A DNA stretch of 64,000 bases. It comes from Henricia sp. BOLD:AAB3569. Lineage: Eukaryota; Echinodermata; Asteroidea; Spinulosida; Echinasteridae. A program made the position numbers and the translations under genes. Positions within the stretch are counted from its first letter, which is position 1. Every line of letters starts with the position of its first letter. This document shows, one piece after another, positions 1 to 64,000 of the stretch. Location: positions 992,001 through 1,056,000 of the forward strand of contig JBBELK010000387.1 of NCBI GenBank assembly GCA_037783545.1, given 5' to 3'. The notes below the pieces were generated by a model. It searched no databases and had not been told where the DNA came from. It saw only the letters and a list, made by a program, of their open reading frames with translations.

Positions 1-3000
1 TGCGCATGCGTAGGCCTTTGGATGGTCGTTGACGCACCCCAGTTTGGGACGGCAATTTGGTCAAAGTGTGGTCCAAACGTCGGCAAATTTGGAGGTCGAA
101 AAATTTTCTGACGAACCTCAAATTTTGCATGCTCCAAGCAGTCTATATTCCGCACCTCTCCTAAAAAATTGACAGACTTTCGACGGCAAATTGCAGAGAA
201 ACTTCAATATGTAGGGAAATTTCCTGCTTGCTCCGCAACCCGTGGCTGTCCCGACACTCCCCTTTGGTGTACTCCTGACTCGTGCGCATGCGTAGGCCTT
301 TGGATGGTCGTTGACGCACCCCAGTTTGGGACGGCAATTTGGTCAAAGTGTGGTCCAAACGTCGGCAAATTTGGAGGTCGAAACATTTTCTGACGAACCT
401 CAAATTGTGCATGCTCCAAGCAGTCTATATTCCGCACCTCTCCTAAAAAATTGACAGACTTTTGCCGGCAAATTGCAGAGAAACTTCAATATGTAGGGAA
501 ATTTCCTGCTTGCTCCGCAACCCGTGGCTGTCCCGACACTCCCCTTTGGTGTACTCCTGACTCGTGCGCATGCGTAGGCCTTTGGATGGTCGTTGACGCA
601 CCCCAGTTTGGGACGGCAATTTGGTCAAAGTGTGGTCCAAACGTCGGCAAATTTTGAGGTCAAAAAATTTCCTGACGAACCTCAAATTTTGCATGCTCCA
701 AGTAGTCTATATTCCGCACCTTTCCTAAAAAATTGACAGACTTTCGCCGGCAAATTGCAGACAAACTTCAATATGTAGGGAAATTTCCTGCTTGCTCCGC
801 AACCCGTGGCTGTCCCGACACTCCCCTTTGGTGTACTCCTGACTCGTGCGCATGCGTAGGCCTTTGGATGGTCGTTGACGCACCCCAGTTTGGGACGGCA
901 ATTTGGTCAAAGTGTGGTCCAAACGTCGGCAAATTTGGAGGTCGAAAAATTTTCTGACGAACCTCAAAATTTGCATGCCCCAAGCAGTCTATATTCCGCA
1001 CCTCTCCTAAAAAATTGACAGACTTTCGCCGGCAAATTGCAGAGAAACTTCAATATGTAGGGAAATTTCCTGCTTGCTCCGCAACCCGTGGCTGTCCCGA
1101 CACTCCCCTTTTGTGTACTCCTGACTCGTGCGCATGCGTAGGCCTTTGAATGGTCGTTGTCGCACCCCAGTTTGGGACGGCAATTTGGTCAAAGTGTGGT
1201 CCAAACGTCGGCAAATTTGGAGGTCGAAAAATTTTCTGACGAACCTCAAATTTTGCATGCTCCAAGCAGTCTATATTCCGCACCTCTCCTAAAAAACTGA
1301 CAGACTTTCGCCGGCAAATTGCAGAGAAACTTCAATATGTAGGGAAATTTCCTGCTTGCTCCGCAACCCGTGGCTGTCCCGAAACTCCCCTTTGGTGTAC
1401 TCCTGACTCGTGCGCATGCGTAGGCCTTTGGATGGTCGTTGACGCACCCCAGTTTAGGACGGCAATTTGGTCAAAGTGTGGTCCAAACGTCGGCAAATTT
1501 GGAGGTCGAAAATTTTTCTGACGAACCTCAAATTTTGCATGCTCCAAGCAGTCTATATTCCGCACCTCTCCTAAAAAACTGACAGACTTTCGCCGGCAAA
1601 TTGCAGAGAAACTTCAATATGTAGGGAAATTTCCTGCTTGCTCCGCAACCCGTGGCTGTCCCGAAACTCCCCTTTGGTGTACTCCTGACTCGTGCGCATG
1701 CGTAGGCCTTTGGATGGTCGTTGACGCACCCCAGTTTAGGACGGCAATTTGGTCAAAGTGTGGTCCAAACGTCGGCAAATTTGGAGGTCGAAAATTTTTC
1801 TGACGAACCTCAAATTTTGCATGCTCCAAGCAGTCTATATTCCGCACCTCTCCTAAAAAACTGACAGACTTTCGCCGGCAAATTGCAGAGAAACTTCAAT
1901 ATGTAGGGAAATTTCCTGCTTGCTCCGCAACCCGTGGCTGTCCTGACACTCCCCTTTGGTGTACTCCTGACTCGTGCGCATGCGTAGGCCTTTGGATGGT
2001 CGTTGACGCACCCCAGTTTGGGACGGCAATTTGGTCAAAGTGTGGTCCAAACGTCGGCAAATTTGGAGGTCGAAAAATTTCCTGACGAACCTCAAATTTT
2101 GCATGCTCCAAGCAGTCTATATTCCGCACCTCTCCTAAAAAATTGACAGACTTTCGCCGGCAAATTGCAGACAAACTTCAATATGTAGGGAAATTTCCTG
2201 CTTGCTCCGCAACCCGTGGCTGTCCCGACACTCCCCTTTGGTGTACTCCTGACTCGTGCGCATGCGTAGGCCTTTGGATGGTCGTTGACGCACCCCAGTT
2301 TGGGACGGCAATTTGGTCAAAGTGTGGTCCAAACGTCGGCAAATTTGGAGGTCGAAAAATTTTCTGACGAACCTCAAATTTTGCATGCTCCAAGCAGTCT
2401 ATATTCCGCACCTCTCCTAAAAAATTGACAGACTTTCGCCGGCAAATTGCAGAGAAACTTCAATATGTAGGGAAATTTCCTGCTTGCTCCGCAACCCGTG
2501 GCTGTCCCGACACTCCCCTTTGGTGTACTCCTGACTCGTGCGCATGCGTAGGCCTTTGGATGGTCGTTGACGCACCCCAGTTTGGGACGGCAATTTGGTC
2601 AAAGTGTGGTCCAAACGTCGGCAAATTTGGAGGTCGAAAAATTTTCTGACGAACCTCAAATTTTGCATGCTCCAAGCAGTCTATATTCCGCACCTCTCCT
2701 AAAAAATTGACAGACTTTCGACGGCAAATTGCAGAGAAACTTCAATATGTAGGGAAATTTCCTGCTTGCTCCGCAACCCGTGGCTGTCCCGACACTCCCC
2801 TTTGGTGTACTCCTGACTCGTGCGCATGCGTAGGCCTTTGGATGGTCGTTGACGCACCCCAGTTTGGGACGGCAATTTGGTCAAAGTGTGGTCCAAACGT
2901 CGGCAAATTTGGAGGTCGAAACATTTTCTGACGAACCTCAAATTGTGCATGCTCCAAGCAGTCTATATTCCGCACCTCTCCTAAAAAATTGACAGACTTT

Positions 3001-4116
3001 TGCCGGCAAATTGCAGAGAAACTTCAATATGTAGGGAAATTTCCTGCTTGCTCCGCAACCCGTGGCTGTCCCGACACTCCCCTTTGGTGTACTCCTGACT
3101 CTTGCGCATGCGTAGGCCTTTGGATGGTCGTTGACGCACCCCAGTTTGGGACGGCAATTTGATCAAAGTGTGGTCCAAACGTCGGCAAATTTGGAGGTCG
3201 AAACATTTTCTGACGAACCTCAAATTGTGCATGCTCCAAGCAGTCTATATTCCGCACCTCTCCTAAAAAATTGACAGACTTTCGCCGGCAAATTGCAGAG
3301 AAACTTCAATATGTAGGGAAATTTCCTGCTTGCTCTGCAACCCGTGGCTGTCCCGACACTCCCCTTTTGTGTACTCCTGACTCGTGCGCATGCGTAGGCC
3401 TTTGAATGGTCGTTGTCGCACCCCAGTTTGGGACGGCAATTTGGTCAAAGTGTGGTCCAAACGTCGGCAAATTTGGAGGTCGAAAAATTTTCTGACGAAC
3501 CTCAAATTTTGCATGGTCCAAGCAGTCTATATTCCGCACCTCTCCTAAAAAACTGACAGACTTTCGCCGGCAAATTGCAGAGAAACTTCAATATGTAGGG
3601 AAATTTCCTGCTTGCTCAGCAACCCGTGGCTGTCCCGATACTCCCCTTTGGTGTACTCCTGACTCGTGCGCATGCGTAGGCCTTTGGATGGTCGTTGACG
3701 CACCCCAGTTTGGGACGGCAATTTGGTCAAAGTGTGGTCCAAACGTCGGCAAATTTGGAGGTCGAAAAATTTTCTGACGAACCTCAAATTTTGCATGCTC
3801 CAAGCAGTCTATATTCCGCACCTCTCCTGAAAAATTGACAGACTTTCACCGGCAAATTGCAGAGAAACTTCAATATGTAGGGAAATTTCCTGCTTGCTCC
3901 GCAACCCGTGGCTGTCCCGACACTCCCCTTTGGTGTACTCCTGACTCGTGCGCATGCGTAGGTCTTTGGATGGTCGTTGACGCACCCCAGTTTGGGACGG
4001 CAATTTGGTCAAAGTGTGGTCCAAACGTCGGCAAATTTGGAGTTCGAAAAATTTTCTGACGAACCTCAAATTTTGCATGCTCCAAGCAGTCTATATTCCG
4101 CACCTCTCCTAAAAAA

Positions 4117-4388
4117 TTGACAGACTTTCGCCGGCAAATTGCAGACAAACTTCAATATGTAGGGAAACTTCCTGCTTGCTCCGCAACCCGTGGCTGTCCC
4201 GACACTCCCCTTTGGTGTACTCCTGACTCGTGCGCTTTTGGATGGTCGTTGACGCACCCCAGTTTAGGACGGCAATTTGGTCAAAGTGTGGTCCAAACGT
4301 CGGCAAATTTGGAGGTCGAAAAATTTTCTGACGAACCTCAAATTTTGCATGCTCCAAGCAGTCTATATTCCGCACCTCTCTTAAAAAA
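4117..4388 (+). repeat. 272-bp monomer class (10-bp deletion)
   Basis: Ten bases are missing between gtgcgc and ttttggatgg, which removes half of the CGCATGCG motif. The same deletion is in copies starting at 4117, 5235, 7199, 9727 and 11973 and nowhere else. In the last four, the next monomer is the aacggacag / attttgaggtcg class. Sharing the same breakpoint shows that the copies descend from one event and spread as part of a multi-monomer block. Confidence 0.93.
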
Positions 4389-4670
4389 CGGACAGACTTT
4401 CGCCGGCAAATTGCAGAGAAACTTCAATATGTAGGGAAATTTCCTGCTTGCTCCGCAACCCGTGGCTGTCCCGACACTCCCCTTTGGTGTACTCCTGACT
4501 CGTGCGCATGCGTAGGCCTTTGGATGGTCGTTGACGCACCCCAGTTTAGGACGGCAATTTGGTCAAAGTGTGGTCCAAACGTCGGCAAATTTGGAGGTCG
4601 AAAATTTTTCTGACGAACCTCAAATTTTGCATGCTCCAAGCAGTCTATATTCCGCACCTCTCCTAAAAAA

Positions 4671-4952
4671 TTGACAGACTTTTGCCGGCAAATTGCAGAG
4701 AAACTTCAATATGTAGGGAAATTTCCTGCTTGCTCCGCAACCCGTGGCTGTCCCGACACTCCCCTTTGGTGTACTCCTGACTCGTGCGCATGCTCAGTCC
4801 TTCGGACTGTCGTTGACACGGCCCAGTTTGGGACGGGAATTTGGTCAAAGTGTGGTCCAAACGTCGGCAAATTTGGAGGTCGAAAAATTCACTGACGAAC
4901 CTCAAATTTTGCATGCTCCAAGCAGTCTATATTCCGCACCTCTCCTAAAAAA
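4671..4952 (+). repeat. Hairpin-bearing monomer class
   Basis: This class has a replaced block at monomer positions 124-167. CAGTCCTTCGGACTG (4795-4809 here; 6-bp stem, TTC loop) stands in place of the usual taggcctttggatgg region. Further private changes are gacacggccc, gacggga and aattcactg near position 219. Twelve copies carry the hairpin: 4671, 6071, 8035, 8599, 9163, 10563, 12809, 13655, 14782, 15628, 18166 and, far away, 35670. The block differs from the consensus far more than other classes do, so it looks like an older subfamily or a conversion patch. Confidence 0.93.
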
Positions 4953-6634
4953 TTGACAGACTTTCGCCGGCAAATTGCAGAGAAACTTCAATATGTAGGG
5001 AAATTTCCTGCTTGCTCCGCAACCCGTGGCTGTCCCGACACTCCCCTTTGGTGTACTCCTGACTCGTGCGCATGCGTAGGCCTTTGAATGGTCGTTGACG
5101 CACCCCAGTTTAGGACGGCAATTTGGTCAAAGTGTGGTCCAAACGTCGGCAAATTTGGAGGTCGAAAATTTTTCTGACGAACCTCAAATTTTGCATGCTC
5201 CAAGCAGTCTATATTCCGCACCTCTCCTAAAAAATTGACAGACTTTCGCCGGCAAATTGCAGACAAACTTCAATATGTAGGGAAATTTCCTGCTTGCTCC
5301 GCAACCCGTGGCTGTCCCGACACTCCCCTTTGGTGTACTCCTGACTCGTGCGCTTTTGGATGGTCGTTGACGCACCCCAGTTTAGGACGGCAATTTGGTA
5401 AAAGTGTGGTCCAAACGTCGGCAAATTTGGAGGTCGGAAAATTTTCTGACGAACCTCAAATTTTGCATGCTCCAAGCAGTCTATATTCCGCACCTCTCCT
5501 AAAAAACGGACAGACTTTCGCCGGCAAATTGCAGAGAAACTTCAATATGTAGGGAAATTTCCTGCTTGCTCCGCAACCCGTGGCTGTCCCGACACTCCCC
5601 TTTGGTGTACTCCTGACTCGTGCGCATGCGTAGGCCTTTGGATGGTCGTTGACGCACCCCAGTTTGGGACGGCAATTTGGTCAAAGTGTGGTCCAAACGT
5701 CGGCAAATTTTGAGGTCGAAAAATTTCCTGACGAACCTCAAATTTTGCATGCTCCAAGCAGTCTATATTCCGCACCTCTCCTAAAAAATTGACAGACTTT
5801 CGCCGGCAAATTGCAGACAAACTTCAATATGTAGGGAAATTTCCTGCTTGCTCCGCAACCCGTGGCTGTCCCGACACTCCCCTTTGGTGTACTCCTGACT
5901 CGTGCGCATGCGTAGGCCTTTGGATGGTCGTTGACGCACCCCAGTTTGGGACGGCAATTTGGTCAAAGTGTGGTCCAAACGTCGGCAAATTTGGAGGTCG
6001 AAAACATTTCTGACGAACCTCAAATTTTGCATGCTCCAAGCAGTCTATATTCCGCACCTCTCCTAAAAAATTGACAGACTTTTGCCGGCAAATTGCAGAG
6101 AAACTTCAATATGTAGGGAAATTTCCTGCTTGCTCCGCAACCCGTGGCTGTCCCGACACTCCCCTTTGGTGTACTCCTGACTCGTGCGCATGCTCAGTCC
6201 TTCGGACTGTCGTTGACACGGCCCAGTTTGGGACGGGAATTTGGTCAAAGTGTGGTCCAAACGTCGGCAAATTTGGAGGTCGAAAAATTCACTGACGAAC
6301 CTCAAATTTTGCATGCTCCAAGCAGTCTATATTCCGCACCTCTCCTAAAAAATTGACAGACTTTCGCCGGCAAATTGCAGAGAAACTTCAATATGTAGGG
6401 AAATTTCCTGCTTGCTCCGCAACCCGTGGCTGTCCCGACACTCCCCTTTGGTGTACTCCTGACTCGTGCGCATGCGTAGGCCTTTGGATGGTCGTTGACG
6501 CACCCCAGTTTGGGACGGCAATTTGGTCAAAGTGTGGTCCAAACGTCGGCAAATTTGGAGGTCGAAAAATTTTCTGACGAACCTCAAATTTTGCATGCTC
6601 CAAGCAGTCTATATTCCGCACCTCTCCTAAAAAA

Positions 6635-6916
6635 TTGACAGACTTTCGCCGGCAAATTGCAGAGAAACTTCAATATGTAGGGAAATTTCCTGCTTGCTCC
6701 GCAACCCGTGGCTGTCCCGACACTCCCCTTTGGTGTACTCCTGACTCGTGCGCATGCGTAGGCCTTTGGATGGTCGTTGACGCACCCCAGTTTGGGACGG
6801 CAATTTGGTCAAAGTGTGGTCCAAACGTCGGCAAATTTGGAGGTCGAAAAATTTTCTGACGAACCTCAAATTTTGCATGCTCCAAGCAGTCTATATTCCG
6901 CACCTCTCCTAAAAAA
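6635..6916 (+). repeat. Reference 282-bp satellite monomer
   Basis: A copy close to the consensus, used here as the coordinate standard. Position 1 is the first t of ttgacagact and position 282 is the last a of the A6 run. It has 16 CpGs. Positions 53-167 are relatively GC-rich and contain no AATT. AATT-centred A/T tracts lie near positions 22, 51, 169, 201, 217, 236 and 282. The submotif CGGCAA(A)TT occurs three times, near 17, 165 and 195. GCATGC occurs twice, within CGCATGCG at about 117-124 and within TTGCATGCTCC at about 239-249. No functional claim is made for the monomer itself. Confidence 0.95.
6749..6760 (+). promoter_or_regulatory. NRF-1-like near-palindrome (present in most monomers)
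   Basis: TGCGCATGCGTA at monomer positions 115-126, shown in the reference copy. The known binding consensus of NRF-1 family factors (vertebrate NRF-1, fly EWG, sea urchin P3A2) is approximately YGCGCATGCGCR, so this is one base off in one half-site. By my count it is intact in roughly 200 monomers. It is destroyed in the 272-bp copies, the 226-bp copies and the hairpin class. In the 264-bp copies it becomes the perfect palindrome TACGCATGCGTA. Binding is inference only. Confidence 0.4.
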
Positions 6917-7752
6917 TTGACAGACTTTCGACGGCAAATTGCAGAGAAACTTCAATATGTAGGGAAATTTCCTGCTTGCTCCGCAACCCGTGGCTGTCCC
7001 GACACTCCCCTTTGGTGTACTCCTGAATCGTGCGCATGCGTAGGCCTTTGGATGGTCGTTGACGCACCCCAGTTTGGGACGGCAATTTGGTCAAAGTGTG
7101 GTCCAAACGTCGGCAAATTTGGAGGTCGAAACATTTTCTGACGAACCTCAAATTTTGCATGCTCCAAGCAGTCTATATTCCGCACCTCTCCTAAAAAATT
7201 GACAGACTTTTGCCGGCAAATTGCAGAGAAACTTCAATATGTAGGGAAATTTCCTGCTTGCTCCGCAACCCGTGGCTGTCCCGACACTCCCCTTTGGTGT
7301 ACTCCTGACTCGTGCGCTTTTGGATGGTCGTTGACGCACCCCAGTTTAGGACGGCAATTTGGTCAAAGTGTGGTCCAAACGTCGGCAAATTTGGAGGTCG
7401 AAAAATTTTCTGACGAACCTCAAATTTTGCATGCTCCAAGCAGTCTATATTCCGCACCTCTCCTAAAAAACGGACAGACTTTCGCCGGCAAATTGCAGAG
7501 AAACTTCAATATGTAGGGAAATTTCCTGCTTGCTCCGCAACCCGTGGCTGTCCCGACACTCCCCTTTGGTGTACTCCTGACTCGTGCGCATGCGTAGGCC
7601 TTTGGATGGTCGTTGACGCACCCCAGTTTGGGACGGCAATTTGGTCAAAGTGTGGTCCAAACGTCGGCAAATTTTGAGGTCGAAAAATTTCCTGACGAAC
7701 CTCAAATTTTGCATGCTCCAAGCAGTCTATATTCCGCACCTCTCCTAAAAAA

Positions 7753-9444
7753 TTGACAGACTTTCGCCGGCAAATTGCAGACAAACTTCAATATGTAGGG
7801 AAATTTCCTGCTTGCTCCGCAACCCGTGGCTGTCCCGACACTCCCCTTTGGTGTACTCCTGACTCGTGCGCATGCGTAGGCCTTTGGATGGTCGTTGACG
7901 CACCCCAGTTTGGGACGGCAATTTGGTCAAAGTGTGGTCCAAACGTCGGCAAATTTGGAGGTCGAAAACATTTCTGACGAACCTCAAATTTTGCATGCTC
8001 CAAGCAGTCTATATTCCGCACCTCTCCTAAAAAATTGACAGACTTTTGCAGGCAAATTGCAGAGAAACTTCAATATGTAGGGAAATTTCCTGCTTGCTCC
8101 GCAACCCGTGGCTGTCCCGACACTCCCCTTTGGTGTACTCCTGACTCGTGCGCATGCTCAGTCCTTCGGACTGTCGTTGACACGGCCCAGTTTGGGACGG
8201 GAATTTGGTCAAAGTGTGGTCCAAACGTCGGCAAATTTGGAGGTCGAAAAATTCACTGACGAACCTCAAATTTTGCATGCTCCAAGCAGTCTATATTCCG
8301 CACCTCTCCTAAAAAATTGACAGACTTTCGCCGGCAAATTGCAGACAAACTTCAATATGTAGGGAAATTTCCTGCTTGCTCCGCAACCCGTGGCTGTCCC
8401 GACACTCCCCTTTGGTGTACTCCTGACTCGTGCGCATGCGTAGGCCTTTGGATGGTCGTTGACGCACCCCAGTTTGGGACGGCAATTTGGTCAAAGTGTG
8501 GTCCAAACGTCGGCAAATTTGGAGGTCGAAAACATTTCTGACGAACCTCAAATTTTGCATGCTCCAAGCAGTCTATATTCCGCACCTCTCCTAAAAAATT
8601 GACAGACTTTTGCCGGCAAATTGCAGAGAAACTTCAATATGTAGGGAAATTTCCTGCTTGCTCCGCAACCCGTGGCTGTCCCGACACTCCCCTTTGGTGT
8701 ACTCCTGACTCGTGCGCATGCTCAGTCCTTCGGACTGTCGTTGACACGGCCCAGTTTGGGACGGGAATTTGGTCAAAGTGTGGTCCAAACGTCGGCAAAT
8801 TTGGAGGTCGAAAAATTCACTGACGAACCTCAAATTTTGCATGCTCCAAGCAGTCTATATTCCGCACCTCTCCTAAAAAATTGACAGACTTTCGCCGGCA
8901 AATTGCAGACAAACTTCAATATGTAGGGAAATTTCCTGCTTGCTCCGCAACCCGTGGCTGTCCCGACACTCCCCTTTGGTGTACTCCTGACTCGTGCGCA
9001 TGCGTAGGCCTTTGGATGGTCGTTGACGCACCCCAGTTTGGGACGGCAATTTGGTCAAAGTGTGGTCCAAACGTCGGCAAATTTGGAGGTCGAAAACATT
9101 TCTGACGAACCTCAAATTTTGCATGCTCCAAGCAGTCTATATTCCGCACCTCTCCTAAAAAATTGACAGACTTTTGCCGGCAAATTGCAGAGAAACTTCA
9201 ATATGTAGGGAAATTTCCTGCTTGCTCCGCAACCCGTGGCTGTCCCGACACTCCCCTTTGGTGTACTCCTGACTCGTGCGCATGCTCAGTCCTTCGGACT
9301 GTCGTTGACACGGCCCAGTTTGGGACGGGAATTTGGTCAAAGTGTGGTCCAAACGTCGGCAAATTTGGAGGTCGAAAAATTCACTGACGAACCTCAAATT
9401 TTGCATGCTCCAAGCAGTCTATATTCCGCACCTCTCCTAAAAAA
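7753..9444 (+). repeat. 564-bp dimeric higher-order repeat, three tandem copies
   Basis: The dimer is a monomer with gacaaac and gaaaacatttctg followed by a hairpin-class monomer. It is tandem at 7753, 8317 and 8881. The same dimer also occurs singly at 5789, 10281, 12527, 13373, 15346, 17884 and 35388. The three copies here are nearly identical; an example difference is cttttgcagg versus cttttgccgg in the 8035 monomer. This is a recent local amplification by unequal exchange in dimer register. Confidence 0.92.
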
Positions 9445-12400
9445 TTGACAGACTTTCGCCGGCAAATTGCAGAGAAACTTCAATATGTAGGGAAATTTCC
9501 TGCTTGCTCCGCAACCCGTGGCTGTCCCGACACTCCCCTTTGGTGTACTCCTGACTCGTGCGCATGCGTAGGCCTTTGAATGGTCGTTGACGCACCCCAG
9601 TTTAGGACGGCAATTTGGTCAAAGTGTGGTCCAAACGTCGGCAAATTTGGAGGTCGAAAATTTTTCTGACGAACCTCAAATTTTGCATGCTCCAAGCAGT
9701 CTATATTCCGCACCTCTCCTAAAAAATTGACAGACTTTCGCCGGCAAATTGCAGACAAACTTCAATATGTAGGGAAATTTCCTGCTTGCTCCGCAACCCG
9801 TGGCTGTCCCGACACTCCCCTTTGGTGTACTCCTGACTCGTGCGCTTTTGGATGGTCGTTGACGCACCCCAGTTTAGGACGGCAATTTGGTCAAAGTGTG
9901 GTCCAAACGTCGGCAAATTTGGAGGTCGGAAAATTTTCTGACGAACCTCAAATTTTGCATGCTCCAAGCAGTCTATATTCCGCACCTCTCCTAAAAAACG
10001 GACAGACTTTCGCCGGCAAATTGCAGAGAAACTTCAATATGTAGGGAAATTTCCTGCTTGCTCCGCAACCCGTGGCTGTCCCGACACTCCCCTTTGGTGT
10101 ACTCCTGACTCGTGCGCATGCGTAGGCCTTTGGATGGTCGTTGACGCACCCCAGTTTGGGACGGCAATTTGGTCAAAGTGTGGTCCAAACGTCGGCAAAT
10201 TTTGAGGTCGAAAAATTTCCTGACGAACCTCAAATTTTGCATGCTCCAAGCAGTCTATATTCCGCACCTCTCCTAAAAAATTGACAGACTTTCGCCGGCA
10301 AATTGCAGACAAACTTCAATATGTAGGGAAATTTCCTGCTTGCTCCGCAACCCGTGGCTGTCCCGACACTCCCCTTTGGTGTACTCCTGACTCGTGCGCA
10401 TGCGTAGGCCTTTGGATGGTCGTTGACGCACCCCAGTTTGGGACGGCAATTTGGTCAAAGTGTGGTCCAAACGTCGGCAAATTTGGAGGTCGAAAACATT
10501 TCTGACGAACCTCAAATTTTGCATGCTCCAAGCAGTCTATATTCCGCACCTCTCCTAAAAAATTGACAGACTTTTGCCGGCAAATTGCAGAGAAACTTCA
10601 ATATGTAGGGAAATTTCCTGCTTGCTTCGCAACCCGTGGCTGTCCCGACACTCCCCTTTGGTGTACTCCTGACTCGTGCGCATGCTCAGTCCTTCGGACT
10701 GTCGTTGACACGGCCCAGTTTGGGACGGGAATTTGGTCAAAGTGTGGTCCAAACGTCGGCAAATTTGGAGGTCGAAAAATTCACTGACGAACCTCAAATT
10801 TTGCATGCTCCAAGCAGTCTATATTCCGCACCTCTCCTAAAAAATTGACAGACTTTCGCCGGCAAATTGCAGAGAAACTTCAATATGTAGGGAAATTTCC
10901 TGCTTGCTCCGCAACCCGTGGCTGTCCCGACACTCCCCTTTGGTGTACTCCTGACTCGTGCGCATGCGTAGGCCTTTGGATGGTCGTTGACGCACCCCAG
11001 TTTGGGACGGCAATTTGGTCAAAGTGTGGTCCAAACGTCGGCAAATTTGGAGGTCGAAAAATTTTCTGACGAACCTCAAATTTTGCATGCTCCAAGCAGT
11101 CTATATTCCGCACCTCTCCTAAAAAATTGACAGACTTTCGCCGGCAAATTGCAGAGAAACTTCAATATGTAGGAAAATTTCCTGCTTGCTCCGCAACCCG
11201 TGGCTGTCCCGACACTCCCCTTTGGTGTACTCCTGACTCGTGCGCATGCGTAGGCCTTTGGATGGTCGTTGACGCACCCCAGTTTGGGACGGCAATTTGG
11301 TCAAAGTGTGGTCCAAACGTCGGCAAATTTGGAGGTCGAAAAATTTTCTGACGAACCTCAAATTTTGCATGCTCCAAGCAGTCTATATTCCGCACCTCTC
11401 CTAAAAAATTGACAGACTTTCGACGGCAAATTGCAGAGAAACTTCAATATGTAGGGAAATTTCCTGCTTGCTCCGCAACCCGTGGCTGTCCCGACACTCC
11501 CCTTTGGTGTACTCCTGACTCGTGCGCATGCGTAGGCCTTTGGATGGTCGTTGACGCACCCCAGTTTGGGACGGGAATTTGGTCAAAGTGTGGTCCAAAC
11601 GTCGGCAAATTTGGAGGTCGAAAAATTCACTGACGAACCTCAAATTTTGCATGCTCCAAGCAGTCTATATTCCGCACCTCTCCTAAAAAATTGACAGACT
11701 TTTGCCGGCAAATTGCAGAGAAACTTCAATATGTAGGGAAATTTCCTGCTTGCTCCGCAACCCGTGGCTGTCCCGACACTCCCCTTTGGTGTACTCCTGA
11801 CTCGTGCGCATGCGTAGGCCTTTGGATGGTCGTTGACGCACCCCAGTTTGGGACGGCAATTTGGTCAAAGTGTGGTCCAAACGTCGGCAAATTTGGAGGT
11901 CGAAAATTTTTCTGACGAACCTCAAATTTTGCATGCTCCAAGCAGTCTATATTCCGCACCTCTCCTAAAAAATTGACAGACTTTCGCCGGCAAATTGCAG
12001 ACAAACTTCAATATGTAGGGATATTTCCTGCTTGCTCCGCAACCCGTGGCTGTCCCGACACTCCCCTTTGGTGTACTCCTGACTCGTGCGCTTTTGGATG
12101 GTCGTTGACGCACCCCAGTTTAGGACGGCAATTTGGTCAAAGTGTGGTCCAAACGTCGGCAAATTTGGAGGTCGAAAAATTTTCTGACGAACCTCAAATT
12201 TTGCATGCTCCAAGCAGTCTATATTCCGCACCTCTCCTAAAAAACGGACAGACTTTCGCCGGCAAATTGCAGAGAAACTTCAATATGTAGGGAAATTTCC
12301 TGCTTGCTCCGCAACCCGTGGCTGTCCCGACACTCCCCTTTGGTGTACTCCTGACTCGTGCGCATGCGTAGGCCTTTGGATGGTCGTTGACGCACCCCAG

Positions 12401-15400
12401 TTTGGGACGGCAATTTGGTCAAAGTGTGGTCCAAACGTCGGCAAATTTTGAGGTCGAAAAATTTCCTGACGAACCTCAAATTTTGCATGCTCCAAGCAGT
12501 CTATATTCCGCACCTCTCCTAAAAAATTGACAGACTTTCGCCGGCAAATTGCAGACAAACTTCAATATGTAGGGAAATTTCCTGCTTGCTCCGCAACCCG
12601 TGGCTGTCCCGACACTCCCCTTTGGTGTACTCCTGACTCGTGCGCATGCGTAGGCCTTTGGATGGTCGTTGACGCACCCCAGTTTGGGACGGCAATTTGG
12701 TCAAAGTGTGGTCCAAACGTCGGCAAATTTGGAGGTCGAAAACATTTCTGACGAACCTCAAATTTTGCATGCTCCAAGCAGTCTATATTCCGCACCTCTC
12801 CTAAAAAATTGACAGACTTTTGCCGGCAAATTGCAGAGAAACTTCAATATGTAGGGAAATTTCCTGCTTGCTCCGCAACCCGTGGCTGTCCCGACACTCC
12901 CCTTTGGTGTACTCCTGACTCGTGCGCATGCTCAGTCCTTCGGACTGTCGTTGACACGGCCCAGTTTGGGACGGGAATTTGGTCAAAGTGTGGTCCAAAC
13001 GTCGGCAAATTTGGAGGTCGAAAAATTCACTGACGAACCTCAAATTTTGCATGCTCCAAGCAGTCTATATTCCGCACCTCTCCTAAAAAATTGACAGACT
13101 TTCGCCGGCAAATTGCAGAGAAACTTCAATATGTAGGGAAATTTCCTGCTTACTCCGCAACCCGTGGCTGTCCCGACACTCCCCTTTGGTGTACTCCTGA
13201 CTCGTGCGCATGCGTAGGCCTTTGGATGGTCGTTGACGCACCCCAGTTTGGGACGGCAATTTGGTCAAAGTGTGGTCCAAACGTCGGCAAATTTTGAGGT
13301 CGAAAAATTTCCTGACGAACCTCAAATTTTGCATGCTCCAAGCAGTCTATATTCCGCACCTCTCCTAAAAAATTGACAGACTTTCGCCGGCAAATTGCAG
13401 ACAAACTTCAATATGTAGGGAAATTTCCTGCTTGCTCCGCAACCCGTGGCTGTCCCGACACTCCCCTTTGGTGTACTCCTGACTCGTGCGCATGCGTAGG
13501 CCTTTGGATGGTCGTTGACGCACCCCAGTTTGGGACGGCAATTTGGTCAAAGTGTGGTCCAAACGTCGGCAAATTTGGAGGTCGAAAACATTTCTGACGA
13601 ACCTCAAATTTTGCATGCTCCAAGCAGTCTATATTCCGCACCTCTCCTAAAAAATTGACAGACTTTTGCCGGCAAATTGCAGAGAAACTTCAATATGTAG
13701 GGAATTTCCTGCTTGCTCCGCAACCCGTGGCTGTCCCGACACTCCCCTTTGGTGTACTCCTGACTCGTGCGCATGCTCAGTCCTTCGGACTGTCGTTGAC
13801 ACGGCCCAGTTTGGGACGGGAATTTGGTCAAAGTGTGGTCCAAACGTCGGCAAATTTGGAGGTCGAAAAATTCACTGACGAACCTCAAATTTTGCATGCT
13901 CCAAGCAGTCTATATTCCGCACCTCTCCTAAAAAATTGACAGACTTTCGCCGGCAAATTGCAGAGAAACTTCAATATGTAGGGAAATTTCCTGCTTGCTC
14001 CGCAACCCGTGGCTGTCCCGACACTCCCCTTTGGTGTACTCCTGACTCGTGCGCATGCGTAGGCCTTTGGATGGTCGTTGACGCACCCCAGTTTGGGACG
14101 GCAATTTGGTCAAAGTGTGGTCCAAACGTCGGCAAATTTGGAGGTCGAAAAATTTTCTGACGAACCTCAAATTTTGCATGCTCCAAGCAGTCTATATTCC
14201 GCACCTCTCCTAAAAAATTGACAGACTTTCGCCGGCAAATTGCAGAGAAACTTCAATATGTAGGGAAATTTCCTGCTTGCTCCGCAACCCGTGGCTGTCC
14301 CGACACTCCCCTTTGGTGTACTCCTGACTCGTGCGCATGCGTAGGCCTTTGGATGGTCGTTGACGCACCCCAGTTTGGGACGGCAATTTGGTCAAAGTGT
14401 GGTCCAAACGTCGGCAAATTTGGAGGTCGAAAAATTTTCTGACGAACCTCAAATTTTGCATGCTCCAAGCAGTCTATATTCCGCACCTCTCCTAAAAAAT
14501 TGACAGACTTTCGACGGCAAATTGCAGAGAAACTTCAATATGTAGGGAAATTTCCTGCTTGCTCCGCAACCCGTGGCTGTCCCGACACTCCCCTTTGGTG
14601 TACTCCTGACTCGTGCGCATGCGTAGGCCTTTGGATGGTCGTTGACGCACCCCAGTTTGGGACGGCAATTTGGTCAAAGTGTGGTCCAAACGTCGGCAAA
14701 TTTGGAGGTCGAAACATTTTCTGACGAACCTCAAATTTTGCATGCTCCAAGCAGTCTATATTCCGCACCTCTCCTAAAAAATTGACAGACTTTCGCCGGC
14801 AAATTGCAGAGAAACTTCAATATGTAGGGAAATTTCCTGCTTGCTCTGCAACCCGTGGCTGTCGCGACACTCCCCTTTTGTGTACTCCTGACTCGTGCGC
14901 ATGCTCAGTCCTTCGGACTGTCGTTGACACGGCCCAGTTTGGGACGGGAATTTGGTCAAAGTGTGGTCCAAACGTCGGCAAATTTGGAGGTCGAAAAATT
15001 CACTGACGAACCTCAAATTTTGCATGCTCCAAGCAGTCTATATTCCGCACCTCTCCTAAAAAATTGACAGACTTTCGCCGGCAAATTGCAGAGAAACTTC
15101 AATATGTAGGGAAATTTCCTGCTTACTCCGCAACCCGTGGCTGTCCCGACACTCCCCTTTGGTGTACTCCTGACTCGTGCGCATGCGTAGGCCTTTGGAT
15201 GGTCGTTGACGCACCCCAGTTTGGGACGGCAATTTGGTCAAAGTGTGGTCCAAACGTCGGCAAATTTTGAGGTCGAAAAATTTCCTGACGAACCTCAAAT
15301 TTTGCATGCTCCAAGCAGTCTATATTCCGCACCTCTCCTAAAAAATTGACAGACTTTCGCCGGCAAATTGCAGACAAACTTCAATATGTAGGGAAATTTC

Positions 15401-18400
15401 CTGCTTGCTCCGCAACCCGTGGCTGTCCCGACACTCCCCTTTGGTGTACTCCTGACTCGTGCGCATGCGTAGGCCTTTGGATGGTCGTTGACGCACCCCA
15501 GTTTGGGACGGCAATTTGGTCAAAGTGTGGTCCAAACGTCGGCAAATTTGGAGGTCGAAAACATTTCTGACGAACCTCAAATTTTGCATGCTCCAAGCAG
15601 TCTATATTCCGCACCTCTCCTAAAAAATTGACAGACTTTTGCCGGCAAATTGCAGAGAAACTTCAATATGTAGGGAAATTTCCTGCTTGCTCCGCAACCC
15701 GTGGCTGTCCCGACACTCCCCTTTGGTGTACTCCTGACTCGTGCGCATGCTCAGTCCTTCGGACTGTCGTTGACACGGCCCAGTTTGGGACGGGAATTTG
15801 GTCAAAGTGTGGTCCAAACGTCGGCAAATTTGGAGGTCGAAAAATTCACTGACGAACCTCAAATTTTGCATGCTCCAAGCAGTCTATATTCCGCACCTCT
15901 CCTAAAAAATTGACAGACTTTCGCCGGCAAATTGCAGAGAAACTTCAATATGTAGGGAAATTTCCTGCTTGCTCCGCAACCCGTGGCTGTCCCGACACTC
16001 CCCTTTGGTGTACTCCTGACTCGTGCGCATGCGTAGGCCTTTGGATGGTCGTTGACGCACCCCAGTTTGGGACGGCAATTTGGTCAAAGTGTGGTCCAAA
16101 CGTCGGCAAATTTGGAGGTCGAAAAATTTTCTGACGAACCTCAAATTTTGCATGCTCCAAGCAGTCTATATTCCGCACCTCTCCTAAAAAATTGACAGAC
16201 TTTCGCCGGCAAATTGCAGAGAAACTTCAATATGTAGGGAAATTTCCTGCTTGCTCCGCAACCCGTGGCTGTCCCGACACTCCCCTTTGGTGTACTCCTG
16301 ACTCGTGCGCATGCGTAGGCCTTTGGATGGTCGTTGACGCACCCCAGTTTGGGACGGCAATTTGGTCAAAGTGTGGTCCAAACGTCGGCAAATTTGGAGG
16401 TCGAAAAATTTTCTGACGAACCTCAAATTTTGCATGCTCCAAGCAGTCTATATTCCGCACCTCTCCTAAAAAATTGACAGACTTTCGACGGCAAATTGCA
16501 GAGAAACTTCAATATGTAGGGAAATTTCCTGCTTGCTCCGCAACCCGTGGCTGTCCCGACACTCCCCTTTGGTGTACTCCTGACTCGTGCGCATGCGTAG
16601 GCCTTTGGATGGTCGTTGACGCACCCCAGTTTGGGACGGCAATTTGGTCAAAGTGTGGTCCAAACGTCGGCAAATTTGGAGGTCGAAACATTTTCTGACG
16701 AACCTCAAATTTTGCATGCTCCAAGCAGTCTATATTCCGCACCTCTCCTAAAAAATTGACAGACTTTCGCCGGCAAATTGCAGAGAAACTTCAATATGTA
16801 GGGAAATTTCCTGCTTGCTCTGCAACCCGTGGCTGTCGCGACACTCCCCTTTTGTGTACTCCTGACTCGTGCGCATGCGTAGGCCTTTGAATGGTCGTTG
16901 TCGCACCCCAGTTTGGGACGGCAATTTGGTCAAAGTGTGGTCCAAACGTCGGCAAATTTGGAGGTCGAAAAATTTTCTGACGAACCTCAAATTTTGCATG
17001 GTCCAAGCAGTCTATATTCCGCACCTCTCCTAAAAAATTGACAGACTTTCGCCGGCAAATTGCAGAGAAACTTCAATATGTAGGGAAATTTCCTGCTTGC
17101 TCCGCAACCCGTGGCTGTCCCGACACTCCCCTTTGGTGTACTCCTGACTCGTGCGCATGCGTAGGCCTTTGGATGGTCGTTGACGCACCCCAGTTTGGGA
17201 CGGCAATTTGGTCAAAGTGTGGTCCAAACGTCGGCAAATTTGGAGGTCGAAACATTTTCTGACGAACCTCAAATTTTGCATGCTCCAAGCAGTCTATATT
17301 CCGCACCTCTCCTAAAAAATTGACAGACTTTCGACGGCAAATTGCAGAGAAACTTCAATATGTAGGGAAATTTCCTGCTTGCTCCGCAACCCGTGGCTGT
17401 CCCGACACTCCCCTTTGGTGTACTCCTGACTCGTGCGCATGCGTAGGCCTTTGGATGGTCGTTGACGCACCCCAGTTTGGGACGGCAATTTGGTCAAAGT
17501 GTGGTCCAAACGTCGGCAAATTTGGAGGTCGAAACATTTTCTGACGAACCTCAAATTTTGCATGCTCCAAGCAGTCTATATTCCGCACCTCTCCTAAAAA
17601 ATTGACAGACTTTCGCCGGCAAATTGCAGAGAAACTTCAATATGTAGGGAAATTTCCTGCTTGCTCTGCAACCCGTGGCTGTCCCGACACTCCCCTTTTG
17701 TGTACTCCTGACTCGTGCGCATGCGTAGGCCTTTGAATGGTCGTTGTCGCACCCCAGTTTGGGACGGCAATTTGGTCAAAGTGTGGTCCAAACGTCGGCA
17801 AATTTTGAGGTCGAAAAATTTCCTGACGAACCTCAAATTTTGCATGCTCCAAGCAGTCTATATTCCGCACCTCTCCTAAAAAATTGACAGACTTTCGCCG
17901 GCAAATTGCAGACAAACTTCAATATGTAGGGAAATTTCCTGCTTGCTCCGCAACCCGTGGCTGTCCCGACACTCCCCTTTGGTGTACTCCTGACTCGTGC
18001 GCATGCGTAGGCCTTTGGATGGTCGTTGACGCACCCCAGTTTGGGACGGCAATTTGGTCAAAGTGTGGTCCAAACGTCGGCAAATTTGGAGGTCGAAAAC
18101 ATTTCTGACGAACCTCAAATTTTGCATGCTCCAAGCAGTCTATATTCCGCACCTCTCCTAAAAAATTGACAGACTTTTGCCGGCAAATTGCAGAGAAACT
18201 TCAATATGTAGGGAAATTTCCTGCTTGCTCCGCAACCCGTGGCTGTCCCGACACTCCCCTTTGGTGTACTCCTGACTCGTGCGCATGCTCAGTCCTTCGG
18301 ACTGTCGTTGACACGGCCCAGTTTGGGACGGGAATTTGGTCAAAGTGTGGTCCAAACGTCGGCAAATTTGGAGGTCGAAAAATTCACTGACGAACCTCAA

Positions 18401-21400
18401 ATTTTGCATGCTCCAAGCAGTCTATATTCCGCACCTCTCCTAAAAAATTGACAGACTTTCGCCGGCAAATTGCAGAGAAACTTCAATATGTAGGGAAATT
18501 TCCTGCTTGCTCCGCAACCCGTGGCTGTCCCGACACTCCCCTTTGGTGTACTCCTGACTCGTGCGCATGCGTAGGCCTTTGGATGGTCGTTGACGCACCC
18601 CAGTTTGGGACGGCAATTTGGTCAAAGTGTGGTCCAAACGTCGGCAAATTTGGAGGTCGAAAAATTTTCTGACGAACCTCAAATTTTGCATGCTCCAAGC
18701 AGTCTATATTCCGCACCTCTCCTAAAAAATTGACAGACTTTCGCCGGCAAATTGCAGAGAAACTTCAATATGTAGGGAAATTTCCTGCTTGCTCCGCAAC
18801 CCGTGGCTGTCCCGACACTCCCCTTTGGTGTACTCCTGACTCGTGCGCATGCGTAGGCCTTTGGATGGTCGTTGACGCACCCCAGTTTGGGACGGCAATT
18901 TGGTCAAAGTGTGGTCCAAACGTCGGCAAATTTGGAGGTCGAAAAATTTTCTGACGAACCTCAAATTTTGCATGCTCCAAGCAGTCTATATTCCGCACCT
19001 CTCCTAAAAAATTGACAGACTTTCGACGGCAAATTGCAGAGAAACTTCAATATGTAGGGAAATTTCCTGCTTGCTCCGCAACCCGTGGCTGTCCCGACAC
19101 TCCCCTTTGGTGTACTCCTGACTCGTGCGCATGCGTAGGCCTTTGGATGGTCGTTGACGCACCCCAGTTTGGGACGGCAATTTGGTCAAAGTGTGGTCCA
19201 AACGTCGGCAAATTTGGAGGTCGAAACATTTTCTGACGAACCTCAAATTTTGCATGCTCCAAGCAGTCTATATTCCGCACCTCTCCTAAAAAATTGACAG
19301 ACTTTCGCCGGCAAATTGCAGAGAAACTTCAATATGTAGGGAAATTTCCTGCTTGCTCTGCAACCCGTGGCTGTCCCGACACTCCCCTTTTGTGTACTCC
19401 TGACTCGTGCGCATGCGTAGGCCTTTGAATGGTCGTTGTCGCACCCCAGTTTGGGACGGCAATTTGGTCAAAGTGTGGTCCAAACGTCGGCAAATTTGGA
19501 GGTCGAAAAATTTTCTGACGAACCTCAAATTTTGCATGGTCCAAGCAGTCTATATTCCGCACCTCTCCTAAAAAATTGACAGACTTTCGCAGGCAAATTG
19601 CAGAGAAACTTCAATATGTAGGGAAATTTCCTGCTTGCTCCGCAACCCGTGGCTGTCCCGACACTCCCCTTTGGTGTACTCCTGACTCGTGCGCATGCGT
19701 AGGCCTTTGGATGGTCGTTGACGCACCCCAGTTTGGGACGGCAATTTGGTCAAAGTGTGGTCCAAACGTCGGCAAATTTGGAGGTCGAAAAATTTTCTGA
19801 CGAACCTCAAATTTTGCATGCTCCAAGCAGTCTATATTCCGCACCTCTCCTAAAAAATTGACAGACTTTCGACGGCAAATTGCAGAGAAACTTCAATATG
19901 TAGGGAAATTTCCTGCTTGCTCCGCAACCCGTGGCTGTCCCGACACTCCCCTTTGGTGTACTCCTGACTCGTGCGCATGCGTAGGCCTTTGGATGGTCGT
20001 TGACGCACCCCAGTTTGGGACGGCAATTTGGTCAAAGTGTGGTCCAAACGTCGGCAAATTTGGAGGTCGAAACATTTTCTGACGAACCTCAAATTTTGCA
20101 TGCTCCAAGCAGTCTATATTCCGCACCTCTCCTAAAAAATTGACAGGCTTTCGCCGGCAAATTGCAGAGAAACTTCAATATGTAGGGAAATTTCCTGCTT
20201 GCTCTGCAACCCGTGGCTGTCCCGACACTCCCCTTTTGTGTACTCCTGACTCGTGCGCATGCGTAGGCCTTTGAATGGTCGTTGTCGCACCCCAGTTTGG
20301 GACGGCAATTTGGTCAAAGTGTGGTCCAAACGTCGGCAAATTTGGAGGTCGAAAAATTTTCTGACGAACCTCAAATTTTGCATGGTCCAAGCAGTCTATA
20401 TTCCGCACCTCTCCTAAAAAATTGACAGACTTTCGCCGGCAAATTGCAGAGAAACTTCAATATGTAGGGAAATTTCCTGCTTGCTCCGCAACCCGTGGCT
20501 GTCCCGACACTCCCCTTTGGTGTACTCCTGACTCGTGCGCATGCGTAGGCCTTTGGATGGTCGTTGACGCACCCCAGTTTGGGACGGCAATTTGGTCAAA
20601 GTGTGGTCCAAACGTCGGCAAATTTGGAGGTCGAAAAAATTTCTGACGAACCTCAAATTTTGCATGCTCCAAGCAGTCTATATTCCGCACCTCTCCTGAA
20701 AAATTGACAGACTTTCACCGGCAAATTGCAGAGAAACTTCAATATGTAGGGAAATTTCCTGCTTGCTCCGCAACCCGTGGCTGTCCCGACACTCCCCTTT
20801 TGTGTACTCCTGACTCGTGCGCATGCGTAGGCCTTTGAATGGTCGTTGTCGCACCCCAGTTTGGGACGGCAATTTGGTCAAAGTGTGGTCCAAACGTCGG
20901 CAAATTTGGAGGTCGAAAAATTCACTGACGAACCTCAAATTTTGCATGCTCCAAGCAGTCTATATTCCGCACCTCTCCTAAAAAATTGACAGACTTTCGC
21001 CGGCAAATTGCAGAGAAACTTCAATATGTAGGGAAATTTCCTGCTTGCTCCGCAACCCGTGGCTGTCCCGACACTCCCCTTTGGTGTACTCCTGACTCGT
21101 GCGCATGCGTAGGCCTTTGGATGGTCGTTGACGCACCCCAGTTTGGGACGGCAATTTGGTCAAAGTGTGGTCCAAACGTCGGCAAATTTGGAGGTCGAAA
21201 AATTTTCTGACGAACCTCAAATTTTGCATGCTCCAAGCAGTCTATATTCCGCACCTCTCCTAAAAAATTGACAGACTTTCGCCGGCAAATTGCAGAGAAA
21301 CTTCAATATGTAGGGAAATTTCCTGCTTGCTCCGCAACCCGTGGCTGTCCCGACACTACCCTTTGGTGTACTTCTGACTCGTGCGCATGCGTAGGCCTTT

Positions 21401-22192
21401 GGATGGTCGTTGACGCACCCCAGTTTGGGACGGCAATTTGGTCAAAGTGTGGTCCAAACGTCGGCAAATTTGGAGGTCGAAAAATTTTCTGACGAACCTC
21501 AAATTTTGCATGCTCCAAGCAGTCTATATTCCGCACCTCTCCTAAAAAATTGACAGACTTTCGACGGCAAATTGCAGAGAAACTTCAATATGTAGGGAAA
21601 TTTCCTGCTTGCTCCGCAACCCGTGGCTGTCCCGACACTCCCCTTTGGTGTACTCCTGACTCGTGCGCATGCGTAGGCCTTTGGATGGTCGTTGACGCAC
21701 CCCAGTTTGGGACGGCAATTTGGTCAAAGTGTAGTCCAAACGTCGGCAAATTTGGAGGTCGAAACATTTTCTGACGAACCTCAAATTTTGCATGCTCCAA
21801 GCAGTCTATATTCCGCACCTCTCCTAAAAAATTGACAGACTTTCGCCGGCAAATTGCAGAGAAACTTCAATATGTAGGGAAATTTCCTGCTTGCTCTGCA
21901 ACCCGTGGCTGTCCCGACACTCCCCTTTTGTGTACTCCTGACTCGTGCGCATGCGTAGGCCTTTGAATGGTCGTTGTCGCACCCCAGTTTGGGACGGCAA
22001 TTTGGTCAAAGTGTGGTCCAAACGTCGGCAAATTTGGAGGTCGAAAAATTTTCTGACGAACCTCAAATTTTGCATGGTCCAAGCAGTCTATATTCCGCAC
22101 CTCTCCTAAAAAATTGACAGACTTTCGCCGGCAAATTGCAGAGAAACTTCAATATGTAGGGAAATTTCCTGCTTGCTCCGCAACCCGTGGCT

Positions 22193-22201
22193 GTCCCGAC
22201 A
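22193..22201. repeat. Left 9-bp target-site duplication of the MITE
   Basis: GTCCCGACA, identical to 22597-22605. An uninterrupted monomer has this nonamer only once in the same context (ctgtcccgacactcccc), so the duplication is diagnostic of insertion. Removing the element plus one nonamer restores exactly 282 bp between monomer starts 22114 and 22800. Confidence 0.95.
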
Positions 22202-22226
22202 GCGTAATTTTTTTTCCCAGGATGGT
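22202..22226 (+). repeat. Left terminal inverted repeat of the MITE
   Basis: Perfectly complementary over 25 bp to 22572-22596. After a mismatch at the next base the arms still match for a few bases (aag). The T8 tract here mirrors the A8 tract at the right end. Confidence 0.95.
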
Positions 22227-22236
22227 AAAGGCCATT

Positions 22237-22248
22237 GAGAATATTCTC
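22237..22248. repeat. 12-bp palindrome in the MITE
   Basis: GAGAATATTCTC is a perfect palindrome. It contains the inverted GAA/TTC arrangement of a minimal heat-shock element (nGAAnnTTCn), which could equally be chance in AT-rich DNA. A second palindrome, ATGAATATTCAT, lies at 22272-22283. Confidence 0.6.
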
Positions 22249-22357
22249 TGCTTTTGATTGGTGCATTGTAAATGAATATTCATATTTTCTATATAGCGCC
22301 CTCAAGAGTTATTAAATAAAAGGGATATAAGAAAGAAAATTTAAGGGTTTGTCGAGT

Positions 22358-22430
22358 CGTTTGGTAGTCTAGTGGTTAAGACGTGGGACTATTAATCGAG
22401 AGATTGTGGGTTCGAATCTCTTCTCTCGTA
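22358..22430 (+). pseudogene. tRNA-like (Lys/Asn-type) Pol III unit inside the MITE
   Basis: The spacing is that of a tRNA. An A box TAGTCTAGTGG lies at 22365-22375. A D-stem GTC/GAC pairs 22367-22369 with 22380-22382. The anticodon-type loop CTATTAA (22389-22395) has ATT at the anticodon position. A B box GGTTCGAATCT lies at 22409-22419, one base from consensus. The distances from tRNA position 8 to 32 and from the anticodon arm to the T arm match a tRNA-Lys layout. The acceptor arms (22358-22364 and 22423-22429) do not pair and the anticodon stem pairs poorly. It is therefore a tRNA-derived or decayed gene, not a working tRNA. It may still be a Pol III promoter. Confidence 0.7.
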
Positions 22431-22431
22431 G

Positions 22432-22438
22432 TTTTTTT
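22432..22438 (+). terminator. T7 run, Pol III-type terminator
   Basis: Seven consecutive T residues start 13 bases after the B box ends. Four or more Ts on the non-template strand are sufficient to stop RNA polymerase III, so the tRNA-like unit has promoter boxes and a terminator in the right order. Confidence 0.6.
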
Positions 22439-22571
22439 CTTCATTAATTGAGGAAAGACCTATAGTCTAACTCTCGAACCACGCAGTTGTGTTAAGTGAC
22501 AGCTATCAACAAAACACTTCAGTATGCAATATATGCATGTGGTTAGGCCAATCAGGAGCAATCTTCCCTTA

Positions 22572-22596
22572 ACCATCCTGGGAAAAAAAATTACGC
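22572..22596 (-). repeat. Right terminal inverted repeat of the MITE
   Basis: Exact reverse complement of 22202-22226, ending AATTACGC. The satellite resumes immediately with the second target-duplication copy. Confidence 0.95.
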
Positions 22597-22605
22597 GTCC
22601 CGACA
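22597..22605. repeat. Right 9-bp target-site duplication of the MITE
   Basis: GTCCCGACA. It continues directly into the normal monomer sequence ctcccctttgg. Confidence 0.95.
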
Positions 22606-23343
22606 CTCCCCTTTGGTGTACTCCTGACTCGTGCGCATGCGTAGGCCTTTGGATGGTCGTTGACGCACCCCAGTTTGGGACGGCAATTTGGTCAAAGTGT
22701 GGTCCAAACGTCGGCAAATTTGGAGGTCGAAAAATTTTCTGACGAACCTCAAATTTTGCATGCTCCAAGCAGTCTATATTCCGCACCTCTCCTGAAAAAT
22801 TGACAGACTTTCACCGGCAAATTGCAGAGAAACTTCAATATGTAGGGAAAGTTCCTGCTTGCTCCGCAACCCGTGGCTGTCCCGACACTCCCCTTTTGTG
22901 TACTCCTGACTCGTGCGCATGCGTAGGCCTTTGAATGGTCGTTGTCGCACCCCAGTTTGGGACGGCAATTTGGTCAAAGTGTGGTCCAAACGTCGGCAAA
23001 TTTGGAGGTCGAAAAATTTGCATGCTCCAAGCAGTCTATAATCCGCACCTCTCCTAAAAAATTGACAGACTTTCGCCGGCAAATTGCAGAGAAACTTCAA
23101 TATGTAGGGAAATTTCCTGCTTGCTCCGCAACCCGTGGCTGTCCCGACACTCCCCTTTGGTGTACTCCTGACTCGTGCGCATGCGTAGGCCTTTGGATGG
23201 TCGTTGACGCACCCCAGTTTAGGACGGCAATTTGGTCAAAGTGTGGTCCAAACGTCGGCAAATTTGGAGGTCGAAAAATTTTCTGACGAACCTCAAATTT
23301 TGCATGCTCCAAGCAGTCTATATTCCGCACCTCTCCTAAAAAA

Positions 23344-23569
23344 TTGACAGACTTTCGCCGGCAAATTGCAGAGAAACTTCAATATGTAGGGAAATTTCCT
23401 GCTTGCTCGGCAACCCGTGGCTGTCCCGACACTCCCCTTTGGTGTACTCCTGACTCGTGCGTCAAAGTGTGGTCCAAACGTCGACAAATTTGGAGGTCGA
23501 AAAATTTTGTGACGAACCTCAAATTTTGCATGGTCCAAGCAGTCTATATTCCGCACCTCTCCTAAAAAA
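23344..23569 (+). repeat. 226-bp monomer class (56-bp deletion)
   Basis: Fifty-six bases are missing, so gactcgtgcg joins tcaaagtgtgg, which removes the NRF-1-like motif and the following block. Copies start at 23344, 26672, 28308 and 28816, all with the same junction. The last two alternate with 282-bp monomers, making a 508-bp dimer at 28308 and 28816. Confidence 0.93.
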
Positions 23570-25543
23570 CTGACAGACTTTCGCCGGCAAATTGCAGAGA
23601 AACTTCAATATGTAGGGAAATTTCCTGCTTGCTCAGCAACCCGTGGCTGTCCCGATACTCCCCTTTGGTGTACTCCTGACTCGTGCGCATGCGTAGGCCT
23701 TTGGATGGTCGTTGACGCACCCCAATTTGGGACGGCAATTTGGTCAAAGTGTGGTCCAAACGTCGGCAAATTTGGAGGTCGAAAAATTTTCTGACGAACC
23801 TCAAATTTTGCATGCTCCAAGCAGTCTATATTCCGCACCTCTCCTGAAAAATTGACAGACTTTCGCCGGCAAATTGCAGAGAAACTTCAATATGTAGGGA
23901 AATGTCCTGCTTGCTCCGCAACCCGTGGCTGTCCCGACACTCCCCTTTGGTGTACTCCTGACTCGTGCGCATGCGTAGGTCTTTGGATGGTCGTTGACGC
24001 ACCCCAGTTTGGGACGGCAATTTGGTCAAAGTGTGGTCCAAACGTCGGCAAATTTGGAGGTCGAAAAATTTTCTGACGAACCTCAAATTTTGCATGCTCC
24101 AAGCAGTCTATATTCCGCACCTCTCCTAAAAAATTGACAGACTTTCGCCGGCAAATTGCAGACAAACTTCAATATGTAGGGAAATTTCCTGCTTGCTCCG
24201 CAACCCGTGGCTGTCCCGACACTCCCCTTTGGTGTACTCCTGACTCGTGCGCATGCGTAGGCCTTTGGATGGTCGTTGACGCACCCCAGTTTAGGACGGC
24301 AATTTGGTCAAAGTGTGGTCCAAACGTCGGCAAATTTGGAGGTCGAAAAATTTTCTGACAAACCTCAAATTTTGCATGCTCCAAGCAGTCTATATTCCGC
24401 ACCTCTCCTAAAAAACGGACAGACTTTCGCCGGCAAATTGCAGAGAAACTTCAATATGTAGGGAAATTTCCTGCTTGCTCCGCAACCCGTGGCTGTCCCG
24501 ACACTCCCCTTTGGTGTACTCCTGACTCGTGCGCATGCGTAGGTCTTTGGATGGTCGTTGACGCACCCCAGTTTGGGACGGCAATTTGGTCAAAGTGTGG
24601 TCCAAACGTCGGCAAATTTGGAGGTCGAAAATTTTTCTGACGAACCTCAAATTTTGCATGCTCCAAGCAGTCTATATTCCGCACCTCTCCTAAAAAATTG
24701 ACAGACTTTCGCCGGCAAATTGCAGACAAACTTCAATATGTAGGGAAATTTCCTGCTTGCTCCGCAACCCGTGGCTGTCCCGACACTCCCCTTTGGTGTA
24801 CCCCTGACTCGTGCGCATGCGTAGGCCTTTGGATGGTCGTTGACGCACCCCAGTTTAGGACGGCAATTTGGTCAAAGTGTGGTCCAAACGTCGGCAAATT
24901 TAGAGGTCAAAAAATTTTCTGACAAACCTCAAATTTTGCATGCTCCAAGCAGTCTATATTCCGCACCTCTCCTAAAAAACGGACAGACTTTCGCCGGCAA
25001 ATTGCAGAGAAACTTCAATATGTAGGGAAATTTCCTGCTTGCTCCGCAACCCGTGGCTGTCCCGACACTCCCCTTTGGTGTACTCCTGACTCGTGCGCAT
25101 GCGTAGGCCTTTGGATGGTCGTTGACGCACCCCAGTTTGGGACGGCAATTTGGTCAAAGTGTGGTCCAAACGTCGGCAAATTTTGAGGTCGAAACATTTC
25201 CTGACGAACCTCAAATTTTGCATGCTCCAAGCAGTCTATATTCCGCACGTCTCCTAAAAAATTGACAGACTTTCGCCGGCAAATTGCAGACAAACTTCAA
25301 TATGTAGGGAAATTTCCTGCTTGCTCCGCAACCCGTGGCTGTCCCGACACTCCCCTTTGGTGTACTCATGACTCGTGCGCATGCGTAGGCCTTTGGATGG
25401 TCGTTGACGCACCCCAGTTTGGGACGGCAATTTGGTCAAAGTGTGGTCCAAACGTCGGCAAATTTGGAGGTCGAAACATTTTCTGACGAACCTCAAATTG
25501 TGCATGCTCCAAGCAGTCTATATTCCGCACCTCTCCTAAAAAA

Positions 25544-28500
25544 TTGACAGACTTTCGCCGGCAAATTGCAGAGAAACTTCAATATGTAGGGAAATTTCCT
25601 GCTTGCTCCGCAACCCGTGGCTGTCCCGACACTCCCCTTTTGTGTACTCCTGACTCGTGCGCATGCGTAGGCCTTTGAATGGTCGTTGTCGCACCCCAGT
25701 TTGGGACGGCAATTTGGTTAAAGTGTGGTCCAAACGTCGGCAAATTTGGAGGTCGAAAAATTTTCTGACGAACCTCAAATTTTGCATGGTCCAAGCAGTC
25801 TATATTCCGCACCTCTCCTAAAAAACTGACAGACTTTCGCCGGCAAATTGCAGAGAAACTTCAATATGTAGGGAAATTTCCTGCTTGCTCAGCAACCCGT
25901 GGCTGTCCCGACACTCCCCTTTGTTGTACTCCTGACTCGTGCGCATGCGTAGGCCTTTGGATGGTCGTTGACGCACCCCAGTTTGGGACGGCAATTTGGT
26001 GAAAGTGTGGTCCAAACGTCGGCAAATTTGGAGGGCGAAAAATTTTCTGACGAACCTCAAATTTTGCATGCTCCAAGCAGTCTATATTCCGCACCTCTCC
26101 TGAAAAATTGACAGACTTTCGCCGGCAAATTGCAGAGAAACTTCAATATGTAGGGAAATTTCCTGCTTGCTCCGCAACCCGTGGCTGTCCCGACACTCCC
26201 CTTTGGTGTACTCCTGACTCGTGCGCATGCGTAGGTCTTTGGATGGTCGTTGACGCACCCCAGTTTGGGACGGCAATTTGGTCAAAGTGTGGTCCAAACG
26301 TCGGCAAATTTGGAGGTCGAAAATTTTTCTGACGAACCTCAAATTTTGCATGCTCCAAGCAGTCTATATTCCGCACCTCTCCTAAAAAATTGACAGACTT
26401 TCGCCGGCAAATTGCAGACAAACTTCAATATGTAGGAAAATTTCCTGCTTGCTCCGCAACCCGTGGCTGTCCCGACACTCCCCTTTGGTGTACTCCTGAC
26501 TTGTGCGCATGCGTAGGCCTTTGGATGGTCGTTGACGCACCCCAGTTTAGGACGGCAATTTGGTCAAAGTGTAGTCCAAACGTCGGCAAATTTGGAGGTC
26601 GAAAAATTTTCTGACGAACCTCAAATTTTGCATGCTCCAAGCAGTCTATATTCCGCACCTCTCCTAAAAAATTGACAGACTTTCGCCGGCAAATTGCAGA
26701 GAAACTTCAATATGTAGGGAAATTTCCTGCTTGCTCCGCAACCCGTGGCTGTCCCGACACTCCCCTTTGGTGTACTCCTGACTCGTGCGTCAAAGTGTGG
26801 TCCAAACGTCGGCAAATTTGGAGGTCGAAAATTTTTCTGACGAACCTCAAATTTTGCATGGTCCAAGCAGTCTATATTCCGCACCTCTCCTAAAAAACTG
26901 ACAGACTTTCGCCGGCAAATTGCAGAGAAACTTCAATATGTAGGGAAATTTCCTGCTTGCTCAGCAACCCGTGGCTGTCCCGATACTCCCCTTTGGTGTA
27001 CTCCTGACTCGTGCGCATGCGTAGGCCTTTGGATGGTCGTTGACGCACCCCAGTTTGGGACGGCAATTTGGTCAAAGTGTGGTCCAAACGTCGGCAAATT
27101 TGGAGGTCGAAAAATTTTCTGACGAACCTCAAATTTTGCATGCTCCAAGCAGTCTATATTCCGCACCTCTCCTGAAAAATTGACAGACTTTCGCCGGCAA
27201 ATTGCAGAGAAACTTCAATATGTAGGGAAATTTCCTGCTTGCTCCGCAACCCGTGGCTGTCCCGACACTCCCCTTTTGTGTACTCCTGACTCGTGCGCAT
27301 GCGTAGGCCTTTGAATGGTCGTTGTCGCACCCCAGTTTGGGACGGCAATTTGGTTAAAGTGTGGTCCAAACGTCGGCAAATTTGGAGGTCGAAAAATTTT
27401 CTGACGAACCTCAAATTTTGCATGGTCCAAGCAGTCTATATTCCGCACCTCTCCTAAAAAACTGACAGACTTTCGCCGGCAAATTGCAGAGAAACTTCAA
27501 TATGTAGGGAAATTTCCTGCTTGCTCAGCAACCCGTGGCTGTCCCGACACTCCCCTTTGTTGTACTCCTGACTCGTGCGCATGCGTAGGCCTTTGGATGG
27601 TCGTTGACGCACCCCAGTTTGGGACGGCAATTTGGTGAAAGTGTGGTCCAAACGTCGGCAAATTTGGAGGGCGAAAAATTTTCTGACGAACCTCAAATTT
27701 TGCATGCTCCAAGCAGTCTATATTCCGCACCTCTCCTGAAAAATTGACAGACTTTCGCCGGCAAATTGCAGAGAAACTTCAATATGTAGGGAAATTTCCT
27801 GCTTGCTCCGCAACCCGTGGCTGTCCCGACACTCCCCTTTGGTGTACTCCTGACTCGTGCGCATGCGTAGGTCTTTGGATGGTCGTTGACGCACCCCAGT
27901 TTGGGACGGCAATTTGGTGAAAGTGTGGTCCAAACGTCGGCAAATTTGGAGGTCGAAAATTTTTCTGACGAACCTCAAATTTTGCATGCTCCAAGCAGTC
28001 TATATTCCGCACCTCTCCTAAAAAATTGACAGACTTTCGCCGGCAAATTGCAGACAAACTTCAATATGTAGGAAAATTTCCTGCTTGCTCCGCAACCCGT
28101 GGCTGTCCCGACACTCCCCTTTGGTGTACTCCTGACTTGTGCGCATGCGTAGGCCTTTGGATGGTCGTTGACGCACCCCAGTTTAGGACGGCAATTTGGT
28201 CAAAGTGTAGTCCAAACGTCGGCAAATTTGGAGGTCGAAAAATTTTCTGACGAACCTCAAATTTTGCATGCTCCAAGCAGTCTATATTCCGCACCTCTCC
28301 TAAAAAATTGACAGACTTTCGCCGGCAAATTGCAGAGAAACTTCAATATGTAGGGAAATTTCCTGCTTGCTCCGCAACCCGTGGCTGTCCCGACACTCCC
28401 CTTTGGTCTACTCCTGACTCGTGCGTCAAAGTGTGGTCCAAACGTCGGCAAATTTGGAGGTCGAAAATTTTTCTGACGAACCTCAAATTTTGCATGGTCC

Positions 28501-28815
28501 AAGCAGTCTATATTCCGCACCTCTCCTAAAAAACTGACAGACTTTCGCCGGCAAATTGCAGAGAAACTTCAATATGTAGGGAAATTTCCTGCTTGCTCAG
28601 CAACCCGTGGCTGTCCCGATACTCCCCTTTGGTGTACTCCTGACTCGTGCGCATGCGTAGGCCTTTGGATGGTCGTTGACGCACCCCAGTTTGGGACGGC
28701 AATTTGGTCAAAGTGTGGTCCAAACGTCGGCAAATTTGGAGGTCGAAAAATTTTCTGACGAACCTCAAATTTTGCATGCTCCAAGCAGTCTATATTCCGC
28801 ACCTCTCCTGAAAAA
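25544..28815 (+). repeat. 1636-bp higher-order repeat, two tandem copies
   Basis: Copy 1 is 25544-27179 and copy 2 is 27180-28815. Each has five 282-bp monomers and one 226-bp monomer. Shared private markers include cttttgttgtactcc, ggtgaaagtgtgg, ggagggcgaaa and gtgtagtccaaac, all offset by 1636. Only a few differences are seen, for example ggtcaaag near 26280 versus ggtgaaag near 27914. This is one of the youngest duplications in domain B. Confidence 0.92.
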
Positions 28816-29178
28816 TTGACAGACTTTCGCCGGCAAATTGCAGAGAAACTTCAATATGTAGGGAAATTTCCTGCTTGCTCCGCAACCCGTGGCTGTCCCG
28901 ACACTCCCCTTTGGTGTACTCCTGACTCGTGCGTCAAAGTGTGGTCCAAACGTCGGCAAATTTGGAGGTCGAAAAATTTTCTGACGAACCTCAAATTTTG
29001 CATGGTCCAAGCAGTCTATATTCCGCACCTCTCCTAAAAAACTGACAGACTTTCGCCGGCAAATTGCAGAGAAACTTCAATATGTAGGGAAATTTCCTGC
29101 TTGCTCAGCAACCCGTGGCTGTCCCGATACTCCCCTTTGGTGTACTCCTGACTCGTGCGCATGCGTAGGCCTTTGGAT

Positions 29179-29232
29179 GGTCGTTAACGCACCGCAGTTT
29201 GGCTCGGTCGTTAACGCACCGCAGTTTGGGGC
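29179..29232 (+). repeat. 27-bp tandem duplication at the left edge of the insertion
   Basis: Two copies (29179-29205 and 29206-29232) of a segment starting ggtcgttaacgcaccgcag. Both share gttaac and accgcag in place of the satellite gttgac and accccag. I did not find these changes in other monomers. The second copy lies outside the monomer register, so it belongs to, or was created with, the insertion. Confidence 0.85.
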
Positions 29233-29574
29233 GGTCGGGTTGGCGTACGGGTTCTTTCCTCGCTGGCCTGTGATGACCGCTTTCCAAAGGACTACCCTTG
29301 CACATAGGTAGTTTGGAGGAGTTTTTCGCGGAATCCCGTGATGTCCTGGAACGTTGCTCAATGATGGAGTGACCAGTACGTACGTCACGGGGAACGCCGA
29401 TGCAATTTTGGAACACGATTGGATCCGAGTCTGCGGTCTTGATTCTTCCAGACCTGGACTGGTGACGATTGTGGTTTTATGAGGATGTACCTGTGGTGCT
29501 TCTCGAAGGATATGACCTGATACTCAGACACGATCGACCAAGATTGGTGATGATTGTGATGGAGAATACTCGCC

Positions 29575-29850
29575 GGATAATGACCTGGATTGGCAACGAC
29601 AACGAATGATGAAATTTGGTGGATAAATGACCTGGACTGGCAACGACAACGAATGAGGAAATTTGGCAATAACGGCGAACAATTGGTGGATAAATGACCT
29701 GGACTGGCAACGACTACGAATGAGGAATTTTGGCAATAACGGCGAACGCTTAGTGGATAAATGACCTGGACTGGCAACGACTACGAATGAGGAAATTTGG
29801 CAATAACGGCGAACGCTTAGTGGATAAATGACCTGGACTGGCAACGACAA
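29575..29850 (+). repeat. 67-bp minisatellite within the insertion
   Basis: The core gacctggactggcaacgac recurs at 29629, 29696, 29763 and 29830, exactly 67 bp apart. A shorter 47-bp first unit starts at 29582 (gacctggattgg). A diverged core also lies at 29451 (gacctggactggtgacg), so the array may once have been longer or built from the unique left part. Units differ by a few bases (gacaacg/gactacg; gaacaattgg/gaacgcttag). Because 67 is not a multiple of three, minus-strand open frames across it rotate phase and are not genes. Confidence 0.93.
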
Positions 29851-29897
29851 CGCCTGAAGCACTGGTTCTATCGGTAACAACGTTGGACTGGTTAGCG

Positions 29898-29921
29898 TGT
29901 TTTATTCGGACGAATAAAACA
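29898..29921. repeat. Near-terminal palindrome of the insertion
   Basis: Arm TGTTTTATTCG, two-base spacer GA, then its exact complement. The right arm contains AATAAA (29913-29918), and an A-rich stretch (agaaaaag) follows just before the satellite resumes at 29933. It could be a hairpin end of a mobile element or a polyadenylation signal; the sequence does not decide. Confidence 0.8.
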
Positions 29922-30030
29922 TTTTAGAAAAAGGCAATTTGGTTAAAGTGTGGTCCAAACGTCCGCAAATTTGGAGGTCGAAAAATTTGCATGGTCCAAG
30001 CAGTCTATATTCCGCACCTCTCCTAAAAAA

Positions 30031-33000
30031 CTGACAGACTTTCGCCGGCAAATTGCAGAGAAACTTCAATATGTAGGGAAATGTCCTGCTTGCTCAGCAA
30101 CCCGTGGCTGTCCCGACACTCCCCTTTGTTGTACTCCTGACTCGTGCGCATGCGTAGGCCTTTGGATGGTCGTTGACGCACCCCAGTTTGGGACGGCAAT
30201 TTGGTGAAAGTGTGGTCCAAACGTCGGCAAATTTGGAGGTCGAAAAATTTTCTGACGAACCTCAAATTTTGCATGCTCCAAGCAGTCTATATTCCGCACC
30301 TCTCCTGAAAAATTGACAGACTTTCGCCGGCAAATTGCAGAGAAACTTCAATATGTAGGGAAATTTCCTGCTTGCTCCGCAACCCGTGGCTGTCCCGACA
30401 CTCCCCTTTGGTGTACTCCTGACTCGTGCGCATGCGTAGGTCTTTGGATGGTCGTTGACGCACCCCAGTTTGGGACGGCAATTTGGTCAAAGTGTGGTCC
30501 AAACGTCGGCAAATTTGGAGGTCGAAAATTTTTCTGACGAACCTCAAATTTTGCATGCTCCAAGCAGTCTATATTCCGCACCTCTCCTAAAAAATTGACA
30601 GACTTTCGCCGGCAAATTGCAGACAAACTTCAATATGTAGGAAAATTTCCTGCTTGCTCCGCAACCCGTGGCTGTCCCGACACTCCCCTTTGGTGTACTC
30701 CTGACTCGTGCGCATGCGTAGGCCTTTGGATGGTCGTTGACGCACCCCAGTTTAGGACGGCAATTTGGTCAAAGTGTGGTCCAAACGTCGGCAAATTTGG
30801 AGGTCGAAAAATTTTCTGACGAACCTCAAATTTTGCATGCTCCAAGCAGTCTATATTCCGCACCTCTCCTAAAAAACGGACAGACTTTCGCCGGCAAATT
30901 GCAGAGAAACTTCAATATGTAGGGAAATTTCCTGCTTGCTCCGCAACCCGTGGCTGTCCCGACACTCCCCTTTGGTGTACTCCTGACTCGTGCGCATGCG
31001 TAGGCCTTTGGATGGTCGTTGACGCACCCCAGTTTGGGACGGCAATTTGGTCAAAGTGTGGTCCAAACGTCGGCAAATTTTGAGGTCGAAAAATTTCCTG
31101 ACGAACCTCAAATTTTGCATGCTCCAAGCAGTCTATATTCCGCACCTCTCCTAAAAAATTGACAGACTTTTGCCGGCAAATTGCAGAGAAACTTCAATAT
31201 GTAGGGAAATTTCCTGCTTGCTCCGCAACCCGTGGCTGTCCCGACACTCCCCTTTGGTGTACTCATGACTCGTGCGCATGCGTAGGCCTTTGGATGGTCG
31301 TTGACGCACCCCAGTTTGGGACGGCAATTTGGTCAAAGTGTGGTCCAAACGTCGGCAAATTTGGAGGTCGAAACATTTTCTGACGAACCTCAAATTGTGC
31401 ATGCTCCAAGCAGTCTATATTCCGCACCTCTCCTAAAAAATTGACAGACTTTCGCCGGCAAATTGCAGAGAAACTTCAATATGTACGGAAATTTCCTGCT
31501 TGCTCCGCAACCCGTGGCTGTCCCGACACTCCCCTTTTGTGTACTCCTGACTCGTGCGCATGCGTAGGCCTTTGAATGGTCGTTGTCGCACCCCAGTTTG
31601 GGACGGCAATTTGGTTAAAGTGTGGTCCAAACGTCGGCAAATTTGGAGGTCGAAAAATTTTCTGACGAACCTCAAATTTTGCATGGTCCAAGCAGTCTAT
31701 ATTCCGCACCTCTCCTAAAAAACTGACAGACTTTCGCCGGCAAATTGCAGAGAAACTTCAATATGTAGGGAAATTTCCTGCTTGCTCAGCAACCCGTGGC
31801 TGTCCCGACACTCCCCTTTGTTGTACTCCTGACTCGTGCGCATGCGTAGGCCTTTGGATGGTCGTTGACGCACCCCAGTTTGGGACGGCAATTTGGTCAA
31901 AGTTTGGTCCAAACGTCGGCAAATTTGGAGGTCGAAAAATTTTCTGACGAACCTCAAATTGTGCATGCTCCAAGCAGTCTATATTCCGCACCTCTCCTAA
32001 AAAACTGACAGACTTTCGCCGGCAAATTGCAGAGAAACTTCAATATGTAGGGAAATTTCCTGCTTGCTCAGCAACCCGTGGCTGTCCCGACACTCCCCTT
32101 TGTTGTACTCCTGACTCGTGCGCATGCGTAGGCCTTTGGATGGTCGTTGACGCACCCCAGTGTGGGACGGCAATTTGGTTAAAGTGTGGTCCAAACGTCC
32201 GCAAATTTGGAGGTCGAAAAATTTTCTGACGAACCTCAAATTTTGCATGGTCCAAGCAGTCTATATTCCGCACCTCTCCTAAAAAACTGACAGACTTTCG
32301 CCGGCAAATTGCAGAGAAACTTCAATATGTAGGGAAATTTCCTGCTTGCTCAGCAACCCGTGGCTGTCCCGACACTCCCCTTTGTTGTACTCCTGACTCG
32401 TGCGCATGCGTAGGCCTTTGGATGGTCGTTGACGCACCCCAGTTTGGGACGGCAATTTGGTGAAAGTGTGGTCCAAACGTCGGCAAATTTGGAGGTCGAA
32501 AAATTTTCTGACGAACCTCAAATTTTGCATGCTCCAAGCAGTCTATATTCCGCACCTCTCCTGAAAAATTGACAGACTTTCGCCGGCAAATTGCAGAGAA
32601 ACTTCAATATGTAGGGAAATTTCCTGCTTGCTCCGCAACCCGTGGCTGTCCCGACACTCCCCTTTGGTGTACTCCTGACTCGTGCGCATGCGTAGGTCTT
32701 TGGATGGTCGTTGACGCACCCCAGTTTGGGACGGCAATTTGGTCAAAGTGTGGTCCAAACGTCGGCAAATTTGGAGGTCGAAAATTTTTCTGACGAACCT
32801 CAAATTTTGCATGCTCCAAGCAGTCTATATTCCGCACCTCTCCTAAAAAATTGACAGACTTTCGCCGGCAAATTGCAGACAAACTTCAATATGTAGGAAA
32901 ATTTCCTGCTTGCTCCGCAACCAGTGGCTGTCCCGACACTCCCCTTTGGTGTACTCCTGACTCGTGCGCATGCGTAGGCCTTTGGATGGTCGTTGACGCA

Positions 33001-34250
33001 CCCCAGTTTAGGACGGCAATTTGGTCAAAGTGTGGTCCAAACGTCGGCAAATTTGGAGGTCGAAAAATTTTCTGACGAACCTCAAATTTTGCATGCTCCA
33101 AGCAGTCTATATTCCGCACCTCTCCTAAAAAACGGACAGACTTTCGCCGGCAAATTGCAGAGAAACTTCAATATGTAGGGAAATTTCCTGCTTGCTCCGC
33201 AACCCGTGGCTGTCCCGACACTCCCCTTTGGTGTACTCCTGACTCGTGCGCATGCGTAGGCCTTTGGATGGTCGTTGACGCACCCCAGTTTGGGACGGCA
33301 ATTTGGTCAAAGTGTGGTCCAAACGTCGGCAAATTTTGAGGTCGAAAAATTTCCTGACGAACCTCAAATTTTGCATGCTCCAAGCAGTCTATATTCCGCA
33401 CCTCTCCTAAAAAATTGACAGACTTTTGCCTGCAAATTGCAGAGAAACTTCAATATGTAGGGAATTTCCTGCTTGCTCCGCAACCCGTGGCTGTCCCGAC
33501 ACTCCCCTTTGGTGTACTCATGACTCGTGCGCATGCGTAGGCCTTTGGATGGTCGTTGACGCACCCCAGTTTGGGACGGCAATTTGGTCAAAGTGTGGTC
33601 CAAACGTCGGCAAATTTGGAGGTCGAAACATTTTCTGACGAACCTCAAATTGTGCATGCTCCAAGCAGTCTATATTCCGCACCTCTCCTAAAAAATTGAC
33701 AGACTTTCGCCGGCAAATTGCAGAGAAACTTCAATATGTACGGAAATTTCCTGCTTGCTCCGCAACCCGTGGCTGTCCCGACACTCCCCTTTTGTGTACT
33801 CCTGACTCGTGCGCATGCGTAGGCCTTTGAATGGTCGTTGTCGCACCCCAGTTTGGGACGGCAATTTGGTTAAAGTGTGGTCCAAACGTCGGCAAATTTG
33901 GAGGTCGAAAAATTTTCTGACGAACCTCAAATTTTGCATGGTCCAAGCAGTCTATATTCCGCACCTCTCCTAAAAAACTGACAGACTTTCGCCGGCAAAT
34001 TGCAGAGAAACTTCAATATGTAGGGAAATTTCCTGCTTGCTCAGCAACCCGTGGCTGTCCCGACACTCCCCTTTGTTGTACTCCTGACTCGTGCGCATGC
34101 GTAGGCCTTTGGATGGTCGTTGACGCACCCCAGTTTGGGACGGCAATTTGGTCAAAGTTTGGTCCAAACGTCGGCAAATTTGGAGGTCGAAAAATTTTCT
34201 GACGAACCTCAAATTTTGCATGCTCCAAGCAGTCTATATTCCGCACCTCT
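30031..34250 (+). repeat. 2256-bp (8-monomer) higher-order repeat, two copies
   Basis: Monomers from 30031 to about 32000 match those from 32287 to about 34250 at an offset of 2256, reduced by one base after the 281-bp copy at 33415. Shared markers in order include ttgttgtactcc with ggtgaaag, the aacggacag monomer, gtactcatgac with gaaacatttt, and gtacggaaat with tttgaatgg. The second copy ends when a gtactcatgac monomer replaces the expected type at 34260. Confidence 0.88.
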
Positions 34251-35387
34251 CCTAAAAAATTGACAGACTTTTGCCGGCAAATTGCAGAGAAACTTCAATA
34301 TGTAGGGAAATTTCCTGCTTGCTCCGCAACCCGTGGCTGTCCCGACACTCCCCTTTGGTGTACTCATGACTCGTGCGCATGCGTAGGCCTTTGGATGGTC
34401 GTTGACGCACCCCAGTTTGGGACGGCAATTTGGTCAAAGTGTGGTCCAAACGTCGGCAAATTTGGAGGTCGAAAAATTTTCGGACGAACCTCAAATTTTG
34501 CATGCTCCAAGCAGTCTATATTCCGCACCTCTCCTAAAAAATTGACAGACTTTCGCCGGCAAATTGCAGAGAAACTTCAATATGTAGGGAAATTTCCTGC
34601 TTGCTCAGCAACCCGTGGCTGTCCCGATACTCCCCTTTGGTGTACTCCTGACTCGTGCGCATGCGTAGGCCTTTGGATGGTCGTTGACGCACCCCAGTTT
34701 GGGACGGCAATTTGGTCAAAGTGTGGTCCAAACGTCGGCAAATTTGGAGGTCGAAAAATTTTCTGACGAACCTCAAATTTTGCATGCTCCAAGCAGTCTA
34801 TATTCCGCACCTCTCCTGAAAAATTGACAGACTTTCGCCGGCAAATTGCAGAGAAACTTCAATATGTAGGGAAATTTCCTGCTTGCTCCGCAACCCGTGG
34901 CTGTCCCGACACTCCCCTTTGGTGTACTCCTGACTCGTGCGCATGCGTAGGTCTTTGGATGGTCGTTGACGCACCCCAGTTTGGGACGGCAATTTTGTCA
35001 AAGTGTGGTCCAAACGTCGGCAAATTTGGAGGTCGAAAAATTATCTGACGAACCTCAAATTTTGCATGCTCCAAGCAGTCTATATTCCGCACCTCTCCTA
35101 AAAAATTGACAGACTTTCGCCGGCAAATTGCAGACAAACTTCAATATGTAGGGAAATTTCCTGCTTGCTCCGCAACCCGTGGCTGTCCCGACACTCCCCT
35201 TTGGTGTACTCCTGACTCGTGCGCATGCGTAGGCCTTTGGATGGTCGTTGACGCACCCCAGTTTGGGACGGCAATTTGGTCAAAGTGTGGTCCAAACGTC
35301 GGCAAATTTTGAGGTTGAAAAATTTCCTGACGAACCTCAAATTTTGCATGCTCCAAGCAGTCTATATTCCGCACCTCTCCTAAAAAA

Positions 35388-35951
35388 TTGACAGACTTTC
35401 GCCGGCAAATTGCAGACAAACTTCAATATGTAGGGAAATTTCCTGCTTGCTCCGCAACCCGTGGCTGTCCCGACACTCCCCTTTGGTGTACTCCTGACTC
35501 GTGCGCATGCGTAGGCCTTTGGATGGTCGTTGACGCACCCCAGTTTGGGACGGCAATTTGGTCAAAGTGTGGTCCAAACGTCGGCAAATTTGGAGGTCGA
35601 AAACATTTCTGACGAACCTCAAATTTTGCATGCTCCAAGCAGTCTATATTCCGCACCTCTCCTAAAAAATTGACAGACTTTTGCCGGCAAATTGCAGAGA
35701 AACTTCAATATGTAGGGAAATTTCCTGCTTGCTCCGCAACCCGTGGCTGTCCCGACACTCCCCTTTGGTGTACTCCTGACTCGTGCGCATGCTCAGTCCT
35801 TCGGACTGTCGTTGACACGGCCCAGTTTGGGACGGGAATTTGGTCAAAGTGTGGTCCAAACGTCGGCAAATTTGGAGGTCGAAAAATTCACTGACGAACC
35901 TCAAATTTTGCATGCTCCAAGCAGTCTATATTCCGCACCTCTCCTAAAAAA
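35388..35951 (+). repeat. Isolated domain-A dimer inside domain B
   Basis: 35388-35669 is the gaaaacatttctg class. 35670-35951 is the hairpin class with CAGTCCTTCGGACTG at 35794-35808. The nearest other hairpin monomer is at 18166, more than 17 kb away. The dimer sits in perfect register between domain-B monomers. Confidence 0.92.
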
Positions 35952-38207
35952 TTGACAGACTTTCGCCGGCAAATTGCAGAGAAACTTCAATATGTAGGGA
36001 AATTTCCTGCTTGCTCCGCAACCCGTGGCTGTCCCGACACTCCCCTTTGGTGTACTCCTGACTCGTGCGCATGCGTAGGCCTTTGGATGGTCGTTGACGC
36101 ACCCCAGTTTAGGACGGCAATTTGGTCAAAGTGTGGTCCAAACGTCGGCAAATTTGGAGGTCGAAAAATTTTCTGACAAACCTCAAATTTTGCATGCTCC
36201 AAGCAGTCTATATTCCGCACCTCTCCTAAAAAACGGACAGACTTTCGCCGGCAAATTGCAGAGAAACTTCAATATGTAGGGAAATTTCCTGCTTGCTCCG
36301 CAACCCGTGGCTGTCCCGACACTCCCCTTTGGTGTACTCCTGACTCGTGCGCATGCGTAGGCCTTTGGATGGTCGTTGACGCACCCCAGTTTGGGACGGC
36401 AATTTGGTCAAAGTGTGGTCCAAACGTCGGCAAATTTTGAGGTCGAAAAATTTCCTGACGAACCTCAAATTTTGCATGCTCCAAGCAGTCTATATTCCGC
36501 ACCTTTCCTAAAAAATTGACAGACTTTCGCCGGCAAATTGCAGACAAACTTCAATATGTAGGGAAATTTCCTGCTTGCTCCGCAACCCGTGGCTGTCCCG
36601 ACACTCCCCTTTGGTGTACTCCTGACTCGTGCGCATGCGTAGGCCTTTGGATGGTCGTTGACGCACCCCAGTTTGGGACGGCAATTTGGTCAAAGTGTGG
36701 TCCAAACGTCGGCAAATTTGGAGGTCGAAAAATTTTCTGACAAACCTCAAATTTTGCATGCTCCAAGCAGTCTATATTCCGCACCTCTCCTGAAAAATTG
36801 ACAGACTTTCGCCGGCAAATTGCAGAGAAACTTCAATATGTAGGGAAATTTCCTGCTTGCTCCGCAACCCGTGGCTGTCCCGACACTCCCCTTTGGTGTA
36901 CTCCTGACTCGTGCGCATGCGTAGGCCTTTGGATGGTCGTTGACGCACCCCAGTTTGGGACGGCAATTTGGTCAAAGTGTGGTCCAAACGTCGGAAAATT
37001 TTGAGGTCGAAAAATTTCCTGACGAACCTCAAATGTTGCATGCTCCAAGCAGTCTATATTCCGCACCTTTCCTAAAAAATTGACAGACTTTCGCCGGCAA
37101 ATTGCAGACAAACTTCAATATGTAGGGAAATTTCCTGCTTGCTCCGCAACCCGTGGCTGTCCCGACACTCCCCTTTGGTGTACTCCTGACTCGTGCGCAT
37201 GCGTAGGCCTTTGGATGGTCGTTGACGCACCCCAGTTTGGGACGGCAATTTGGTCAAAGTGTGGTCCAAACGTCGGCAAATTTGGAGGTCGAAAAATTTT
37301 CTGACGAACCTCAAATTTTGCATGCTCCAAGCAGTCTATATTCCGCACCTCTCCTGAAAAATTGACAGACTTTCGCCGGCAAATTGCAGAGAAACTTCAA
37401 TATGTAGGGAAATTTCCTGCTTGCTCCGCAACCCGTGGCTGTCCCGACACTCCCCTTTGGTGTACTCCTGACTCGTGCGCATGCGTAGGTCTTTGGATGG
37501 TCGTTGACGCACCCCAGTTTGGGACGGCAATTTGGTCAAAGTGTGGTCCAAACGTCGGCAAATTTGGAGGTCGAAAAATTTTCTGACAAACCTCAAATTT
37601 TGCATGCTCCAAGCAGTCTATATTCCGCACCTCTCCTAAAAAACGGACAGACTTTCGCCGGAAAATTGCAGAGAAACTTCAATATGTAGGGAAATTTCCT
37701 GCTTGCTCCGCAACCCGTGGCTGTCCCGACACTCCCCTTTGGTGTACTCCTGACTCGTGCGCATGCGTAGGCCTTTGGATGGTCGTTGACGCACCCCAGT
37801 TTGGGACGGCAATTTGGTCAAAGTGTGGTCCAAACGTCGGCGAATTTTGAGGTCGAAAAATTTCCTGACGAACCTCAAATTTTGCATGCTCCAAGCAGTC
37901 TATATTCCGCACCTCTCCTAAAAAATTGACAGACTTTCGCCGGCAAATTGCAGACAAACTTCAATATGTAGGGAAATTTCCTGCTTGCTCCGCAACCCGT
38001 GGCTGTCCCGACACTCCCCTTTGGTGTACTCCTGACTCGTGCGCATGCGTAGGCCTTTGGATGGTCGTTGACGCACCCCAGTTTGGGACGGCAATTTGGT
38101 CAAAGTGTGGTCCAAACGTCGGCAAATTTGGAGGTCGAAAAATTTTCTGACGAACCTCAAATTTTGCATGCTCCAAGCAGTCTATATTCCGCACCTCTCC
38201 TAGAAAA

Positions 38208-38440
38208 TTGACAGACTTTCGCCGGCAAATTGCAGACAAACTTCAATATGTAGGAAAATTTCCTGCTTGCTCCGCAACCCGTGGCTGTCCCGACACTCCC
38301 CTTTGGTGTACTCCTGACTCGTGCGCATGCGTAGGCCTTTGGATGGTCGTTGACGCAAATTTGGAGGTCGAAACATTTTCTGACGAACCTCAAATTGTGC
38401 ATGCTCCAAGCAGTCTATATTCCGCACCTCTCCTAAAAAA
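38208..38440 (+). repeat. 233-bp monomer (49-bp deletion)
   Basis: gttgacgca joins aaatttggagg. The 49 missing bases end in the same gca triplet that precedes the break, so the junction has 3-bp microhomology. This class occurs once. Confidence 0.9.
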
Positions 38441-38604
38441 TTGACAGACTTTCGCCGGCAAATTGCAGAGAAACTTCAATATGTACGGAAATTTCCTGCT
38501 TGCTCCGCAACCCGTGGCTGTCCCGACACTCCCCTTTGGTGTACTCCTGACTCGTGCGCATGCGTAGGCCTTTGGATGGTCGTTGACGCACCCCAGTTTG
38601 GGAC

Positions 38605-40668
38605 GGCAATTTGGTTAAAGTGTGGTCCAAACGTCCGCAAATTTGGAGGTCGAAAAATTTGCATGGTCCAAGCAGTCTATATTCCGCACCTCTCCTAAAA
38701 AACTGACAGACTTTCGCCGGCAAATTGCAGAGAAACTTCAATATGTAGGGAAATGTCCTGCTTGCTCAGCAACCCGTGGCTGTCCCGACACTCCCCTTTG
38801 TTGTACTCCTGACTCGTGCGCATGCGTAGGCCATTGGATGGTCGTTGACGCACCCCAGTTTGGGACGGCAATTTGGTGAAAGTGTGGTCCAAACGTCGGC
38901 AAATTTGGAGGTCGAAAAATTTTCTGACGAACCTCAAATTTTGCCTGCTCCAAGCAGTCTATATTCCGCACCTCTCCTGAAAAATTGACAGACTTTCGCC
39001 GGCAAATTGCAGAGAAACTTCAATATGTAGGGAAATTTCCTGCTTGCTCCGCAACCCGTGGCTGTCCCGACACTCCCCTTTGGTGTACTCCTGACTCGTG
39101 CGCATGCGTAGGTCTTTGGATGGTCGTTGACGCACCCCAGTTTGGGACGGCAATTTGGTCAAAGTGTGGTCCAAACGTCGGCAAATTTGGAGGTCGAAAA
39201 TTTTTCTGACGAACCTCAAATTTTGCATGCTCCAAGCAGTCTATATTCCGCACCTCTCCTAAAAAATTGACAGACTTTCGCCGGCAAATTGCAGACAAAC
39301 TTCAATATGTAGGAAAATTTCCTGCTTGCTCCGCAACCCGTGGCTGTCCCGACACTCCCCTTTGGTGTACTCCTGACTCGTGCGCATGCGTAGGCCTTTG
39401 GATGGTCGTTGACGCACCCCAGTTTAGGACGGCAATTTGGTCAAAGTGTGGTCCAAACGTCGGCAAATTTGGAGGTCGAAAAATTTTCTGACGAACCTCA
39501 AATTTTGCATGCTCCAAGCAGTCTATATTCCGCACCTCTCCTAAAAAACGGACAGACTTTCGCCGGCAAATTGCAGAGAAACTTCAATATGTAGGGAAAT
39601 TTCCTGCTTGCTCCGCAACCCGTGGCTGTCCCGACACTCCCCTTTGGTGTACTCCTGACTCGTGCGCATGCGTAGGCCTTTGGATGGTCGTTGACGCACC
39701 CCAGTTTGGGACGGCAATTTGGTCAAAGTGTGGTCCAAACGTCGGCAAATTTTGAGGTCGAAAAATTTCCTGACGAACCTCAAATTTTGCATGCTCCAAG
39801 CAGTCTATATTCCGCACCTCTCCTAAAAAATTGACAGACTTTTGCCGGCAAATTGCAGAGAAACTTCAATATGTAGGGAAATTTCCTGCTTGCTCCGCAA
39901 CCCGTGGCTGTCCCGACACTCCCCTTTGGTGTACTCATGACTCGTGCGCATGCGTAGGCCTTTGGATGGTCGTTGACGCACCCCAGTTTGGGACGGCAAT
40001 TTGGTCAAAGTGTGGTCCAAACGTCGGCAAATTTGGAGGTCGAAACATTTTCTGACGAACCTCAAATTGTGCATGCTCCAAGCAGTCTATATTCCGCACC
40101 TCTCCTAAAAAATTGACAGACTTTCGCCGGCAAATTGCAGAGAAACTTCAATATGTACGGAAATTTCCTGCTTGCTCCGCAACCCGTGGCTGTCCCGACA
40201 CTCCCCTTTTGTGTACTCCTGACTCGTGCGCATGCGTAGGCCTTTGAATGGTCGTTGTCGCACCCCAGTTTGGGACGGCAATTTGGTTAAAGTGTGGTCC
40301 AAACGTCGGCAAATTTGGAGGTCGAAAAATTTTCTGACGAACCTCAAATTTTGCATGGTCCAAGCAGTCTATATTCCGCACCTCTCCTAAAAAACTGACA
40401 GACTTTCGCCGGCAAATTGCAGAGAAACTTCAATATGTAGGGAAATTTCCTGCTTGCTCAGCAACCCGTGGCTGTCCCGACACTCCCCTTTGTTGTACTC
40501 CTGACTCGTGCGCATGCGTAGGCCTTTGGATGGTCGTTGACGCACCCCAGTTTGGGACGGCAATTTGGTCAAAGTTTGGTCCAAACGTCGGCAAATTTGG
40601 AGGTCGAAAAATTTTCTGACGAACCTCAAATTTTGCATGCTCCAAGCAGTCTATATTCCGCACCTCTC
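38605..40668 (+). repeat. Distant copy of 29933-31996 (offset 8672 bp)
   Basis: From ggcaatttggttaaag onward this segment follows 29933-31996 marker by marker. Shared features include gtccgcaaatt, the short gaaaaatttgcatgg junction, aaatgtcctgc, and the aacggacag, gtactcatgac and gtacggaaat monomers. Here the preceding monomer is intact satellite (accccagtttgggacggcaat), so it shows the empty-site state of the 727-bp insertion. Confidence 0.9.
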
Positions 40669-41240
40669 CTAAAAAACTGACAGACTTTCGCCGGCAAATT
40701 GCAGAGAAACTTCAATATGTAGGGAAATTTCCTGCTTGCTCAGCAACCCGTGGCTGTCCCGACACTCCCCTTTGTTGTACTCCTGACTCGTGCGCATGCG
40801 TAGGCCTTTGGATGGTCGTTGACGCACCCCAGTTTGGGACGGCAATTTGGTGAAAGTGTGGTCCAAACGTCGGCAAATTTGGAGGTCGAAAAATTTTCTG
40901 ACGAACCTCAAATTTTGCATGCTCCAAGCAGTCTATATTCCGCACCTCTCCTGAAAAATTGACAGACTTTCGCCGGCAAATTGCAGAGAAACTTCAATAT
41001 GTAGGGAAATTTCCTGCTTGCTCCGCAACCCGTGGCTGTCCCGACACTCCCCTTTGGTGTACTCCTGACTCGTGCGCATGCGTAGGTCTTTGGATGGTCG
41101 TTGACGCACCCCAGTTTGGGACGGCAATTTGGTCAAAGTGTGGTCCAAACGTCAGCAAATTTGGAGGTCGAAAATTTTTCTGACGAACCTCAAATTTTGC
41201 ATGCTCCAAGCAGTCTATATTCCGCACCTCTCCTAAAAAA

Positions 41241-42050
41241 TTGACAGACTTTCGCCGGCAAATTGCAGAGAAACTTCAATATCCTGCTTGCTCCGCAACC
41301 CGTGGCTGTCCCGACACTCCCCTTTGGTGTACTCCTGACTCGTGCGCATGCGTAGGCCTTTGGATGGTCGTTGACGCACCCCAGTTTGGGACGGCAATTT
41401 GGTCAAAGTGTGGTCCAAACGTCAGCAAATTTGGAGGTCGAAAATTTTTCTGACGAACCTCAAATTTTGCATGCTCCAAGCAGTCTATATTCCGCACCTC
41501 TCCTAAAAAATTGACAGACTTTCGCCGGCAAATTGCAGAGAAACTTCAATATCCTGCTTGCTCCGCAACCCGTGGCTGTCCCGACACTCCCCTTTGGTGT
41601 ACTCCTGACTCGTGCGCATGCGTAGGCCTTTGGATGGTCGTTGACGCACCCCAGTTTGGGACGGCAATTTGGTCAAAGTGTGGTCCAAACGTCGGCAAAT
41701 TTGGAGGTCGAAAAATTTTCTGACGAACCTCAAATTTTGCATGCTCCAAGCAGTCTATATTCCGCACCTCTCCCAAAAAATTGACAGACTTTCGCCGGCA
41801 AATTGCAGAGAAACTTCAATATCCTGCTTGCTCCGCAACCCGTGGCTGTCCCGACACTCCCCTTTGGTGTACTCCTGACTCGTGCGCATGCGTAGGCCTT
41901 TGGATGGTCGTTGACGCACCCCAGTTTGGGACGGCAATTTGGTCAAAGTGTGGTCCAAACGTTGGCAAATTTGGAGGTCGAAAAATTTTCTGACGAACCT
42001 CAAATTTTGCATGCTCCAAGCAGTCTATAATTCGCACCTCTCCTAAAAAA
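41241..42050 (+). repeat. Three tandem 270-bp monomers
   Basis: Copies start at 41241, 41511 and 41781. Each lacks 12 bp, so cttcaatat joins cctgcttgc. They occur nowhere else in the window and are adjacent, so they were amplified one monomer at a time. They mark the boundary between domains B and C. Confidence 0.93.
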
Positions 42051-43460
42051 TTGACAGACTTTCGCCTGCAAATTGCAGAGAAACTTCAATATGTAGGGAA
42101 ATTTCCTGCTTGCTCCGCAACCCGTGGCTGTCCCGACACTCCCCTTTGGTGTACTCCTGACTCGTGCGCATGCGTAGGCCTTTGGATGGTCGTTGACGCA
42201 CCCCAGTTTGGGACGGCAATTTGGTCAAAGTGTGGTCCAAACGTCGGCAAATTTGGAGGTCGAAAAATTTTCTGACGAACCTCAAATTTTGCATGCTCCA
42301 AGCAGTCTATATTCCGCACCTCTCCCAAAAAATTGACAGACTTTCGCCGGCAAATTGCAGAGAAACTTCAATATGTAGGGAAATTTCCTGCTTGCTCCGC
42401 AACCCGTGGCTGTCCCGACACTCCCCTTTGGTGTACTCCTGACTCGTGCGCATGCGTAGGCCATTGGATGGTCGTTGACGCACCCCAGTTTGGGACGGCA
42501 ATTTGGTCAAAGTGTGGTCCAAACGTCGGCAAATTTGGAGGTCGAAAAATTTTCTGACGAACCTCAAATTTTGCATGCTCCAAGCAGTCTATATTCCGCA
42601 CCTCTCCTAAAAAATTGACAGACTTTCGCCGGCAAATTGCAGAGAAACTTCAATATGTAGGGAAATTTCCTGCTTGCTCCGCAACCCGTGGCTGTCCCGA
42701 CACTCCCCTTTGGTGTACTCCTGACTCGTGCGCATGCGTAGGCTTTTGGATGGTCGTTGACGCACCCCAGTTTGGGACGGCAATTTGGTCAAAGTGTGGT
42801 CCAAACGTCGGCAAATTTGGAAGTCGAAAAATTTTCTGACGAACCTCAAATTTTGCATGCTCCAAGCAGTCTATATTCCGCACCTCTCCTAAAAAATTGA
42901 CAGACTTTCGCCGGCAAATTGCAGAGAAACTTCAATATGTAGGGAAATTTCCTGCTTGCTCCGCAACCCGTGGCTGTCCCGACACTCCCCTTTGGTGTAC
43001 TCCTGACTCGTGCGCATGCGTAGGCCATTGGATGGTCGTTGACGCAACCCAGTTTGGGACGGCAATTTGGTCAAAGTGTGGTCCAAACGTCGGCAAATTT
43101 GGAGGTCGAAAATTTTTCTGACGAACCTCAAATTTTGCATGCTCCAAGCAGTCTATATTCCGCACCTTTCCTAAAAAATTGACAGACTTTCGCCGGCAAA
43201 TTGCAGAGAAACTTCAATATGTAGGGAAATTTCCTGCTTGCTCCGCAACCCGTGGCTGTCCCGACACTCCCCTTTGGTGTACTCCTGACTCGTGCGCATG
43301 CGTAGGCCATTGGATGGTCGTTGACGCACCCTAGTTCGGGACGGCAATTTGGTCAAAGTGTGGTCCAAACGTCGGCAAATTTGGAGGTCGAAAAGTTTTC
43401 TGACGAACCTCAAATTTTGCATGGTCCAAGCAGTCTATATTCCGCATCTCTCCTAAAAAA

Positions 43461-45152
43461 TTGACAGACTTTCGCCGGCAAATTGCAGAGAAACTTCAAT
43501 ATGTAGGGAAATTTCCTGCTTGCTCCGCCACCCGTGGCTGTCCCGACACTCCCCTTTGGTGTACTCCTGACTCGTGCGCATGCGTAGGCCTTTGGATGGT
43601 CGTTGACGCACCCCAGTTTGGGACGGCAATTTAGTCAAAGTGTGGTCCAAACGTCGGCAAATTTGGAGTTCGAAAAATTTTCTGACGAACCTCAAATTTT
43701 GCATGCTCCAAGCAGTCTATATTCCGCACCTCTCCCACAAAATTGACAGACTTTCGCCGGCAAATTGCAGAGAAACTTCAATATGTAGGGAAATTTCCTG
43801 CTTGCTCCGCAACCCGTGGCTGTCCCGACACTCCCCTTTGGTGTACTCCTGACTCGTGCGCATGCGTATGCCTTTGGATGGTCGTTGACGCACCCCAGTT
43901 TGGGACGGCAATTTGGTCAAAGTGTGGTCCAAACGTCGGCAAATTTGGAGGTCGAAAAATTTTCTGACGAACCTCAAATTTTGCATGCTCCAAGCAGTCT
44001 ATATTCCGCACCTCTCCTAAAAAATTGACAGACTTTCGCCGGCAAATTGCAGAGAAACTTCAATATGTAGGGAAATTTCTTGCTTGCTCCGCAACCCGTG
44101 GCTGTCCCGACACTCCCCTTCGGTGTACTCCTGACTCGTGCGCATGCGTAGGCCATTGGATGGTCGTTGACGCACCCTAGTTTGGGACGGCAATTTGGTC
44201 AAAGTGTGGTCCAAACGTCGGCAAATTTGGAGGTCGAAAAGTTTTCTGACGAACCTCAAATTTTGCATGGTCCAAGCAGTCTATATTCCGCATCTCTCCT
44301 AAAAAATTGACAGACTTTCGCCGGCAAATTGCAGAGAAACTTCAATATGTAGGGAAATTTCCTGCTTGCTCCGCCACCCGTGGCTGTCCCGACACTCCCC
44401 TTTGGTGTACTCCTGACTCGTGCGCATGCGTAGGCCTTTGGATGGTCGTTGACGCACCCCAGTTTGGGACGGCAATTTAGTCAAAGTGTGGTCCAAACGT
44501 CGGCAAATTTGGAGTTCGAAAAATTTTCTGACGAACCTCAAATTTTGCATGCTCCAAGCAGTCTATATTCCGCACCTCTCCCACAAAATTGACAGACTTT
44601 CGCCGGCAAATTGCAGAGAAACTTCAATATGTAGGGAAATTTCCTGCTTGCTCCGCAACCCGTGGCTGTCCCGACACTCCCCTTTGGTGTACTCCTGACT
44701 CGTGCGCATGCGTATGCCTTTGGATGGTCGTTGACGCACCCCAGTTTGGGACGGCAATTTGGTCAAAGTGTGGTCCAAACGTCGGCAAATTTGGAGGTCG
44801 AAAAATTTTCTGACGAACCTCAAATTTTGCATGCTCCAAGCAGTCTATATTCCGCACCTCTCCTAAAAAATTGACAGACTTTCGCCGGCAAATTGCAGAG
44901 AAACTTCAATATGTAGGGAAATTTCTTGCTTGCTCCGCAACCCGTGGCTGTCCCGACACTCCCCTTCGGTGTACTCCTGACTCGTGCGCATGCGTAGGCC
45001 ATTGGATGGTCGTTGACGCACCCTAGTTTGGGACGGCAATTTGGTCAAAGTGTGGTCCAAACGTCGGCAAATTTGGAGGTCGAAAAGTTTTCTGACGAAC
45101 CTCAAATTTTGCATGGTCCAAGCAGTCTATATTCCGCATCTCTCCTAAAAAA
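43461..45152 (+). repeat. 846-bp trimeric higher-order repeat, two tandem copies
   Basis: Copies are 43461-44306 and 44307-45152. Order of classes: gctccgccacccg with tttagtcaaag and ggagttcg; then catgcgtatgcc; then aaatttcttgc with cccttcggtg and ccattgg. A partial version of the third monomer precedes at 43179. Confidence 0.93.
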
Positions 45153-45716
45153 TTGACAGACTTTCGCCGGCAAATTGCAGAGAAACTTCAATATGTAGGG
45201 AAATTTCCTGCTTGCTCTGCAACCCGTGGCTGTCCCGACACTCCCCTTTGGTGTACTCCTGACTCGTGCGCATGCGTAGGCCTTTGGATGGTCGTTGACG
45301 CACCCCAGTTTGGGACGGCAATTTGGTCAAAGTGTGGTCCAAACGTCGGCAAATTTGGAGGTCGAAAAATTTTCTGACGAACCTCAAATTTTGCATGCTC
45401 CAAGCAGTCTATATTCCGCACCTCTCCCAAAAAATTGACAGACTTTCGCCGGCAAATTGCAGAGAAACTTCAATATGTAGGGAAATTTCCTGCTTGCTCC
45501 GCAACCCGTGGCTGTCCCGACACTCCCCTTTGGTGTACTCCTGACTCGTGCGCATGCGTAGGCCTTTGGATGGTCGTTGACGCACCCCAGTTTGGGACGG
45601 CAATTTGGTCAAAGTGTGGTCCAAACGTCGGCAAATTTGGAGGTCGAAAAATTTTCTGACGAACCTCAAATTTTGCATGCTCCAAGCAGTCTATATTTCG
45701 CACCTCTCCTAAAAAA

Positions 45717-45980
45717 TTGACAGACTTTCGCCGGCAAATTGCAGAGAAACTTCAAAATGTAGGGAAATTTCCTGCTTGCTCCGCAACCCGTGGCTGTCCC
45801 GACACTCCCCTGGTACGCATGCGTAGGCCATTGGATGGTCGTTGACGCACCCCAGTTTGGGACGGCAATTTGGTCAAAGTGTGGTCCAAACGTCGGCATT
45901 TTGGAGGTCGAAAAGTTTTCTGACGAACCTCAAATTTTGCATGGTCCAAGCAGTCTATATTCCGCATCTCTCCTAAAAAA
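45717..45980 (+). repeat. 264-bp monomer class (perfect 12-bp palindrome)
   Basis: Seventeen bases are lost so that cactcccct joins ggtacgcatgcg, and one more base is lost in cggcattttgg. The junction creates TACGCATGCGTA, a perfect palindrome. Copies start at 45717, 46545 (268 bp, with 4 extra bases), 50178, 51551, 61612, 62158 and 62704. Confidence 0.93.
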
Positions 45981-46544
45981 TTGACAGACTTTCGCCGGCA
46001 AATTGCAGAGAAACTTCAATATGTAGGGAAATTTCCTGCTTGCTCTGCAACCCGTGGCTGTCCCGACACTCCCCTTTGGTGTACTCCTGACTCGTGCGCA
46101 TGCGTAGGCCTTTGGATGGTCGTTGACGCACCCCAGTTTGGGACGGCAATTTGGTCAAAGTGTGGTCCAAACGTCGGCAAATTCGGAGGTCGAAAAATTT
46201 TCTGACGAACCTCAAATTTTGCATGCTCCAAGCAGTCTATATTCCGCACCTCTCCTAAAAAATTGACAGACTTTCGCCTGCAAATTGCAGACAAACTTCA
46301 ATATGTAGGGAAATTTCCTGCTTGCTCCGCCACCCGTGGCTGTCCCGACACTCCCCTTTGGTGTACTCCTGACTCGTGCGCATGCGTAGGCCTTTGGATG
46401 GTCGTTGACGCACCCCAGTTTGGGACGGCAATTTGGTCAAAGTGTGGTCCAAACGTCGGCAAATTTGGAGGTCGAAAAATTTTCTGACGAACCTCAAATT
46501 TTGCATGCTCCAAGCAGTCTATATTTCGCACCTCTCCTAAAAAA

Positions 46545-46812
46545 TTGACAGACTTTCGCCGGCAAATTGCAGAGAAACTTCAAAATGTAGGGAAATTTCC
46601 TGCTTGCTCCGCAACCCGTGGCTGTCCCGACACTCCCCTGGTACGCATGCGTAGGCCATTGGATGGTCGTTGACGCACCCCAGTTTGGGACGGCAATTTG
46701 GTCAAAGTGTGGTCCAAACGTCGGCATTTTGGAGGTCGAAAATTTTTCTGACGAACCTCAAATTTTGCATGCTCCAATTAAGCAGTCTATATTCCGCACC
46801 TCTCCTAAAAAA
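46545..46812 (+). repeat. 268-bp monomer with a 4-bp TTAA/ATTA insertion
   Basis: A 264-class copy in which ctccaagcag has become ctccaattaagcag (about 46772-46785). Without this insertion it would be 264 bp. The extra bases and a tga-to-tta change near 47035 fuse frames into an open stretch at 46618-47319, which is not considered a gene. Confidence 0.85.
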
Positions 46813-49632
46813 TTGACAGACTTTCGCCGGCAAATTGCAGAGAAACTTCAATGTGTAGGGAAATTTCCTGCTTGCTCCGCAACCCGTGGCTGTCCCGACA
46901 CTCCCCTTTGGTGTACTCCTGACTCGTGCGCATGCGTAGGCCTTTGGATGGTCGTTGACGCACCCCAGTTTGGGACGGCAATTTGGTCAAAGTGTGGTCC
47001 AAACGTCGGCAAATTTGGAGGTCGAAAAATTTTCTTACGAACCTCAAATTTTGCATGCTCCAAGCAGTCTATATTCCGCACCTCTCCCAAAAAATTGACA
47101 GACTTTCGCCGGCAAATTGCAGAGAAACTTCAATATGTAGGGAAATTTCCTGCTTGCTCCGCAACCCGTGGCTGTCCCGACACTCCCCTTTGGTGTACTC
47201 CTGACTCGTGCGCATGCGTAGGCCTTTGGATGGTCGTTGACGCACCCCAGTTTGGGACGGCAATTTGGTCAAAGTGTGGTCCAAACGTCGGCAAATTTGG
47301 AGGTCGAAAAATTTTCTGACGAACCTCAAATTTTGCATGCTCCAAGCAGTCTATATTCCGCACCTCTCCTAAAAAATTGACAGATTTTCGCCGGCAAATT
47401 ACAGACAAACTTCAATATGTAGGGAAATTTCCTGCTTGCTCCGCCACCCGTGGCTGTCCCGACACTCCCCTTTGGTGTACTCCTGACTCGTGCGCATGCG
47501 TATGCCTTTGGATGGTCGTTGACGCACCCCAGTTTGGGACGGCAATTTGGTCAAAGTATGGTCCAAACGTCGGCAAATTTGGAGGTCGAAAAATTTTCTG
47601 ACGAACCTCAAATTTTGCATGCTCCAAGCAGTCTATATTCCGCACCTCTCCCAAAAAATTGACAGACTTTCGCCGGCAAATTGCAGAGAAACTTCAATAT
47701 GTAGGGAAATTTCCTGCTTGCTCCGCAACCCGTGGCTGTCCCGACACTCCCCTTTGGTGTACTCCTGACTCGTGCGCATGCGTAGGCCTTTGGATGGTCG
47801 TTGACGCACCCCAGTTTGGGACGGCAATTTGGTCAAAGTGTGGTCCAAACGTCGGCAAATTTGGATGTCGAAAATTTTTCTGACGAACCTCAAATTTTGC
47901 ATGCTCCAAGCAGTCTATATTCCGCACCTCTCCTAAAAAATTGACAGACTTTCGCCGGCAAATTGCAGAGAAACTTCAATGTGTAGGGAAATGTCCTGCT
48001 TGCTCCGCAACCCGTGGCTGTCCCGACACTCCCCTTTGGTGTACTCCTGACTCGTGCGCATGCGTAGGCCTTTGGATGGTCGTTGACGCATCCCAGTTTG
48101 GGACGGCAATTTGGTCAAAGTGTGGTCCAAACGTCGGCAAATTTGGAGGTCGAAAAATTTTCTGACGAACCTCAAATTTTGCATGCTCCAAGCAGTCTAT
48201 ATTCCGCACCTCTCCCAAAAAATTGACAGACTTTCGCCGGCAAATTGCAGAGAAACTTCAATATGTAGGGAAATTTCCTGCTTGCTCCGCAACCCGTGGC
48301 TGTCCCGACACTCCCCTTTGGTGTACTCCTGACTCGTGCGCATGCGTAGGCCTTTGGATGGTCGTTGACGCACCCCAGTTTGGGACGGCAATTTGGTCAA
48401 AGTGTGGTCCAAACGTCGGCAAATTTGGAGGTCGAAAAATTTTCTGACGAACCTCAAATTTTGCATGCTCCAAGCAGTCTATATTCCGCACCTCTCCTAA
48501 AAAATTGACAGACTTTCGCCGGCAAATTGCAGACAAACTTCAATATGTAGGGAAATTTCCTGCTTGCTCCGCCACCCGTGGCTGTCCCGACACTCCCCTT
48601 TGGTGTACTCCTGACTCGTGCGCATGCGTATGCCTTTGGATGGTCGTTGACGCACCCCAGTTTGGGACGGCAATTTGGTCAAAGTGTGGTCCAAACGTCG
48701 GCAAATTTGGAGGTCGAAACATTTTCTGACGAACCTCAAATTTTGCATGCTCCAAGCAGTCTATATTCCGCACCTCTCCCAAAAAATTGACAGACTTTTG
48801 CCGGCAAATTGCAGAGAAACTTCAATATGTAGGGAAATTTCCTGCTTGCTCCGCAACCCGTGGCTGTCCCGACACTCCCCTTTGGTGTACTCCTGACTCG
48901 TGCGCATGCGTAGGCCTTTGGATGGTCGTTGACGCACCCCAGTTTGGGACGGCAATTTGGTCAAAGTGTGGTCCAAACGTCGGCAAATTTGGATGTCGAA
49001 AAATTTTCTGACGAACCTCAAATTTTGCATGCTCCAAGCAGTCTATATTCCGCACCTCTCCTAAAAAATTGACAGACTTTCGCCGGCAAATTGCAGAGAA
49101 ACTTCAATGTGTAGGGAAATTTCCTGCTTGCTCCGCAACCCGTGGCTGTCCCGACACTCCCCTTTGGTGTACTCCTGACTCGTGCGCATGCGTAGGCCTT
49201 TGGATGGTCGTTGACGCACCCCAGTTTGGGACGGCAATTTGGTCAAAGTGTGGTCCAAACGTCGGCAAATTTGGAGGTCGAAAAATTTTCTGACGAACCT
49301 CAAATTTTGCATGCTCCAAGCAGTCTATAATTCGCACCTCTCCTAAAAAATTGACAGACTTTCGCCTGCAAATTGCAGAGAAACTTCAATATGTAGGGAA
49401 ATTTCCTGCTTGCTCCGCAACCCGTGGCTGTCCCGACACTCCCCTTTGGTGTACTCCTGACTCGTGCGCATGCGTAGGCCTTTGGATGGTCGTTGACGCA
49501 CCCCAGTTTGGGACGGCAATTTGGTCAAAGTGTGGTCCAAACGTCGGCAAATTTGGAGGTCGAAAAATTTTCTGACGAACCTCAAATTTTGCATGCTCCA
49601 AGCAGTCTATATTCCGCACCTCTCCCAAAAAA

Positions 49633-52378
49633 TTGACAGACTTTCGCCGGCAAATTGCAGAGAAACTTCAAAATGTAGGGAAATTTCCTGCTTGCTCCGC
49701 AACACGTGGCTGTCCCGACACTCCCCTTTGGTGTACTCCTGACTCGTGCGCATGCGTAGGCCTTTGGATGGTCGTTGACGCACCCCAGTTTGGGACGGCA
49801 ATTTGGTCAAAGTGTGGTCCAAACGTCGGCAAAATTGGAGGTCGAAAAATTTTGCATGCTCCAAGCAGTCTATATTCCGCACCTCTCCTAAAAAATTGAC
49901 AGACTTTCGCCGGCAAATTGCAGAGAAACTTCAATATGTAGGGAAATTTCCTGCTTGCTCCGCAACCCGTGGCTGTCCCGACACTCCCCTTTGGTGTACT
50001 CCTGACTCGTGCGCATGCGTAGGCCTTTGTATGGTCGTTGACGCACCCCAGTTTGGGACGGCAATTTGGTCAAAGTGTGGTCCAAACGTCGGCAAATTTG
50101 GAGGTCGAAACATTTTCTGACGAACCTCAAATTTTGCATGCTCCAAGCAGTCTATATTTCGCACCTCTCCTAAAAAATTGACAGACTTTCGCCGGCAAAT
50201 TGCAGAGAAACTTCAAAATGTAGGGAAATTTCCTGCTTGCTCCGCAACCCGTGGCTGTCCCGACACTCCCCTGGTACGCATGCGTAGGCCATTGGATGGT
50301 CGTTGACGCACCCCAGTTTGGGACGGCAATTTGGTCAAAGTGTGGTCCAAACGTCGGCATTTTGGAGGTCGAACATTTTTCTGACGAACCTCAAATTTTG
50401 CATGCTCCAAGCAGTCTATATTCCGCACCTCTCCTAAAAAATTGACAGACTTTCGCCGGCAAATTGCAGAGAAACTTCAATGTGTAGGGAAATTTCCTGC
50501 TTGCTCCGCAACCCGTGGCTGTCCCGACACTCCCCTTTGGTGTACTCCTGACTCGTGCGCATGCGTAGGCCTTTGGATGGTCGTTGACGCACCCCAGTTT
50601 GGGACGGCAATTTGGTCAAAGTGTGGTCCAAACGTCGGCAAATTTGGAGGTCGAAAAATTTTCTGACGAACCTCAAATTTTGCATGCTCCAAGCAGTCTA
50701 TAATTCGCACCTCTCCTAAAAAATTGACAGACTTTCGCCGGCAAATTGCAGAGAAACTTCAATATGTAGGGAAATTTCCTGCTTGCTCCGCAACCCGTGG
50801 CTGTCCCGACACTCCCCTTTGGTGTACTCCTGACTCGTGCGCATGCGTAGGCCATTGGATGGTCGTTGACGCACCCCAGTTTGGGACGGCAATTTGGTCA
50901 AAGTGTGGTCCAAACGTCGGCAAATTTGGAGGTCGAAAAATTTTCTGACGAATCTCAAATTTTGCATGCTCCAAGCAGTCTATAATTCGCACCTCTCCTA
51001 AAAAATTGACAGACTTTCGCCGGCAAATTGCAGAGAAACTTCAATATGTAGGGAAATTTCCTGCTTGCTCCGCAACCCGTGGCTGTCCCGACACTCCCCT
51101 TTGGTGTACTCCTGACTCGTGCGCATGCGTAGGCCTTTGGATGGTCGTTGACGCACCCCAGTTTGGGACGGCAATTTGGTCAAAGTGTGGTCCAAACGTC
51201 GGCAAAATTGGAGGTCGAAAAATTTTGCATGCTCCAAGCAGTCTATATTCCGCACCTCTCCTAAAAAATTGACAGACTTTCGCCGGCAAATTGCAGAGAA
51301 ACTTCAATATGTAGGGAAATTTCCTGCTTGCTCCGCAACCCGTGGCTGTCCCGACACTCCCCTTTGGTGTACTCCTGACTCGTGCGCATGCGTAGGCCTT
51401 TGTATGGTCGTTGACGCACCCCAGTTTGGGACGGCAATTTGGTCAAAGTGTGGTCCAAACGTCGGCAAATTTGGAGGTCGAAACATTTTCTGACGAACCT
51501 CAAATTTTGCATGCTCCAAGCAGTCTATATTTCGCACCTCTCCTAAAAAATTGACAGACTTTCGCCGGCAAATTGCAGAGAAACTTCAAAATGTAGGGAA
51601 ATTTCCTGCTTGCTCCGCAACCCGTGGCTGTCCCGACACTCCCCTGGTACGCATGCGTAGGCCATTGGATGGTCGTTGACGCACCCCAGTTTGGGACGGC
51701 AATTTGGTCAAAGTGTGGTCCAAACGTCGGCATTTTGGAGGTCGAACATTTTTCTGACGAACCTCAAATTTTGCATGCTCCAAGCAGTCTATATTCCGCA
51801 CCTCTCCTAAAAAATTGACAGACTTTCGCCGGCAAATTGCAGAGAAACTTCAATGTGTAGGGAAATTTCCTGCTTGCTCCGCAACCCGTGGCTGTCCCGA
51901 CACTCCCCTTTGGTGTACTCCTGACTCGTGCGCATGCGTAGGCCTTTGGATGGTCGTTGACGCACCCCAGTTTGGGACGGCAATTTGGTCAAAGTGTGGT
52001 CCAAACGTCGGCAAATTTGGAGGTCGAAAAATTTTCTGACGAACCTCAAATTTTGCATGCTCCAAGCAGTCTATAATTCGCACCTCTCCTAAAAAATTGA
52101 CAGACTTTCGCCGGCAAATTGCAGAGAAACTTCAATATGTAGGGAAATTTCCTGCTTGCTCCGCAACCCGTGGCTGTCCCGACACTCCCCTTTGGTGTAC
52201 TCCTGACTCGTGCGCATGCGTAGGCCATTGGATGGTCGTTGACGCACCCCAGTTTGGGACGGCAATTTGGTCAAAGTGTGGTCCAAACGTCGGCAAATTT
52301 GGAGGTCGAAAAATTTTCTGACGAATCTCAAATTTTGCATGCTCCAAGCAGTCTATAATTCGCACCTCTCCTAAAAAA
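49633..52378 (+). repeat. 1373-bp higher-order repeat, two tandem copies
   Basis: Copies are 49633-51005 and 51006-52378. Monomer lengths in order are 263, 282, 264, 282 and 282. The 263-bp monomer has lost 19 bp between two TTTT runs (gaaaaatttt to gcatgctcc). Other shared markers are tttgtatggtcg and gtcgaacatttttc. A difference is cttcaaaatg with aacacgtgg in copy 1 versus cttcaatatg with aacccgtgg in copy 2. Confidence 0.93.
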
Positions 52379-55300
52379 TTGACAGACTTTCGCCGGCAAA
52401 TTGCAGAGAAACTTCAATATGTAGGGAAATTTCCTGCTTGCTCCGCAACCCGTGGCTGTCCCGACACTCCCCTTTGGTGTACTCCTGACTCGTGCGCATG
52501 CGTAGGCCATTGGATGGTCGTTGACGCACCCCAGTTTGGGACGGCAATTTGGTCAAAGTGTGGTCCAAACGTCGGCAAATTTGGAGGTCGAAAAATTTTC
52601 TGACGAACCTCAAATTTTGCATGCTCCAAGCAGTCTATAATTCGCACCTCTCCTAAAAAATTGACAGACTTTCGCCTGCAAATTGCAGAGAAACTTCAAT
52701 ATGTAGGGAAATTTCCTGCTTGCTCCGCAACCCGTGGCTGTCCCGACACTCCCCTTTGGTGTACTCCTGACTCGTGCGCATGCGTAGGCCTTTGGATGGT
52801 CGTTGACGCACCCCAGTTTGGGACGGCAATTTGGTCAAAGTGTGGTCCAAACGTCGGCAAATTTGGAGGTCGAAAAATTTTCTGACGAACCTCAAATTTT
52901 GCATGCTCCAAGCAGTCTATATTCCGCACCTCTCCTAAAAAATTGACAGACTTTCGCAGGCAAATTGCAGAGAAACTTCAATATGTAGGAAAATTTCCTG
53001 CTTGCTCCGCAACCCGTGGCTGTCCCGACACTCCCCTTTGGTGTACTCCTGACTCGTGCGCATGCGTAGGCCTTTGGATGGTCGTTGGCGCACCCCAGTT
53101 TGGGACGGCAATTTGGTCAAAGTGTGGTCCAAACGTCGGCAAATTTGGAGGTCGAAAAATTTTCTGACGAACCTCAAATTTTGCATGCTCCAAGCAGTCT
53201 ATATTCCGCACCTCTCCTAAGAAATTGACAGACTTTCGCCGGCAAATTGCAGAGAAACTTCAATATGTAGGAAAATTTCCTGCTTGCTCCGCAACCCGTG
53301 GCTGTCCCGACACTCCCCTTTGGTGTACTCCTGACTCGTGCGCATGCGTAGGCCATTGGATGGTCGTTGACGCACCCTAGTTTGGGACGGCAATTTGGTC
53401 AAAGTGTGGTCCAAACGTCGGCAAATTTGGAGGTCGAAAATTTTTCTGACGAACCTCAAATTTTGCATGCTCCAAGCAGTCTATAATTCCGCACCTCTCC
53501 TAAAAAATTGACAGACTTTCGCCGGCAAATTGCAGAGAAACTTCAATGTGTAGGGAAATTTCCTGCTTGCTCCGCAACCCGTGGCTGTCCCGACACTCCC
53601 CTTTGGTGTACTCCTGACTCGTGCGCATGCGTAGGCCTTTGGATGGTCGTTGACGCACCCCAGTTTGGGACGGCAATTTGGTCAAAGTGTGGTCCAAACG
53701 TCGGCAAATTTGGAGGTCGAAACATTTTCTGACGAACCTCAAATTTTGCATGCTCCAAGCAGTCTATAATTCGCACCTCTCCTAAAAAATTGACAGACTT
53801 TCGCCTGCAAATTGCAGAGAAACTTCAATATGTAGGGAAATTTCCTGCTTGCTCCGCAACCCGTGGCTGTCCCGACACTCCCCTTTGGTGTACTCCTGAC
53901 TCGTGCGCATGCGTAGGCCTTTGGATGGTCGTTGACGCACCCCAGTTTGGGACGGCAATTTGGTCAAAGTGTGGTCCAAACGTCGGCAAATTTGGAGGTC
54001 GAAAAATTTTCTGACGAACCTCAAATTTTGCATGCTCCAAGCAGTCTATATTCCGCACCTCTCCTAAAAAATTGACAGACTTTCGCCGGCAAATTGCAGA
54101 GAAACTTCAATATGTAGGGAAATTTCCTGCTTGCTCCGCAACCCGTGGCTGTCCCGACACTCCCCTTTGGTGTACTCCTGACTCGTGCGCATGCGTAGGC
54201 CTTTGGATGGTCGTTGGCGCACCCCAGTTTGGGACGGCAATTTGGTCAAAGTGTGGTCCAAACGTCGGCAAATTTGGAGGTCGAAAATTTTTCTGACGAA
54301 CCTCAAATTTTGCATGCTCCAAGCAGTCTATATTCCGCACCTCTCCTAAGAAATTGACAGACTTTCGCCGGCAAATTGCAGAGAAACTTCAATATGTAGG
54401 AAAATTTTCTGCTTGCTCCGCAACCCGTGGCTGTCCCGACACTCCCCTTTGGTGTACTCCTGACTCGTGCGCATGCGTAGGCCATTGGATGGTCGTTGAC
54501 GCACCCTAGTTTGGGACGGCAATTTGGTCAAAGTGTGGTCCAAACGTCGGCAAATTTGGAGGTCGAAAAGTTTTGCATGGTCCAAACAGTCTATATTCCG
54601 CATCTCTCCTAAAAAATTGACAGACTTTCGCCGGCAAATTGCAGAGAAACTTCAATATGTAGGGAAATTTCCTGCTTGCTCCGCAACCCGTGGCTGTCCC
54701 GACACTCCCCTTTGGTGTACTCCTGACTCGTGCGCATGCGTAGGCCATTGGATGGTCGTTGACGCACCCCAGTTTGGGACGGCAATTTGGTCAAAGTGTG
54801 GTCGAAACGTCGGCAAATTTGGAGGTCGAAAATTTTTCTGACGAACCTCAAATTTTGCATACTCCAAGCAGTCTATATTCCGCACCTCTCCTAAAAAATT
54901 GACAGACTTTCGCCGGCAAATTGCAGAGAAACTTCAATATGTAGGGAAATTTCCTGCTTGCTCCGCAACCCGTGGCTGTCCCGACACTCCCCTTTGGTGT
55001 ACTCCTGACTCGTGCGCATGCGTAGGCCTTTGGATGGTCGTTGACGCACCCCAGTTTGGGACGGCAATTTGGTCAAAGTGTGGTCCAAACGTCGGCAAAT
55101 TTGGAGGTCGAAAAATTTTCTGACGAACCTCAAATTTTGCATGCTCCAAGCAGTCTATAATTCGCACCTCTCCTAAAAAATTGACAGACTTTCGCCGGCA
55201 AATTGCAGAGAAACTTCAATATGTAGGGAAATTTCCTGCTTGCTCCGCAACCCGTGGCTGTCCCGACACTCCCCTTTGGTGTACTCCTGACTCGTGCGCA

Positions 55301-57982
55301 TGCGTAGGCCATTGGATGGTCGTTGACGCACCCCAGTTTGGGACGGCAATTTGGTCAAAGTGTGGTCCAAACGTCGGCAAATTTGGAGGTCGAAAAATTT
55401 TCTGACGAATCTCAAATTTTGCATGCTCCAAGCAGTCTATAATTCGCACCTCTCCTAAAAAATTGACAGACTTTCGCCGGCAAATTGCAGAGAAACTTCA
55501 ATATGTAGGGAAATTTCCTGCTTGCTCCGCATCCCGTGGCTGTCCCGACACTCCCCTTTGGTGTACTCCTGACTCGTGCGCATGCGTAGGCCATTGGATG
55601 GTCGTTGACGCACCCCAGTTTGGGACGGCAATTTGGTCAAAGTGTGGTCCAAACGTCGGCAAATTTGGAGGTCGAAAAATTTTCTGACGAACCTCAAATT
55701 TTGCATGCTCCAAGCAGTCTATAATTCGCACCTCTCCTAAAAAATTGACAGACTTTCGCCTGCAAATTGCAGAGAAACTTCAATATGTAGGGAAATTTCC
55801 TGCTTGCTCCGCAACCCGTGGCTGTCCCGACACTCCCCTTTGGTGTACTCCTGACTCGTGCGCATGCGTAGGCCTTTGGATGGTCGTTGACGCACCCCAG
55901 TTTGGGACGGCAATTTGGTCAAAGTGTGGTCCAAACGTCGGCAAATTTGGAGGTCGAAAAATTTTCTGACGAACCTCAAATTTTGCATGCTCCAAGCAGT
56001 CTATATTCCGCACCTCTCCTAAAAAATTGACAGACTTTCGCAGGCAAATTGCAGAGAAACTTCAATATGTAGGAAAATTTCCTGCTTGCTCCGCAACCCG
56101 TGGCTGTCCCGACACTCCCCTTTGGTGTACTCCTGACTCGTGCGCATGCGTAGGCCTTTGGATGGTCGTTGGCGCACCCCAGTTTGGGACGGCAATTTGG
56201 TCAAAGTGTGGTCCAAACGTCGGCAAATTTGGAGGTCGAAAAATTTTCTGACGAACCTCAAATTTTGCATGCTCCAAGCAGTCTATATTCCGCACCTCTC
56301 CTAAGAAATTGACAGACTTTCGCCGGCAAATTGCAGAGAAACTTCAATATGTAGGAAAATTTCCTGCTTGCTCCGCAACCCGTGGCTGTCCCGACACTCC
56401 CCTTTGGTGTACTCCTGACTCGTGCGCATGCGTAGGCCATTGGATGGTCGTTGACGCACCCTAGTTTGGGACGGCAATTTGGTCAAAGTGTGGTCCAAAC
56501 GTCGGCAAATTTGGAGGTCGAAAATTTTTCTGACGAACCTCAAATTTTGCATGCTCCAAGCAGTCTATAATTCCGCACCTCTCCTAAAAAATTGACAGAC
56601 TTTCGCCGGCAAATTGCAGAGAAACTTCAATGTGTAGGGAAATTTCCTGCTTGCTCCGCAACCCGTGGCTGTCCCGACACTCCCCTTTGGTGTACTCCTG
56701 ACTCGTGCGCATGCGTAGGCCTTTGGATGGTCGTTGACGCACCCCAGTTTGGGACGGCAATTTGGTCAAAGTGTGGTCCAAACGTCGGCAAATTTGGAGG
56801 TCGAAACATTTTCTGACGAACCTCAAATTTTGCATGCTCCAAGCAGTCTATAATTCGCACCTCTCCTAAAAAATTGACAGACTTTCGCCTGCAAATTGCA
56901 GAGAAACTTCAATATGTAGGGAAATTTCCTGCTTGCTCCGCAACCCGTGGCTGTCCCGACACTCCCCTTTGGTGTACTCCTGACTCGTGCGCATGCGTAG
57001 GCCTTTGGATGGTCGTTGACGCACCCCAGTTTGGGACGGCAATTTGGTCAAAGTGTGGTCCAAACGTCGGCAAATTTGGAGGTCGAAAAATTTTCTGACG
57101 AACCTCAAATTTTGCATGCTCCAAGCAGTCTATATTCCGCACCTCTCCTAAAAAATTGACAGACTTTCGCCGGCAAATTGCAGAGAAACTTCAATATGTA
57201 GGGAAATTTCCTGCTTGCTCCGCAACCCGTGGCTGTCCCGACACTCCCCTTTGGTGTACTCCTGACTCGTGCGCATGCGTAGGCCTTTGGATGGTCGTTG
57301 GCGCACCCCAGTTTGGGACGGCAATTTGGTCAAAGTGTGGTCCAAACGTCGGCAAATTTGGAGGTCGAAAATTTTTCTGACGAACCTCAAATTTTGCATG
57401 CTCCAAGCAGTCTATATTCCGCACCTCTCCTAAGAAATTGACAGACTTTCGCCGGCAAATTGCAGAGAAACTTCAATATGTAGGAAAATTTTCTGCTTGC
57501 TCCGCAACCCGTGGCTGTCCCGACACTCCCCTTTGGTGTACTCCTGACTCGTGCGCATGCGTAGGCCATTGGATGGTCGTTGACGCACCCTAGTTTGGGA
57601 CGGCAATTTGGTCAAAGTGTGGTCCAAACGTCGGCAAATTTGGAGGTCGAAAAGTTTTGCATGGTCCAAACAGTCTATATTCCGCATCTCTCCTAAAACA
57701 TTGACAGACTTTCGCCGGCAAATTGCAGAGAAACTTCAATATGTAGGGAAATTTCCTGCTTGCTCCGCAACCCGTGGCTGTCCCGACACTCCCCTTTGGT
57801 GTACTCCTGACTCGTGCGCATGCGTAGGCCATTGGATGGTCGTTGACGCACCCCAGTTTGGGACGGCAATTTGGTCAAAGTGTGGTCGAAACGTCGGCAA
57901 ATTTGGAGGTCGAAAATTTTTCTGACGAACCTCAAATTTTGCATACTCCAAGCAGTCTATATTCCGCACCTCTCCTAAAAAA
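51815..57982 (+). repeat. 3084-bp (11-monomer) higher-order repeat, two tandem copies
   Basis: Copies are about 51815-54898 and 54899-57982. Each has nine 282-bp, one 283-bp (ctataattccgc) and one 263-bp (gaaaagttttgcatgg) monomer. Private markers repeat at an offset of 3084, for example gacgaatctc, cgttggcgcacc, tcctaagaaattg and gtggtcgaaacg. The 51815 monomer itself has cttcaatgtg where its partner has cttcaatatg, so the true boundary may lie a little inside. Confidence 0.9.
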
Positions 57983-58809
57983 TTGACAGACTTTCGCCGG
58001 CAAATTGCAGAGAAACTTCAATATGTAGGGAAATTTCCTGCTTGCTCCGCAACCCGTGGCTGTCCCGACACTCCCCTTTGGTGTACTCCTGACTCGTGCG
58101 CATGCGTAGGCCTTTGGATGGTCGTTGACGCACCCCAGTTTGGGACGGCAATTTGGTCAAAGTGTGGTCCAAACGTCGGCAAATTTGGAGGTCGAAAAAT
58201 TTTCTGACGAACCTCAAATTGTGCATGCTCCAAGCAGTCTATATTCCGCACCTCTCCTAAGAAATTGACAGACTTTCGCCGGCAAATTGCAGAGAAACTT
58301 CAATATGTAGGAAAATTTTCTGCTTGCTCCGCAACCCGTGGCTGTCCCGACACTCCCCTTTGGTGTACTCCTGACTCGTGCGCATGCGTAGGCCATTGGA
58401 TGGTCGTTGACGCACCCTAGTTTGGGACGGCAATTTGGTCAAAGTGTGGTCCAAACGTCGGCAAATTTGGAGGTCGAAAAGTTTTGCATGGTCCAAACAG
58501 TCTATATTCCGCATCTCTCCTAAAAAATTGACAGACTTTCGCCGGCAAATTGCAGAGAAACTTCAATATGTAGGGAAATTTCCTGCTTGCTCCGCAACCC
58601 GTGGCTGTCCCGACACTCCCCTTTGGTGTACTCCTGACTCGTGCGCATGCGTAGGCCATTGGATGGTCGTTGACGCACCCCAGTTTGGGACGGCAATTTG
58701 GTCAAAGTGTGGTCGAAACGTCGGCAAATTTGGAGGTCGAAAATTTTTCTGACGAACCTCAAATTTTGCATACTCCAAGCAGTCTATATTCCGCACCTCT
58801 CCTAAAAAA
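57983..58809 (+). repeat. 827-bp trimer, local duplication
   Basis: Monomers of 282, 263 and 282 bp (57983, 58265, 58528) repeat the tcctaagaaattg / gaaaagttttgcatgg / gtggtcgaaacg series found at 57156-57982. It is inserted between the second 3084-bp block and the next partial copy. Confidence 0.88.
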
Positions 58810-59091
58810 TTGACAGACTTTCGCCGGCAAATTGCAGAGAAACTTCAATATGTAGGGAAATTTCCTGCTTGCTCCGCAACCCGTGGCTGTCCCGACACTC
58901 CCCTTTGGTGTACTCCTGACTCGTGCGCATGCGTAGGCCTTTGGATGGTCGTTGACGCACCCCAGTTTGGGACGGCAATTTGGTCAAAGTGTGGTCCAAA
59001 CGTCGGCAAATTTGGAGGTCGAAAAATTTTCTGACGAACCTCAAATTTTGCATGCTCCAAGCAGTCTATAATTCGCACCTCTCCTAAAAAA

Positions 59092-61047
59092 TTGACAGAC
59101 TTTCGCCTGCAAATTGCAGAGAAACTTCAATATGTAGGGAAATTTCCTGCTTGCTCCGCAACCCGTGGCTGTCCCGACACTCCCCTTTGGTGTACTCCTG
59201 ACTCGTGCGCATGCGTAGGCCTTTGGATGGTCGTTGACGCACCCCAGTTTGGGACGGCAATTTGGTCAAAGTGTGGTCCAAACGTCGGCAAATTTGGAGG
59301 TCGAAAAATTTTCTGACGAACCTCAAATTTTGCATGCTCCAAGCAGTCTATATTCCGCACCTCTCCTAAAAAATTGACAGACTTTCGCCGGCAAATTGCA
59401 GAGAAACTTCAATATGTAGGAAAATTTCCTGCTTGCTCCGCAACCCGTGGCTGTCCCGACACTCCCCTTTGGTGTACTCCTGACTCGTGCGCATGCGTAG
59501 GCCTTTGGATGGTCGTTGGCGCACCCCAGTTTGGGACGGCAATTTGGTCAAAGTGTGGTCCAAACGTCGGCAAATTTGGAGGTCGAAAAATTTTCTGACG
59601 AACCTCAAATTTTGCATGCTCCAAGCAGTCTATATTCCGCACCTCTCCTAAGAAATTGACAGACTTTCGCCGGCAAATTGCAGAGAAACTTCAATATGTA
59701 GGAAAATTTCCTGCTTGCTCCGCAACCCGTGGCTGTCCCGACACTCCCCTTTGGTGTACTCCTGACTCGTGCGCATGCGTAGGCCATTGGATGGTCGTTG
59801 ACGCACCCTAGTTTGGGACGGCAATTTGGTCAAAGTGTGGTCCAAACGTCGGCAAATTTGGAGGTCGAAAATTTTTCTGACGAACCTCAAATTTTGCATG
59901 CTCCAAGCAGTCTATAATTCCGCACCTCTCCTAAAAAATTGACAGACTTTCGCCGGCAAATTGCAGAGAAACTTCAATGTGTAGGGAAATTTCCTGCTTG
60001 CTCCGCAACCCGTGGCTGTCCCGACACTCCCCTTTGGTGTACTCCTGACTCGTGCGCATGCGTAGGCCTTTGGATGGTCGTTGACGCACCCCAGTTTGGG
60101 ACGGCAATTTGGTCAAAGTGTGGTCCAAACGTCGGCAAATTTGGAGGTTGAAACATTTTCTGACGAACCTCAAATTTTGCATGCTCCAAGCAGTATATAA
60201 TTCGCACCTCTCCTAAAAAATTGACAGACTTTCGCCTGCAAATTGCAGAGAAACTTCAATATGTAGGGAAATTTCCTGCTTGCTCCGCAACCCGTGGCTG
60301 TCCCGACACTCCCCTTTGGTGTACTCCTGACTCGTGCGCATGCGTAGGCCTTTGGATGGTCGTTGACGCACCCCAGTTTGGGACGGCAATTTGGTCAAAG
60401 TGTGGTCCAAACGTCGGCAAATTTGGAGGTCGAAAAATTTTCTGACGAACCTCAAATTTTGCATGCTCCAAGCAGTCTATATTCCGCACCTCTCCTAAAA
60501 AATTGACAGACTTTCGCCGGCAAATTGCAGAGAAACTTCAATATGTAGGGAAATTTCCTGCTTGCTCCGCAACCCGTGGCTGTCCCGACACTCCCCTTTG
60601 GTGTACTCCTGACTCGTGCGCATGCGTAGGCCTTTGGATGGTCGTTGGCGCACCCCAGTTTGGGACGGCAATTTGGTCAAAGTGTGGTCCAAACGTCGGC
60701 AAATTTGGAGGTCGAAAATTTTTCTGACGAACCTCAAATTTTGCATGCTCCAAGCAGTCTATATTCCGCACCTCTCCTAAGAAATTGACAGACTTTCGCC
60801 GGCAAATTGCAGAGAAACTTCAATATGTAGGAAAATTTTCTGCTTGCTCCGCAACCCGTGGCTGTCCCGACACTCCCCTTTGGTGTACTCCTGACTCGTG
60901 CGCATGCGTAGGCCATTGGATGGTCGTTGACGCACCCTAGTTTGGGACGGCAATTTGGTCAAAGTGTGGTCCAAACGTCGGCAAATTTGGAGGTCGAAAA
61001 GTTTTGCATGGTCCAAACAGTCTATATTCCGCATCTCTCCTAAAAAA
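59092..61047 (+). repeat. Third, partial copy of the 3084-bp higher-order repeat
   Basis: Matches 55745-57700 at an offset of 3347. The order is ttcgcctgc, cgttggcgcacc, the 283-bp ctataattccgc monomer, cttcaatgtg with gaaacatttt, ttcgcctgc again, cgttggcg with aaaatttttc, then the 263-bp monomer. A private change, cagtatataattcgc (about 60192), is seen only in this copy. Confidence 0.9.
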
Positions 61048-61611
61048 TTGACAGACTTTCGCCGGCAAATTGCAGAGAAACTTCAATATGTAGGGAAATT
61101 TCCTGCTTGCTCCGCAACCCGTGGCTGTCCCGACACTCCCCTTTGGTGTACTCCTGACTCGTGCGCATGCGTAGGCTTTTGGATGGTCGTTGACGCACCC
61201 CAGTTCGGGACGGCAATTTGGTCAAAGTGTGGTCCAAACGTCGGCAAATTTGGAGGTCGAAAATTTTTCTGACGAACCTCAAATTTTGCATGCTCCAAGC
61301 AGTCTATATTCCGCACCTCTCCTAAAAAATTGACAGACTTTCGCCGGCAAATTGCAGAGAAACTTCAATATGTAGGGAAATTTCCTGCTTGCTCCGCAAC
61401 CCGTGGCTGTCCCGACACTCCCCTTTGGTGTACTCCTGACTCGTGCGCATGCGTAGGCCATTGGATGGTCGTTGACGCACCCCAGTTTGGGACGGCAATT
61501 TGGTCAAAGTGTGGTCCTAACGTCGGCAAATTTGGAGGTCGAAAAATTTTCTGACGAACCTCAAATTTTGCATGCTCCAAGCAGTCTATATTCCGCACCT
61601 CTCCTAAAAAA

Positions 61612-63249
61612 TTGACAGACTTTCGCCTTCAAATTGCAGAGAAACTTCAAAATGTAGGGAAATTTCCTGCTTGCTCCGCAACCCGTGGCTGTCCCGACAC
61701 TCCCCTGGTACGCATGCGTAGGCCATTGGATGGTCATTGACGCACCCCAGTTTGGGACGGCAATTTGGTCAAAGTGTGGTCCAAACGTCGGCATTTTGGA
61801 GGTCGAAAATTTTTCTGACGAACCTCAAATTTTGCATGCTCCAAGCAGTCTATATTCCGCACCTCTCCTAAAAAATTGACAGACTTTCGCCGGCAAATTG
61901 CAGAGAAACTTCAATGTGTAGGGAAATTTCCTGCTTGCTCCGCAACCCGTGGCTGTCCCGACACTCCCCTTTGGTGTACTCCTGACTCGTGCGCATGCGT
62001 AGGCCTTTGGATGGTCGTTGACGCACCCCAGTTTGGGACGGCAATTTGGTCAAAGTGTGGTCCAAACGTCGGCAAATTTGGAGGTCGAAAAATTTTCTGA
62101 CGAACCTCAAATTTTGCATGCTCCAAGCAGTCTATATTCCGCACCTCTCCTAAAAAATTGACAGACTTTCGCCGGCAAATTGCAGAGAAACTTCAAAATG
62201 TAGGGAAATTTCCTGCTTGCTCCGCAACCCGTGGCTGTCCCGACACTCCCCTGGTACGCATGCGTAGGCCATTGGATGGTCGTTGACGCACCCCAGTTTG
62301 GGACGGCAATTTGGTCAAAGTGTGGTCCAAACGTCGGCATTTTGGAGGTCGAAAATTTTTCTGACGAACCTCAAATTTTGCATGCTCCAAGCAGTCTATA
62401 TTCCGCACCTCTCCTAAAAAATTGACAGACTTTCGCCGGCAAATTGCAGAGAAACTTCAATGTGTAGGGAAATTTCCTGCTTGCTCCGCAACCCGTGGCT
62501 GTCCCGACACTCCCCTTTGGTGTACTCCTGACTCGTGCGCATGCGTAGGCCTTTGGATGGTCGTTGACGCACCCCAGTTTGGGACGGCAATTTGGTCAAA
62601 GTGTGGTCCAAACGTCGGCAAATTTGGAGGTCGAAAAATTTTCTGACGAACCTCAAATTTTGCATGTTCCAAGCAGTCTATATTCCGCACCTCTCCTAAA
62701 AAATTGACAGACTTTCGCCGGCAAATTGCAGAGAAACTTCAAAATGTAGGGAAATTTCCTGCTTGCTCCGCAACCCGTGGCTGTCCCGACACTCCCCTGG
62801 TACGCATGCGTAGGCCATTGGATGGTCGTTGACGCACCCCAGTTTGGGACGGCAATTTGGTCAAAGTGTGGTCCAAACGTCGGCATTTTGGAGGTCGAAA
62901 ATTTTTCTGACGAACCTCAAATTTTGCATGCTCCAAGCAGTCTATATTCCGCACCTCTCCTAAAAAATTGACAGACTTTCGCCGGCAAATTGCAGAGAAA
63001 CTTCAATGTGTAGGGAAATTTCCTGCTTGCTCCGCAACCCGTGGCTGTCCCGACACTCCCCTTTGGTGTACTCCTGACTCGTGCGCATGCGTAGGCCTTT
63101 GGATGGTCGTTGACGCACCCCAGTTTGGGACGGCAATTTGGTCAAAGTGTGGTCCAAACGTCGGCAAATTTGGAGGTCGAAAAATTTTCTGACGAACCTC
63201 AAATTTTGCATGCTCCAAGCAGTCTATAATTCGCACCTCTCCTAAAAAA
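61612..63249 (+). repeat. 546-bp dimeric higher-order repeat, three tandem copies
   Basis: Each copy is a 264-bp monomer (with TACGCATGCGTA) followed by a 282-bp cttcaatgtgtagg monomer, at 61612, 62158 and 62704. Copies differ at few sites: ttcgccttc and tggtcattg in the first, and gcatgttcc in the second. Confidence 0.93.
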
Positions 63250-64000
63250 TTGACAGACTTTCGCCTGCAAATTGCAGAGAAACTTCAATATGTAGGGAAA
63301 TCTCCTGCTTGCTCCGCAACCCGTGGCTGTCCCGACACTCCCCTTTGGTGTACTCCTGACTCGTGCGCATGCGTAGGCCATTGGATGGTCGTTGACGCAC
63401 CCCAGTTTGGGACGGCAATTTGGTCAAAGTGTGGTCCAAACGTCGGCAAATTTGGAGGTCGAAAAGTTTTCTGACGAACCTCAAATTTTGCATGGTCCAA
63501 ACAGTCTATATTCCGCATCTCTCCTAAAAAATTGACAGACTTTCGCCGGCAAATTGCAGAGAAACTTCAATATGTAGGGAAATTTCCTGCTTGCTCCGCA
63601 ACCCGTGGCTGTCCCGACACTCCCCTTTGGTGTACTCCTGACTCGTGCGCATGCGTAGGCTTTTGGATGGTCGTTGACGCACCCCAGTTTGGGACGGCAA
63701 TTTGGTCAAAGTGTGGTCCAAACGTCGGCAAATTTGGAGGTCGAAAAATTTTCTGACGAACCTCAAATTTTGCATGCTCCAAGCAGTCTATATTCCGCAC
63801 CTCTCCTAAAAAATTGACAGACTTTCGCCGGCAAATTGCAGAGAAACTTCAATATGTAGGGAAATTTCCTGCTTGCTCCGCAACCCGTGGCTGTCCCGAC
63901 ACTCCCCTTTGGTGTACTCCTGACTCGTGCGCATGCGTAGGCCATTGGATGGTCGTTGACGCACCCCAGTTTGGGACGGCAATTTGGTCAAAGTGTGGTC

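Follow-up and report, generated by a model that had tools for sequence, protein, structure and literature searches.

How a tRNA-like Pol III unit came to lie inside a DNA transposon, and whether the unit matters to the transposon that carries it, are the questions raised by a short insertion in the 64,000-nucleotide stretch of Henricia sp. DNA analysed here (the window). The surrounding satellite repeats in units of about 282 bp, and into it an element has inserted that begins GCGTAAT (a 5'-GC terminus), has GTCCCGACA as a 9-bp target-site duplication (TSD) on both sides, and ends in terminal inverted repeats (TIRs, GCGTAATTTTTTTTCCCAGGATGGT) whose outermost bases all pair (25/25). The unoccupied site, probed with a 24-base string that spans it, recurs 204 times in the window's satellite; the insertion is therefore clean, and the preliminary description of a TIR DNA transposon inside a satellite, with 25-bp inverted repeats and a 9-bp target duplication, is thereby confirmed. 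Nine stop-to-stop frames of at least 40 aa overlap the element, all of them crossing its edges into the satellite (the longest 116 aa), and no frame of this size was found wholly within it. Elsewhere in the array, an 826-bp island of low-multiplicity sequence at 29173-29998 contains 67-bp tandem repeats (GTGGATAAATGACCTGGACTGG...), and the 2-kb bin 28001-30000 is the sole bin of the window with positive GC skew. The features of the window copy are collected in Table 1.

Table 1. Features of the family-A element and its insertion site, in window coordinates.
Feature	Position	Strand	Basis
Left target-site duplication GTCCCGACA	22193..22201	.	repeat of right TSD and unoccupied site in satellite units
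MITE, family A (395-bp nonautonomous DNA transposon)	22202..22596	+	TIRs, TSD, genome copies
Left TIR, 25 bp perfect, arms reaching 30 nt at 97%	22202..22226	+	arm comparison
Left arm	22256..22357	+	near-identical in family-B copies that retain it
tRNA-derived segment, Rfam tRNA model positions 7-64 of 71, without acceptor stem	22364..22423	+	Infernal match
A box TAGTCTAGTGG	22365..22375	+	consensus comparison
B box GGTTCGAATC	22409..22418	+	consensus comparison
T7 run, Pol III-terminator-like	22432..22438	+	letters read
Right arm	22439..22566	+	contains TTAATTGAGGAAAGA
Right TIR	22572..22596	-	arm comparison
Right target-site duplication GTCCCGACA	22597..22605	.	repeat of left TSD

The interior was then compared with all Rfam families using Infernal (601 bases), which recovered the tRNA model at 25.7 bits and E = 0.0045, not reaching the gathering score of 29, the D arm, the anticodon loop and the T loop following one another in the correct order. 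The acceptor stem lies outside this match, and non-standard pairs occur in the anticodon stem (two of five) and in the T stem (one). Scored against consensus strings, the best arrangement of A box, B box and TTTT reached 22 of 23, a value attained by none of 2000 dinucleotide shuffles of the element. ARAGORN, in its bacterial-code setting, called no tRNA in the window, and the putative transcript folded no better than shuffles (z -0.91, with 38 of 200 shuffles folding at least as well) and gave no cloverleaf. Considering the acceptor stem outside the match and the non-standard pairs, we read the core as a truncated, probably tRNA-derived and promoter-bearing fragment, not as a tRNA gene. The correct spacing of A box, B box and T7 reported in the preliminary description thus stands, its term 'complete-looking' does not.

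To what extent the core belongs to the element was assessed across the genome (740.7 Mb, 2104 contigs). From 1237 first-look candidates, 40 full-length copies were scored at 98-100%, the window's own included, and the TIR 25-mer at no more than two mismatches was detected at 263 places (control 0). So that copies were not chosen by their core, we sampled 50 loci by their ends, namely the first 30 from the TIR 25-mer search and 20 stretches hand-picked from its list, including long pairs and single ends; eight of the 50 have one end only and are outside the counts. All 15 distinct short insertions (386-411 bp) contain the core, and none of the 14 distinct long insertions with the same TIR (993-7645 bp) does. 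The preliminary description had proposed searching for copies with the same ends and asking whether all carry the core, and had offered a chimeric family as one reading; the core is indeed integral to the short element, and is furthermore found in a second family with other TIRs (see below). Mean divergence is 1.65% across 42 copies of subfamily A1 and 0.7% across the eight copies read of subfamily A2. The window element belongs to a young family and is no one-off nested SINE.

The long, core-less insertions have the outermost ~33 bp in common with the short family A and are related to one another. The two longest stretches between MITE-type TIR ends, of 6.7 kb (L069:571-7258) and 7.6 kb (L070:532-8176), are 98% alike over 3.2 kb and hold 144-bp tandem repeats; they may be composites, since their flanking 9-mers do not match. 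GATTGG/CCAAT-type motifs are located near both family-A ends, and most of the printed long copies have ATTTGCAT close to either end; each may be a protein-binding motif.

Target choice follows a near-strict motif. Among the TSDs of 55 element matches, 41 are exact 9-bp duplications, five have one mismatch and nine are otherwise, the last including some truncated, nested or family-B copies as well as some full-length ones. Without exception, the exact TSDs carry C as their fourth base (C4) and G as their sixth (G6), 41/41 for each; at position 5, 38 have C or G, and the GC content is 78% vs 50% in the flanks. Analogously, nine of the 14 long insertions have an exact TSD, eight of these nine with C4 and G6, and the long insertion at locus L012 (CGTGGGGGT) departs from the motif. 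With TIRs pairing at 25/25, a constant TSD length (exact in 41/55) and near-identical short copies without coding capacity, the short family is a MITE family.

The second family, B, has a different TIR, GCGATATTTTTTTCCGTACC, and an interior common to both families. It was first recognized in two loci and five more copies were then read, seven in all, with the copy at L113 lacking the left part; genome-wide, 65 ends match the family-B TIR at no more than two mismatches. Of the TSDs around the six copies that retain both ends, two are exact, three agree at 8 of 9 positions and one at 7 of 9. Compared to the window copy, the left arm agrees at 88/92 (L019) and 88/94 (L110) positions, and in deletion-bearing copies at 72/75 (L032), 66/68 (L111), 52/56 (L112) and 43/44 (L109); L113, without a left arm, gives 69/95 in a forced alignment. 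The tRNA-like unit agrees at 48-58 of 56-65 positions and the right arm at 89-93 of 109-122. The A box is identical to that of the window copy in five of the seven and matches at 10/11 in the other two, and the B box likewise is identical in five and matches at 9/10 in two. In the simplest history that we infer from these comparisons, the unit predates the separation of families A and B.

Several family-B loci have a structure of their own. L111, L112 and L113 are broken at one and the same base, just before TTTGGTAG and 5 bp upstream of the A box, and the DNA at the L113 break has no match in the other fetched loci. On contig C303 of genome G000 (255229-261260) the family-B TIR occurs four times in steps of ~2.0 kb, which suggests a tandem array containing the element. 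At L018/L019 (C23:2092103-2093939) a long and a family-B element lie adjacent, flanked by copies of GGCCGGGGC and separated by GGCCGGCGT; judged from this order, one element apparently used the target-site duplication of the other.

Aggregated, these data point towards a MITE moved by DNA transposition and carrying a truncated tRNA-derived segment acquired once, most likely as an inherited passenger, an explanation we consider probable. The nonautonomous element would be mobilized as DNA by a transposase acting in trans, the existence of which is suggested by the TIRs, TSDs and target motif observed, and which would generate 9-bp duplications at C4/G6 target sites. The interior segment, seemingly derived from a tRNA, extends from A box to B box without an acceptor stem and is followed by the T-run. 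A common ancestor of both families would have acquired it once, and the copies read show it in members of both. Family A itself may be a recombinant, in which the TIRs of the long core-less family (with the outer 33 bp alike) were placed on a family-B interior, as the pattern of similarity suggests. Binding of Pol III factors to the tRNA segment, or its transcription, may persist, and the spread of the element is presumably independent of this.

The strongest competitor to a passenger is a unit that works, where TFIIIC or Pol III occupancy, or a transcript of ~80 nt, would aid the element through open chromatin, insulation or a small RNA, with the boxes under selection. Across the 42 A1 copies, diversity is 0.0043 in the A box and 0.0095 in the B box vs 0.0281 in the remaining unit, as would be expected from such selection, the figures resting on 21 box sites and a plain comparison; the two arms have 0.0152 and 0.0143 and the whole element 0.0165, whereas the right TIR is similarly low (0.0090). 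Congruent with function are also the near-maximal promoter arrangement that no shuffle reached, the run of at least four T behind the B box in 37/38 printed cores, and the boxes retained in family B. Against it, subfamily A2 has spread with one identical changed A box, TAGTCTAGTAG, in 8/8 copies read, and the B box is changed in 14 of the 38 printed cores (GGTTCGAATC in 24, GGATCGAATC in 11, other changes in three). Moreover, between the families the core is no better conserved than the left arm of those copies that have one. Because A2 spread recently with a changed A box, and changed B boxes are common, intact boxes seem unnecessary for copying; the unit is therefore better seen as a passenger, perhaps transcribed, and transcription does not look required for the spread. 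We consequently hold a functional unit to be unlikely. No less doubtful is the farther-reaching version, that a TFIIIC-binding promoter of tRNA origin, captured by two related MITE families, still recruits the Pol III machinery at several hundred loci, which would make the copies dispersed chromatin openers or insulators and sources of a short RNA, in effect SINE counterparts that move by cut and paste.

How the putative passenger entered its carrier brings up a further alternative, that a SINE or tRNA retropseudogene is simply nested in this MITE. In the family-B copy at L109, a 9-bp direct repeat, TCGAGTCGT, is present on both sides of the tRNA-like unit, and several printed cores retain GAGTCGT on the 3' side, as an old target duplication would leave. 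The repeat could mean that a truncated tRNA copy inserted there long ago and that the MITE contributed the T-run, and may thus mark the route by which the ancestor acquired the segment; as the full 9-bp repeat surrounds the core in one of 11 copies examined (L109), it stays a hint. A recent event in the window copy is excluded, because sister copies at other loci also carry the unit, and no direct repeat of at least 9 bp was found in the window copy. The preliminary description had taken core-less members with a visible nested duplication as the sign of a simple nested insertion. The empty site predicted for such members was absent from the genome when one 30-mer pattern was searched at up to three mismatches, a tolerance by which a more diverged site would be missed. 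No SINE tail is present, and simple nesting is accordingly very improbable. An origin as a SINE found no support: the copies have TIRs for ends, a TSD fixed at 9 bp and no tail.

The number of cores in the genome was determined separately. A 35-mer reaching from the A box to the anticodon loop was recovered at 601 places at no more than three mismatches, the exact core 15-mer TAGTGGTTAAGACGT at 577, and the latter with TTAATTGAGGAAAGA 50-80 bp downstream at 428, each with a control of 0. The 149 of the 577 exact sites that have no exact downstream arm were mostly counted only; among 100 exact-15-mer places listed, 14 were outside the with-arm set when compared by eye, and the two of these that were read (L024 and L111) are ordinary members with an arm that does not contain the exact 15-mer. 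Core presence was read directly in a subset of the several hundred places, and no free-standing tRNA-like unit was demonstrated; the places counted only, the majority, could include such copies.

As to the tRNA affinity of cores other than that of the window, the family-A copy at L032 scored 23.6 bits and the copy at L106 21.7 bits against the Rfam model, and no tRNA match at E <= 1 was obtained for L035, L019 or the family-B copy at L032. Within L098 and L109-L113, the core matched in L113 alone, weakly (19.2 bits, E = 1.6), and the other five gave no match at E <= 5. With the low tRNA scores of family-B and A2 copies, it is chiefly the A1 cores that support a tRNA origin. ARAGORN, applied to 12 loci, found no tRNA in any core; its single call, a separate tRNA-Leu (taa) at L101:1021-1101 (-), served as positive control for tRNA detection. 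This gene (46.3 bits) is situated ~290 bases from an A2 copy. A 30-base core pattern had no matches in viral contigs. That the tRNA likeness is a coincidence in an A+T-rich MITE interior would agree with the window score below the gathering value, the weaker or missing matches of other copies and the silence of ARAGORN on the cores, yet is hardly credible given the E value against all Rfam families, the three tRNA parts in order and the shuffles, none of which reached the box arrangement.

An inherited passenger of this kind means that a tRNA-derived, Pol III promoter-like unit would have been multiplied by DNA transposition, not retroposition, to several hundred places in one genome, and that elements of this type would be misclassified wherever annotation treats A and B boxes as diagnostic of SINEs. 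Should TFIIIC occupy the copies, they would amount to a ready-made series of Pol III promoters, matched in sequence and scattered over the genome. Some subfamilies have one box altered, so that copy success and local chromatin could be compared directly between intact and changed boxes. The C4/G6 target motif provides a handle for finding the transposase.

We also examined candidates for that transposase. The MULE domain has 19 matches in the genome and the Merlin DDE_Tnp_IS1595 domain 20; compared by eye with the TIR places listed (100 of 263 of family-A type, the exact ones up to contig 376, and 65/65 of family B), no match of either domain lay closer than 10 kb to any of them. The KDZ transposase has 0 matches here and 0 in the control genomes. 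L069 and L070 hold 12 stop-to-stop ORFs of 100 aa or longer, some of them outside the element. As possible traces of an autonomous partner, 10 of these 12 were compared with Pfam, and the one match was at chance level (E = 0.3). MITE-like families in ascidians and transposons carrying tRNA sequences have been reported, and we hence claim no priority. None of the open-access papers listed mentions a MITE with a tRNA-derived Pol III unit in its title or abstract opening.

Among known systems, the 9-bp TSD fits both Mutator-like elements and Merlin, as these are outlined in two published accounts. Merlin elements are there given TSDs of 8-9 bp and a conserved terminal 5'-GG (PMC8101967); the TSD length is shared, but the present termini are 5'-GC. 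MULEs are described with TSDs of 8-11 bp, and Rehavkus with a TSD of 9 bp and a minisatellite before the 3' TIR (PMC6446971). To these, the present elements are similar in the 9-bp TSD, within the MULE range, and in the 144-bp tandem repeats of the 6.7- and 7.6-kb relatives with the same TIR; they differ from that outline in the near-strict C4/G6 target motif, and no MULE transposase was linked to the TIRs at the places compared. Tailless tRNA retropseudogenes (PMC5322556) resemble the core in the truncated tRNA-derived segment and, in one copy (L109), in the flanking direct repeat, whereas the present segment has apparently been multiplied by DNA transposition. With tRNA-derived SINEs the element has in common the A box, the B box and the T-run, an internal Pol III promoter at the sequence level; unlike them, it has TIRs and a fixed 9-bp TSD with a target motif, and no tail. 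Finally, it is like the MITEs of the 9-bp-TSD group in being short, in its TIRs, its constant TSD length and its homogeneous copies, and in the window copy's lack of an internal frame of at least 40 aa, and differs from them in an interior that includes a tRNA-derived, Pol III promoter-like unit.
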